From positions 1-49,593 of the forward strand of contig JAHHHH010000057.1 in NCBI GenBank assembly GCA_019359415.1: DNA of 49,593 nt, given 5' to 3'. Positions 1-49,593 of this stretch are shown piece after piece. This DNA comes from Iphinoe sp. HA4291-MV1 (GTDB taxonomy: Bacteria > Cyanobacteriota > Cyanobacteriia > Cyanobacteriales > Nostocaceae). The notes beneath the pieces were generated by a model that saw only the letters and a program-made list of their open reading frames with translations, made no database searches and was not told the origin of the DNA. Within the stretch, counting starts at the first letter, position 1, and each line of letters begins with the position of its first letter. The translations under genes were made by a program, and so were the position numbers.

Positions 1-2
1 CT

Positions 3-113
3 AGAACCTATGAAGAATTAGATTGTGCCATTACAAATGCACTCTTAACAGTGACTCATCAAGACATTATTGGATGGTTTACCCACTGTTGCTACTATAT
101 TGCACCCAACTGA
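3..113 (+). pseudogene. C-terminal remnant of IS630-like transposase
   Basis: The window opens inside an open frame that reads RTYEELDCAITNALLTV and then a segment containing WFTHCCYY before a TGA stop. The pattern of Ala-Leu-rich helix, 'DI.GWF.HC.Y' and stop resembles the extreme C-terminus of IS630-type (Tc1/mariner superfamily) transposases; this is recognition from memory of the family, not a search. Only about 36 residues lie in the window, so whether the upstream part is intact cannot be judged. A TA-flanked miniature element at 49101-49221 is of the type such a transposase could mobilise. Confidence 0.5.
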
Positions 114-869
114 GAACCGCTATATTTTGTAGTGGGGACCGGACTGCCCGCTTTCAATTGAAGTAGGGAGCAATCCTCGTCTCCCATTACCATCTTTTGT
201 GCAAAATTGGGATGCTTCCCCGGAGAAACAAATTGCACCTTACGAACATTGAGTTGTCAAGGTTCTCTTGACTCTGCTTTATTTGATCCTTACTTTGGCG
301 AGAGGCTATAACCTGTCACGAATGACAACGAATAGAATTCTTTATGTCTTAGGATAAACAAATAAGAAAATTATCTATTAAGTAGCCGTCATGACGAATT
401 CGTCACCAGAACGAATGAAAAATTTTCTTATCTCCCCTGCTCCCTGCTCCCTGCACCAGTTGCTTTTTCAAGTCAGGTCGGCACAAATAAAGTGAACTAT
501 GTAACAAAATATAAAGCCACTGTAATCTTTGCGATCGCTGAGTCCCTGAGTCCTTACGGACACGCTATGCGGAACGCGTTAGCTCCATAGTGTGAATTAA
601 TCGTGCCGTTCTACTTACACTTAGAGTACAACTAGATATAAGCAAATCGTCACTATGGCGACATTCTCCTAGTTAAATACTAGTTAAGCTTAGTATGACT
701 GGTGTATGGGGTTCAGGATATTAGCATTAGCTATAATATTTAGCAATTACTTGCATTTGCTATTTAGTTCAGTTAAAGTCAAAGTGAGCACCTAAGCGAA
801 ATTCCTGAATGTAATGATTAGGAACTAAAACTGGGTGAAAAGCTGATTATAGACATTCACAGAGGAAAC
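114..869. other. Intergenic spacer with repeat debris
   Basis: No gene is supported here. The stretch holds a TC-rich 'ccctgctccctgctccctg' motif (435-455) common between genes of this genome, a HIP1 site (531-538) and a segment at 545-590 ('ccttacggacacgct...gcggaacgcg') related to the palindromic repeat found again at 26420-26591. The leader immediately before the peptide gene at 870 is AT-rich and probably holds its promoter, but I could not place a convincing -35/-10 pair. Confidence 0.5.
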
Positions 870-1046
870 ATGTCAAATCAATTTCAACAAAATGCTCCAA
901 AACACTTCCGTTCCAGCAAAATTCAAGTTGAAATCAAAGAATTTGCTCCGCAACAAACCAGTAAAAATACCACTACTCAGTTAAATACTGATGCTGATGG
1001 TAGTGACTTAAATACTGATGCTGATGGTAGTGATTTGAGCAACTAA
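870..1046 (+). CDS. Short repeat-bearing peptide, candidate RiPP-like precursor
   Basis: A 58-codon frame starts with ATG four bases after a strong AGAGGA ribosome-binding site (861-866). The N-terminal half (residues 1-36) is mixed and charged, with SKIQVEIKEFAP near residues 16-26, and looks leader-like. The C-terminal part is two exact tandem copies of LNTDADGSD (residues 39-47 and 48-56) followed by LSN and a TAA-TAG double stop. The repeats are encoded by 27-bp units at 981-1007 and 1008-1034 that differ only in the last codon base. The gene lies directly upstream of a JmjC oxygenase and a [2Fe-2S] protein on the same strand. Leader plus repeated core next to an oxygenase is the usual organisation of ribosomally made, modified peptides; the DxDG-S-D pattern also resembles metal-binding loops. 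Function is inferred from context only; I do not recognise a named family. Confidence 0.65.
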   Translation: MSNQFQQNAPKHFRSSKIQVEIKEFAPQQTSKNTTTQLNTDADGSDLNTDADGSDLSN

Positions 1047-1080
1047 TAGTTGCTAATTATCCCATTACACTTAGACGCTA

Positions 1081-1141
1081 AGGGGTAGGGGATATCGTAA
1101 GACCCACCCTTACTCCTAGTAGATTTTCATTAGTTTTTTTT
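1081..1141 (+). terminator. Stem-loop plus T tract between peptide gene and oxygenase gene
   Basis: The arms 1081-1091 (AGGGGTAGGGG) and 1107-1117 (CCCTTACTCCT) can pair over 11 positions with two G-U pairs, with a 15-base loop. A run of eight or more T's follows at 1134-1142, though about 16 bases after the stem, so this is not a textbook terminator. It could act as a leaky attenuator that keeps the short peptide mRNA in excess over the downstream enzyme mRNA. This is inference. Confidence 0.4.
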
Positions 1142-1167
1142 TATTTAAATTGAGAATTATTAGCAAT

Positions 1168-2346
1168 ATGCTGGGATTTAGAGATATACTAAGACCATAT
1201 AGTGTGGAAGAATTTCTAAAAAAGAATTGGACAAGCAAAGCAGTGTTTATATCTAGTGGAGAGCAAAATAAATTTGCTCACCTGTTCTCTTGGGAAAAAC
1301 TCACATATCTGTTGAACTTTCATCAGTTCAAATACCCTGATCTCCGTTTAGCATTAGATGAACAAGTCTTAGATGAAAGTGCAAATACTAATATCATCCA
1401 GCGATGCCAAGAAGGTGCAACTCTCATCCTCAACGGAGTACAGAAACTGATTCCAGAACTGGCTAATTTTGCCTCGGAAATGAAATATGATTTGGGCTAT
1501 GGTGTACAAGTAAACGCCTACTGTTCCTGGCCTAAAAAACAGGGTTTTTCTTCCCACTATGACACCCATGAAGTCTTCATTTTACAAATAGATGGTACAA
1601 AGCAATGGTATGTATTTCCTGACACGATTAAGTATCCTTTACCTGAACAGAAATCATCTTCATTTTCGCCTCCAGAAGGAGAACCTTATTTAACTTGCAC
1701 TCTCAAACCTGGAGATGTTCTTTACATTCCTCGCGGTCATTGGCACTATGCAGTTGCTCTTGATGAACCATCGCTGCATTTAACTTTAGGGGTGCATTGC
1801 AAAACGGGTGTTGATTTTCTGGAATGGTTAGTTAACGAACTGCGTCAGCAGGAAGAGTGGCGCAAAAGTATGCCATTACGTGTAGAGACAGCGGCTGTAG
1901 AGAGCTATGTAGATAGCTTAATTGAAAAATTGAGTAAACATATTGCTCATAACAATATCTCTGATGATTATATTAGTTATCTCGATAGCTTAGGGAAAGC
2001 GATCGCTCGCTACTCTTTACCTTATCAAGCAGGATTTAATATATTTGAACAAGGGACGCAAACCAAGTTCAAAACTGCCAAATTTCAGCGATTTAAAATT
2101 ACCGAACTGCCAGATGGTAGTGGCTACAAAATTGTTGTAGCTGGTAAAGAAGTATCTCTCAAAGGGGTACCCATCTCTCTCGTGGAAAATTTATTCACTG
2201 GAGAAGTTTTTACAGGAGATGATGTCATTAATTGGCTACCAGGTTATGATTGGGAAATTGATATTGTTCCTCTTTTGTCTCTCTTGGTCACCGAAGGCAT
2301 CATTTTCGTTCATCCCTCTGTGTCATATCCTTTTTCTCTCAAATAA
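1168..2346 (+). CDS. JmjC/cupin-4 family 2-oxoglutarate oxygenase
   Basis: The 392-residue product matches the Cupin_4/JmjC (RoxA/NO66-like) protein hydroxylase architecture. The Fe(II) facial triad is visible as HYD (His130, Asp132) and a distal His in PRGHWHYA (about His193), on a double-stranded beta-helix that spans roughly residues 60-215. The C-terminal third ends in a helical/winged-helix-like part (about 310-390), as in ribosomal oxygenases. The family hydroxylates protein side chains with 2-oxoglutarate and O2. A TTG at 1150 would add six residues; ATG 1168 is preferred because MLGFRDILRPYS is the usual family N-terminus, but neither has a good Shine-Dalgarno. It lies 121 bp after the repeat peptide gene and 18 bp before the sucrase/ferredoxin-like gene, suggesting one transcription unit. 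Its likely substrate is the neighbouring peptide (inference). Confidence 0.85.
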   Translation: MLGFRDILRPYSVEEFLKKNWTSKAVFISSGEQNKFAHLFSWEKLTYLLNFHQFKYPDLRLALDEQVLDESANTNIIQRCQEGATLILNGVQKLIPELANFASEMKYDLGYGVQVNAYCSWPKKQGFSSHYDTHEVFILQIDGTKQWYVFPDTIKYPLPEQKSSSFSPPEGEPYLTCTLKPGDVLYIPRGHWHYAVALDEPSLHLTLGVHCKTGVDFLEWLVNELRQQEEWRKSMPLRVETAAVESYVDSLIEKLSKHIAHNNISDDYISYLDSLGKAIARYSLPYQAGFNIFEQGTQTKFKTAKFQRFKITELPDGSGYKIVVAGKEVSLKGVPISLVENLFTGEVFTGDDVINWLPGYDWEIDIVPLLSLLVTEGIIFVHPSVSYPFSLK

Positions 2347-2364
2347 ACCAATCAGTACAGGTAG

Positions 2365-3342
2365 ATGAATACTTTCTTTTGTTCCGACAATTCACGACAA
2401 GCAGGAGAAGATATTATTGGCAGCGCCACCAATAACCAGATTTACATATCAATTGAGTGTCGCACTCCCTGGACAGCAGAAGCCTTCAATTCTAAATGGG
2501 TTCCAGAGAATTTGAGGCTCTTAGTAGCCAAGTGTAAGTCAAGTAAAATCCCAGCAAGATTTCTCTTGATTGCTAATAACTTATCACATAAAGTAGACGG
2601 TACAACTTTATTGATTTATCAGAAAAAAGAGGGACTGAGTAACGGATACCACAAACAAGAGTTTCATCTGGCACATATTGAGCAAGTAGCAGCGGTTGTC
2701 AGAAAATGGTTATCTGGTAAATCTAGCAATTATGAAGTGAAAACCAGTGCAACCAGAGATATTTTAGTGTGTACCCATGGTACCCATGATCTTTGCTGTG
2801 CTAGATATGGTAATCCCTTTTATGCCCAAGCTACAGCAATGTCTCATGATTTGTGCTTGGACAATGTTCGTATTTGGAAATCAAGCCACTTTGGTGGACA
2901 TCGATTTGCACCAACAATAATAGACTTGCCAGAAGGAAGATTCTATGGTGCCCTTGAGCAAGATTCATTTAGATCGATTTTGACGCGAACTGGTGATATC
3001 AACTGCTTGAATAAAATCTATCGAGGTTGGGGAATTCTGCCAGAGTCTATTCAGGTTTTGGAAAGAGAACTCATCCTTCATCATGGATGGGATTGGTTTC
3101 ATTACAAAGTTGCAGGCAGAATCATTGAGGAAAGTTCAGATAAGAATACAATTCTGGCTGAACTAACTGTTGAAAAACCTGATTGTTCTCTTCACACTTA
3201 CCAAGCTAAGCTTGTCAAAAATGACAGTAAGACTCTTCAGCTACGGGGTTCTTGCAATGCCAAGAAAGAGTCATTGTTCGTTAAATATTCTGTAGCTAAC
3301 CTCTCGGTTTTTTCTGAGACGCTTGTAGCTTGTAGTGCATAA
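2365..3342 (+). CDS. Sucrase/ferredoxin-like [2Fe-2S] family protein
   Basis: This 325-residue protein has the hallmarks of the sucrase/ferredoxin-like family (thioredoxin-fold [2Fe-2S] proteins): FCSDNSRQAGEDIIGSA at the N-terminus, the central CTHGTHDLCCARYG (Cys136, Cys144, Cys145) and HFGGHRFAPT (His175, His179). Cys and His in these motifs are expected cluster ligands. The name is historical; no sucrase activity is implied. The start is ATG 2365, 18 bp behind the oxygenase stop, so translation may be coupled. A [2Fe-2S] protein next to an Fe(II) oxygenase could supply electrons or act in modification of the upstream peptide; that role is inferred. The 3' end overlaps a convergent GNAT gene by 47 bp. 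Confidence 0.85.
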   Translation: MNTFFCSDNSRQAGEDIIGSATNNQIYISIECRTPWTAEAFNSKWVPENLRLLVAKCKSSKIPARFLLIANNLSHKVDGTTLLIYQKKEGLSNGYHKQEFHLAHIEQVAAVVRKWLSGKSSNYEVKTSATRDILVCTHGTHDLCCARYGNPFYAQATAMSHDLCLDNVRIWKSSHFGGHRFAPTIIDLPEGRFYGALEQDSFRSILTRTGDINCLNKIYRGWGILPESIQVLERELILHHGWDWFHYKVAGRIIEESSDKNTILAELTVEKPDCSLHTYQAKLVKNDSKTLQLRGSCNAKKESLFVKYSVANLSVFSETLVACSA

Positions 3343-3757
3343 AAACATGACTCACATCCAGATAATCAAATGGCTCTCCTTCTTCGCGGAATCCTAGTCG
3401 CTTGTAAAAGTTGACGGCATGAATTCGTGACATTAATCTCAATGTCTTGAGATTTTTTTCCTGAGCTATTTCTATCAATTTTTCCATGAGTTTTGTACCG
3501 ATGCCTTGATGGCGAAACTCAGGTAGCACGGCGAGATAGGCAATACTTCCCAATTCTTTTGATAGTAAGCGTAGTCTCGCTGAACCAATGACTTTATGAT
3601 CACAAACGGCAACTAGATGAAAAGCGCTATCTTCATGCTTGTCTTTTTCTGTTCCTCTGTCCATTCCTAAAGGTGCTCTCAGAACAAGCCACCTTTGATG
3701 GAACATATCATCTAGTTCTTGTTTATCTTTGACGGGACGCACCTTGATGTTTTGCAT
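3296..3757 (-). CDS. GNAT family N-acetyltransferase
   Basis: The 153-residue protein is a single GNAT domain. The acetyl-CoA binding motif A is RHQGIG (residues 82-87) after the beta-4 strand IAYLAVLPE, and motif B contains VNFYKRLGFREEGEPF. It would transfer an acetyl group from acetyl-CoA to an amine; the substrate cannot be told. The start is the ATG at 3757 with GAGG about eight bases upstream; an in-frame TTG at 3769 is less likely. It is convergent with the sucrase/ferredoxin-like gene and their coding ends overlap. It could be an accessory modifier of the peptide locus or simply a neighbour. Confidence 0.85.
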   Translation of the reverse strand: MQNIKVRPVKDKQELDDMFHQRWLVLRAPLGMDRGTEKDKHEDSAFHLVAVCDHKVIGSARLRLLSKELGSIAYLAVLPEFRHQGIGTKLMEKLIEIAQEKNLKTLRLMSRIHAVNFYKRLGFREEGEPFDYLDVSHVFMHYKLQASQKKPRG

Positions 3758-3814
3758 TGAAATCCTCAATCATAGCAATTCACTAGTTTCTTGCAAAAAT
3801 CCGATTTTAGGGCA

Positions 3815-4010
3815 TTTGGAACCGCAGATGGACAAGCCACTGCGTTGCGGAGAGCAGCGCCTTTTCCTAAGGGAAACGCTACGCGTTCGCCCTTGGCGTC
3901 TCCCCTTGGGAGATGCGGGGGTTCCCCCCGTTGTTGCAAGAGCGTCTCCGCAAGGAGAAGCACGTGGCGTGCAGATGGACGCAGATAAATACAGATAATT
4001 TATCTGTTTT
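3815..4010. repeat. Patch of nested palindromic repeats
   Basis: Between the GNAT and the helicase lies a GC-rich patch built from short dispersed units: 'accgcagatggac' at the left, 'cctaagggaaacgctacgcg' and 'ccttgggagatgcgggggttccccccg' in the middle, and 'gcagatggacgcagataa' at the right. The outer unit recurs at 15889-15910 (start of pyrF) and in variant form at 6555-6580 and 28802-28868. Several open frames cross this patch in both directions; none is convincing. Confidence 0.6.
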
Positions 4011-4049
4011 CAGATTCAAAAAAATGACTTTTGCAAGAGAGCAGGATTC

Positions 4050-6509
4050 TCAACTGTTGTCAAGCGAATTGAGTCTAGGATTTGTTGCTACAGTAACTAT
4101 GCTTTGGGGAAACTGGCGTTTGAGTGCTGGAAACACAGGACAAGGGGTTTGCTCTTGTAAATTATCTGGCTTACTCCAGGTAAATGGAGCTTTCTTTGCA
4201 GCAGACATCCATAACAGACGCTTTGCCCGTGTCATGGCAACGTAGAGTAAGCGGTATTCTTCAGCTGTTTTGAGGTGTTTTGCTTGTTCCCAAGCTGTGG
4301 TGATGCTGGGTAAGGTAGATTGACCGTGGAGAGCAGCACGGATTTGGGCGCGGGCAACTTCTGATAGAGTAAAGTTACCCAAAAACTGGCTTTGGGGAGG
4401 AACCCAAAATCTTCCAGGAATTAAGTTTTCATGGAGAAAGGGCATGAAAACGTAGTCCCAATCTAGCCCTTTTGCTTTATGCATGGTGATAATTGTCAGT
4501 TGACCGCGACGGGTGTATCGTGCTTCTAAGTCTTCTGTTTCTACAGGTTCAAACCGTTCGGAACTGACGATTTCACTCAAGACATTCAGCATTGCCCCCA
4601 TTGAAGTATTGCCAGCTATTTGCTGGATGACTCGTTCTGCTAGTTTATCGGCTGTTGCTAGTTCTGCTTGCTCATAATTGAGTGTTAGGGCTATAAATGA
4701 AATTAACTGGTACAGGGGCAGTTCTAAACGGGCGCGAAGTAAACTTCGACATAGGTGAGCAGCTTTTTGCACTGGTTCTGGTTGTGGTGAAGCCAAAGGA
4801 CCAGGATACAAAAATTCTTCGGGCAAAGTCGCGAGGGCGTTGAGGTCTTGCGTTTCAATCAAACGCCGCTGTACAAGAACTTCTAATGCTCTTTTGAGGT
4901 AGTCGGGAGAGTGAGGGCGATCGCAAAATTGCAAAATTGCCAAAATCTCTTCTGGTACATGAGAATGGCGATCGCGTTCTCCTACGTCGTATAGAGAAAT
5001 TTTATACTCTTTACACACGGGAGTCAGCGCCTCTGACAACCACCTTCCCTGACGGTTTTCCCGTACTAAAATTGCTGCAGTAATTTTGTTTGGCTCTTGA
5101 GAGAATAACTCTACAATCCTCTCGGACAGCAACTCGACTGTGTGATGAATATCACGCGGTGTGTACAGTTCCAGTCCTCGTCCCACCTTTTGCGGATTAG
5201 CATCTGGTTGGGGGTCGTTTGAGTCAACAGGGTGAATTCTTTGGAAACGAAACGGTAATGAGGGGGATGGGCAATGGGCATTGGGCATTGGGCAAAAATT
5301 ATTCTTCTCCTCTGCTCCTCTGCTCCTCTGCTCCTCTGCTCCCCCTGCTCCCCCTGCTTCTTTTTGTCCTGTTTTCATATAGAGACTATTCACCCATTCC
5401 AAGACAAAGTTCGCGGCTTCAATGATAATTTGATTGCTACGACCGGCTTGATCCATTGTTGCCAATCGTTTTTGGGCATTGCATTCTTCACAGAATTGCC
5501 GAAAATAAATTGGATCGGCTGGGGTGAAGGTAGAGTTAATTGCTTGGTTGGGATCGCCAACGCGGATGAGATTTGGCGGTTGGTTGGGGTTGTGGGGATC
5601 AGTGGCGAGAATTGTTAAGAGTTGTGTTTGCAAGGGACTGGAATCTTGCGCTTCGTCTTCAAAGACGGCGAAAACTTGGTTTTGCTCGATTCTTCGGGCG
5701 TTTTCGTTTTCTAAAACGCGCAGAGCGGCTAAAATCATGTCATCGTAATCGATGAAGTCACGCGATCGCATTAAATTTTGATATTGCTCATATAACCCAG
5801 CCGCGATGCTTAAGATTTTATATTCGTCTGTGGTTTGTTTGCTTAACTCACGCAAATCTTCCGGTAACAAACCAGAACTTTTTGCTTCATGAATCACTGT
5901 AGTCGCCAGTTCCGGCAAAACTTCTGTCCGTAATACCGACTGTCGTCGCAGTCTTTCTGTTTCTTCCCCGTCAAATTGAATACCTTCTAATAAGCGAGAA
6001 TAACGTTCAGGATGGCTGCCAATCCATTGCTCTACAGCAGTCCGAACGAATCTATGACTTTGATTTGGTGTAATTAAAGTGACATTTTCTAATTCTAAAC
6101 CTGACAAATCAGGATAGCGGCTGGCTATGTTCAATGCAAGACCATGTAGCGTATGTACAACAAAGCCAGTCTGGGGTAAAGATAATTTCTTTAAGTATTC
6201 GCGGATTTTAGCTTTAATATTAGCAGCAGCTGAGCGAGTAAAGGTGACAACAATGAGTTGACGACGGGTGTTTCGATGTAATTGGGCAGATTGCTCATAC
6301 TGACGAGCGATCGCAATTGCTGCAGCCGCAGCCATTCCTGTGGATTTGCCAGCACCGGGAACTGCTGAAACAGCCAGTGAACCGGATTCCCAGTCAGCCA
6401 TATGCTGCTGTCCAAGACGGAGGGTGCTACGGATATTTGCTATGCCTGTCTCTCGCAGTGAAGACACAGGTAATGAAGATAGTTCTATAGATTGAGATTC
6501 TTTAGGCAC
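4050..6509 (-). CDS. UvrD/Rep-like superfamily 1 DNA helicase
   Basis: The 819-residue product is a superfamily 1A helicase, translocating on single-stranded DNA with ATP. Walker A is VPGAGKST (about residues 50-57), motif Ia is VVTFTRSAA, motif II is FEDEAQDSS, motif V is TIITMHKAKGLDWDYVF and motif VI is LLYVAMTRAKR. It is somewhat longer than PcrA-like cores because residues about 380-415 are a low-complexity insert (AGGAGGAEEQRSRGAEE then NNFCPMPNAHCP) encoded by a heptamer-repeat element (5266-5370). The insert lies between the motif III/IV region and the C-terminal helicase half and appears tolerated since the frame is open throughout. The role is presumably DNA repair or replication restart; the exact paralogue is not certain. 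Confidence 0.9.
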   Translation of the reverse strand: MPKESQSIELSSLPVSSLRETGIANIRSTLRLGQQHMADWESGSLAVSAVPGAGKSTGMAAAAAIAIARQYEQSAQLHRNTRRQLIVVTFTRSAAANIKAKIREYLKKLSLPQTGFVVHTLHGLALNIASRYPDLSGLELENVTLITPNQSHRFVRTAVEQWIGSHPERYSRLLEGIQFDGEETERLRRQSVLRTEVLPELATTVIHEAKSSGLLPEDLRELSKQTTDEYKILSIAAGLYEQYQNLMRSRDFIDYDDMILAALRVLENENARRIEQNQVFAVFEDEAQDSSPLQTQLLTILATDPHNPNQPPNLIRVGDPNQAINSTFTPADPIYFRQFCEECNAQKRLATMDQAGRSNQIIIEAANFVLEWVNSLYMKTGQKEAGGAGGAEEQRSRGAEEKNNFCPMPNAHCPSPSLPFRFQRIHPVDSNDPQPDANPQKVGRGLELYTPRDIHHTVELLSERIVELFSQEPNKITAAILVRENRQGRWLSEALTPVCKEYKISLYDVGERDRHSHVPEEILAILQFCDRPHSPDYLKRALEVLVQRRLIETQDLNALATLPEEFLYPGPLASPQPEPVQKAAHLCRSLLRARLELPLYQLISFIALTLNYEQAELATADKLAERVIQQIAGNTSMGAMLNVLSEIVSSERFEPVETEDLEARYTRRGQLTIITMHKAKGLDWDYVFMPFLHENLIPGRFWVPPQSQFLGNFTLSEVARAQIRAALHGQSTLPSITTAWEQAKHLKTAEEYRLLYVAMTRAKRLLWMSAAKKAPFTWSKPDNLQEQTPCPVFPALKRQFPQSIVTVATNPRLNSLDNS
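5266..5370. repeat. Heptamer (STRR) repeat element inside helicase gene
   Basis: On the plus strand there are four units of the type TGGGCAA/TGGGCAT, then AAAATTATTCTTCT, then a run of CTCCTCTG-type units. The same three-part composite (heptamers, identical 14-base linker, CT-rich tail) occurs in priA at 20018-20150 in the same orientation relative to the gene. It is in frame in the helicase. Confidence 0.9.
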
Positions 6510-6549
6510 TGATTTTTCAAATGAGCGTCTTAACCTAATAAGATTTTAA

Positions 6550-6613
6550 ATTTTGAACCGCACCCTCGACGCGGATGTACGCAGATAATGTTTAAATTTT
6601 TATCTGCGATTGC
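6550..6613. repeat. Dispersed hairpin repeat, diverged copy
   Basis: The segment begins 'gaaccgcaccctcgacgcgg', matching the left arm of the perfect hairpin at 28802-28868, and ends with 'gcagataatg...ttatctgcga', a second inverted pair. The right arm of the full hairpin is missing. It lies between the divergently oriented helicase and glycosyltransferase genes, so it may overlap their promoters. Confidence 0.6.
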
Positions 6614-6626
6614 AATTTTAGAAAGA

Positions 6627-8390
6627 ATGGCTAATCGTAAACTTTATCTACATTATCTCGCTTTGTTTGGGGCGATCGCTCTTGGTGCAATTTTGCGCTT
6701 TTGGAATTTGGATCTAAAACCTCTGTGGATGGATGAGGTGATTACTGCTATTTTCAGCTTGGGCAAAAGCTACAATGATTTGCCTTTGGATGTTGTGTTA
6801 CCTCTGGAACGTGTACCAGAGATTTTTACCCTCCAACCAGGGGTGAGTTGTTCTGAAATTGCCAAGAACATTGCGAGTCAGTCTACTCATCCGCCACTGT
6901 TTTTTTGTGGGATGTACAGTTGGTTAAAGTTGTTGAGTCCTTTGGGAAGTGAGTGGGTAACGAAACTGCGATCGCCTGCTGCGTTTTTTGGTGTAGCTGA
7001 GATTATTGCAATTTACTATGTCAATCGTATTGCCTTCTTTCCATCTGCGGGGATAACCGCAGCAGCTTTTATGGCTGTTTCTCCTTTAGCTGTTTACCTT
7101 TCCCAAGAAGCAAGACATTACACATTGCCCATGCTTCTTATCACTTTAGCAGTACTAGCTTTGGTGCAAATTGTCAAAGATATTGAAAAGCGGCAAAAAG
7201 TTAGATTTTGGATTTTGCTGGGATGGGTAATCATTAACAGTATCGGTCTTTATATTCATTACTTTTGTATTCTCGCCTTCATTGCCCAAACTGCTACGCT
7301 ACTGTTATTGATATGCAGGCGTTGGGCAAACATCCTGAACAAAAGCCAAATTTGGCTAGCACTCATTCTATCTGTGAGTGTTGTTGCAATTAGCTTCTTA
7401 CCTTGGTTACCAGTTATCTTTCATGACTATAACCGTTCTGAAACCACCTGGCTGGAATCTCCGCAAAATATTTCCCCAGTCTATCAAACTCTTATTAGCT
7501 GGCTGCTCATGGTGATTTCTCTTCCTGTAGAAAATCAGCCTTTTGCAATTGCAGTCATATCTGGGTTGTTGATGCTTTTGTTTGGTATTTGGGTGGGTTG
7601 GCAAGTTTTTAAAGGTTTAAGGCAGCTATGGCATTCAAAATCAACACATCTAGCTACACTCACTCTCTTAAGTTTCTCTATTTGCGTCTTATTAGAATTT
7701 TTTGCTATAGCCTATTTACTAGACAAAGATATTACTGCTGTTCCCCGTTATCACTTTGTCTATTATCCTAGTTTTTGTGCTCTAATCGCTGCAAGTTTTT
7801 CTCAAACTAAGAAAAAAGAAGAAAGAAAAAAGAAGAAAGAGTTCAATCTTCATTCTTTATTTTTCATTCTTTTCCTTGTCGGTATTCTCAGTTGTATTTT
7901 TATTGTTTCCAATTTGGTGTTTCAAAAACCATTTGAGCCTGAGCAAGTCGCGCAAAATATGAATCAAAACCCTTCTATTCCTCTTTTAATGGTAGTAGGA
8001 TATAGAGATTATCAAGATGTAGCACTAGGGTTAAGTTTCGCTTTAGCACTGGAACCACTTAAGGAAGTAAAAGAGGACAAGGGGACAATGCCCAATGCCC
8101 AATGCCCAATGCCCAATGCCCAATGCCCAATGCCCAATGCCCACTCCTCTAATATTGCTTTCTTCAAGCAATCACCAGACTTTGCTCCTGTATTGCAAAA
8201 ACTTTCTCAACTTCCTTTACCAACTACAACTCATCTTAACTTGTGGCTTGTTGGCCCAGGAAGAAAACGTCAAGACTATCCGCAGCAGATAACACTTTCC
8301 CAACAAATGACTTGCGCCATAGATTCCTTACAGCACTACCGCGTTGGTGTTCCTTATCAGCTATATCAGTGTGGCAGCAAAAAATCTTAA
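6627..8390 (+). CDS. Membrane glycosyltransferase, GT39/ArnT-like (GT-C fold)
   Basis: About 587 residues with many hydrophobic helices. The N-terminus (LGAILRFWNLDLKPLWMDEV) carries the acidic loop after TM1 typical of GT-C enzymes that use polyprenyl-phosphate sugars, and a later loop has SQEARHYTLPMLL, as in GT39/ArnT-like proteins. It probably transfers a sugar to a lipid or protein on the periplasmic side; donor and acceptor are unknown. An ATG at 6588 lies inside a dispersed inverted repeat, so ATG 6627 (MANRKLYLHY) is preferred. Near residues 488-507 a heptamer array encodes a PNAQCPM repeat peptide between the last membrane helix and the C-terminal soluble part. It is divergent from the helicase gene. 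Confidence 0.75.
   Translation: MANRKLYLHYLALFGAIALGAILRFWNLDLKPLWMDEVITAIFSLGKSYNDLPLDVVLPLERVPEIFTLQPGVSCSEIAKNIASQSTHPPLFFCGMYSWLKLLSPLGSEWVTKLRSPAAFFGVAEIIAIYYVNRIAFFPSAGITAAAFMAVSPLAVYLSQEARHYTLPMLLITLAVLALVQIVKDIEKRQKVRFWILLGWVIINSIGLYIHYFCILAFIAQTATLLLLICRRWANILNKSQIWLALILSVSVVAISFLPWLPVIFHDYNRSETTWLESPQNISPVYQTLISWLLMVISLPVENQPFAIAVISGLLMLLFGIWVGWQVFKGLRQLWHSKSTHLATLTLLSFSICVLLEFFAIAYLLDKDITAVPRYHFVYYPSFCALIAASFSQTKKKEERKKKKEFNLHSLFFILFLVGILSCIFIVSNLVFQKPFEPEQVAQNMNQNPSIPLLMVVGYRDYQDVALGLSFALALEPLKEVKEDKGTMPNAQCPMPNAQCPMPNAHSSNIAFFKQSPDFAPVLQKLSQLPLPTTTHLNLWLVGPGRKRQDYPQQITLSQQMTCAIDSLQHYRVGVPYQLYQCGSKKS
8086..8141. repeat. Eight tandem CAATGCC heptamers within the glycosyltransferase gene
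   Basis: Eight perfect 7-bp units in tandem, translated as the cyclic heptapeptide PNAQCPM because three 7-bp units make seven codons. Such STRR-type heptamers are known in filamentous cyanobacteria, mostly between genes; here the array is inside a coding frame. Confidence 0.95.
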
Positions 8391-8404
8391 CATTTTAACA
8401 GTAT

Positions 8405-9271
8405 CTAAATGTAGGTGTTGTCTACAACACCTACGCGTAAGGCGACACGCCTATACTTTTTGGCATCGTAGGGAATGCCTGTGTGCATGACTTGCGAGTT
8501 GTCCCAAAAGACAATATCGCCTGGTTGCCAAACATGAGCGTAAACTGGTGTGCGCTCCAAAACACTCTGAAACAGTTCTTGCCAAAATTGTTTTGCTTCT
8601 TCTGTTCTACTCTCCATACCAACAGGAATGGATGTATCTGAGCCAAGATATAATCCTTTGTGCCCAGTGACTTTGTGGGTTGATACGATTGGATGCATTT
8701 TCCTAGGAATATCAGACCCATCTGTTGAGAAAATCGGTGATAAATGATACATCGACATTGACTCTAATTGCTGCTGATGTTCTTGCCCAAGGTTGTGGTA
8801 CGCTTCTACCATGTCGAGAAATTCAGTCGTGTGAGGTTGTCCATCCACTCCTTCAAGAGGTATTTCCACTCCATAAAGCATCACCACATACAGAGCATTC
8901 ATATCCAGCCCTTCTGTTTTTGGCAGATGGTCTTTGTCATGATGCCATTGCCAAGCAAATTTTTCTACAATTTCCTGAGTATGTCCCTTGGGATTTCCTA
9001 AAATAGCTACACCTGAACTTTGTAAATTTGGATCGATTTCGGGATCTAAGGATTTAGATCGATGCCCAAGTGTTGAATTACCAAAAGTCTTTTTAGCAAA
9101 TTCCTTCAACTGCAAAGCAGTCAGACGTTGCTGTCTGACGACAACAACACCATGTTCCCAAAGAGATTGCTTGAACTGGTGTACCTGTTGTTCTGTAAGT
9201 TGCATGAGGTTGCAACCTTGTAGTACTTCCATGCCTAGTCTGGGATGTTGCTGCACTGTTTTGTGTTGCAT
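8405..9271 (-). CDS. TauD/TfdA family Fe(II)/2-oxoglutarate dioxygenase
   Basis: The 288-residue enzyme shows the TauD/TfdA fold: the HxD part of the iron triad in WQWHHDKDH (His110, Asp112), the distal His in HTGIPYDAKKYRRVALRVG (about His263) and the 2-oxoglutarate-binding Arg a dozen residues later. It should hydroxylate or cleave a small acidic substrate (taurine- or 2,4-D-like substrates in named members); the actual substrate is not predictable, and a role in secondary metabolism is possible. It is convergent with the glycosyltransferase gene. The ATG at 9271 has only weak upstream purines. Confidence 0.85.
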   Translation of the reverse strand: MQHKTVQQHPRLGMEVLQGCNLMQLTEQQVHQFKQSLWEHGVVVVRQQRLTALQLKEFAKKTFGNSTLGHRSKSLDPEIDPNLQSSGVAILGNPKGHTQEIVEKFAWQWHHDKDHLPKTEGLDMNALYVVMLYGVEIPLEGVDGQPHTTEFLDMVEAYHNLGQEHQQQLESMSMYHLSPIFSTDGSDIPRKMHPIVSTHKVTGHKGLYLGSDTSIPVGMESRTEEAKQFWQELFQSVLERTPVYAHVWQPGDIVFWDNSQVMHTGIPYDAKKYRRVALRVGVVDNTYI

Positions 9272-9480
9272 TCTTGAAAAAATTACTTTTTTAGGAGAAT
9301 TTATTGTAACAAGTTAAACATTTCATTATTATTTTTTGTCTAATATAGTTATTTTATTATATAATACGTTTTTTTACTGAGAAAATAGCGATAGGCAAAA
9401 CCTTTCTTGCTTGCAAACGTCCTTTTAGCGTCAAAATAATCAAAGATTCGTCTAACTTATTAATTTGACTTTTAGTTTTT

Positions 9481-10053
9481 ATGACTCATCAGAAAAGTGA
9501 TGCTAAAGAATCTCCTGCATCGTCGCGAGGATGGCAAAGTCTACGGGAAAATCTCATTTTGATTGCGATCGCCTTATGCTTGGCACTCTTGATCAGGACT
9601 TTTGTTGCTGAACCCCGCTACATCCCCTCAGATTCCATGTTACCAACCTTGTATAAAGGCGATCGCCTGGTTGTGGAAAAAATCTCCTATTTTCTTCACC
9701 CTCCACAGTTTGGCGATATTGTCGTTTTTCAGCCACCAGAGGAACTGCAACATAGAGGATATCCCAAAGACCAAGCCTTCATTAAGCGTATTATTGGCAC
9801 GCCTGGAAAGATAGTGAGCATTGCGGGTGGAAAAGTTTACATTAATGGACAGCCAATACAAGAAGACTATATAGCTGAACCACCAATTTTACCAATGGAA
9901 GGACGGAAAGTTCCTCCTGACCAATTCTTTGTTATGGGAGATAACCGCAACGATAGTAATGACTCCCGCTACTGGGGGTTTTTACCCAAAGAAAATATGA
10001 TTGGTCGGGCGGTATTTCGTTTTTGGCCTTTTAATAGGATTGGGGTTATTTAA
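9481..10053 (+). CDS. lepB: Signal peptidase I
   Basis: A 190-residue membrane-bound Ser/Lys protease that removes signal peptides from exported proteins. One N-terminal membrane segment (about 24-40) is followed by box B with the catalytic Ser52 in PSDSMLPTL, box D with the general base Lys102 in AFIKRIIGTPG, and box E GDNRNDSNDSRYWG. The length and motifs are typical for cyanobacterial type I signal peptidases. The gene is monocistronic, read away from the TauD-like gene, with about 200 bp of AT-rich leader and a hairpin immediately downstream. Confidence 0.95.
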   Translation: MTHQKSDAKESPASSRGWQSLRENLILIAIALCLALLIRTFVAEPRYIPSDSMLPTLYKGDRLVVEKISYFLHPPQFGDIVVFQPPEELQHRGYPKDQAFIKRIIGTPGKIVSIAGGKVYINGQPIQEDYIAEPPILPMEGRKVPPDQFFVMGDNRNDSNDSRYWGFLPKENMIGRAVFRFWPFNRIGVI

Positions 10054-10055
10054 TT

Positions 10056-10085
10056 GTAGAGACGTAGCATTGCTACGTCTTTACA
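10056..10085. terminator. Hairpin between convergent lepB and HhH genes
   Basis: AGACGTAGCA (10060-10069) and TGCTACGTCT (10071-10080) form a perfect 10-bp stem. It lies between two convergent genes 32 bp apart, so it may terminate both. The same 'gagacgtagcattgctacgtctc' type of palindrome is a common dispersed repeat in cyanobacteria, so it may also be just a repeat. Confidence 0.6.
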
Positions 10086-10619
10086 CTAAAACTGTAGATA
10101 GTACATGAGCTGGGCAATAGTATCACCGGGTAAGTTTAACCTCCGCTGAAAATCAGCTAAGTTAAGATAAGCTCCAGCTGATGTGCGATTTTCCACCACT
10201 GCTTGTGCGAGGGATAAATCAATCAACGGCACTTTTGCCAGAGTTTCAACTGTTGCTGTGTTAGGGTTTACTATATGGCTAGGGAGAGCTAGAGATTCAT
10301 CATCGTAATAACTGAAATTGAGAATTGGCTTGAGTGGCTCTAACCTGTGTACTGGCAAACTTAAAGCTGCGGCAATATCTTCAAGACAGTAAAACTTTAC
10401 ACCAGCGCGAGAAAGTTCTACAAGCGATCGCGCTTGGTGAATTGATAACCCAGGTAAACGCAACCAATCATCAACAGTCGCTTGATTGGCATCGATGCAG
10501 ATACCTAGTTGTGCTGCGATCGCAATTTCTTCTGGTGATTGTAGTCGATAGTAAGGGTCATTAAGTAGTTTAGAGCGTAGTTTTTGCAACTTAAGGTTTA
10601 AAGGTAGCCAATTATTCAT
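10086..10619 (-). CDS. Helix-hairpin-helix (ComEA-like) protein
   Basis: A 177-residue protein without an obvious signal peptide. Two helix-hairpin-helix units are visible: IDANQATVDDWLRLPGLS (about 42-60) and VNPNTATVETLAKVPLIDL (about 117-136), each with the N-x-A-T..L..LPGI-like pattern that in ComEA and UvrC binds the DNA backbone non-specifically. The downstream gene on the same strand is convergent (lepB); the TM2/SHOCT gene upstream is on the same strand 11 bp away, so these two may be co-transcribed. A DNA-uptake or DNA-binding role is a family-level inference. Confidence 0.8.
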   Translation of the reverse strand: MNNWLPLNLKLQKLRSKLLNDPYYRLQSPEEIAIAAQLGICIDANQATVDDWLRLPGLSIHQARSLVELSRAGVKFYCLEDIAAALSLPVHRLEPLKPILNFSYYDDESLALPSHIVNPNTATVETLAKVPLIDLSLAQAVVENRTSAGAYLNLADFQRRLNLPGDTIAQLMYYLQF

Positions 10620-10630
10620 AGCGTTGCTTA

Positions 10631-11005
10631 TTAGGAAATGTGATCTAGCAACTGGCGGCGCTTTTGCTCAAATTCATACTCAGAAATCAATCCATCTTGA
10701 CGTAAACTTTCTAACTCCCGCAAAGCTTCAGCAACTGTTCCAATTTGATTGCTGGCGTACTGAGAGTTTTTCATAGCTGATTTGCCTAAATTAAAATTAC
10801 GGTCAAAAGCTTCTTCGTCTTGAGCTAAATACCAAACTCCTTCAATAGCGCTAGCTACCTTGGGGATGGGTGTCCAGGAAAGCAACACATAAAGCAGACC
10901 CCATAGTGGCTGTCCTAAATAAAACTTATGTAATCCTGAAATGGTCAACGTACCAGAAAAAGCTAAAATTGCGGCAACGCTTCGGCTTTTTCGCTGATTA
11001 AACAT
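10631..11005 (-). CDS. TM2 domain and SHOCT domain protein
   Basis: A 124-residue protein. The N-terminal part (about 8-60) has two hydrophobic segments around GLHKFYLGQPLWGLLYVLLSW, the TM2 signature, and the C-terminal 30 residues (ALRELESLRQDGLISEYEF) are a SHOCT motif, a short helical oligomerisation element. Function is unknown; TM2 proteins are small integral membrane proteins. It precedes the HhH gene by 11 bp on the same strand, consistent with a two-gene operon. Confidence 0.85.
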   Translation of the reverse strand: MFNQRKSRSVAAILAFSGTLTISGLHKFYLGQPLWGLLYVLLSWTPIPKVASAIEGVWYLAQDEEAFDRNFNLGKSAMKNSQYASNQIGTVAEALRELESLRQDGLISEYEFEQKRRQLLDHIS

Positions 11006-11364
11006 AATTAAAGCACCATAATAAATTCAGCATTGCTGCTATCCTAGCTGAAACCCAATACCTGATTCTATTCTAATGAACTACCTCAACTCGGCTATGC
11101 CTGCGGCACGCCTAAAGCACGAATACTTGAAGTTGGGGGCTCTTTTTTGAATTTTGAACTTTGTTAGCGCAGCGGGACGCAGTCCCGGATTGAATTTTGA
11201 ATTTTCAATGCTTAAGTAGCACGAGTCAAGTGTTGAAATTGCGGTAAAAAACCGTACTCAAACCGAAACCTGTTTTCTAGATTATTCCTCTAGATTAGAA
11301 TAGAGCTAGAGGCATCAACATAAGAGAGTTACTGAGTTTCACCACTCAGTTGAGTATAGGCAAA
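11006..11364. other. Divergent intergenic region
   Basis: This holds the promoters of the divergent TM2/SHOCT and DUF1825 genes. A run of dispersed repeat fragments lies at 11095-11215 ('gctatgcctgcggcacgcc', 'gcagcgggacgcagtcccgg', 'ttgaattttgaattt'). No gene or RNA is supported. Confidence 0.5.
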
Positions 11365-11688
11365 ATGGGATTCTTTGATTCTGACATAGTTCAGCAAGAA
11401 GCCAAGCAATTGTTTGAAGACTATCAAGCACTCATAGAGCTTGGCGGTAACTACGGCAAATTTGACCGCGAGGGCAAAAAGCTGTTTATTGAGCAGATGG
11501 AAACCATGATGGATCGGTATCGGGTCTTTATGAAGCGTTTTGAGCTATCAGAAGATTTCATGGCGCAAATGACAATACAGCAACTTAAGACACAGTTAAG
11601 TCAATTTGGTGTAACTCCCCAACAAATGTTTGAGCAAATGAACTTCACCCTACAGCGGATGAAAAACGAACTGGAACAACAATCATAA
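11365..11688 (+). CDS. DUF1825 family protein
   Basis: A 107-residue, highly charged helical protein starting MGFFDSDIVQQEAKQLF and containing MDRYRVFMKRFELSEDF; this is the DUF1825 family, widespread in cyanobacteria with no assigned function. The ATG at 11365 is chosen over a TTG at 11350; AGG lies about six bases upstream. The predicted structure is almost all helix without membrane segments, so it is probably a cytosolic structural or regulatory protein. Monocistronic. Confidence 0.9.
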   Translation: MGFFDSDIVQQEAKQLFEDYQALIELGGNYGKFDREGKKLFIEQMETMMDRYRVFMKRFELSEDFMAQMTIQQLKTQLSQFGVTPQQMFEQMNFTLQRMKNELEQQS

Positions 11689-11753
11689 AACTTCGCGGTA
11701 AGTCGTGTAGAAACCCTGTCTTCATTGCCGTGAAGAAAGACGCCACGAAACTT

Positions 11754-12470
11754 TTAAATGTCGTCTGGGTTAATTCCCAGTTCCCTCAACTTGGCTGCTA
11801 GTCGTTCGCGTTGTTGTTCGGCAAGTTCGCGCCGTTGTCGTTCACTTTGAGCAACTTCTTGTTGAGTTTGATAGCGAGTACGATTTTGGTCATACCAGTA
11901 CAACACCTCGCGTTGAATTGTGCCAGATGTGTACTTAGAACGCCCAATTCCCAAGCCAATTTCTGGCATCCAATACGGTTCCCCAATCTGCAACTGGTAT
12001 TCGGTGTCTACCAACTTATACACTTCAAAAGGCTGATGTTGGTTGCGTCGCCAATACTGCGGATTATAAATTATGTAATACAATACTCCTAAATTGGCGT
12101 AGATTTTGAGCTTGCTGTCGTATTCATCGCCGGGAGTTTTGGAAACAACTTCGAGTGCTAGCTTTGGTACGATATTCTTTTCTTCCCAGAGTACGTAACT
12201 CAGACGCGAGTTTCCCCCTTTGCGTCGTTCCACTCCCAAGCTCAAAAAACCATCTGGAATGACGGGTACTAAATGGCTTACACCTGTCGTGTGGTAAATA
12301 CCCATATCTATGCCGAAAAACCAGTCATTTCGGTCTGCCCAGATAAATTCTAGGAGAAACAACAAAAAATTGGGTAAAAAATTTTGCTCTTCGTTATCCA
12401 GGGGTGTATCGTCCGAACAGGGTAGTTCAGCACTGGTTGGTAATCTTAGGTGGGGTTGAAATTTGACCAT
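11754..12470 (-). CDS. Uma2 family (DUF820) putative nuclease
   Basis: The 238-residue product has the Uma2 PD-(D/E)XK-like core: [14 protein letters not shown], then [33 protein letters not shown] with the Glu and Lys expected of the active site. The C-terminal 45 residues are a charged coiled coil ([20 protein letters not shown]). The family is expanded in cyanobacteria, and the substrate is unknown. ATG 12470 (MVKFQPHL) is chosen because the upstream ATG at 12485 lies within a heptamer array. The array occupies the normal place of the leader. Confidence 0.8.
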
Positions 12471-12545
12471 ATGGGAATTGGGCAATGGGAACTGGGAACT
12501 GGGAATTGGGCAATGGGCATTGGGAATTGGGCATTGGGAACAAAA
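12471..12545. repeat. Degenerate heptamer array upstream of the Uma2 gene
   Basis: About ten 7-bp units of the forms GGGAATT, GGGCAAT, GGGAACT, GGGCATT. It abuts the Uma2 start codon and so replaces its ribosome-binding region, and lies between the PBP gene's stop (12603) and the Uma2 start. Mixed unit types suggest an older array than those at 8086 or 42325. Confidence 0.85.
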
Positions 12546-12602
12546 GAGCTGGGAACTAGGAACTGTGAATCGAGCATTGCCCCTTGCCCTTTGCCCCTTG
12601 CC

Positions 12603-14528
12603 CTAATTTGATTTGGGGCGAGAAAACTGGTAGGGTGATTTGAATTTCTCTACAGGGACATCCTTAAGTGCCTTCAACATAAAGTCGCGCCAAACGGGAG
12701 CAACCATAACACCACCCGTTGCACCGCTAGCCAAAGTTCTATTATCGTCCCGACCGACCCAAACAGCAGTTGTTAATTGAGGTACAGTCCCGACAAACCA
12801 AATATCCTTCTCAGAGGAAGTTGTTCCTGTCTTACCTGCTGCTGGGCGGTCTATTGCAGCATTTTTACCAGTACCATCATTAATGACAGAGCGCATCGTA
12901 TCAATAATTGCTGCTGACGCCCACGGGTCGAGGATTTGCAGTGGTTTGGGAGTGTTGTCAAGCAACACGTTGCCACTACTATCTGTAACGCGGACAATAA
13001 TTGTTGTTGGAGACTGCCAGCCATAGTTAGCAAAGGTAGCATAAGCACCTGCCATTTCCAATGGTGTGATACCAATAGCACCTAATGGCAGAGAAGTTAC
13101 GGGTTCCATTGGACTCAAAATACCCAAGGTGCGACAGGTTTCGACAACCTTATTCATCCCGATAGCCTTACCAACCTTAATGACGGGAACATTACGAGAT
13201 AGCTTCAACGCAGTGCGGACTGACATTGCTCCGCCATAACCACCATCGTAGTTACGCGGGTAGTACCACCCACTACCATCTCGGTAGCCGACGGGGGTAT
13301 CGTAGACCACTGTCTCTGGTCCATACTTACCACTTGCAAAGGCAGTGTAGTAAACAAACGGCTTAAAAGCAGAACCGGGTTGTCGCAAAGCTTGAGTTGC
13401 GCGGTTAAATTCGCTGGTTTTAGGATCGACACCACCCACCAGTGCTTTGACAAAATGGGTACGCGGATCAATGGCAACCAGAGCAATTTGGTTCTTAGAT
13501 AACCCTTGTCCACTTAGTATTTCATGCCAGCGTTTGACAGTACTCTCTGCCATCCGTTGGAAATTGGTATCAACTGTGGTTTGAATTCGCATTCCACCCT
13601 TGAGCAGCGCCTCACGACCAAACTTTTTCGCTATCTCGTGCGCTACGGCGTTTGTCACGTAAGGCAAGGCGCTCCCTTGGAAAGACCGGATTTTACCCAG
13701 TTTGATTGGTTGTTTCAGGGCTTTGTCATACTCTTGTTGCGTGATCCAGTTCAGTTCCTTCATCCGATTCAAAACGATTTTCTGCTGCTCTTTTGCCTTT
13801 TCCATTCTGATGAAGGGGCTATACTCTTCCGGCGCTTGGATCAAACCAGCCATCATCGCCGACTCAGCCAAGTTTAAATATTCTGCCGACTTATTAAAGT
13901 AACTGCGTGCTGCTGTTTGTACACCATAGTTGTTATGTCCCCAATAAACTTGGTTGAGGTACATTTCTAAAATTTGGTCTTTGGTAAGAATTTGCTCCAA
14001 GCGAATTGCCAGTACTGCCTCGGCTATCTTACGGGTAAAGGCACGCCTGTGAGACAAAAATAAGTTCTTCACCAACTGCATGGTGATGGTTGAACCACCC
14101 TCTCGCACGCCACCTGCTGACCAGTTGGTGACTACTGCACGTCCAACGCCTTTGGGATTAATACCGTGGTGATAGTAGAAGTCACTGTCTTCACTCGCTA
14201 ATACTGCCCGCTTGAGATCTGGAGAAATTCTATCCAAAGGTATAACTTCACGGTTGGCTTCTCCGTGGATACTTGATAACAGTTTGCCTTTGATGTCATA
14301 GATATAAGTCGTTTCTGATGGCAAGAAGCTGCGTAGTTGTCTCACATCTGGCAGATTGCGGAAACTCACCGCTAAGCCAACTAGTCCTCCCGCTACAATA
14401 GAACTTGTCAGCATCGTGACGGATAGGAGAGTACCGCCAGCTACCTGACCGACGCCTTTGAGAAACTCAAAACCCGAGGCAGCTTGCTGAGGTTGTGGCT
14501 GCTTATCTTCAAAAGTCCTGGACGACAC
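12603..14528 (-). CDS. Class A penicillin-binding protein (PBP1A-type)
   Basis: A 641-residue bifunctional peptidoglycan synthase. One N-terminal membrane segment (about 30-55) is followed by the GT51 glycosyltransferase domain with [12 protein letters not shown] (catalytic Glu), [16 protein letters not shown] and the [13 protein letters not shown] helix. The transpeptidase domain has the SxxK active site in [10 protein letters not shown], the SRN motif in LSRNVPVIK and the KTGT box. It polymerises lipid II and cross-links the wall on the periplasmic side. The C-terminus is short, without the long extensions of some PBP1 paralogues. The start overlaps no other gene; tyrS is divergent about 180 bp away. 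Confidence 0.93.
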
Positions 14529-14705
14529 GGTGATTTCACTTCCTCACTAGTAAATATATTAGTGTAATGTCTTGGGTGAAGCAAGGCGGTTGATTTTTTG
14601 CAATGATATTAGTTTGGCAAACCAGAGTAATACAAATTGTTAGTGACCATAACCAATCCTACTTTGATAGTGCAAAGCATAGTTAACAGTCAATCTCCTA
14701 GTAGT

Positions 14706-15875
14706 ATGACGCAGGATTCTTCTTGGCTGCGTCGTGGTATTGTTGAAATTTTCCCACAATCGACTGATTCCGACAGTGATGTTGAAAGTTTAGAAAAGCG
14801 TTTAGCAACAACTGACCGACCTTTAAGGGTCAAATTGGGAATTGACCCAACGGGTAGTGATATTCATCTCGGTCACAGCATACCAGTGCGAAAACTGCGA
14901 GCGTTTCAAGATGCTGGTCATACGGCAGTCCTCATTATTGGTGATTTTACCGCTCGCATTGGCGATCCAACAGGAAAATCTGAGGTACGTCGTCAACTTA
15001 CAGAAGAAGATGTGGCGCGAAACGCCCAAACTTACCTTGACCAAGTGCGACCTATTTTAGATTTTGATACACCAGGAAGGCTGGAGGTACGTTACAACTC
15101 ACAATGGCTTTCTAAGTTGGACTTGAGCAAAATTTTGGAGTTACTCTCCACAATGACAGTAGGACAGATGCTCGCTAAGGAGGGATTCGCTGAGCGCTAT
15201 AAAAAAGAGAATCCCATTTTCCTTCATGAGTTCCTGTACCCGCTGATGCAGGGTTATGATTCTGTCGCTGTTGAGGCAGATGTGGAATTAGGAGGGACAG
15301 ACCAAAAATTTAACATAGCTGTGGGACGGGATTTACAGCGCCATTTTGGGCAAAAACCACAGTATGGAGTGCTGCTACCAATTTTGATTGGATTGGATGG
15401 TGTACAAAAAATGTCCAAGTCTCTAAGTAATTATGTGGGTTTATCAGAACACCAAACTCAGAAGTATCAGAAGCTGCAACAAGTTCCAGACCATCTCCTA
15501 AAAGATTATTTTACATTACTTACGGATTTTCCATTGGATAAACTGCCGGAAAATCCACGCGATCGCCAAAAACTACTGGCGCAGGAAATAGTCAGACAGT
15601 ATCACGGCGAACAAGCTATTAAGGAGATTGAAGCGGGTGACGTCCCAGAATTTTCCCTCGCTGGTGTGCAGTTTCCAGCAAAGCTATCATACCTACTGAA
15701 TGTGAGTGGCTTGTGCAAAAGTAGCGGGGAAGGCAAGCGGAAAATTCAAGAAGGGGGGGTGCGCTTAGATGGCGATCGCATCACTGATATTGAAACGACT
15801 TTCGGTGACAAGAGCCAATTGCACGGGCGTGTTTTGCAGCTGGGAAAAAACAAGTTTGTGCGACTGGTACCTTGA
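14706..15875 (+). CDS. tyrS: Tyrosyl-tRNA synthetase
   Basis: A 389-residue class I synthetase that charges tRNA-Tyr. The HIGH motif is HLGH in [19 protein letters not shown] is present exactly, and the C-terminal S4 RNA-binding domain runs about 325-389 ([23 protein letters not shown]). The long spacing between HLGH and KMSKS and the S4 tail fit the TyrRZ-like branch. ATG 14706 (MTQDSSW) is preferred to a TTG at 14637, which would add 23 non-conserved residues. pyrF starts 21 bp downstream, so the two are probably co-transcribed. Confidence 0.93.
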
Positions 15876-15886
15876 TGGGGGAATGA

Positions 15887-15911
15887 AAAACCGCAGATGG
15901 ACGCAGATAAA
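15887..15911. repeat. Dispersed repeat copy containing the pyrF start codon
   Basis: The sequence 'accgcagatggacgcagata' here is the same unit found at 3818-3832 and 3972-3990. Its internal ATG is the start of pyrF, so the enzyme's first five residues (MDADK) are encoded by the repeat. Confidence 0.7.
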
Positions 15912-16616
15912 AGAGTTATTGTGCCTTTGGATGTGGCGGATGACAAGAGCGCGATCGCTCTTATCGAACGGCTGGAGTCAGTCACTTTTTTCAAGGTTGG
16001 TTTGGAGTTATTTACGAGCACAGGACCAAAAATTCTGGAGGTGCTGAAGTCTCGGCAAAAACGTATCTTCTTAGATTTGAAGTTTCATGACATCCCCAAC
16101 ACTGTTGCTGGTGCTTGTCGTGCAGCTGCTCGTTATGGTGTTGATTTATTGACAATTCATTCAACGTGTGGTAGATATGCTTTGAAAGCAGCAACTGAGG
16201 CGGTACAAGTAGGAGCAGCAGATGCGGGTGTGAAACCGCCGAAGTTAATTGCTATTACGCTGTTGACGAGTCTTTCTTCCAGACAACTGGCGTTTGAGTT
16301 GAAAATTCCTCTAGAATTACCAGAATATGCTTTGGAGATGGCTCTGATGGCTCAAGAGGCGGGTTTGGATGGAGCTGTTTGCTCTCCTCAAGAAGTAGCA
16401 CAATTGCGTCAAACTTGTGGAGATGATTTTTTGCTGGTTTGTCCGGGAGTACGTCCAACTTGGGCTGAAAAAGGTGAACAGGTGCGATCGCTTTCTCCTG
16501 GACAAGCTTTGAAGGCGGGAGCGGATTATTTGGTGATTGGGCGTCCGATTACTGCTGCGGCTGATCCGGAGTTGGCGTGGAAGAGGATTTGCGAGGAGTT
16601 GGGGACTTCCAAGTAA
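15897..16616 (+). CDS. pyrF: Orotidine 5'-phosphate decarboxylase
   Basis: A 239-residue TIM-barrel enzyme that converts OMP to UMP, the last step of de novo pyrimidine synthesis. The catalytic signature is [11 protein letters not shown] (Asp and Lys of the tetrad), with PLDVAD at the N-terminus and the phosphate-binding VIGRPIT near the C-terminus. It follows tyrS by 21 bp. The start codon is inside a dispersed repeat and no Shine-Dalgarno is obvious; translation may rely on coupling to tyrS. Confidence 0.93.
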
Positions 16617-16632
16617 AAAAATGTCCAACTTG

Positions 16633-16660
16633 GTGCGTTAGGCGGAACGCCGTAACGCTA
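16633..16660. terminator. Hairpin downstream of pyrF
   Basis: GCGTTAGGCG (16635-16644) pairs with CGCCGTAACGC (16648-16658) with one bulged base. It lies 18 bp after the pyrF stop. There is no clear T run, so it may be a REP-like repeat rather than a true terminator. Confidence 0.45.
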
Positions 16661-16940
16661 CTGATTAACCAAATCTAACATTATAGCTGTCGCCAGGTAG
16701 TTTAGGACATAGACTGAACATAAAACCCCGACACTAAGAGACTTTCAAGCCTGTTCCCAAGTTAAGAGTTAAGAGCTATATTTTGCTGATTGCTTTCTCA
16801 AAATGCCCGTTTGCTTTCTCATTACGTAAGTTAGCTTTATGCTTTTTTTATTTACTTTTCGCCATAAAGTGGTCATTGGTCGCTTCTGCTATGGAATTCA
16901 GAAAAACTAATACAACAGCAGAAAATTCTGGGAATGGTTT
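16661..16940. other. Intergenic region with fragments of the GCTTTCTCA repeat
   Basis: Between pyrF and the next gene. At 16782-16855 the text 'gattgctttctcaaaatgcc' followed by 'tttgctttctcattacgtaag' is clearly related to the 63-bp tandem array at 26617-26880, which has 'caaaatggcagattgctttctcattt'. No gene is supported. Confidence 0.5.
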
Positions 16941-17627
16941 ATGACTAACATATTTACTCTCTTATTCTTATCAGCAATCACATTAGAGCCATATCCACCC
17001 CTATCTTTCCAAAAGACTCCTATTTTTTTAGTTTCCACGCAGAATGTCAAAACAGAAAACCAAAAATGCTCAAACCAAAATCTAGAAGTATTAACGACTC
17101 GACTATTGCAAGATTTACCAAATTATGCTAACCGCGCCAGCCAACGTGCTCGTCGCTTAAGCAGAGCAACTGACGCTTACAGTTATATGGTAATCGCAGG
17201 AAGACCTGAGTTCACACCGCTACCTCTTACCCCTGGTGAAGACACCGCAGATTCAGCAAAAACCGCTTCCGAAAAAGTAGAGCAAATCTTTTTTACAACT
17301 TTAGAGCGGCAGTATACTGCTGGTAAGGCAGTTCAGTTGCAGCAATTTCACTGGCTGTTTCTCACAAAAACAAAAAGTGATTGGCGTTTCGTGATGATGT
17401 TTTCCCAAATTGGTTCATTTCCCAAGAATCAGCCGCCTACACCACCACGAGATAGTAGTAATGGTGTCGTTGCTCAAGGGGTTATTGCTTGGTTGCGGGA
17501 TTGTCAAGCAGGAAGTGTGCGCGTACGTTCCCTTAATTTGGAAGGCTCATCTCAAAAGCCGCCACCATCACAACCACCGCCACCGCCATCAAAGCCTCCA
17601 CTATCGCAACCGCCGCCAGAGTCATAA
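16941..17627 (+). CDS. Conserved cyanobacterial hypothetical with proline-rich tail
   Basis: A 228-residue protein. The N-terminus is hydrophobic (MTNIFTLLFLSAITL) and may be a signal peptide. The middle (about 40-190) contains LPNYANRASQRARRLSRATDAYSYMVIAGRPEFTPLPL in pieces and WLFLTKTKSDWRFVMMFSQIG, looking like a folded exported domain with a Cys pair (C43 and C191). The last 28 residues are proline-rich (QPPPPPSKPPLSQPPPES). The tail is the antisense of the glycine-rich end of the next gene, with 76 bp overlap. I do not recognise a named domain; an envelope role is possible. Confidence 0.7.
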   Translation: MTNIFTLLFLSAITLEPYPPLSFQKTPIFLVSTQNVKTENQKCSNQNLEVLTTRLLQDLPNYANRASQRARRLSRATDAYSYMVIAGRPEFTPLPLTPGEDTADSAKTASEKVEQIFFTTLERQYTAGKAVQLQQFHWLFLTKTKSDWRFVMMFSQIGSFPKNQPPTPPRDSSNGVVAQGVIAWLRDCQAGSVRVRSLNLEGSSQKPPPSQPPPPPSKPPLSQPPPES

Positions 17628-17806
17628 CTGCTACCGCTGTCATATCCCCCAGCATCGCCACCATACCAGCCGCTGTCACCACCATCATAGTAACCAGAGT
17701 CGCTTTTACGACGCTGACGAGAAGTGTGTTTATTAGCTGAAGCAGAATCTTGTATCAGAACTATGAAACCCAGCAGAGCCGCTAAAAGTATGATGCCTGA
17801 CAACAT
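17552..17806 (-). CDS. Small glycine-rich protein with N-terminal hydrophobic segment
   Basis: An 84-residue frame. Residues 1-22 (MLSGIILLAALLGFIVLIQ) are a membrane anchor or signal peptide; then a basic patch (SRQRRKSD) and about 45 residues of Gly/Asp/Ser/Tyr repeats ending GGGGGCDGGGF. Glycine-rich tails ending in GF are typical of short cyanobacterial envelope proteins. Its 3' end overlaps the proline-rich tail of the convergent gene because CCN codons read as NGG on the other strand. One of the two tails could be fortuitous; the hydrophobic N-terminus supports this one as real. Confidence 0.6.
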   Translation of the reverse strand: MLSGIILLAALLGFIVLIQDSASANKHTSRQRRKSDSGYYDGGDSGWYGGDAGGYDSGSSYDSGGGCDSGGFDGGGGGCDGGGF

Positions 17807-17852
17807 CGTTTTATTTCCTATAGTGAACGCGTTCTAGATAACTTCAGCGTTC

Positions 17853-18542
17853 TCAAATGCTTTTCCGGATTTCATCAAACTTGGCACGCACTGCTTGTAT
17901 ATCCTGCCACATTAACCACTTGGGACTGCCAACCTCACGGGATTGGTTACGTAGCAAATAAGATGGATGAAAAATCGGCATACACAAACGCCCATCCCAC
18001 TCCATCCACTGTCCACGAATTTTAGAAATTCCACGCTTATCACCAGTTAATCCTTTGACAGCAGTTGCACCAGCAAAAAGAATAATTTTTGGATCAACCA
18101 AGCGAATTTGTTCAAACAGATATGGTTTGCAAGCCTCCATTTCTTCGGTGGTGGGAACTCGGTTACCAGGAGGTCTACACTTGTTGATATTACAGATAAA
18201 TACATCTTTCTCAGTATCGAGTTTGACAGATGCCAATATTTTCTCTAGCAGCTGTCCTGCTTTTCCCACAAAAGGCAACCCAGTTTCATCTTCATTTTGA
18301 CCTGGTGCTTCCCCAACAACCATGATAAGTGCTTTGAGATGACCACGTCCAACAACGGCATGAGTACGTGTCTCTCCCAATCCACACCGATGACACTGGT
18401 TGCAATGCTGTGCCAATTCAGGCATGCTGGCATAGGTTCCGGGAGGAATGGGAATTTTTGCGTCTGTAGGAATTAGCTCTTTTTGGTCATTTGAGTTTAA
18501 GTTTGAGTCCTCGAAGAGACTGAGTTGTTGTTCGTTACTCAT
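17853..18542 (-). CDS. Family 4 uracil-DNA glycosylase ([4Fe-4S])
   Basis: A 229-residue base-excision repair enzyme. The four iron-sulfur Cys are visible as Cys50 and Cys53 (CNQCHRCG region), Cys122 (NKCRPPGNR) and Cys138. Motif 1 is GEAPGQNEDETGLPFVG and motif 2 is HPSYLLR near residue 195, both diagnostic for family 4 UDG of bacteria and archaea. It removes uracil from deaminated DNA. An N-terminal extension of about 35 residues is poorly conserved. It is transcribed toward the glycine-rich gene. Confidence 0.92.
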   Translation of the reverse strand: MSNEQQLSLFEDSNLNSNDQKELIPTDAKIPIPPGTYASMPELAQHCNQCHRCGLGETRTHAVVGRGHLKALIMVVGEAPGQNEDETGLPFVGKAGQLLEKILASVKLDTEKDVFICNINKCRPPGNRVPTTEEMEACKPYLFEQIRLVDPKIILFAGATAVKGLTGDKRGISKIRGQWMEWDGRLCMPIFHPSYLLRNQSREVGSPKWLMWQDIQAVRAKFDEIRKSI

Positions 18543-18646
18543 GAAAATTCTTACTATAAGCTATTATGTCTGAAAGCTATTATGTCTGAGTCTTCTCATC
18601 AGGGATGTAAGGGTGTAAGGAATATTATTCAGTTCGGAGGATGCAA

Positions 18647-18856
18647 TTAAGAATCCTCTTCGGGTCGTGTTTGTGCTAGTTTAACAACGACGCGACCATT
18701 TTCTACAACAGTGCTATTTTTAGACGTGCTCTTGCAATTTTCAACTGGAGTATCCACACATTGCATTTGATCACACTGCGTTTTATGATAGTGATTGTTT
18801 TGCTCTTGTTGTTGACTAAGCGTGACAGCACAACAAGCAGAAGTGGTTAACGACAT
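18647..18856 (-). CDS. Small cysteine-containing hypothetical protein
   Basis: A 69-residue frame with ATG at 18856 and GAGGT about 13 bases upstream. The sequence is polar with several Cys (TSACCAV, QCDQMQCVD, ENCKS) and ends acidic (TRPEEDS). There is no recognisable domain or clear signal peptide. It sits between priA and the UDG gene on the same strand. It could be a real small protein or a chance frame. Confidence 0.4.
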   Translation of the reverse strand: MSLTTSACCAVTLSQQQEQNNHYHKTQCDQMQCVDTPVENCKSTSKNSTVVENGRVVVKLAQTRPEEDS

Positions 18857-18897
18857 ATTCAATTCTTTTACCTCTATATACTATTATCACTCGAATG

Positions 18898-18930
18898 AAC
18901 CGCACTAGAGGCTCTGCATCTAGTGCGGTT
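18898..18930 (-). terminator. 12-bp perfect hairpin after priA
   Basis: AACCGCACTAGA (18898-18909) and TCTAGTGCGGTT (18919-18930) form a perfect stem with a nine-base loop, directly after the priA stop (18933). There is no T run on the exit side, so termination strength is uncertain. Confidence 0.65.
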
Positions 18931-18932
18931 AT

Positions 18933-21632
18933 CTACATCATATTTAACGGATCAACATCAATTGTTAAACTAACAGACCGAGGACAAAGTTGACGCACTT
19001 CTTCCCAATCTGGCAACTGTGGTAAGGCATTGGGAGCAAACTTTAGCAATATCTGCCAGCGGTAACGATTAGCTACCCGTAAAATAGAAGCAGGTGCTGG
19101 TCCCAAAATGTCTAACCCTTCATGTTGAGGCAAAGCTGCTGCTATCATTCCAGCAGTATTCTCTACCTGTATTGGTTCAGGACTACTTAAGCGCAATAAA
19201 ATCAATCGTCCATAGGGTGGATAATTGAGCGATCGCCGTTGTTCCAATTCGGCATTTATGAAAGACTGATAATCGTGATTTTGCACTGCTTCAATCACAG
19301 AATGCTCTGGGGTGTAAGTTTGGATAATCACTCGTCCTGGCTCTTCTCCTCTACCAGCACGTCCAGCAACTTGTGTCAAGGTTTGCAATGCTCGTTCGCT
19401 GGCGCGATAGTCTGATAAATGCAGCAACCCATCAGCAGCAACAACACCCACAAGTGTGACTTGAGGCAGATCCAATCCCTTGGTGAGCATTTGCGTACCA
19501 ACCAATAAATCTGCTTCACCGTTAACAAACTGTGTCAGAAGAGTACGGTGCGCTCCCTTTGTACGAGTCGTATCGCTATCAAAACGGATGAAACGCAATT
19601 GGGGAAACTGTTTTGCCAACTCCTGCGCGACTCTTTGGGTACCACTACCAAAAAATTTGAGGTAAGGAGAACCACATTCTGGGCAGTTTTGGGGATGCGA
19701 TCGCGCAAAGTTACAGTAATGACACCGCAGTATTTGCGCTGCATTCTCCTCTGTGTGGTGATAAGCTAGCGACACATCACAATTTGGACACTCCAACACA
19801 TATCCACAACTGCGACACGATACGAAAGTGCTATGTCCCCGACGATGGATGAATAAAATTCCTTGCTGACGACGTTCTCGCAACTGCTGCAAAGCTTCTT
19901 GTAAGGAACGACTAAATATAGAACGATTTCCCTGCTGCAACTCTTGTCGCATATCCACAACTTCCACAGGAGGTAGAGGACGGGAGTAGACGCGTTCGGG
20001 GAGGGAGAGGTAGTGAGTGGGCAATGGGCAATGGGCAATGGGCAATGGGCAATGGGCATTGGGAATTGGGCAAAAATTATTCTTCTGTTCTACTTCCCCT
20101 GCTTCCTCTGCTTCCCCTGCTCCCTCATCTCCCCCTGCTTCCCCTACACTTACCCATGTTTCCAGCGAAGGGGTTGCCGAACCGAGCACCAAGGGACACT
20201 TTTCTAACTCTGCTCGCCATTGAGCGATGGTACGGGCGTGGTAGGTGGGAATGGGAGAGTCTTGCTTAAAGCTGCTGTCGTGTTCTTCGTCTAATATGAT
20301 TAAGCCCAAGTTTGGTAAAGGAGCAAAAACTGCACTGCGCGTACCTATAACAACTTGGGGTTCTCCTGTTAACATTTGTCGCCAGGTGTCGTAACGTTCG
20401 CCTTCTGAAAGGGCGCTGTGGTAAACACTAACTTTGTTACCGAAACGAGCGCGGAAACGATCAGTCAGCTGAGGTGTGAGTCCAATTTCTGGCACTAAGA
20501 CGAGGACAGACTTACCTTTCGCTAGTAGAGGGGTTATTGCTTGCAAATACACCTCTGTTTTTCCAGAACCTGTGACACCATGCAACAGTACCGTAGCACA
20601 TCCATCTAGATGGGTAATGACCCCTAACGCTTGCGATTGAGCTGGTGTTAATATCTTGGTCACATCCAAAGCGATCGCATCTCCTTGTGTCCCATCGGCA
20701 AGTGGAGGGAACACAGGAGGAGTTCGCAAGACTTCTCGTTCTTGGATAACGATATACCCCTTTTGTTCTAACGTCTTAAGGATGGAGGTGCTGGTATGAC
20801 AAATTTGTAACAGTTCACTTTGCCACAACTCGCCCCCACGCCTTCGTAGCACTTCCAAAACTTCTCGCTGACGAATAGTTAAGTCGCCCTCAAATGTACT
20901 ACCTATCAGTGTGACTGCTTTTTGCTGTTTTGGTCGAGTTAATTGCGGGGGTTCTAAGTAACTTTCCACTAAACCCCGTCGCTTCAACTCTCGTACACCT
21001 TGGTAAGCAGCTTTTACTTGGCGTTGCAGGTAGGCGAAGCTGTAATCTCCATCTGCTTGTGCTTGTAAAAGTTTCAAAATTTGCTGTGCTGCTGGAGAGA
21101 GGAAGGGTAGCGCAGATGAGGAAGATGAGGGAGATGGGCATTGGGCAATGGGCATTGGGCAATGGGCATTGTCTCCTTGTCTGCTTGTCCCCAAGTCGTC
21201 CTTCCTAACGAGGCGAATGCGACGCTGCGATCGCCCTAACAAACCAGGTGGTAAGGCGACACGTATGACTTGAATCAGAGGTGTGTAGTAGTATGCTGCA
21301 ACTCGATTCAAAAGTTCCCAATAATTCGAGGGAAAAAAACCTACACTGACGACATCTTCTACATTCCGAACTTTTTCTGGTGGTAAATCTGTTGGAGGTT
21401 GTGTTAAAAAACGAATGGCGATTCCTCCCAACAGTTGCGTACCAAATGGCACACTTAAAATATCCCCTGGTTTTACTTCTAACTGAGCAGGTAGTCGATA
21501 TGTATACAGTCCTGAATTTCCCGGACAGTCTACTAGTACCTCAATCCAACAATTCTCGGTTATTTCTGATTGGTACGATTGACCAAGCTCAGCAACTATC
21601 GAAGGGGACAAGCTAACGCCATTCATATACAT
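18933..21632 (-). CDS. priA: Primosomal protein N' (PriA) helicase
   Basis: An 899-residue replication-restart helicase. The N-terminal 3'-end-binding domain is residues about 28-140, Walker A is GVTGSGKT (352-359), Walker B is DEEH (448-451) and motif III is GSATPSLE. The Zn-binding part has CRSCG...CPNC and CHYC...CPEC pairs; motif VI is QVAGRAGR. PriA is usually 730-830 residues; the excess is explained by two repeat-encoded inserts at residues about 150-175 and 497-540, both at domain or loop boundaries. The second falls between motif III and the conserved LPERV...PLPPVEVVDMR segment. The frame is intact and all catalytic motifs are present, so it is probably functional. Confidence 0.95.
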   Translation of the reverse strand: MYMNGVSLSPSIVAELGQSYQSEITENCWIEVLVDCPGNSGLYTYRLPAQLEVKPGDILSVPFGTQLLGGIAIRFLTQPPTDLPPEKVRNVEDVVSVGFFPSNYWELLNRVAAYYYTPLIQVIRVALPPGLLGRSQRRIRLVRKDDLGTSRQGDNAHCPMPIAQCPSPSSSSSALPFLSPAAQQILKLLQAQADGDYSFAYLQRQVKAAYQGVRELKRRGLVESYLEPPQLTRPKQQKAVTLIGSTFEGDLTIRQREVLEVLRRRGGELWQSELLQICHTSTSILKTLEQKGYIVIQEREVLRTPPVFPPLADGTQGDAIALDVTKILTPAQSQALGVITHLDGCATVLLHGVTGSGKTEVYLQAITPLLAKGKSVLVLVPEIGLTPQLTDRFRARFGNKVSVYHSALSEGERYDTWRQMLTGEPQVVIGTRSAVFAPLPNLGLIILDEEHDSSFKQDSPIPTYHARTIAQWRAELEKCPLVLGSATPSLETWVSVGEAGGDEGAGEAEEAGEVEQKNNFCPIPNAHCPLPIAHCPLPTHYLSLPERVYSRPLPPVEVVDMRQELQQGNRSIFSRSLQEALQQLRERRQQGILFIHRRGHSTFVSCRSCGYVLECPNCDVSLAYHHTEENAAQILRCHYCNFARSHPQNCPECGSPYLKFFGSGTQRVAQELAKQFPQLRFIRFDSDTTRTKGAHRTLLTQFVNGEADLLVGTQMLTKGLDLPQVTLVGVVAADGLLHLSDYRASERALQTLTQVAGRAGRGEEPGRVIIQTYTPEHSVIEAVQNHDYQSFINAELEQRRSLNYPPYGRLILLRLSSPEPIQVENTAGMIAAALPQHEGLDILGPAPASILRVANRYRWQILLKFAPNALPQLPDWEEVRQLCPRSVSLTIDVDPLNMM
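20018..20150. repeat. Heptamer composite repeat inside priA (motif III loop)
   Basis: Eight heptamers (TGGGCAA five times, then TGGGCAT, TGGGAAT, TGGGCAA; 20018-20073) are followed by AAAATTATTCTTCT and a CT-rich tail of 'cttcccctgcttcc' units. The arrangement is the same as in the helicase gene at 5266-5370. The coding strand reads through as acidic Gly/Glu-rich sequence, then [15 protein letters not shown]. Confidence 0.93.
21135..21169. repeat. Second heptamer array inside priA
   Basis: Five units alternating TGGGCAT and TGGGCAA. The array encodes the AHCPMPIAQCP stretch at PriA residues 156-166, flanked by a Ser run (PSSSSSA) from a GATGAGGAAGATGAG-type sequence. It is located between the DNA-binding and winged-helix domains. 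Confidence 0.93.
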
Positions 21633-22863
21633 GGTTTGTGAATCAATAGTACAGATATTTCTCTTACCAAAACAGTTCTAAGTGCTTAGCACGAGTGTTA
21701 AAAGAGTCCTTTTCTATTTTCAATCCTCCAGATAACTCCAAGCGCTTGGGTAAATCGTTAGAGGCTCCTGAGTTTCTTCTTGGAAAAAAACTTTTTTTCC
21801 TTGTTCTATCTTTCGGATTCATCCGTAGTGGTTTCCTTAGAACTCAGAACTCAACATTAAACACTGATGAACTAGTTTGTCTATCTTAACCTTGCTTTCC
21901 TCAACTCTGAATGTATCCATCCTTTGACTGAAAATGTAATTACCAATACTGTCATCAGACATAATACTTGATAAGTTTCCTCTTATGTAATTCGGTAGAA
22001 AATTACTCCTAACTGTAGAAGGCAATAAATATTTGATGCCATTCAGATAAAAGTAAACAATCTCAGCTTTTTTCAGTTAATTTTCTCCGATTACTAAATA
22101 GGGAATCACGCTTTTCCCCCTATTGGTAGATATTCAACCCTATGTGTATGTGAGATCCTTTATCAGGAGAAGACATGAGCTAAAGTTTTTACTTGCCGAA
22201 TTGCTAGTTCTGGGGAAGGCTCAAGAGGGGTGCATAATCCCACTATCAAAAATTCACCAAACCCGATGCAACTTTCAAGACATAAAAAGTCAGAAAGAAC
22301 AGAAAAATACATAAATGTTTAAGAATTCGGGTATAAGGAAATGAGTTTTTATTTTTGTTAAGATTAGGAGATTTTAATTAGGGAGGATTCTAAATATTTT
22401 TTATTCAAGAAAAAAAAGGAGATATGGGTTGGTAACCTGACGAAATGTTAATAGGGTTTACCAAGATTAGTTAAGAACTGTATCTATCTGTAACCGACAG
22501 ATGAAGTCAAATGAGGTTTAAGTGTTAAGAATAAAGTATGAATAAACCCTACAAATAAAAAAATCAGGGGCTTGTATGAGAGTGTTCCCTATTTTTTTCA
22601 TACTTTTACCTTGATCCCAGCTTATGGTAAGTCATGACATCCCTTTATAAAGTGATCTGCTTCATACACTTTTACCAAAGCATGAGCTTCCGGTGATGAC
22701 AGATAGGATAGATACTATTGTTCAGAATCACAGAAATCTTGGTCAAATATTTGTATTTTGTCATATAACGGGTGCCTTCGTCCTTGAGAAAACCAATAAG
22801 CTTTGCCAGAGTAGTTGTCATTAAGTTATGTACCAAACAGAGCAACAATCCCTAAAGGAAACT
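21633..22863. other. 1.2-kb leader region between priA and sigma factor gene
   Basis: AT-rich and without a convincing gene. A 62-codon frame at 21837-22025 (minus) lacks a ribosome-binding site or recognisable motif. Weak hairpins occur, e.g. ATCTGT/ACAGAT near 22485-22502. The length suggests multiple promoters or a long 5' leader for the sigma factor gene, or an unrecognised small RNA; nothing specific can be assigned. Confidence 0.4.
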
Positions 22864-23997
22864 ATGAATATAGCTGAGTTGGGAACAATGGAAACAATGG
22901 GAAGTGCTACTGATAATGAAGAATTATTTATTACGTTAGATGTAGTGGCAGAGGATGATCCCCCAATTGTTATAGAAAATATAGAAGCCGAAGATCGCGA
23001 TGGAGATAAAATGGCGGCGGCGCGTCCCTCGGGATATAACAAAACCGAGTATGACGATGCTGTAGGCGCGTTTTTTAAAGAAATGGCTCGCTATCCGTTA
23101 TTAAAACCAGATGAAGAGGTGGAATTAGCGCGGAGAGTCCAGTTTCTAGAGGAATTTAGGGAATTACAAGCTTCCTTGCTTGAAAAACTAGGAGAGCAAC
23201 CTAGTAAAGCAACTGTAGGTTCCCATTTAGGGATGACAGAAAAACAACTCGAAAATCGTTTGTATCAAGGGCGGGTTGCGAAACGTAAAATGATTCGCTC
23301 GAACCTGCGCCTTGTAGTCTCTATTGCTAAGCGATATTTGAATAGAGGAGTTCCTTTTCTGGATTTAATTCAGGAAGGAGCGATGGGATTAAATCGTGCT
23401 ACAGAAAAATTTGACCCAGATAAAGGATATAAGTTTTCTACTTACGCCTATTGGTGGATAAGACAAGCAATTACGCGGGCAATAGCTAATGATGCACGGA
23501 CAATTCGCTTGCCCATTCATATTGTTGAAAAACTTAACAAACTTAAAAAAGCGCAACGGGAACTCAAACAGAGACTAAGTCGCAACCCAACCGAAGAGGA
23601 AATGGCGGAAGCTTTAGATATTCCCGCTCAACAACTACGCCAACTCCAACAACTACGGCGACAAGCACTGTCCCTCAACCATCGTGTTGGTAAAGAAGAA
23701 GACACAGAATTGATGGATTTGCTAGAAGATGAAGATAATCAATCTCCAGAAGCGAAAATGAATGAAAGCATGATGCGCCAGGAGATCTGGGAAGTCTTAG
23801 GTGATGTACTGACACCACGGGAGAAAGATGTCATCTCTCTGCGGTATGGTTTAATTACCAGTGAACCCTGTACTTTGGAAGAAGTTGGTACTATGTTTAA
23901 TCTTTCCCGCGAGCGAGTACGACAAATTCAAAGCAAAGCCATGCGGAAATTGCGGCGTCCTCACATAGCCAAACGCTTGAAGGGGTGGCTGGTGTAG
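22864..23997 (+). CDS. RNA polymerase sigma-70 family factor, group 2
   Basis: The 377-residue protein has region 1.2 (DDAVGAFFKEMARYPLLKPDEE), region 2 with the -10-recognition helix (PDKGYKFSTYAYWWIRQAITRAI), region 3 and region 4 with TLEEVGTMFNLSRERVRQI for the -35 element. It lacks the long region 1.1 of the primary sigma, so it is a SigB/C/D/E-type alternative factor; the paralogue is not certain, although SigC is a reasonable guess. ATG 22864 is preferred over 22828 because AAAGGA lies seven bases upstream of it. These factors serve carbon, nitrogen or stress responses. Confidence 0.9.
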   Translation: MNIAELGTMETMGSATDNEELFITLDVVAEDDPPIVIENIEAEDRDGDKMAAARPSGYNKTEYDDAVGAFFKEMARYPLLKPDEEVELARRVQFLEEFRELQASLLEKLGEQPSKATVGSHLGMTEKQLENRLYQGRVAKRKMIRSNLRLVVSIAKRYLNRGVPFLDLIQEGAMGLNRATEKFDPDKGYKFSTYAYWWIRQAITRAIANDARTIRLPIHIVEKLNKLKKAQRELKQRLSRNPTEEEMAEALDIPAQQLRQLQQLRRQALSLNHRVGKEEDTELMDLLEDEDNQSPEAKMNESMMRQEIWEVLGDVLTPREKDVISLRYGLITSEPCTLEEVGTMFNLSRERVRQIQSKAMRKLRRPHIAKRLKGWLV

Positions 23998-24252
23998 TAA
24001 CAAAGTCAAGAGTCAAAAAATTTAGAACTATTGACTAACGATTATGAATTATGGACAAGGGGATGGGGGGAACAAAGAGTTAATAGACAATTATTTCTTT
24101 TTCCCCATCTCCACATCTCCCCATACCCTACACCTTACACCTTACACGAAGTTTGACAGCTTGTCTTTTGACAAGTCTTCTTACTAATCGTAAGTTGACA
24201 AAGACTACCACTAAAGTTTTTGTCATTACAGCTGGGTGTGGTGAGGTAAAAA

Positions 24253-26364
24253 ATGAAATTGTGTTTCCTTATTTTTCAAATTTTATTAATTCACTTTGCT
24301 TTAGCTTCTGTCGCCTTTGCAAAAGAAAGTAATTTAGCTCAGAAAAAGACTTCTATAAGAAAGACATCAGAAATCCCATACTTAAATGAGATAGAGCAAC
24401 CACACACCAGTGCAGAATTACTAACTCAAACACCAATCCCATCTAAAAAGCCACAAACAACTGATAACCCAGAACCAAATCCTACAACAAACGAGCCAGA
24501 ACCGACAGTTGAAGATGATGGCGCAATTATTATAGATGTGACAGGGAAGAAAGATGACGTTCCGAAATCTACTCCAACATACGTTATTGAAAAAGAGGAA
24601 ATTCAAAAACAAGGTGCAACAAGTGTATCTGATGTGTTGAAAAAGTTGCCTGGATTTGCTATCAATGACACAGGTCATGGTGCAGATATTCACACAGGTA
24701 CATACTATCGAGGAGCTTCGATTAACCAATCTGTATTTCTCATTAATGGTAGACCCATTAACACTAATGTCAACACATATCATGGTGCAACAGATTTAAA
24801 TAGTATTCCTGTAGAAGCTATTGAACGAGTAGAATTGTACAGTGGTGCTGCTTCCACTCTCTATGGTTCATCGGCTTTTGGAGGAGTTGTGAATATCATC
24901 ACTAAAGAAGGTAGCACTGTTCCTCGATTAAATGCAACTGCGGAATTTGGTTCTTTGAATTTCAATAATCAACAATTAAGCTATGCAGGTACAACTGGCT
25001 CTTTAAAATATAACTTTAGTTTTGAAAGATATTTTATTGATAACCGTTACCGCGTTCCCGATGGTGCAGCAAATCGTGATGAGCAAGGATATTTCTTTAA
25101 TGCAGATACATCTACTAGCACATATTTTGGTAGTCTTATCTTTGATGTAGATAGTAGAAACAATCTCCGTTTAGATGTCACTAAACTTAGCAGTCGTAAG
25201 GGATTAATTTATTTTGGCTTTCCTTTACAAAGAGACCGACTAGATCATGATGGTTTAAATATTGGCTTTTCTTGGAAAACTCGCCTTAGTAATGATAACA
25301 GTTCTGTTCTGACAACAACATTTGGTTATAACCAAGATTACTTCAACACTTACGGTCCTAGCAACCAGTTTTATCGGACAGGAACTTTAGATACACAGTT
25401 ATATACAGCTAGGATAGACCATGAGTGGCAACTCACCCAAGATAATAAATTGCGCTGGGGATTAGATTTGCAAAACACACAGTTAGCTGGTGATGTACTC
25501 AGCACAGTTCCGAATCGAATTACCTTGAATGAAAATGAAAACCAAAGTTTATTGAATACCGCATTATTTGCCGTTAATACTTGGAATATCAGTGATAATT
25601 TTCAGGTAGATTTAGGACTGAGACAAAGCTTTGATAGCAAATTTGGTAATTATCTCAATCCTAGTGTGGGATTTAAATATGATATTGTTCCTGCTTTGGC
25701 TGTGCGGGGAAGTTGGGCAGATGGACAGCGTAATCCTGGTTTAGATCAACTGTATGTTTATGATACAGTGCATGGATGGCTACCTAACCGTGATTTAAAA
25801 CCAGAAACTGGCTCATCTTGGACTGCAGGAGTTGATGTCAAGTTTTTGGAAAATTTAACGGGACAGTTTACCTACTTCGGTAGTCGTTTAGATAATCGCT
25901 TAGGAGTCGTACAAGGAAGATGGGCAAATATTGGGTTAGTTGATACTAATGGTTTCGAGGCGGCGCTACGGTGGAAAATTGCTTCTGGATGGTCAACTTT
26001 TCTCAACTACACATATACAGATGCCAAAATCCAAACAGGAGCAGAAAAAGGGTTACAGTTGGGTTTAATTCCCTACTCTGTCGCTTCTGCGGGTATTGGT
26101 TATGAAAGTGGAGGTTGGCAGGCTAATTTGTATACGACTTATTATAGTGGCGCTCGTCGAGCCATATACACAAGAGTTGGAGATGCGACTACAGATTTCT
26201 CGCCCTCTTTCTTTAATTTGGATTTTAGCGCTCGTGTTCCTGTTACGAGAAATTTGGGGTTGACAGTTTACTTAGAGAATTTACTCGATGAACAATACGA
26301 GCGAGTCAATCGTATCTATAGTCCTGGATTTACATTTCGCTTGGGTGTAACGGCGAATATTTAG
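24253..26364 (+). CDS. TonB-dependent outer-membrane receptor
   Basis: A 703-residue outer-membrane transporter. It has a signal peptide (about 1-23, cleaved after ASVAFA), then a Pro-rich linker (about 55-90, IPSKKPQTTDNPEPNP), then a plug domain (about 100-225) with YVIEKEEIQKQGATSVSDVLKKLPG in pieces, RGASINQSVFLINGRP and ERVELYSGAASTLYGSSAFGGVVNI. The rest is a 22-strand-type beta barrel with the conserved LKPETGSSWTAGVD and YLENLLDEQYERV near the end. It takes up an iron chelate or cobalamin using TonB-ExbBD energy; the ligand is not determinable. No transport partner genes are adjacent and no clear Fur box was identified. Confidence 0.9.
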   Translation: MKLCFLIFQILLIHFALASVAFAKESNLAQKKTSIRKTSEIPYLNEIEQPHTSAELLTQTPIPSKKPQTTDNPEPNPTTNEPEPTVEDDGAIIIDVTGKKDDVPKSTPTYVIEKEEIQKQGATSVSDVLKKLPGFAINDTGHGADIHTGTYYRGASINQSVFLINGRPINTNVNTYHGATDLNSIPVEAIERVELYSGAASTLYGSSAFGGVVNIITKEGSTVPRLNATAEFGSLNFNNQQLSYAGTTGSLKYNFSFERYFIDNRYRVPDGAANRDEQGYFFNADTSTSTYFGSLIFDVDSRNNLRLDVTKLSSRKGLIYFGFPLQRDRLDHDGLNIGFSWKTRLSNDNSSVLTTTFGYNQDYFNTYGPSNQFYRTGTLDTQLYTARIDHEWQLTQDNKLRWGLDLQNTQLAGDVLSTVPNRITLNENENQSLLNTALFAVNTWNISDNFQVDLGLRQSFDSKFGNYLNPSVGFKYDIVPALAVRGSWADGQRNPGLDQLYVYDTVHGWLPNRDLKPETGSSWTAGVDVKFLENLTGQFTYFGSRLDNRLGVVQGRWANIGLVDTNGFEAALRWKIASGWSTFLNYTYTDAKIQTGAEKGLQLGLIPYSVASAGIGYESGGWQANLYTTYYSGARRAIYTRVGDATTDFSPSFFNLDFSARVPVTRNLGLTVYLENLLDEQYERVNRIYSPGFTFRLGVTANI

Positions 26365-26395
26365 ACATTGAGTTCTTGTGGGGTGGGTATCTTAC

Positions 26396-26441
26396 AATTC
26401 ACGCATTCGCTCATTCAAAGTATGTCCTGCGGACACGCTGC
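26396..26441. repeat. 46-bp direct repeat, copy 1
   Basis: The 46 bases starting 'aattcacgcattcgctcatt' and ending 'ggacacgctgc' occur again at 26528-26573. The unit includes the GTCCTGCGGACACGC motif seen in diverged form near 550-580. Confidence 0.9.
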
Positions 26442-26527
26442 TTTGTTGGCGGAGCCTGCGCTTTGCGCTTACAAAATTAAGAATCCCTATACCATAAGTT
26501 GGGGGTACCAAACAAGGACGCCAAAAT

Positions 26528-26591
26528 AATTCACGCATTCGCTCATTCAAAGTATGTCCTGCGGACACGCTGCGCAGCGTGTCCGCAGGAC
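26528..26591. repeat. 46-bp direct repeat copy 2, ending in a 36-bp perfect palindrome
   Basis: The direct repeat spans 26528-26573. Its last 18 bases, GTCCTGCGGACACGCTGC (26556-26573), are followed at once by their exact inverse (26574-26591). A zero-spacer palindrome of this length would extrude as a cruciform or act as a strong RNA hairpin. Confidence 0.95.
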
Positions 26592-26616
26592 GAGCGCGAG
26601 GGTCAAATTCAATCAG

Positions 26617-26880
26617 CAAAATGGCAGATTGTTTTCTCGCTTTGTCTGTTTGCTTTCTCATTTCAGTAGTTTACGTATTCATTTTGGTGTTTTGCTCAAG
26701 CAAAATGGCAGATTGCTTTCTCATTTCAGTAGTTTACGTATTCATTTTGATGTTTTGCTCAGGCAAAATGGCAGATTGCTTTCTCATTTCAGTAGTTTAC
26801 GTATTCATTTTGATGTTTTCCGCAAACAAAATGGCAGATGACTTTCTCTATATGCTTAATTGCTTTCTCATTTCAGTAAT
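26617..26880. repeat. 63-bp tandem repeat array
   Basis: Units begin 'caaaatggcagattgctttc' at 26701 and 26764 with exact 63-bp spacing; a diverged first unit starts at 26617 with an extra 21 bp, and a degenerate last unit starts at 26827. As 63 is divisible by three, open frames run through on the plus strand (e.g. 26579-26911) giving a 21-residue hydrophobic repeat (KMADCFLISVVYVFILMFC). I see no ribosome-binding site, and treat it as a DNA repeat. Confidence 0.9.
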
Positions 26881-27086
26881 TCACACACTACTTATGTGCG
26901 CCTGCTTCTAAGAAGCATAGGGAAGGTAGTGGGAGCCTAGGATTGCTCCCTACTTTGATATCAGTTAAACTGATATAGCAGTCCTAAATGAGATTGTAAA
27001 TTGACCAGGAATTGTTTATAAATGATTTAGAATTGCTATACTTTTGTTTGTCTTCGCAGATCTGGGTTTGCTGTAATATAGCTGTT

Positions 27087-27383
27087 ATGAGAGCCAGAAT
27101 TGAAAACAGCGTGCTTTTTCTCCACCACGAAGATGTGCCAGAGTATAAAAAAGGCGGTTCTGTGGTGAGGAATAGTTATTTCTGGGCGCTGCGTTCAATC
27201 GCTGGAAAAGCTTCACGTTATGGTGATTGGGAATACGAGCCTGAGGTTTGGCTAGCACTGACGCGAATGCTGTTATCCTTTGCTGAGGCTGGCTATCTAG
27301 GGTTTAGAGAAACTGTGCTGGAGTTTCCTCTATCTCAAGGGGAAATTCCTGATGTACTGCGAGATGTTTCTACTTGGCAATAG
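27087..27383 (+). CDS. Small hypothetical protein
   Basis: A 98-residue frame starting MRARIENSVLFLHHEDVPEY. It is soluble-looking, with mixed charge and aromatic residues (YFWALRSIAGKASRYGDWEYEPEVWLAL), helical, and ends VLRDVSTWQ. The amino-acid composition looks protein-like and unlike repeat noise, but no domain is recognised. The longer frame from 27012 is an unlikely start. There is no clear Shine-Dalgarno. The upstream gap carries repeats only. Confidence 0.5.
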   Translation: MRARIENSVLFLHHEDVPEYKKGGSVVRNSYFWALRSIAGKASRYGDWEYEPEVWLALTRMLLSFAEAGYLGFRETVLEFPLSQGEIPDVLRDVSTWQ

Positions 27384-27542
27384 CTATAACTGGAGGCGGA
27401 GTCTCACAAATGGGAATTAGGATACGGTTGGGGTGGAATCTTAGAAAACTCATTTTCAGGTTAAACCTGGGAACGAGAATAATGTAGCAACATTTACAGA
27501 CAAACTTAATATTACATTAATTCCAAGAGTAGATATTTTTTG

Positions 27543-27573
27543 GGGGTAAAACTAGCGTAGCTAGTTTTGCCCC
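27543..27573. terminator. 13-bp hairpin between small hypotheticals
   Basis: GGGGTAAAACTAG (27543-27555) and CTAGTTTTGCCCC (27561-27573) pair with one G-U, loop CGTAG. It follows the hypothetical gene at 27087-27383 by 160 bp and precedes the next gene by 41 bp. The exit side is only TT, so it is a weak terminator candidate. Confidence 0.5.
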
Positions 27574-27613
27574 TTTGCGAAGAAATTCATCTGCTGAAAT
27601 CTATAGGAAAATT

Positions 27614-27928
27614 ATGAATAAAAGCTCTGAAGAATACCGTCAGTTCATTGAAAAATACCACGAGTTTATTGAAGAATACGATAAATTTCTCAAGCAGTAT
27701 GCACATTCTTCACAACTGACTACAGCCATGAAAACCTCAATACAGCAAAATACTCCAGTCACTTTATCATACGAAAATGCTGTACATGGACACATAGAGG
27801 CCACGAAAGCATACCTAAAAGCAGTCACAATATATAAGCAGTTAGTCCAGAAATGGCTTTTGATAGCAAAATCCTGTTACAAGGGTAAATTTTCAGATAG
27901 GTTCGAACACCATTTCAGGAATGAGTAG
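27614..27928 (+). CDS. Small coiled-coil-like hypothetical protein
   Basis: A 104-residue frame starting [18 protein letters not shown], with AGGA five bases before the ATG. It is almost all helix with heptad-like spacing of aromatic and Lys/Glu residues ([30 protein letters not shown]). No domain is recognised. The 3' end overlaps the convergent truB by 36 bp. The clear ribosome-binding site supports it. Confidence 0.55.
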
Positions 27929-28780
27929 CTGCTCCTCATCTAAATTTACCAGTTTACCCATTCCCAAAAAACGCCCATCTTCATGGTAAACTCGTAAGAT
28001 TTCTAAAACATTGAAAGTTACAGGAATACGCTGACCTTGACACCATTTCTGTGCTTGAGTTGCTGGTAAGGTTATAGAAGGAAGATGCTGTAGTGCTGCA
28101 TCAGGGAGAAGGGGTTGAAATGTCCCAGCTTGCACCTTCGCTTCCAAGTCGGTAATGGTCATACTATTTGCTAAGTGAAACCCACTACTTTGTGTTCGGC
28201 TCAAAGCAGCAAGAGTCCCACCAGTTTGTAAAACTGTCCCTAAATCACGAGCGATCGCTCGAATATATGTACCCGCACCAGTGGCGATCGCCACATCTAA
28301 TTCGGGAAACTCCTCTTCTCGCCAGTCCAAAATTTCAATCTTGAAAACTTCCACTATCCGCGCTGGTACTTCTACATCTTCTCCTTTACGTGCCAAGTCG
28401 TACAGGCGTTTCCCTTGAACTTGAATGGCGCTGTAAATTGGAGGAATTTGTTCAATTTTGCCGACAAATTGTTGCAGTGCTGATTTTACCGCTTCTAAAC
28501 TCAACCCAGTAGAAGGTTGCGAGGCGATGATTTCACCTTGCAAATCATCGGTTGTTGTACGCACACCCAGGCGAATTGTGGCTTTGTAAGCTTTTTCTGG
28601 TGGAAGATATTGTAATAGACGAGTTGCTTTCCCAAGGGCGATGGGTAATACTCCTGTTGCTGCTGGATCTAAAGTTCCAGCGTGCCCTACCCGCTTGAGG
28701 TGCAGAAGCTTACGTGTCTTCGCCACACAGTCGTGGGAAGTCCAATCGAATGGTTTGTTGAGATTGAGGAAGCCTTGCAT
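27893..28780 (-). CDS. truB: tRNA pseudouridine(55) synthase
   Basis: A 295-residue enzyme that isomerises U55 in the T-loop of tRNAs. The N-terminus [15 protein letters not shown] and the catalytic motif [15 protein letters not shown] (catalytic Asp about 38) are diagnostic; [12 protein letters not shown] is the conserved motif III, and a short C-terminal PUA-like tail follows. The gene starts 22 bp from a strong hairpin repeat (28802-28868). It is not in the common nusA-infB-rbfA-truB cluster here. Confidence 0.95.
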
Positions 28781-28801
28781 ATGGATTATGAATTATATTA
28801 G

Positions 28802-28868
28802 AACCGCACCCTCGACGCAGATAAACGCAGATGAATTATCTGTGTGCATCTGCGTCGAGGGTGCGGTT
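28802..28868. repeat. 67-bp hairpin repeat with 21-bp perfect arms
   Basis: Arms at 28802-28822 and 28848-28868 (AACCGCACCCTCGACGCAGAT and its inverse) match perfectly. The 25-base centre has a further CAGAT/ATCTG pair. It lies between truB (start 28780) and the 3' end of the hydrolase gene (28876), so could terminate the latter. Diverged copies or half-copies occur at 6550-6613, 3815-4010 and 15887-15911. Confidence 0.9.
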
Positions 28869-28875
28869 TCATTTT

Positions 28876-30561
28876 TCATTTCCTCGCCTGCGCTAACTCA
28901 GTACGCGTCAGGAAGCGTACAAGACTTAAATTACCAGAACGACCGGAAATGGCTCTAGCGTAGGCGGCGTTGAGATAGGCATTATATTTTGGTGTTCTTG
29001 TCACGTAAGTTTCAAAAAAAGGCACACTCAAAACATTCATATAACGACGTGCAAGGCTAGGATTATTTCCAACCACCTCTGAAGGTAATGCGAATTGCTG
29101 TTTACTACCTCTACCATTTCCAATGATGGAAAAGTGAGTTGCACCAGAAACCACTGCTAGATACTTTTGAGAATTATTGATCCAAGAGAATGGAAGAAGT
29201 TGTTCGTATAAAGCTGGCGCTATGGTATCATCACTACCAGCAACAATCATCACTGGAGTTTGAATTTGGCTTAAACCAGCTTCTCCGAAGATGCTACTGG
29301 TCATTGGGTTAACCGCAATGACAGCCTTAATTCTCCCATCCCGAAAATTATAATATTCTTTAGGGTTATGAGCATGTAATTTGAGAGCCTGACACTGAAG
29401 TAGCAAAGATAGATTCCAAGTATCTCGGAGTGCTTTAGGGTGACAGTCTTTTTGAAGTTGCCCAAAGTTAATTTTTGCACCTGCCAAAGCTAAAGCTGTA
29501 TAACCACCGAAAGATTGACCAAAAACTCCAACTTTTTGCAGGTTGAGCCGACCTTTAAAACGTGCATCGGTTCGGCTACGCTCTTCTAGCTGGTTCAATA
29601 CGTATTCTATATCGAGAGGTCGGTTTTTAAATTCATCCGCTTGCACAACTTCACTAGTACTTCCATTCAGGAGCGATCGCAATTGTTTGGTATCACTTCC
29701 CGGATGGTTGGGAACCACAACAGCAAACCCGTGGGAAGCCAGGTGAGTTGCTAAATATTCAAAGTTACTGCTGTCTGAACCCAAACCGTGGGAAATGACG
29801 ATGACAGGTAAGCGACTTTGAAGGTTGGGAAGGTAGACATCAGTCAGCAAAAATCGTCTGCGTACTGAGTCGAAAAACTTCAGCGTTTGTTTTTGAGATG
29901 TAAACCGTCCTTTACGTCGTAAATCTGGTAATTGTGAGAGGTCTAGCGGTAAGCTAATGGCAGCAGCCTCGACAATTGACTTTTGAGAAACTCTAGTAAC
30001 GGCTCTATTCGTTTCGTTGACGAGTTTTTCTAGTTCCGCAGCAATTTCCAAAGTCCTTGATAAATCTATGTGAATTCCAGAACTGGGATACTGACGCAAC
30101 AAATTCAATAATGTTAAGCCTCTCGGTTCAGCGGAGGCTAAAATGAGTGCTGAGCGCAAGGCGTGAAATCCTGCTTTTGGTTGACGAGATTCGGTTTTTA
30201 TAACTTGTGTCAACCGTCGCAGTAGAAATTCTCCTTGTGGTGTGTAGAGAAATTGTGAAACCGCTACTGGACTGATTTTAATCGGACTGAGTAAAGTACG
30301 CCGCAACTGCTGAAGCTGTTCTTTTCTGAGATTCAGATATTGGGTATAAACTGCTAACTCGTCGTCAATGACACCTGTTCTGGCGTACTTTTCCAAAGCA
30401 GTGACAGATACAGAACGCTCAAAGGGTGAATATGATGCGTAAATTCGTTCTGCTGCTATGGCAGATTTACCAACCCCAAGTGTTGGTAACAAAATTGAGA
30501 GAACCAGCGACAGCGAATTCTTTCTCAAGGCGCTAGTCCAATGACCAAATAAACTGTTCAT
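28876..30561 (-). CDS. Exported alpha/beta hydrolase with N-terminal DUF1400
   Basis: A 561-residue protein. The signal peptide is about 1-37 (ending KSAIAAE). DUF1400-like helical domain (about 38-150) contains RIYASYSPFERSVSVTALE and GEFLLRRLTQVI. The hydrolase domain (about 230-530) has the oxyanion HGLGSDSSNF, nucleophile elbow GVFGQSFGG (Ser350), an Asp in VIVAGSDDTIAP and His in GATHFSI. It is probably a periplasmic or outer-envelope esterase/lipase-like enzyme, with unknown substrate. The combination is typical of cyanobacteria. Confidence 0.88.
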   Translation of the reverse strand: MNSLFGHWTSALRKNSLSLVLSILLPTLGVGKSAIAAERIYASYSPFERSVSVTALEKYARTGVIDDELAVYTQYLNLRKEQLQQLRRTLLSPIKISPVAVSQFLYTPQGEFLLRRLTQVIKTESRQPKAGFHALRSALILASAEPRGLTLLNLLRQYPSSGIHIDLSRTLEIAAELEKLVNETNRAVTRVSQKSIVEAAAISLPLDLSQLPDLRRKGRFTSQKQTLKFFDSVRRRFLLTDVYLPNLQSRLPVIVISHGLGSDSSNFEYLATHLASHGFAVVVPNHPGSDTKQLRSLLNGSTSEVVQADEFKNRPLDIEYVLNQLEERSRTDARFKGRLNLQKVGVFGQSFGGYTALALAGAKINFGQLQKDCHPKALRDTWNLSLLLQCQALKLHAHNPKEYYNFRDGRIKAVIAVNPMTSSIFGEAGLSQIQTPVMIVAGSDDTIAPALYEQLLPFSWINNSQKYLAVVSGATHFSIIGNGRGSKQQFALPSEVVGNNPSLARRYMNVLSVPFFETYVTRTPKYNAYLNAAYARAISGRSGNLSLVRFLTRTELAQARK

Positions 30562-30901
30562 TGTTTAATTGTGCAAGGAGATATGATTTAACAAGGCGTT
30601 AGCTGTGGGGGTTGTGCGGACACCCTAGAAAGGAACTCATGTTTGAAAATTCAACAACAAAACTTTCAAAAGCATATTAAGTAAGTGTTATTCCCATTTT
30701 TACTGTATCAAAATAGCTGAACTTTTGGAATAGTTATGAGTCATTGGTCATGAGTCATTAGTAAGAGTTTCAGGTTTTTTGATATTTCTTAATGTAGTTC
30801 TGTTTATTTCTACTTACTTACATCTGCAAATTAAAATACTACATAAAAACAAAGGAGTATAAAATGAACAAAACAACAAAAGCACTGTTGTGAAGTTTAG
30901 A
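30562..30901. other. Intergenic region with a ten-codon translated-looking frame
   Basis: The region holds the hydrolase promoter, a short heptamer-like stretch ('gagtcattggtcatgagtcat', 30738-30759) and, at 30864-30893, an ATG frame MNKTTKALL followed by TGA, with an excellent AAAGGAG site eight bases upstream. The latter could be a leader peptide or the severed start of a lost gene. Confidence 0.5.
30864..30893 (+). pseudogene. Ten-codon start of a lost gene, or leader peptide
   Basis: AAAGGAG (30851-30857) precedes the ATG by six bases. The frame reads M-N-K-T-T-K-A-L-L-stop, resembling the first residues of a secretory signal peptide. The following 8 bp reach the 3' end of the EamA transporter gene, so the remainder may have been deleted. 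Too short to be sure. Confidence 0.3.
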
Positions 30902-31819
30902 TTAACGTGCTTTTCCCAAGGCAATAGCAGCAGAACCTATGACAACTAAAACTGCTCCTATGATTCCTATAAAGGAAATGTGTTCTGGTATGATGAGAGT
31001 TGGTACTATTACTGATACAAGCCAAACTGATATTAAAGTGACAATAGGAGCTAATGCCAAAACTGCACTCACGCGTGATGCTTCCCAATGTTCCAAAGAT
31101 TCAGCGAAGGCACCATAAGCAATAAGAGTATTTAAAGCACAAAAAAGCAACATACCCAAATGCAATGGATTGAGTGAAAAAATTGCTTTTGGGTTAGCAA
31201 ATGGAGTCAACAACAAAGCACATCCTGCATAAATAATGAGCATAATGCTAGGAGAAGATAAAGATTGCAATAATTGCTTTTGTGCCAAAGCATAAATAGC
31301 CCAAGCGATCGCACTTAGCACAATCAAACCACTACCCAAAAGGTATTGACCATGAGCTGTCACTAAATTCTTTAATTGTTCGTGAAAAAATAGAGTGAAT
31401 CCTACAGTAAGAGTACTTACGCCAATCCACTGAGGCAGAGTATAGCATTCTTTAAAAAGAAATAAACCACCAAAACCCAGAAGTAAGGGAGCCAACTGAA
31501 TAATAACTTCAGTGTTAGTGGGTGCAGTCAGTGCTAAACCTTGGGTGAAGAGAATATAGTTAGCTGCTAAGCCAAGAATAGCAATTGCTAGCAACTTCCA
31601 AGAAGTGGAACGCAATCTTTCTAATGTCGGTAATTTTCCTCGCCATCCTAAATAAACAGCTAATAACACAAACGATCCCAAAAAGCGAAACCAAATGAGG
31701 GTGTAGACATCAAGTACTTGTAGAGTGACCACCAAAGCAATAGGTAGAATTCCCCACAAAAAAACGCTCAACAGCGATAATGCTAGCCCCAAACGCCAGC
31801 GACCAGAAGTTGTATGCAT
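30902..31819 (-). CDS. EamA/DMT family transporter
   Basis: A 305-residue membrane protein with ten hydrophobic segments in two EamA repeats (about 8-145 and 155-300). N-terminal ALSLLSVFLWGILPIAL and the second-repeat GSGLIVLSAIAWAIYALAQKQLL fit drug/metabolite transporters (RhaT/YdcZ-like family). The substrate cannot be inferred. It is transcribed alone. Upstream is a short heptamer stretch ('ttagttattagtcattagtc', 31822-31858). Confidence 0.88.
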   Translation of the reverse strand: MHTTSGRWRLGLALSLLSVFLWGILPIALVVTLQVLDVYTLIWFRFLGSFVLLAVYLGWRGKLPTLERLRSTSWKLLAIAILGLAANYILFTQGLALTAPTNTEVIIQLAPLLLGFGGLFLFKECYTLPQWIGVSTLTVGFTLFFHEQLKNLVTAHGQYLLGSGLIVLSAIAWAIYALAQKQLLQSLSSPSIMLIIYAGCALLLTPFANPKAIFSLNPLHLGMLLFCALNTLIAYGAFAESLEHWEASRVSAVLALAPIVTLISVWLVSVIVPTLIIPEHISFIGIIGAVLVVIGSAAIALGKAR

Positions 31820-31978
31820 ATTAGTTATTAGTCATTAGTCATTAGTTATTAGCTATTAGACTTCTTGCACTCATTCGCTCTTTTCGCGCTCTTCTTTGCA
31901 ACGCCAGTCGCCCGCCCCCTAGTTGGAAACCTTCTTGGCGCTTACGCTCACAATTGACTAACGATAAAGGACAAAACT

Positions 31979-33154
31979 TTAAAAGAAATCAGCCATCCAA
32001 GGGGATGCGCCAGCAAATATTAAAGTAGCTGCTAATAGAGCCGTTTCTGTAGCATCAAGTTGTCCAGTAAGTTGCAATTGTTGCGGGGTAAAAAAGCCCG
32101 TGTAGAGAGGTGCTAATCCTCTAATGTCTAGCTTCATCTCACCTTTTCCACCACTAATAACTTCACCGCGTCCATTGGTAACAGACAGAATAAATCTACC
32201 ATTGTTTTCAGCAAGCAGGTCATCTTGAACTTCCAGGTGCAGTTCTGCTTGAATTCCTAGTGGATAACCTCGCTTCTCTAGAGCCTTAACCACATTGACT
32301 ACGCGCAGCATCCAACACTGAGCAGACTTTTGTTTGGTAGTTTGCTCTGGTAGCAGTAAAGTTAGGGCGTCGATCGCAGATCCTCTCCATCGCATATAGT
32401 CGATCATAGAGCGATGATTGGCAATAAAGCTCCATAAGGTTTGTGCAGCACCACTTGTCAGGACTACCCAATCCCTGATACGTATAAAAGAGTCATTCTG
32501 GTTTCGGTGCTGACTGAAGATGACATAGCCTTGGGGTTGGTCTGCACAACCGATAAGATAGGCGTAAACTGCTTCCTTCTCATCTGGTCTAAATATACGT
32601 TCCCACAAACCTAGATGTCGGTCTAGAAATCCATTGTTGAGTTTTGCCTGCTGTTGATAAAGTTCATGAAAGACTTGATGATGATTTGAAACAGCTACAA
32701 CAGATAGTGGCTGTTCCTTCACCTGAATACTCTCAGTAGGAACTTCCCAAATACAAGAGATACCCCCTTGTTCATACCCCACTTTTCGGTATAAGCGTTG
32801 AATCGCTGGATAGAGAGCACAGATGGGTACTCCCGTGACATAGAGTTCTCTAACAGCGTGCTGCATCATAGCTAATGCTGCTCCACCTCCACGATATTCT
32901 GGAGCAATACCTACTGCAGCTATCCCTATCATAGGTACACGCTGACTACCCCACCATTGAGCCATTGGGATAGTCGCTAGTCCGCCAGCAACTTGCTCTC
33001 CTACACGGATGACACGGAAATTTTCTATACCGATGCGGTTGAAGGAAATCTCGCTATCACCTGGCGACATGAGAAAACACTGCTCCAGGATATTCCCCAG
33101 CCGCTGAATGTCCTGTTGATTGACAACTTGGCTGTATTCAAATTTTGACATCAT
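31979..33154 (-). CDS. Eis-like GNAT acetyltransferase with SCP2-like C-terminus
   Basis: A 391-residue protein with two GNAT-like halves and a C-terminal sterol-carrier-protein-like domain, as in the mycobacterial Eis family. Acetyl-CoA binding motif: VGIAPEYRGGGAALAMM (about 82-98). Next are LYPAIQRLYRKVGYEQ and the C-terminal SVTNGRGEVISGGKGEMKLDIRGLAPL in pieces, with the terminal F-F (MADFF) serving as catalytic carboxylate in the family. Substrate amine unknown; Eis enzymes acetylate aminoglycosides and lysines. Upstream (33155-33281) carries no gene. Confidence 0.88.
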   Translation of the reverse strand: MMSKFEYSQVVNQQDIQRLGNILEQCFLMSPGDSEISFNRIGIENFRVIRVGEQVAGGLATIPMAQWWGSQRVPMIGIAAVGIAPEYRGGGAALAMMQHAVRELYVTGVPICALYPAIQRLYRKVGYEQGGISCIWEVPTESIQVKEQPLSVVAVSNHHQVFHELYQQQAKLNNGFLDRHLGLWERIFRPDEKEAVYAYLIGCADQPQGYVIFSQHRNQNDSFIRIRDWVVLTSGAAQTLWSFIANHRSMIDYMRWRGSAIDALTLLLPEQTTKQKSAQCWMLRVVNVVKALEKRGYPLGIQAELHLEVQDDLLAENNGRFILSVTNGRGEVISGGKGEMKLDIRGLAPLYTGFFTPQQLQLTGQLDATETALLAATLIFAGASPWMADFF

Positions 33155-33281
33155 TGTATATACTGCCTAGCACGACCAAACTACAAATATACTACAGCAG
33201 GCAGTCGTACTAGCGCCTCACTCAATAGGTTCATCTCTCATGTGTTCAAACAGGAGTTTCACTTTTTCTTTACAAGCAATA

Positions 33282-34055
33282 TTAACCCCTAATATCCAAT
33301 CCTTTACCATTCAGACGACTAAGAAAAGTACGTAAGCGATCGCTCTCTGGATTGGAGAGAACTTGGTGAGCCAAACCTTGTTCTACCACAACACCTTGAT
33401 CCAAAAATATAACTCGATGTGCCACTTCGCGGGCAAATTGCATTTCATGAGTGACAACTATCATCGTCATACCTTCTGCTGCCAATTGCTGCATGACTTG
33501 CAACACCTCACCAACAAGTTCCGGATCTAAGGCGCTGGTTGGTTCATCAAAAAGCATAACTTGGGGATTCATACACAGACTACGAGCAATAGCTACCCGT
33601 TGCTTTTGTCCTCCTGAAAGTTGTTCTGGATATGCAGATGCTTTGTCAAAAAGCCCAACTTTTTCGAGATAAAATCTCGCCAATTGTGTACTTTCTTTCG
33701 CTGATTTCCCCAGCACTTTACGCGGAGCAAGTGTCAGGTTTTCTAGTACGCTTAAATGAGGAAACAGGTTAAACTGTTGAAAAACCATGCCTACTTGTGT
33801 TCGTAGTTTTCGTAGTTGCCTATTGCTAAAACTAGGTTGCGATAAGTCAATATTGTTGACTACTAAACGTCCACAATCGATAGTTTCCAAGCGGTTGAAG
33901 CAGCGGAGCAAAGTACTCTTGCCACAACCAGAAGCACCAATAACTGCTACAACTTCTCCTCGTTTGATTTCGCCGGTTATTCCTTTGAGAACTTTTAAGG
34001 AACCGTAACTCTTTTCAATGTCTTCAAAGACAATTGCAGGAGAGGAATTGTTCAT
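33282..34055 (-). CDS. Polar amino-acid ABC transporter ATP-binding protein
   Basis: A 257-residue ABC ATPase of the GlnQ/HisP type. Walker [11 protein letters not shown]-loop in [20 protein letters not shown]; signature [15 protein letters not shown]; Walker [13 protein letters not shown]; His switch in VVTHEMQF. It powers uptake of polar amino acids across the plasma membrane. It is divergent from the binding protein/permease pair starting about 200 bp away, which are its likely partners (inference from context). Confidence 0.92.
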
Positions 34056-34271
34056 TTTCTATGTTTCTTGAACGACAGATGATTCTAGCTACACACTCTG
34101 ATACAAGAAAGCATAAAAGTTAAGCTAGTACATATTTGAAGATATTTAGTTACGATATGGAAATTCATTGTCCGTTTCTGTAGTACCTTTAAATGTACTT
34201 CTTTGAAAATATCATATTTGTTAACAATTATTTATTTGGAAAGAAACCATGTTCGAGCGAAAAGTGACGCG

Positions 34272-34386
34272 ATCGCCCATATATGCCCAGAGGGTTTCTG
34301 GAAGAAACCCTCTCCTCGAATCTCCGATTCAAGGCAAAGTCGCGGAGCGACTTTGGGGCATAGGGCGCGTTACGCGATCGCGTTTC
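34272..34386. repeat. Palindromic repeat element abutting a lipoprotein start
   Basis: The segment is delimited by near-inverse ends (CGCGATCGCCCATATATGCCC at the left in two parts, GGGGCATAGGGCGCGTTACGCGATCGCG at the right in two parts) and contains two internal hairpins: AGGGTTTCT/AGAAACCCT (34292-34312) and AAAGTCGC/GCGACTTT (34337-34355). It keeps the reading frame open between ATG 34249 and ATG 34387. Confidence 0.7.
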
Positions 34387-35226
34387 ATGAAACATTTCTT
34401 AACTGGTTTAGGTGCAGCTGTGATTTTGTCAGCTTGTGAGAATTCAGGCAGCAATACTGGCAGTACCTCTAACGATAAGTCAAAGACGACAGCAAAGCAA
34501 ACATCACAAACAGGACAAGGCAAAACCATTAAAGTTGCCACAGAACCTGCTTTTCCACCCTTTGAGTCCAAAGGTTCGGGAAATGAACTTGTAGGCTTTG
34601 ATATTGACCTCATAAAAGCAGTAGGACAAGCAGCTGGACTAACGGTTGAATTCCAAAGTCTACCTTTTGATGGTATTATTCCAGGACTTCAAGCAAATAC
34701 TGTTGATGCTGCCATCAGTTCAATCACCATCACATCAGAACGCGCTCAAGCAGTATCCTTCTCCCGACCATATTTTAAAGCAGGGTTAGCGATCGCAGTC
34801 CGCCAAGAGAACACAGCAATCACCAATCTAGATAGTCTAAAAGGCAAAAACATTGCTGTCCAAATTGGGACAACCGGATCTAGAAAAGCCAAAAGCATTT
34901 CTGGTGCTCAAGTGCGGGAATTCGACTCTGCTCCTTTAGCTTTGCAGGAACTGGCAAATGGTAACGTGGATGCTGTCATTAACGATGCTCCTGTGACTTT
35001 AGAAGCTATCAAAAGTGGCAACATCAAAGGTCTAAAGGTAGTTGGTCAACTTATCACCGAAGAATACTATGGCATTGCCCTGCCGAAAAATTCTCCCAAC
35101 CTCAACGCCATTAACACAGCTCTTGCAAAGATAATTTCAAACGGTTCCTACGCTCAAATTTACAAGAAGTGGTTTAGTGCAGAACCTCCAAAATTGCCAG
35201 AGACTGCGCCAGCTTCTACCTCCTGA
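34387..35226 (+). CDS. Amino-acid ABC transporter substrate-binding lipoprotein
   Basis: The 279-residue product has a lipoprotein signal MKHFLTGLGAAVILSAC (lipobox LSAC, Cys17), a Ser/Thr-rich linker and an SBP_bac_3 domain (about 45-270) with VATEPAFPPFESKGSGNELVGFDID in pieces, DAAISSITITSERAQAVSFSRPYF and NDAPVTLEA. It captures a polar amino acid for the permease downstream. The frame is open back to ATG 34249, which has a GGAAAG site, but the extra 46 residues are encoded by a palindromic repeat and would spoil the signal peptide; ATG 34387 is chosen. Which start is used cannot be settled by sequence alone. Confidence 0.9.
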   Translation: MKHFLTGLGAAVILSACENSGSNTGSTSNDKSKTTAKQTSQTGQGKTIKVATEPAFPPFESKGSGNELVGFDIDLIKAVGQAAGLTVEFQSLPFDGIIPGLQANTVDAAISSITITSERAQAVSFSRPYFKAGLAIAVRQENTAITNLDSLKGKNIAVQIGTTGSRKAKSISGAQVREFDSAPLALQELANGNVDAVINDAPVTLEAIKSGNIKGLKVVGQLITEEYYGIALPKNSPNLNAINTALAKIISNGSYAQIYKKWFSAEPPKLPETAPASTS

Positions 35227-35265
35227 GGAGAGAACAAGGGCTAGCAACAGAGCAAGGAGATTATA

Positions 35266-35311
35266 CCCAATGCCCATTGCCCAATGCCCATTGCCCATTG
35301 CCCATTGCCCA
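35266..35311. repeat. Heptamer array between binding protein and permease genes
   Basis: About six units of CCCAATG, CCCATTG in tandem. It lies in the gap between the lipoprotein stop (35226) and the permease start (35336) and separates two genes of one operon. Confidence 0.93.
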
Positions 35312-35335
35312 TCCCCTCATCCTTCTCAACTGATA

Positions 35336-36025
35336 ATGATTCAGAGTCTAACTATCATTCTCAACGCCCTACCAAATTTACTTCTTGGCGCTGTCGTCAC
35401 ACTTGAGATTACCGCGCTTTCAGTTGTTTTTGGCATGATTGGCGGCTCATTGATAGGAATTGCCCGACTTTCGCCAATTTTACCCTTACGCTGGGTAATT
35501 CGCGCTTATATTGATTTCTTTCGTGGTACACCTCTGCTTGTGCAGATTTTTATGATTTACTTCGGCGTTCCAGCACTGGCTCAAAGCATTGGCATACCTC
35601 TGCGTTTTGACCGTTTACTTGCTGCTGTAGTTGCTTTGAGCCTCAACTCTGCTGCATATATAGGTGAAATCGTTCGTGCGGGAATTCAATCTATTGAACC
35701 AGGACAAGCAGAAGCAGCAAACTCGCTGGGTATGAGTGGAGTGCAGACTATGCGCTACATCATCTTTCCCCAAGCGTTGCGCCGCATGATTCCACCACTA
35801 GGAAATGAATTTATTACCCTGCTTAAAGATACCAGTCTCGTATCAGTCATCGGCTTTGAAGAATTACTTCGACGCGGTCAATTAATTGTCGCTAATACTT
35901 ATAGTGCTTTCGAGATTTACACTGCAGTTGCCTTGGTTTATCTGGTTCTTACCTTAGCTTCATCTCAATTTTTCTCTTATTTAGAAGTTTGGATGAATCC
36001 AATTAGGCGTAAGAGAGCAAGATGA
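35336..36025 (+). CDS. Amino-acid ABC transporter permease (HisM/GlnP-type)
   Basis: A 229-residue inner membrane permease with about five TM helices. The binding-protein-dependent transport signature (EAA loop) is EAANSLGMSGVQTMRYIIFPQALRRMIPPLGNEF in pieces (about 130-160), which contacts the ATPase. ATG 35336 (MIQSLTIILNALP) is the start; the frame extends upstream only through the heptamer array. Homodimer with the divergent ATPase is expected. A strong hairpin follows at 36089-36132. Confidence 0.9.
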   Translation: MIQSLTIILNALPNLLLGAVVTLEITALSVVFGMIGGSLIGIARLSPILPLRWVIRAYIDFFRGTPLLVQIFMIYFGVPALAQSIGIPLRFDRLLAAVVALSLNSAAYIGEIVRAGIQSIEPGQAEAANSLGMSGVQTMRYIIFPQALRRMIPPLGNEFITLLKDTSLVSVIGFEELLRRGQLIVANTYSAFEIYTAVALVYLVLTLASSQFFSYLEVWMNPIRRKRAR

Positions 36026-36088
36026 ACCAGATTGACTATCTGAAATTATCTCGGCGTTGCTGAATTAAGGAATGATTTTTAGAATTTT

Positions 36089-36132
36089 GCCCTCATCCCC
36101 AACTCTTCTCCCAAAGGGTTGGGGATGAGGGC
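36089..36132 (+). terminator. 15-bp perfect hairpin after the permease gene
   Basis: GCCCTCATCCCCAAC (36089-36103) and GTTGGGGATGAGGGC (36118-36132) with a 14-base loop. It is 64 bp after the permease stop. No T run follows. The 'cctcatccccaactc' stem is a widespread cyanobacterial repeat, so the terminator role is a guess. Confidence 0.6.
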
Positions 36133-36147
36133 ATTCATTCTTACATT

Positions 36148-36359
36148 CAGTAGACCGAAAACTTTTGTCAGTCAACGCAAGAATGAGGGTTTGGGGCGAT
36201 GTTTTTGGCACAGGGTCGAGCGATCGCTTACCTTAGCAGGAGAACTCATCTACAACCCTATTGCTCAAAACGCAGATGATACGGGCATTCTGGCGGATTG
36301 TATACAATCCGCCAGAATGCCCCAATGGTAAGCCTTCTAGAAATCTTTTCGGTCTACTG
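36148..36359. mobile_element. 212-bp miniature inverted-repeat element (family A, copy 1)
   Basis: The ends CAGTAGACCGAAAA (36148-36161) and TTTTCGGTCTACTG (36346-36359) are perfect 14-bp inverted repeats. They are flanked by ACATT on both sides (36143-36147 and 36360-36364), a 5-bp target duplication. The inside has no open frame and holds a 40-bp perfect palindrome (36283-36322). Its length, end sequence and left-interior text (AAGAATGAGGGTTTG, GAGCGATCGCTT) match the element at 46060-46270. This is a MITE mobilised by an unidentified transposase that makes 5-bp duplications. Confidence 0.85.
36283..36322. repeat. 40-bp perfect palindrome
   Basis: GGGCATTCTGGCGGATTGTA (36283-36302) is followed without a spacer by its exact inverse (36303-36322). 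It lies inside the miniature element 36148-36359 and is absent from the related element at 46060-46270, so it may be a later nested insertion. Confidence 0.95.
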
Positions 36360-36574
36360 ACATTCAGCAATGCCATTATCTCTTCCATACAATCCTTAAT
36401 TATGAATTCTAGAGATGGTTGGGGTTGCGGGCTAACAATCCAACTGCACTGGACTCTGCCACAAGTCGCTGGTGGAGTCTTCCAGGTTGCTTGCAGCCAG
36501 AGTGAGTTGGGGCGTTAGCTGGCTTCGTTTCTGGATTGGGACGGTACACAGAGGCGATATGTAAGTATCCAAAA

Positions 36575-36904
36575 TCATGGAGCAACAACCCGTGTTTGAG
36601 CTTGTGAACGCGATTTCGGTTTGGTTTTCACTACAATTTCCACATCTCGACCCAAAGCGTTTAAGAAGCGAAACAGTCGCACAGTCGAAAAGCCCGATAA
36701 CTTTCCATTGATTAATGCTGATATTTTGGGCTGGTCAACTCCTAAAAGCTCTGCTGCCTCAGCCTGTGTCATTTGTTGCTTAGTAATAATGCTGCTGATC
36801 TTACGAGCAAGTTCTGCCTTGACAAGTAATTCGTCAGAGTTCTCTAAACCTAAGTCCGCAAACACATTGCCGCTACTTGCTTGTACTCCAATTTCCTGAG
36901 TCAT
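36575..36904 (-). CDS. XRE-type HTH antitoxin (HigA-like)
   Basis: A 109-residue protein with an HTH_XRE domain in residues about 35-85 (MTQAEAAELLGVDQPKISALINGKLSGFS), preceded by a short acidic N-terminus (VFADLGLENSDELLVKAEL) typical of HigA2-like antitoxins. It should neutralise the toxin encoded just upstream and repress the operon. Its ATG overlaps the toxin stop by four bases (ATGA-type coupling). The C-terminal tail is basic (TKPKSRSQAQTRVVAP). Confidence 0.9.
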   Translation of the reverse strand: MTQEIGVQASSGNVFADLGLENSDELLVKAELARKISSIITKQQMTQAEAAELLGVDQPKISALINGKLSGFSTVRLFRFLNALGRDVEIVVKTKPKSRSQAQTRVVAP

Positions 36905-37284
36905 GATTCACTCTCCTGCTGCTTGCTGTAATTCTCTGAGTGATGTTCCTTTGCTCGTTTAAACCTTGCTTCGATCAATTCAATATCTTGCTTTGGTGTA
37001 GCAATGCCTTGCTTTGATTTCTTTTGAAAAGCATGCAAGACGTAAACCACACCAGCAAGTTTTACCGTGTAAACGGCTCGGTAAGTGTCTCCATCAAAGT
37101 CTTCCACTACTTCAAGTACCCCAGCTCCTTTAAATCCCTTGAGTGGTTTGGCTGAAGGATGCTTCTCACCACATTGAGCCAAGTACAAGGCATAACCAAT
37201 AACCTGCTGAACGTTCTCTGGGAACTCTTTCAAATCCTCAAGGGAACTTCCAACCCACTCAACTGGCTTCAACGATGCGCTCAT
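36901..37284 (-). CDS. HigB-like toxin (RelE/Gp49 family, DUF891)
   Basis: A 127-residue protein of the phage Gp49-like/HigB family: VEWVGSSLEDLKEFPENVQQVIGYALYLAQ, then KPLKGFKGAGVLEVVEDFDGDTYRAVYTVKLAGVVYVLHAFQKKS in pieces, the RelE-fold core with the YxxxF.KKS basic motif. The family cleaves ribosome-bound mRNA. Toxin-first order and the four-base overlap match HigBA loci. The C-terminal tail is charged. The operator upstream (37291-37314) supports autoregulation. Confidence 0.9.
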   Translation of the reverse strand: MSASLKPVEWVGSSLEDLKEFPENVQQVIGYALYLAQCGEKHPSAKPLKGFKGAGVLEVVEDFDGDTYRAVYTVKLAGVVYVLHAFQKKSKQGIATPKQDIELIEARFKRAKEHHSENYSKQQESES

Positions 37285-37290
37285 ATCTTA

Positions 37291-37314
37291 TAATATGCTA
37301 ATTTTGGCATATTA
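37291..37314. promoter_or_regulatory. Palindromic operator candidate of the toxin-antitoxin operon
   Basis: TAATATGC (37291-37298) and GCATATTA (37307-37314), 8-bp inverted half-sites with an 8-base spacer. It lies 7 bp upstream of the toxin start codon, where an antitoxin dimer would block transcription. The ribosome-binding site is not obvious, so the mRNA may be nearly leaderless. Confidence 0.6.
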
Positions 37315-37352
37315 TTGTCAATAGGAGCTTTACATTTGGATCCCAAAGGAAC

Positions 37353-38660
37353 TTAAATCTTCCACATTGACACAACTTGTTTCCCTATCACAACCAACGC
37401 AACACTAATCATCACAATCAGTGTTACCTTACCACCAGGAACAAGCAGTTGACTTGTGTGATTTGATTGTTTCTGCTCTTGACGTTGTTTCCAAGTCATC
37501 AACGCAGGAAGAATACCAGCTAAAACTGAAATACTATATGTTCCAGCATAGTCTAGAGCAGCCAAGAAGATATTAGGATTAAGCGCTCCAAGACTCATAG
37601 GCGGAAAAAGAACCAGTGAATAAAGCGCTAGACGTTTAAAAGGTTCATTGGGTGCAGAAATATCTTTGAAGAAATCCAGTAAGCCGTACACAAACCCAAT
37701 GAATGATGTGACAATAGCAAACTCAGAGAAAACGGACACTAACACTCCTAACCATTCTCCCGCGCCACCATTACGTAGAATTTGCAGTGGATCAAAAACA
37801 GTTCTGCCAGCAGAGATACCTTGTACCATATCAGGACTGATGCTTTCCAAAATCACGACATTCCAAGCCAAGAACATGATCAAGGGAATCACAGAACCAA
37901 TAAAGATGGACTGACGTATCTTGTAGGCATCACCTTCTAGCTGAGTCACAACAGTTGGCACAACATTATGGTAAAATAGCGCCACAAACATCACTGAAAC
38001 CGCTGGAGGAAGCGCACTCCAATTTTGAAATGAGAAAGAGGAAGTCTCAAGCTGCGTTGCTCCTAATAACAACAGTCCCAGAAATGAAGCAAGGACAATT
38101 GCCACAAACGCGCTGTTCAATTTCTCCACAAATCTTTCTCGCCCAAGGTACATGATGCCACCAAATAAGAGAGTGAACGCCGTTGTCCCCACCCAAGGAG
38201 ACAGAACATTCTGCACACCTAACATTTTTTCAACAGCGGATACTAAAATCTCTCCACCTTGAGCAACATACGCCACAAGCAAGGCGTAGTGCAAGAACAA
38301 ATACGCACAACCAGCAACCCGCGCACCCAGCTTCCCAAGCGTCCTCTCAACCATTATCAACAAACCTAAACTCGGACGCCCCACAAGACGCATCGTGCTC
38401 AAAGTGACTTCTGCAATCAAAAGACCTGAAACTAAAGTGTAGAGCCAAACAGCAATAAGTAGAACTGTCGATGGCACAACACCAGATGGCAGAGTTACCG
38501 CAGGCAATGCAAGAATACCAGCACCAACCGTCGTTCCAGCAATAAGTGCAGTATTTCCTAAAACACTACCTGGTTGATGACTGAGCTTATTGCCATAGAG
38601 TTCAAGGTTAGAAAACAACCGAGTGACTTGTGGGGTATCCGATTTGAGAACAACCTTCAT
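37353..38660 (-). CDS. Aromatic amino-acid permease (TyrP/Mtr, HAAAP family)
   Basis: A 435-residue integral membrane protein with about eleven TM helices. The first helix has GNTALIAGTTVGAGILALPAVT, the GAG(I/L)ALP sequence diagnostic of the hydroxy/aromatic amino-acid permeases; later segments include LFYHNVVPTVVTQLEGD. It probably imports tryptophan or tyrosine by proton symport. ATG 38660 is preferred to the TTG at 38702. It adds another amino-acid transporter to this region. About 69 bp separate its stop from the toxin gene start. Confidence 0.88.
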   Translation of the reverse strand: MKVVLKSDTPQVTRLFSNLELYGNKLSHQPGSVLGNTALIAGTTVGAGILALPAVTLPSGVVPSTVLLIAVWLYTLVSGLLIAEVTLSTMRLVGRPSLGLLIMVERTLGKLGARVAGCAYLFLHYALLVAYVAQGGEILVSAVEKMLGVQNVLSPWVGTTAFTLLFGGIMYLGRERFVEKLNSAFVAIVLASFLGLLLLGATQLETSSFSFQNWSALPPAVSVMFVALFYHNVVPTVVTQLEGDAYKIRQSIFIGSVIPLIMFLAWNVVILESISPDMVQGISAGRTVFDPLQILRNGGAGEWLGVLVSVFSEFAIVTSFIGFVYGLLDFFKDISAPNEPFKRLALYSLVLFPPMSLGALNPNIFLAALDYAGTYSISVLAGILPALMTWKQRQEQKQSNHTSQLLVPGGKVTLIVMISVALVVIGKQVVSMWKI

Positions 38661-38885
38661 ATGGGTACGACTAAGGTAAGTACATTCTGAAATAATTTGC
38701 AACAGAACATAAACTAATGTAAATTATCTTAGCAAAAACTCTTCCAGGATTTCCGCACTGAGCTTGTCCAGAAGCAGCTAAAAATTCCGGAGTAAGCTCC
38801 GCTAACGCGTTATTTTCTAGTAAAAAGAAAGAACACTGATGCTGTAAACTTTTTACATATTTTTCGTGAGTGCGTTTATACCCCG

Positions 38886-39779
38886 ATGGCGAAACCCGCA
38901 GATGTCAGCACCAAAAGATTAATCAGCCTTGCACCCAACAACTGGGTAAAATGGGTAACAAAAATTCCCGACATTGTAGCAGGGGAAATTCTCGACTCAC
39001 AATTTCAGTGGATTAGCCGAGAAAGTGACGTTTTAATCAGCGTCGAGAGCCAGCAATACGGAAAATTTCTCGTTCTTAACGAATTACAACTGCGCTATCA
39101 AACTCAAATGCCACGGCGGATGCGTGCTTATGCTGCATTGGCAGAAGAAAAATATAAATTACTAACATATCCTGTATTAATAAATATTCTCCAAACGAGC
39201 GATACGGAAATACCAACAAGTTTCACATCAAATATTGCCGGATTACGGGCAATACAAGATTATCGCGTAATTAATCTATGGGAGGTTGATGTCAATATTG
39301 CATTTCAACAACCTTTACCATCTTTACTTCCTTTTGTACCCATTCTCAAAGGAGGTGAGAATGAGTCTACAATTCGAGAAGCATTGCAAATACTGCGTGC
39401 TGATGCACAACTAAATCAATTGGAAACCGTCTTAGCTTTCTTTGCTACATTTGTACTAGAGAGTGCCTTAGTTCAGGAAATCATGAGGTGGGACATGAGT
39501 GTGTTACGGGAATCACCTTGGTATCAGGAGATTTTGCGTGAAGGAGAAGCACGCGGAGAAGCACGCGGAGAAGCACGCGGAGAAGCACGCGGAGAAGCAC
39601 GCGGACGCAGAGAAGAATTATTATCAGGCATTGAATTGGCTTTGGAGATTAAATTTGGTAATTCCGGCTTAGAATTAATGTCTATGATTGATCAAATTAC
39701 TGATTTACAGCAATTAAAGGCGATTCAACAAGCTATCAAAACTGTAAACTCAGTTGAGGAGTTACGACAACTGTTTTAG
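38886..39779 (+). CDS. Rpn/PD-(D/E)XK-type protein with GEAR repeats
   Basis: A 297-residue protein of the large cyanobacterial Rpn/transposase-nuclease-like group. PDIVAGEILDSQFQWISRESDVLISVESQQYGKFLVLNELQLRYQ in pieces (about 27-78) contains the expected Asp and Glu-x-Gln of the nuclease core. The C-terminal part (about 250-297) is the DUF4351-like tail LELMSMIDQITDLQQLKAIQQAI. Between them, five GEAR units are encoded by a 12-bp repeat. Rpn proteins promote recA-independent recombination or act in anti-phage defence in other bacteria; role here not shown. Confidence 0.75.
   Translation: MAKPADVSTKRLISLAPNNWVKWVTKIPDIVAGEILDSQFQWISRESDVLISVESQQYGKFLVLNELQLRYQTQMPRRMRAYAALAEEKYKLLTYPVLINILQTSDTEIPTSFTSNIAGLRAIQDYRVINLWEVDVNIAFQQPLPSLLPFVPILKGGENESTIREALQILRADAQLNQLETVLAFFATFVLESALVQEIMRWDMSVLRESPWYQEILREGEARGEARGEARGEARGEARGRREELLSGIELALEIKFGNSGLELMSMIDQITDLQQLKAIQQAIKTVNSVEELRQLF
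39544..39603. repeat. 12-bp tandem repeat in coding sequence (GEAR units)
   Basis: Five copies of GAAGCACGCGGA in tandem, each encoding E-A-R-G. Such units form a flexible charged linker before the C-terminal helical part. Copy number is likely variable by slippage. Confidence 0.95.
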
Positions 39780-39969
39780 TACGATTCAATTTACATTGCG
39801 AGCACGCGTGATAACGCAAGGCTATTGCGCAGAGCGCAGTGTCCCTTGGGTAATCGCTGCCACAATTTTAGAAGATTAATCAAACTAGAGTTTATTGAGA
39901 TTAATTATCACTATTTCTTTGATCCCACACAAGTTAGATGACTGACTGTCAAGTACTCTACTATCTTCA

Positions 39970-40593
39970 TCAAGAAAGAGGAAACCAATTTAACCAAGCG
40001 TTCCAATTTTGCACGATTTCTGCAAATTCTGCGTAACCTGCTGCTTTGGGATGAGCACCATCATTCGCTCTTGCTTCATCTAGCCAAATATTTGACTTTT
40101 CCAAAATAGGAAAAATATCCAAATAAGGTATATCGAGTTCATCACAAACCAGAGCAAATTGTTTAGATAAATTAGCTATTCTCTGATTTCTCCCATCTTG
40201 TTCTTCATCTCCACAAGCCGGTGGACCTACCATTAAAACAGGATACAACTGTTTAGCTGTACTCAAAATATTGCGGACATTTTCTATTGATTCTGCCAAT
40301 TCAACACGAGGTTTACCATTTACCAGTGTTGTATCATTCACCCCAAAAGAAAATATAACCCTACCGTCGTATTCTTTTGGTAAACGATAAGAAACTTCTC
40401 TTAACCAACGTTGTCTTAGCTCTGTACTCGTTTCCCGTCTTACTCCCAAATTATAAAAGGTAATATCATAGCCTTTTCTATAGGCATCAACACAGATTCT
40501 TCCAGTCCATCCAAGAAATTCAGGATCGCCAGTACCGTTGACAAATGATTCGCCAAGGAAGCAAATCCTGATTTGTGGTCGATATTCTGACAT
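39970..40593 (-). CDS. SGNH/GDSL-type hydrolase
   Basis: A 207-residue single-domain SGNH enzyme. Block I is CFLGESFVNGTGD with GES in place of GDS (nucleophile Ser about 16), block II is YNLGVRRETS, block III is FSFGVNDTT (Asn) and block V is NDGAHPKAAGYAEFA (Asp and His). No signal peptide, so probably cytosolic esterase/lipase-like; substrate unknown. The start is ATG 40593. Confidence 0.88.
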   Translation of the reverse strand: MSEYRPQIRICFLGESFVNGTGDPEFLGWTGRICVDAYRKGYDITFYNLGVRRETSTELRQRWLREVSYRLPKEYDGRVIFSFGVNDTTLVNGKPRVELAESIENVRNILSTAKQLYPVLMVGPPACGDEEQDGRNQRIANLSKQFALVCDELDIPYLDIFPILEKSNIWLDEARANDGAHPKAAGYAEFAEIVQNWNAWLNWFPLS

Positions 40594-40970
40594 AATTCAG
40601 GCATACAAGCAAATATACTTAAATTTATCAAAAAAAAACTGCTTTCTTTGCTACAGCTATTTGACTTTTGAGCAGGAAATTTCAAGTTGATGTTAAATCT
40701 AAACAGTTGATAACCAAAAGTTAACGAGGTAAGGGTATATTCCATTCTGGGAATAGTAGATTTTCCTAACAATATTTACGAGTAGAGTAGTGCAAAAAAT
40801 AAAGTACTGTTACTCGATCTAAATACTGTACTATATAGATATCTTTGCCAGTAAACCTGTTTGGAAAGAACTATTCTCAATACAATTGCTGTTTCAATAC
40901 TTGACAAAACAGCAATAATTTGCATTAGACAAGAAATCTTACCTTGCCTTATTCAACTTGAGGATAAAAA
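40594..40970. other. Divergent intergenic region
   Basis: AT-rich and without a supported gene. It should carry the promoters of the SGNH hydrolase and of the hydroxylase-like gene, whose ribosome-binding site GAGG lies at 40960-40963. Confidence 0.5.
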
Positions 40971-41477
40971 ATGCTTAAGGCGATCGCATCTGCCTGGATA
41001 CTACTTGTTGTTGGCGACTTCCTTTCTACCTTTTGTTATCACATACCTGAACATGTTTTTGGTATCCTTCACTTACGAACTCATCACTCCTACAAGAAGA
41101 ACTTTCGCCATTATGCCATCCTGACGTTTAATCCCCAGGTTCTTCTAGATGGTGTTCTGGGTGCTTTACCTTATTTACTGGTAGCAACAGTTCTATGGTT
41201 CTTTTCCCCTATTGGTGTTTTGTGTGGGCTACTATTTGGTCAGTTTCATGTATGGTGGAGACATACAAGTACCTTGGGTTGGCAAACTCCAAAGTCAGTG
41301 GATTTTTTGTGCCGAATTCTATTTATCACGACTCCAGAAAGACATTGGCAACACCATCAAAAAACTAACCAAGGTTACGGTGATATTTTTACATTTTTTG
41401 AACAGCCAGCCAAAGGTTGGTTGCGTCTACTACGCCTATTGAGGTTGCGTTTCTCGCACCTACTTGTACCTCAATGA
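40971..41477 (+). CDS. Fatty-acid hydroxylase/sterol desaturase superfamily protein
   Basis: A 168-residue membrane protein with the eight-His di-iron pattern: HIPEH, HLRTHHS, FHVWWRHTS and HWQHHQK. Short for the superfamily (usually 200-300), but all His boxes are present. It would hydroxylate or desaturate a lipid or carotenoid-like substrate with O2. ATG 40971 has GAGG about eight bases upstream. It is convergent with bgtA-like ATPase, 12 bp between stops. Confidence 0.82.
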   Translation: MLKAIASAWILLVVGDFLSTFCYHIPEHVFGILHLRTHHSYKKNFRHYAILTFNPQVLLDGVLGALPYLLVATVLWFFSPIGVLCGLLFGQFHVWWRHTSTLGWQTPKSVDFLCRILFITTPERHWQHHQKTNQGYGDIFTFFEQPAKGWLRLLRLLRLRFSHLLVPQ

Positions 41478-41489
41478 TATTAGTGTATA

Positions 41490-42230
41490 CTAAAGGATTT
41501 GAGATAGGAACTTGCGAGTGCGATCGTGCTTTGGGTTTTGAAAGAAAGTACTTGGCGTAGCTTCCTCGACAATCGTACCGCTATCCATCAGAATCACGCG
41601 ATCGGCAACTTCGCGAGCAAATCCCACTTCATGAGTAACCACCACCATTGTCATACCGTCAGTAGCGAGGGTTTTGATAACGTCCAAAACCTCTCGCACC
41701 ATCTCCGGATCTAAAGCAGAAGTGGGTTCATCAAAAAGCATAACTTTAGGCTGCATAGCCAATGCTCTAGCAATGGCTACCCGTTGCTGCTGTCCACCTG
41801 ACAATTGTCCTGGATATTTCTGTGCTTGTTCCAAAATTCCCACTCGCTCTAGCAACTGCATCGCCACTTCTTCTGCTTTGACTTTCGTCCACTTGCGCAC
41901 CCAAGTTGGTGCCAAAGTGATATTTTGCAGCACACTCAAGTGAGGAAACAAATTGAACTGTTGAAACACCATTCCTACTTCTCGTCGAATTGCCTCAATA
42001 TTTTTCAGGTCATTCGTCAGGTTAATACCATCAATTTCAATTCGTCCCTGTTGATATTCTTCTAAAGCATTAAAGGTGCGAATAAAAGTCGATTTCCCTG
42101 AACCCGAAGGTCCCATCAAAACCACCACTTCTCCCCGATGTACTATCAGGCTAACACCTTGGAGAACGTGAAATTTTCCATACCACTTATGGACATCTTG
42201 AGCAATAATAATAGGCTGTTGTAAATTCAT
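41490..42230 (-). CDS. bgtA: Amino-acid ABC transporter ATPase (BgtA-like)
   Basis: A 246-residue ABC ATPase: Walker [10 protein letters not shown]-loop [13 protein letters not shown], signature [15 protein letters not shown], Walker [13 protein letters not shown], His switch VVTHEVGF. The last gene of a natF-natG-natH-bgtA-like operon; in Anabaena this ATPase serves both the N-II (NatFGH) and basic amino-acid systems. The symbol is assigned by operon order from memory, not by alignment. Unusually, 184 bp of heptamer arrays separate it from the permease gene. Confidence 0.85.
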
Positions 42231-42232
42231 AA

Positions 42233-42323
42233 TTATTAGTTATTAGTTATTAGTTATTAGTTATTAGTTATTAGTTATTAGTTATTAGTTATTAGTTATT
42301 AGTTATTAGTTATTAGTTATTAG
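42233..42323. repeat. Thirteen tandem TTATTAG heptamers
   Basis: Thirteen exact units, ending one base before a second, unrelated heptamer array (42325-42408). STRR-type repeat located between two genes of one operon. Confidence 0.97.
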
Positions 42324-42324
42324 T

Positions 42325-42408
42325 CATTGCCCATTGCCCATTGCCCATTGCCCATTGCCCATTGCCCATTGCCCATTGCCCATTGCCCATTGCCCATTGC
42401 CCATTGCC
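42325..42408. repeat. Twelve tandem CATTGCC heptamers
   Basis: Twelve exact units, adjacent to the TTATTAG array. The unit is the complement type of the TGGGCAA family found in the helicase, glycosyltransferase and priA genes. The array ends 7 bp before the natH stop codon (42415). Confidence 0.97.
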
Positions 42409-42414
42409 CCCTCA

Positions 42415-43446
42415 TCACCGTTGACCTACACCCAACTGCTTTTCTAAACGTCGAGAAGCTAGGGACATGGAATAGCAAAAGACCCAATAAATAAATCCAA
42501 TGAACAAATAGACTTCTGCATAGCGATCAAGAAATTGAGGTTGAGCCAGGATAGCACGAGAAACTCCTGTTAATTCCAATAATCCAACAATTGATAACAA
42601 GGAGGTGTCTTTAAACAAACCGATAAATTGACCAACAAGAGCTGGGATAACGGCACGTAGCGCTTGGGGAAGAACAATAAGTAGCATTGTAAGGGGAGCA
42701 TTCAATCCCAGTGCAATAGCCGCTTCAAGTTGTCCGCGTGGAATTGATTGAAGACCACCACGTACATTTTCTGCTAAATAAGCAGCACTAAATAAAATTA
42801 AACCAGCAATTCCTCTTAAAACTCTGTCTAAACGATATTCTACTGGCAAGAACAAAGATAACATCACTTGAGCAAAGAACAAAACTCCAATCAGTGGCAG
42901 TCCTCGGATAATTTCAATGTAGAGGATACTAAACCAACGTATAATAGGCAACTGACTCTGACGACCCAACGCCAATAAAACACCCAAGGGAAAGGAGAGA
43001 ACAATACTAATCACCGCCATCACCAAAGTGAGCAGCAAACCATTCCACAAACTGCTTTCTACTGGTTGCAGTCCAAAGCCTCCCCCAACAAGCCATAGGA
43101 TAATTGGAAAGGAAAGCGTCCACCCAAAGGGTAGCCAACTGTTCATCTGATGGGGTAAGCGTTTCGTAAAAGTTCCCCATGACAAGCCAGCCAGACAAAG
43201 AATAATGAAGAGTGCTAGCCAAAGTCGCCAAGTTAGTTCTTGCGGGAAACGACCAACAAAAAATAAAGATAAGTTGGCTGTGATAACTTGCCATTTTGCT
43301 TGAGTTAATACCCAAGTCAGGATACCTTTGATACTAAAGACGAGCAGATAGAGACAGACAACAGTAAAAATACTGTTGTACCAGTTATTAAATAGATTTT
43401 TATATAGCCATTGTAGGATAGTAGGCTTTTGATTTTTAAAAACCAT
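42415..43446 (-). CDS. natH: Amino-acid ABC transporter permease 2 (NatH-like)
   Basis: A 343-residue permease with an N-terminal extension and the EAA loop EAAIALGLNAPLTMLLIVLPQALRAVIPALVGQF in pieces (about 230-265). Forms the membrane channel together with the NatG-like protein. It starts 9 bp from the stop of natG, so the genes are coupled. This extended architecture is as in AapM/BztC. The symbol rests on operon order. Confidence 0.85.
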   Translation of the reverse strand: MVFKNQKPTILQWLYKNLFNNWYNSIFTVVCLYLLVFSIKGILTWVLTQAKWQVITANLSLFFVGRFPQELTWRLWLALFIILCLAGLSWGTFTKRLPHQMNSWLPFGWTLSFPIILWLVGGGFGLQPVESSLWNGLLLTLVMAVISIVLSFPLGVLLALGRQSQLPIIRWFSILYIEIIRGLPLIGVLFFAQVMLSLFLPVEYRLDRVLRGIAGLILFSAAYLAENVRGGLQSIPRGQLEAAIALGLNAPLTMLLIVLPQALRAVIPALVGQFIGLFKDTSLLSIVGLLELTGVSRAILAQPQFLDRYAEVYLFIGFIYWVFCYSMSLASRRLEKQLGVGQR

Positions 43447-43455
43447 CTGAAAAAC

Positions 43456-44373
43456 TCATCTCTCCTTGAGTTGGACGCTACGGTTTAACAAATTCATCAC
43501 TAAGGAGACACTCAGGCTAATGGTTAGATAAGTAACCATAATTAACAGCATAACTTCTACAGCTCGACCTGTTTGGTTAAAAGTTGTGGAAGCAACAAAG
43601 TAAATATCAGGATAGCCGATCGCAATTGCTAAACTAGAATTCTTAGCTAGGTTGAGGTACTGGCTTGTCAACGGTGGAATAATGAGCCGTAAAGCTTGGG
43701 GAAAAACCACAAGCCGTAAGAGTAAATACGGCTTTAAACCTAATGCTCGTGCTGCTTCCCATTGTCCTTTAGGGACTGATAAAATCCCAGCTCTGACAAT
43801 TTCGGCGATGAAAGCACCAGTGTACAGCGTCAATCCCAGAACAAGTGTTGATAATTCAGAAGAGAGCTGTATTCCAAAAGGAAGGGTCACTCCTCGATTG
43901 TTAATATTTATAAACCCAAGTAGAGAAATTTGATTTTCTATTTTTGGCAAACTTAGGAAAAGAGCAAAGTACCAAAAGAACAATTGCAGAAGTAAAGGCG
44001 TGTTGCGTAAGGTTTCAACATACACTAGAGCTAGCTGACGTACTAACCAATTATCTGATAGCCGCCCCACTCCCACAGTAATACCAACAATTGTTGCCAG
44101 AATGATGCCAAAAACTATAACTTGCAGAGAGTTCACCAGTCCAACTAATAAAGCACGGCTATAGGGGTCAGAAGGCTTGTAAGAAATGGGAGTTTCACCA
44201 ATATCAAAGGATGCTTGAGATTGTAGAAAATCAAATCCTAGTTGGAGACCTAGCCGCTGGAGATTGTATGTCAGGTTGTGCCATAGTATCATCACGACGA
44301 TGACAGCTATGAACACAGCTATTAACTGACCGACAACAGGAAAAAACTTTCGGTTGCGCCAAATTGGAGTCAT
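43456..44373 (-). CDS. natG: Amino-acid ABC transporter permease 1 (NatG-like)
   Basis: A 305-residue permease of the AapQ/BztB type. EAA loop: EAARALGLKPYLLLRLVVFPQALRLIIPPLTSQYL in pieces (about 215-250); the extended loop between TM1 and TM2 contains SQASFDIGETPISYKPSDPYSRALLVGL, characteristic of general/acidic amino-acid transporters. It pairs with the next permease gene, and the binding protein gene is 143 bp upstream. Confidence 0.87.
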   Translation of the reverse strand: MTPIWRNRKFFPVVGQLIAVFIAVIVVMILWHNLTYNLQRLGLQLGFDFLQSQASFDIGETPISYKPSDPYSRALLVGLVNSLQVIVFGIILATIVGITVGVGRLSDNWLVRQLALVYVETLRNTPLLLQLFFWYFALFLSLPKIENQISLLGFININNRGVTLPFGIQLSSELSTLVLGLTLYTGAFIAEIVRAGILSVPKGQWEAARALGLKPYLLLRLVVFPQALRLIIPPLTSQYLNLAKNSSLAIAIGYPDIYFVASTTFNQTGRAVEVMLLIMVTYLTISLSVSLVMNLLNRSVQLKER

Positions 44374-44515
44374 AGTAAATGTAAGAATTCAGGAGTCAGG
44401 AGTCAGAATTCAGAATTCAGAATTAACCAATAGAAATAGCACAGCTTGTTAGTAATCTACTGACTTTCTCAAGTTTCCATATTCAAGATCAAGAAAAAGA
44501 ATCAGTTTGACTTCT

Positions 44516-45559
44516 TTATCGGAAAGGAGGAGCGTAAAGAATACCACCTTTATTCCAAAGTTTGTTTACACCCCGCTCCAGTTTTAACTCAGATTTTTTA
44601 CCTAAATGACGCTCATAAATTTCACCATAATTGCCTACGTGTTTGATAATACGAACAACGAAGTCATTTGTTAAACCCATACCTTTGCCAAGGTTCCCTT
44701 CTGTACCTAGCAAGCGCTTAACTTCTGGGTTACTACTGTTTGCTAATTGACCAACATTTTGGGAACTCACTCCCAGTTCTTCAGCATTGATAAGAGCAAA
44801 AATTGTCCATCTCACCATCTCAAACAACTTAGAATCCCCATTGACAACAGCAGGTGCTAGAGGTTCTTTTGACAGCACAATATCTAAAACAACGTGGTCA
44901 TTAGGTTTTTTCAGAGTGGTGCGACGAGAAACGAGTGCAGAACGGTCTAATGTGATGCCTTCGCAGCGACCTTGCTCGTAGGTGGCAAAAACTGTGTTAG
45001 CATCTTCAAAGACTAAAGGCTTGTAGTTAATACCGCGTTGCCGCATTTGGTCTGCTAAATTCTGTTCATGAGTGGTTCCTGTCCCGATACAGATGGATTT
45101 ACCCTTAAAGTCTTCCAGCGTTTTGATGTTACTATTTTTTCTCACCATTATGCCTTGACCGTCGTAAAATACCGCAGCAGGAAATTTCAGACCTATAGAG
45201 GTATCTCGGCTCATTGTCCAAGTCGTATTTCGGCTTAGGATGTCTACTTCGCCTGTTTGCAGGGCTGTAAAACGTTCTTTGGAGTTTAAGTTGCGGAATT
45301 CTACTTTCTTGGGGTCATCAAAAAGTGCTGCAGCGATCGCACGGCAAACATCCACATCTAACCCTGCGTATTCACCGTTAGACTTAACATAGCTAAATCC
45401 TGGCAATTGTCCGCTCACACCGCAGATGAGTTTACCACGGCTTTTGATTGTATCCAACAGACTTTTATCACTTCCTCCTACCTGTCCAGCACAAGCACTC
45501 AATAAAAAGACTAGGGGTAAAGTCGCTAGCAGTGATAATCCCCATTGACGCTTCAACAT
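44516..45559 (-). CDS. natF: Amino-acid ABC transporter binding lipoprotein (NatF-like)
   Basis: A 347-residue periplasmic binding protein of the AapJ/BztA type. The signal MLKRQWGLSLLATLPLVF ends in a lipobox LSAC. SBP_bac_3 domain: GKLICGVSGQLPGFSYVKSNGEYAGLDVDVCRAIAAALF in pieces, EVDILSRNTTWTMSRDTS, GEIYERHLG near the end. ATG 45559 has GAGGAG 11 bases upstream; the TTG at 45583 is not needed. First gene of the natFGH-bgtA-like operon, so it determines specificity (acidic and neutral polar amino acids in Anabaena). Confidence 0.88.
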   Translation of the reverse strand: MLKRQWGLSLLATLPLVFLLSACAGQVGGSDKSLLDTIKSRGKLICGVSGQLPGFSYVKSNGEYAGLDVDVCRAIAAALFDDPKKVEFRNLNSKERFTALQTGEVDILSRNTTWTMSRDTSIGLKFPAAVFYDGQGIMVRKNSNIKTLEDFKGKSICIGTGTTHEQNLADQMRQRGINYKPLVFEDANTVFATYEQGRCEGITLDRSALVSRRTTLKKPNDHVVLDIVLSKEPLAPAVVNGDSKLFEMVRWTIFALINAEELGVSSQNVGQLANSSNPEVKRLLGTEGNLGKGMGLTNDFVVRIIKHVGNYGEIYERHLGKKSELKLERGVNKLWNKGGILYAPPFR

Positions 45560-45882
45560 TAACCAACTTTCTCCTCTACTCAATAAAGACTAAGATACTT
45601 TATTGTTTCCTAAATGGTTGCAAAAGTTATCAATTTATACTGGCAATATTAAAACTAGCGACTTACGCCATTGTTTTGATAAGCTAAACCACATCTAATT
45701 TTCCAGAGTGAGCCAAGGCAGTAAAAGGTTTCAGGCGACAAATTATGCAACTTTTATGTGGAACAGCTTATACTTTCGTCGTTCAATATTAAACTTTTTA
45801 AACAAAAAATATCTATCGGATATTGCGTCATCAACTTGCTTCATGCTTGATTCAAATTGAAGATGGAACAGACCAGTATTCT
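45560..45882. other. Promoter region of the amino-acid transport operon
   Basis: AT-rich upstream region of the natF-like gene. I looked for an NtcA box (GTA-N8-TAC) on both strands and did not find a convincing one. No gene is supported. Confidence 0.4.
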
Positions 45883-46833
45883 CTATACTGGTTTACGTGC
45901 AATGAACACCGCATGAGCTTTTGGCAAATAATACTGACCATAACTACGCATCGTTTGAACCAGAAAGCCAACTTGACTTAGTTCTCTAGCAATATCTGAC
46001 GATTTATATAATCGCAGACGGTGTACTTCGTCAGCCCGTCTGTAGCATTCTTCTACCTTCAGTAGATCACAAAGTTTTTTAGAAGCCCTGCCACATCAGC
46101 ATTCCACCAAAACACTCGGACACAATAAAAGAACCTATTAATCAACATTTCAGCCAATACCGTTAGTTGCCCCAAAGCGATCGCTCTTAAACTAAAGCTG
46201 TTTGTCTCCTTGTCAGCGAGGGCACAAACCCTCATTCTTACGTCAGTTTCGGAAAGTTTGTGATCTACTGACCTTGCGAAAGGTAATGATTCGACGAGTT
46301 AACATCTGTTGTTCTGGCTCTTCCTCCTTTTCGACGAGAACTACCCAATCCTTTCCTTGAGTGAATCCTTTAGTGATGTTTTCTGGTGTGACTTGTCCCG
46401 GCTCTGCAATGTCGAAAAGCAAAACACCCCCAGGAGTTAAAGCACTGTATATGCGATGGAAAAGCTGAAGGAGCATTTTGCTATTGTTGTCTGAATCAAA
46501 TAAGTAGTTGAAGCATTCACCAATCGACGTGACAGCATTGCACGGTGGGATATCTACCTTGAACAGTGAACTAATCTGAAACTCAGCATCTGGGACTCTT
46601 TTTCGTGCAATAGCAATCAGCGGCTCAGAAATATCAACTCCAAAAACATGGTAATGAGCTTTGGTGAACTCTTGTGCTGATAATCCGCTTCCACAACCCA
46701 AATCCACCACTAGACCTTCTTGTATTTTGTTTTGCTTTAATATTTCTAATATGCCAAGAGCAGATTTAAGAGCGTAGTCACTGAAACCGACATCATGAAT
46801 ATACGCAAGGTCTTCTTTGTAGTAGTCTTTCAT
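45883..46833 (-). pseudogene. SAM-dependent methyltransferase split by a miniature element
   Basis: The 5' part (46833-46271) encodes a class I methyltransferase: SAM-binding motif I VVDLGCGSGLSAQ (about 42-54), VFGVDISEPLI, and PGGVLLFDIAEPG. The frame then enters an inserted element and stops at 46243 after KVSRSQTFRN. The 3' part (46054-45883) encodes the missing end, RADEVHRLRLYKSSDI ... SYGQYYLPKAHAVFIARKPV. Deleting the element plus one ACCTT duplicate (216 bp) joins them as FRKVEECYRRADEVHRL in one frame, 244 residues in total. The protein now made would be a 196-residue truncated form that keeps the SAM fold, so partial activity cannot be excluded. Substrate unknown. Confidence 0.88.
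46060..46270. mobile_element. 211-bp miniature inverted-repeat element (family A, copy 2)
   Basis: Ends CAGTAGATCACAAA (46060-46073) and TTTGTGATCTACTG (46257-46270) are perfect 14-bp inverted repeats. The 5-bp duplication ACCTT flanks it (46055-46059, 46271-46275). Interior on the minus strand has GTAAGAATGAGGGTTTG and AGAGCGATCGCTT in the same order and place as copy 1 (36148-36359). No open frame of its own. It interrupts a methyltransferase gene, so insertion is younger than the gene. Confidence 0.9.
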
Positions 46834-46895
46834 ATGGATTCTCGGTCAATATTCGCTTTGGACGAATGTGAACATGTGAAACCGATGATAGCATT

Positions 46896-47600
46896 TTAGA
46901 AATTGATTTTTGCAGCTAGACTTTTCAAATCTGGTACTTCCAAATCTGGTTTGCCTTGAGCAAGTAGAGCAGCCCCTGAACCTTCTTTACCTAGTCTGCG
47001 ATTTACCCAAACCGTCGATAACCTCAAGGAATTTGCTGGAACAATGTCATGGTAGATACTACCAGCAACATGTAGAATCTTCTCAGAGGGTATGCCAATT
47101 TCTGCAATACGAGCGATCGCTAAGAGAAAATTTTGCACAGAAGGTTTATAGCTTTTCACACTCTCAGCAGTCACAACCTCATCAAACTCAACTTGCAGAT
47201 GTTTTGCACTGAAGGCAAACAGGTCATCATCAACATTAGAAATGATTGCTAGTTTGAATTGCTGTTTCAGCGTCTTGAGGGCTTCAACAGTGTCAGGAAA
47301 AGGTTGCCAGTGTTTGATAGAATTAGCAAGTGCATTTAACTCCTCAGGAGAAGGCGTAAATCCAAATTGTTCTCCAAACTTTTGCACAACTCCCCTGAGA
47401 ACATCTTTGTACTTGCGGTACTCTCCCTGCTCAAGATTGGATTCAAAGCCAGCAAACAACTCAAGGATTTCGTTCTCACTCAGTTGAATCTGATGGGTTA
47501 CGAGAACTGGCTGCAACGCATCCAGCACACCTTTTTCCCAATCAATCAAAGTTCCATAGCAGTCAAAGGTCAAGACTTCATATTGATTCAGGTTAATCAT
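46896..47600 (-). CDS. HAD superfamily hydrolase (haloacid dehalogenase type II-like)
   Basis: A 234-residue HAD protein: motif I FDCYGTLIDW (nucleophile Asp13, with the aromatic Tyr of 2-haloacid dehalogenase-like members), motif II LAIISNVDDD, motif III Lys in SYKPS and motif IV VAGSIYHDIVPAN. The four-helix cap lies between residues 20 and 90. It hydrolyses a small organic phosphate or halide; substrate unknown. It starts at ATG 47600. Same strand as the broken methyltransferase, 62 bp upstream. Confidence 0.9.
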   Translation of the reverse strand: MINLNQYEVLTFDCYGTLIDWEKGVLDALQPVLVTHQIQLSENEILELFAGFESNLEQGEYRKYKDVLRGVVQKFGEQFGFTPSPEELNALANSIKHWQPFPDTVEALKTLKQQFKLAIISNVDDDLFAFSAKHLQVEFDEVVTAESVKSYKPSVQNFLLAIARIAEIGIPSEKILHVAGSIYHDIVPANSLRLSTVWVNRRLGKEGSGAALLAQGKPDLEVPDLKSLAAKINF

Positions 47601-47868
47601 GGTTTGGTGCTCCCTAACTCATTTAATCAAGCCTGTTTTGTGCTAGTTCTTATAGATAGATATTAAATCAGTTGACGACCACAGAGGTAATAGGAGTTTT
47701 CGTTGCTTTTGCCGACTTTCTCCGTCGCCAAACCTTGTAATATAAAATTGGCACTGCAGAGCGAGACAATAGTAAATATGCCACTTACCCTGTCATTAAG
47801 GAAATCGCTAATCCTTGGAAAATTGGGTCAGTAATTGTTGCAGAAGTTTATTTAGGAGGTAAACTGCA
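47601..47868. other. Intergenic region with a coding-like fragment
   Basis: Nothing definite. Between about 47750 and 47897 one plus-strand frame reads YATYPVIKEIANPWKIG followed by SVIVAEVYLGGKLQCYK without a start codon; it could be the remnant of a lost gene before the antitoxin-like pseudogene. I do not recognise it. Confidence 0.35.
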
Positions 47869-48084
47869 ATGCTACAAACCATTGAAGGAATATATAGAAA
47901 CGGCAAAATTGAACTCACTGAAATACCACAAGGTATTACTGAAAGCCGCGTATTTGTTACTTTCTTATAAACGAAATCCACTACTTGGTCAGAAATGATT
48001 ATTCAACATCAAGGCGTAGCAGAAAGTATTATTTTTGAATCATATCGAGATGAACTGCTACCACCGAAGGAAATAGAGTTTTAA
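47869..48084 (+). pseudogene. Antitoxin-like gene interrupted by a nonsense codon
   Basis: ATG 47869 has a strong TAGGAGGT site 8-15 bases upstream. The frame reads MLQTIEGIYRNGKIELTEIP then SRVFVTFL and a TAA (47968-47970). If the TAA is read as a mutated GAA/CAA codon, the same frame continues TKSTTWSEMIIQHQGVAES ... DELLPPKEIEF to TAA at 48082-48084, a 71-residue protein. The N-terminal part matches the cyanobacterial DUF104-like antitoxin type as I remember it. No toxin gene is adjacent; the region 47970-48084 ends in a VapB-like pattern. Confirmation needs homologues. Confidence 0.6.
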
Positions 48085-48238
48085 TGATGGGTTACTTACT
48101 CGACACGTAACCGTTTACGGGGGGGTAAGAATTTGATAGGGTTTGAGGGATCTTTAAACTCGTAAATTAGAGGATCCGAGGCTAAATCATGAGAAGAAAT
48201 CACCTGTAATCTTCATTCTATAGTTACACCCTGAACCC

Positions 48239-48637
48239 TTACAAATAACTCAAATTTCCATCATTATTTTCGATTCCCCGAATTAGAATTGATGTTGATT
48301 TGAATTTACCATTCTTCCTACGACAACTTGCTGAGAGAGTTGCGCCAGAAACAGAAATTTTACTACAAGAACTTTGATAAGTACTAGGAGATGTGGATCT
48401 AAAATAACTCAAGTTTCCATCATTATTTTCGATTCCCCGAATTAGAATTGATGTTGATTTGAATTTACCATTCTTCCTACGACAACTTGCTGAGAGAGTT
48501 GCGCCAGAAACAGAAATTTTACTACAGGAACTTTGATAAGTACTAGAAGAAGTGGGACTGGACAAAGCAATATCAAGAGGAATTGCAGCTAAGATTGTAC
48601 AACAAGCTGTCAACGTTACTTTTTTGAGTAAAGACAT
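48239..48637 (-). CDS. Secreted cyanovirin-N-like (CVNH) lectin
   Basis: A 132-residue protein: signal peptide (about 1-27, with an AxxLDIALSS cleavage region) followed by two 53-residue repeats. Each repeat reads TYQSSCSKISVSGATLSASCRRKNGKF in pieces, then STSILIRGIENNDGNLSY. This is the cyanovirin-N pattern (C...L...C.R.NG...SSI.L...I.N.DG.L) with two Cys per repeat for the two disulfides. Cyanovirin-N is itself two ~50-residue halves, so the predicted protein is one complete CVNH domain. It should bind high-mannose glycans outside the cell. The repeats are nearly identical at DNA level (48243 and 48402, 159 bp apart), which is unusual. Confidence 0.85.
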   Translation of the reverse strand: MSLLKKVTLTACCTILAAIPLDIALSSPTSSSTYQSSCSKISVSGATLSASCRRKNGKFKSTSILIRGIENNDGNLSYFRSTSPSTYQSSCSKISVSGATLSASCRRKNGKFKSTSILIRGIENNDGNLSYL

Positions 48638-49097
48638 GAGTATCTCTTTTGAAGAATTGAGCTTTATTACGAGTATCGGGAGTGTATATCTTACCGAAGA
48701 AGAATTCAGGAGTCAGGAGACAGCGCTGCAGAATGAACTCCTGTGCGACTGGTGGATGAATAATGGTCTAAAGCCCCCGATTTGAATCGTGGAAGAAATA
48801 GAAAAGCAAAGCAGCTTTGTTGAAACCCCTGGCTTCTCCCAAAGGGAGACGCGCAAGGGACAGACAGACTCTGTTGGTGAATTCTTGAAACCTTCATTAT
48901 TTCGTAGGTTGGGTTTCACTTCGTTCAACCCAATCTATGCCGTATTCATGAGTTTTTCGTAAGATTCCTAATGTTAAGAAATATTTCGCCAACAGAGTCA
49001 CAGACATGGGGTATTCTGACTTATGACTCCTTCCTTCCCATTTTAATTTACCTAAAATTTAAGGTATTCAACAAGGAAACAAAGAATGACCGATACA
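48638..49097. other. Intergenic region with repeats
   Basis: No gene supported. Contains the palindromic GTTGGGTT...AACCCAA repeat (48905-48937, a common cyanobacterial dispersed hairpin) and fragments of the 'ctcccaaagggagacgcg' repeat family (48836-48855) related to the patch at 3815-4010. The frames here lack start signals. Confidence 0.5.
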
Positions 49098-49100
49098 CTA

Positions 49101-49221
49101 GAACACCGATTCAGTATTCACCAATTGTGATAAAAAACCCGGTTTCTTCTCATTGAAATAACGAAATATCAGTCTTTCCAGCAACATAAACCGGGTTTAT
49201 GGCATTAATGAATCGGTGTTC
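49101..49221. mobile_element. 121-bp TA-flanked miniature element (IS630/mariner-type MITE)
   Basis: GAACACCGATTCA (49101-49113) and TGAATCGGTGTTC (49209-49221) are inverted terminal repeats, flanked on each side by TA inside the longer match CTAG...CTAG. TA duplication is the signature of IS630/Tc1-mariner transposition. A second inverted pair, AACCCGGTTT and AAACCGGGTT, lies within. No coding frame of its own. Confidence 0.8.
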
Positions 49222-49290
49222 TAGCAGGAAGCTGATAGACAAGGCATTCCCAAAAGTCCCCTACTCCGAGAACAAACATGTCAACGTTAA

Positions 49291-49434
49291 GAGGATGTTT
49301 GAAAAGTCTAAGAGCGTGTGTTTCACTACCCTAGCTACTGAGAAACTGCTACCTTGAGAATCTGGGTTTTGGGATTTGCGATCGCGCCCCTGAGTCTGAC
49401 TTAAGGCTCAAGCAGACCCTTTTCAAACAACCTC
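49291..49434. mobile_element. 144-bp miniature element flanked by TAA
   Basis: GAGGATGTTTGAAAAGTCT at the left end and AGACCCTTTTCAAACAACCTC at the right end are inverse with one mismatch and a two-base indel. TAA flanks both sides (49288-49290 and 49435-49437), as for elements of the IS5-like group that duplicate three bases. No open frame within. The family is assigned tentatively. Confidence 0.65.
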
Positions 49435-49437
49435 TAA

Positions 49438-49593
49438 GGGTAAGAAATCACCATTTGATGGAGATATATACTTTAAATGGTCATAAACTGAGCTTTAGAA
49501 AAAGTCTGAAATCGCAACGTCAGCAAGGAATTTAATTCCTGAGTATGCGTTTGATGTGCTGTATCTATAAAGCGAGAAATGGCTGTTTGAAAT
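49438..49593. other. Right window edge, no gene seen
   Basis: AT-rich, with several stops in every frame. Nothing supported. Confidence 0.4.

Follow-up and report, generated by a model that had tools for sequence, protein, structure and literature searches.

The window, a stretch of 49,593 nucleotides from the cyanobacterium Iphinoe sp. HA4291-MV1 that begins at base 1 of its contig, probably carries a minimal pathway of the RiPP type, where the leader of a short precursor peptide would be held by the winged helix of a JmjC oxygenase and Asp or Asn residues of the peptide core would be hydroxylated by the same enzyme. The genes are ordered precursor, JmjC oxygenase and sucrase/ferredoxin-like protein (Suc_Fer) on the plus strand, and this order recurs across cyanobacterial families. 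The leader and core pattern of the peptide are conserved, the oxygenase retains an invariant triad and its predicted model has the fold of the ribosomal oxygenases. Judged from the sequences, the locus has the attributes of a RiPP-type system, namely a short precursor, a constant leader, a variable or repeated core and an adjoining candidate modifying enzyme. A description of this cassette was not found in the open-licence papers searched, and an earlier note on this DNA, which knew of no described RiPP class with this exact trio, agrees with that literature.

Organization of the cassette

The features of the locus are given below with their coordinates in the window.

763..782, plus strand: imperfect palindrome of the type TTGACTT-N6-AAGTCAA, 5' of the precursor, 2 of 14 positions mismatched
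861..866, plus strand: ribosome-binding site of the precursor, purine-rich AGAGGA, at short spacing (3 nt between AGGA and ATG)
870..1046, plus strand: precursor peptide, 58 residues
915..944, plus strand: leader motif SKIQVEIKEF, resembling a beta-strand and proposed for docking
981..1034, plus strand: core of two identical, directly adjoining LNTDADGSD repeats (residues 38-46 and 47-55)
1168..2346, plus strand: JmjC (cupin-4) oxygenase read from ATG, 392 residues, ribosomal-oxygenase architecture
1498..1806, plus strand: JmjC_2 domain (residues 111-213; PF08007, E 1.7e-26) with the presumed iron ligands H130/D132/H193
2065..2319, plus strand: C-terminal segment of the oxygenase, from the predicted model
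2365..3342, plus strand: sucrase/ferredoxin-like protein, 325 residues, bis-His [2Fe-2S] type (PF06999, E 2.4e-30)
3296..3769, minus strand: GNAT acetyltransferase (PF00583), convergent, last gene of the cassette, overlapping the 3' end of Suc_Fer

The earlier note had read here a trio composed of a 58-residue frame with a ribosome-binding site and two exact LNTDADGSD copies at its C-terminus, a JmjC oxygenase with an iron triad and, 18 bp after the JmjC stop, a Suc_Fer protein. All three parts are real and were found as described, but the note had missed the GNAT gene as well as the winged helix at the C-terminus of the oxygenase. Once the GNAT is counted, the cassette is in most cases a quartet. 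The start of the oxygenase at ATG 1168 was preferred from the alignment of relatives over the TTG at 1150 chosen by the ORF caller; the closest named relatives of the protein are from Scytonema and Brasilonema.

The palindrome upstream of the precursor is possibly an operator or part of a promoter. Allowing up to 3 mismatches, a sequence of this type was present in 28 of 57 upstream windows of class A loci (defined below) versus 46 of 285 length-matched random windows. A terminator between the precursor and the oxygenase was considered but is not claimed; a T-tailed hairpin below -7 kcal/mol occurred in 18 of 58 loci and the same scan detected none in the window. Inspection by eye of the frames around the cassette (first 12 kb), four of which were also scanned for domains, revealed no gene of the YcaO, ThcOx or Nif11 type.

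Distribution of the cassette in cyanobacteria

Searched as a single peptide, the short frame was conserved as a protein in 11 of 100 genomes (that of the window included), and most of the searched genomes of the window's family gave no precursor match, which is consistent with an accessory pathway. With a profile of ten peptides, 11 of 388 class-wide genomes were retrieved at E<=0.01; seven of these matches are convincing (E<=4e-9) and the remaining four (E 0.002-0.01) look spurious. The precursor loci keep the order precursor, JmjC and Suc_Fer, with the JmjC or Suc_Fer frame broken in some of them (L034, L039, L032). In the eight precursors compared, dN was lower than dS in 28 of 28 pairs. 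A chance short frame is ruled out by the conservation of the peptide.

With the JmjC profile, matches at E<=1e-10 were obtained in 42 of 388 genomes of the class; a version of the profile with more rows gave 85 of 388 genomes of the order at E<=1e-60. The surroundings of most of the strong matches were taken, giving 113 distinct loci (L039 and L102 have the same sequence and were counted once). A locus was assigned to class A when a peptide like that of the window lies at most 1.6 kb upstream of the JmjC gene. By profile, 58 loci fell into class A, 34 into class B and 21 into neither; with L080 (profile B) and L219 (unplaced by profile) counted as class A by eye, from their sequence and Suc_Fer, the final classes comprise 60 A, 33 B and 20 other loci. 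The earlier note had proposed to look for a conserved short frame, with a conserved repeat, upstream of homologous JmjC and Suc_Fer pairs. Such a frame with conserved leader and core was found in 60 of the 113 loci; a Suc_Fer gene is present in the stretch of 56 of these 60 and in that of 0 of the 53 other loci. Two of the four class A loci devoid of Suc_Fer end at a contig edge (L175, L180) and two do not (L195, L214). A GNAT gene is near 46 of the 60 class A loci versus 0 of the 53 others; it is conserved across families and, wherever both are present (45 distinct loci), always stands downstream of Suc_Fer in convergent orientation. No Suc_Fer gene was seen near the sister groups, so the oxygenase family in general does not depend on it; the tie of Suc_Fer to class A suggests that it either reduces the iron enzyme or performs a step confined to DxDG cores.

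In a quick tree of 99 rows whose labels were set partly by eye, the labels cluster: class A requires 3 changes versus 33.5 in shuffles and class B 4 versus 28.6. The starred branch that contains the window has 44 rows, of which 43 are class A. Among the 20 other loci, a class-B-like peptide was recognized by eye in seven (L096, L193, L211, L212, L213, L223, L224) double-glycine-type peptides rich in DVDVD are present in two (L204, L221), and one (L083) belongs to a YcaO/ThcOx/Nif11 cluster. No recognizable precursor was seen in 10 of the 113 loci (L094, L097, L155, L209, L210, L218, L220, L225, L228, L229): the candidate of L094 was rejected because the protein is SnoaL-like, the enzyme of L097 is shortened and has no winged helix, and the JmjC gene of L225 comes after a 927-residue ABC transporter. 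Rhizonema-like genomes (L014, L015, L016, L019) possess an intact JmjC gene without adjoining precursor; the precursor is elsewhere in three of the four, and in L101 and L102, whose stretches are long enough, the Rhizonema-like precursor adjoins a JmjC copy that is shortened or broken.

A comparison of gene groups between genera at 14 loci showed no generally conserved exporter or peptidase nearby. Beyond JmjC, Suc_Fer and GNAT, the sole group between genera is an ABC-transporter ATPase in 3 of the 14 loci (L033, L037, L039). Because nothing else recurs between genera, the term RiPP in its strict sense of a cut and released peptide is putative here. A metallophore was considered as product; a TonB-receptor fragment lies near one locus (L034) and is absent from the shared gene groups. 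A plasmid search gave 98 records, all below 60% identity, and the 30 matches listed are cupin proteins or unannotated.

Leader and core of the precursors

Each of the 58 different class A precursors contains both the leader form [KRQP]Ix[VIL][EQT][VI], of the type S(K/R)IQVEVKE, and the core DG(x0-2)D, a count which is true partly by construction as the profile found these precursors; the profile was built from ten of them and the rest extend it. Core statistics refer to the precursors that can be split by pattern, namely 55 of the 57 different sequences in class A and 27 of the 33 in profile B. In class A, one DG-containing core unit was counted in 31 precursors, two in 16, three in 7 and none in 1 (n = 55). 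The core is therefore present in 1-3 units in 54 of 55 precursors while the leader is constant, as in the precursors of repeat-core RiPPs. In class B precursors, a signal-like segment (recognized by eye) is followed by a motif such as SAIQVEVVDL and then by repeats (NSNSNS, RNNDNRRNND, DVDQNQDVDQ, DYDQDYDQ), so that the leader motif is common to both classes. For most of 17 class B candidates, the class A leader matrix gives higher scores than for shuffled sequences, with a combined p of 4e-20 that treats related and partly eye-picked precursors as independent and still includes two candidates with p>0.05, one of them being L094, which is not a precursor. The precursor of the window matched no NCBIfam precursor family and none of 10 related precursors scored over a curated cut-off. 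None of the scanned family libraries has a name for these precursors, so annotators are likely to miss the pathway.

The same cores could be read in another way, as parts of a small calcium- or metal-binding protein that would be hydroxylated and left uncut, the hydroxylation tuning its metal binding and no natural product being made. Hydroxylation tunes metal binding in EGF-like domains. The residues of the core [DN]xDxDG...E are spaced as in a calcium-binding loop, [DNHSG]xDxDG is found in 51 of the 58 different class A precursors, many single-core forms end in a Glu that is residue 12 from the first D/N, and no protease group is common to the genera. However, 7 of the 58 precursors depart from the DxDxDG form, the number of core units changes from one to three behind a constant leader, and sister cores without DxDG (NS repeats, DYDQ, DVDQNQ) share the leader motif. 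We consider such a binding protein rather improbable, and a RiPP-type precursor remains the preferred reading of the peptide.

Which residues of the core would be modified is suggested by the positions of D and N. Pairs of D/N at spacing 2 numbered 179 in class A cores versus 93 in shuffles (z 12.0) and 235 versus 119 in class B cores (z 14.2), both z values being overstated as related sequences are not independent. This spacing is common to the cores of both classes and points to D/N as the target. A RiPP pathway based on other JmjC chemistry (Leu, Ser or Thr oxidation, desaturation, cross-link or backbone change), with the [2Fe-2S] protein as the true second enzyme, would be compatible with the conserved Leu/Val/Ile, Ser/Thr and Gly that are also present in the cores and with the varied chemistry performed by RiPP oxidative enzymes, but the shared D/N spacing speaks against it and it is unlikely. 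NO66, MINA53 and ROXA hydroxylate His or Arg; 37 of 55 class A precursors have no His, Arg or Lys among their last 12 residues, which disfavours a hydroxylation of this kind. The argument is not decisive, as the other 18 of 55 do carry such residues, e.g. in GGDRH cores.

The oxygenase and the proposed pathway

The match to PF08007 and the HxD...H triad identify the enzyme as a JmjC/cupin-4 2-oxoglutarate oxygenase, in agreement with the earlier note. H130, D132 and H193, which from knowledge of the family we take to be the iron ligands, are invariant in 35 aligned sequences, that of the window included. The first model of the enzyme was poor (pLDDT 62) and the protein was remodelled with a deeper alignment. 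The predicted model could be aligned over its whole chain (1-384) with NO66, MINA53 and YcfD, with an rmsd of 6.8 to the ribosomal oxygenases and differing domain positions. It unites a JmjC domain, a helical region and a winged helix in one chain, which is the architecture of these oxygenases. The C-terminal secondary structure of the model consists of strands 309-313, 319-324 and 327-332 and helices 336-342, 350-356 and 362-375.

Taken by itself, this structural match would be compatible with an ordinary ribosomal-protein oxygenase of the ROXA/NO66 type placed by chance beside a short frame. However, the precursor, the gene order and the linkage to Suc_Fer are conserved across families, whereas the outgroup cyanobacterial JmjC loci had no precursor match below E 0.02 in any of five distinct loci (seven stretches, L104 and L069 being the same place, as are L105 and L071). 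L068 is not counted among these outgroups, as it is the same locus as L100 of class B and matched accordingly. A chance neighbourhood is already contradicted by the conservation of the cassette and is very improbable, and the oxygenase is regarded in what follows as the candidate modifying enzyme of the linked peptide.

The winged helix also belongs to NO66, MINA53 and YcfD, which are not RiPP enzymes. Pfam indicated no RRE in the winged helix and PF05402 was not reported. Comparison of its profile with that of cyanobacterial PqqD by hhalign yielded no significant match (Prob 0.2%, E 0.23, versus 0.0-0.1% for further segments of the oxygenase); RREs are described as sequence-divergent.

In the favoured pathway, the winged helix at the C-terminus of the oxygenase would serve as RiPP recognition element and grip the leader strand SKIQVEIKEF. 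The Fe(II)/2-oxoglutarate JmjC domain would then hydroxylate side chains of the repeats, with the beta-carbons of Asp (or Asn) as the most likely sites. Suc_Fer, as a bis-His [2Fe-2S] protein, may keep the iron of the enzyme reduced or perform a second redox step, and the leader would be removed. The GNAT might acetylate the product or the freed peptide, or protect the cell, which is a guess. The Suc_Fer protein possesses the Apd1-type bis-His [2Fe-2S] motif, its ligands C136-x8-C145 and H175-x3-H179 being all four invariant in 14/14, and from its sequence an assistance to the oxygenase, as suggested in the earlier note, is plausible only. In the accessible text of PMC8482512, CX8C...HX3H is the ligand set of Apd1/Aim32; these members of the same family are yeast redox proteins outside peptide biosynthesis.

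Genomic evidence gives good support to the RiPP-like reading of the earlier note. One relative of the oxygenase lies in a YcaO/ThcOx cluster (TOMM or cyanobactin-like) with a Nif11 precursor. At this locus, L083, the JmjC gene starts 2 bp after a gene whose 475-residue product combines a ThcOx (PF22767) and a nitroreductase (PF00881) domain, and genes for a sulfotransferase-like protein (PF13469), a 753-residue YcaO (PF02624), an 82-residue Nif11 precursor (PF07862) and a PhyH dioxygenase (PF05721) are nearby. Counted against the RiPP reading were the winged helix without PqqD match, the 10 of 113 loci without recognizable precursor and the unlinked JmjC of Rhizonema-like genomes. The nearest characterized enzymes, which hydroxylate His, Arg or ornithine and not Asp, were likewise counted against it.

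Among known systems, the substrates of NO66, MINA53 and YcfD/ROXA are ribosomal proteins (His, Arg), whereas the putative substrate here is a linked precursor peptide. JmjC hydroxylases acting on a RiPP precursor are reported in the available portions of PMC12707348 and PMC12257519 for biphenomycin-type pathways (BipG, BpmG, PbsQ). They resemble the present enzyme as JmjC or cupin-like Fe/2OG enzymes directed at side chains of a RiPP precursor (putatively so here). According to these portions, their target is ornithine and they act within a many-enzyme cluster (MNIO, arginase, B12-rSAM, TldD), whereas in the present cassette the JmjC protein is the main enzyme and is accompanied by Asp-rich repeats, a [2Fe-2S] protein and a GNAT. 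The accessible part of PMC12710340 presents fish and algal JmjC (PF08007) proteins with RRE-like domains and bacterial homologues of about 30% identity; its authors remark that the bacterial homologues occur in RiPP-like contexts, but that part describes no precursor, cassette or class. The proposal made for the cyanobacterial scytocyclamides, which are non-ribosomal, is that their Asn and Leu are hydroxylated by JmjC-like cupin-8 enzymes (PMC7524897, as far as its available text goes), and Asp beta-hydroxylation of RiPPs by other enzymes appears in the accessible parts of PMC13060819 and PMC13097080.

The proposed pathway would add a RiPP class defined by its JmjC enzyme, give the winged helix of the ribosomal oxygenases a testable role and offer a leader-guided aspartyl/asparaginyl hydroxylase. 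The locus provides a compact candidate enzyme-substrate pair whose natural substrate repeats are suited to a one-tube test. It is possible, and put forward as a tentative extension, that cyanobacteria harbor a large RiPP family run by JmjC enzymes of the ribosomal-oxygenase type, with the winged helix for leader recognition, beta-hydroxy-Asp/Asn at alternating repeat positions and metal-binding products. If this were true, human ribosomal oxygenases would share their peptide-recognition domain with RiPP enzymes. The repeats of the subfamilies in such a large family would be DxDG cores, NS repeats, DVDQ or DYDQ repeats and double-glycine-leader DVDVD peptides.

Upstream palindrome and decayed cassette copies

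A palindromic element of the TTGACTT-N6-AAGTCAA type lies at positions 763-782 of the window and recurs upstream in many class A loci, the JmjC loci with a window-like precursor upstream. With at most three mismatches to TTGACTT-N6-AAGTCAA allowed, it was detected in 28 of the 57 class A upstream stretches versus 46 of 285 random stretches. The window's own genome carries the cassette a second time, in decayed form, on contig C25 (locus L040, 6460-8033). A similar palindrome was observed upstream of this copy, in which the following parts could be recognised:

Decayed cassette copy of locus L040
within 6460-8033, precursor: remnant interrupted by stops
within 6460-8033, JmjC oxygenase: short, 5' remnant only
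within 6460-8033, sucrase/ferredoxin-like protein (Suc_Fer): frame open, 69% identical

In loci L101 and L102 (same sequence as L039) of Rhizonema-like genomes, the precursor, Suc_Fer and acetyltransferase (GNAT) genes are retained next to a shortened or broken JmjC copy. An intact JmjC gene with altered winged-helix residues is sited elsewhere in Rhizonema-like genomes, at L014-L016 and L019.

Precursor spacing and double-glycine-type peptides

The gap between precursor and JmjC gene is wider, about 0.6-1.2 kb, in the single clade L180-L194, and no obvious gene was found in that of L183, the one locus of the clade inspected. Immediately 5' of JmjC-winged-helix genes, peptides with DVDVDQDFNVDIDVDVDKDID-type repeats and a double-glycine-like leader are encoded at L221:1831-2914, as two tandem copies, and at L204:4344-4709; a Pfam scan of one of these peptides gave no match.

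Transporters, calcium-repeat proteins and a YcaO/ThcOx cluster

An ABC transporter of 624 residues (L037:3015-4889) adjoins the GNAT gene of a class A locus, and another of 927 residues (L225:57-2840) stands immediately 5' of a JmjC gene without recognised precursor; both contain membrane as well as ATPase domains. RTX-type calcium-repeat proteins (PF00353) adjoin two loci (L035:3482-5491 and L204:1103-2857). Finally, a JmjC-winged-helix gene is contained in a YcaO/ThcOx cluster (L083:4459-12899), which also holds a Nif11 precursor, a sulfotransferase-like gene and a PhyH dioxygenase.
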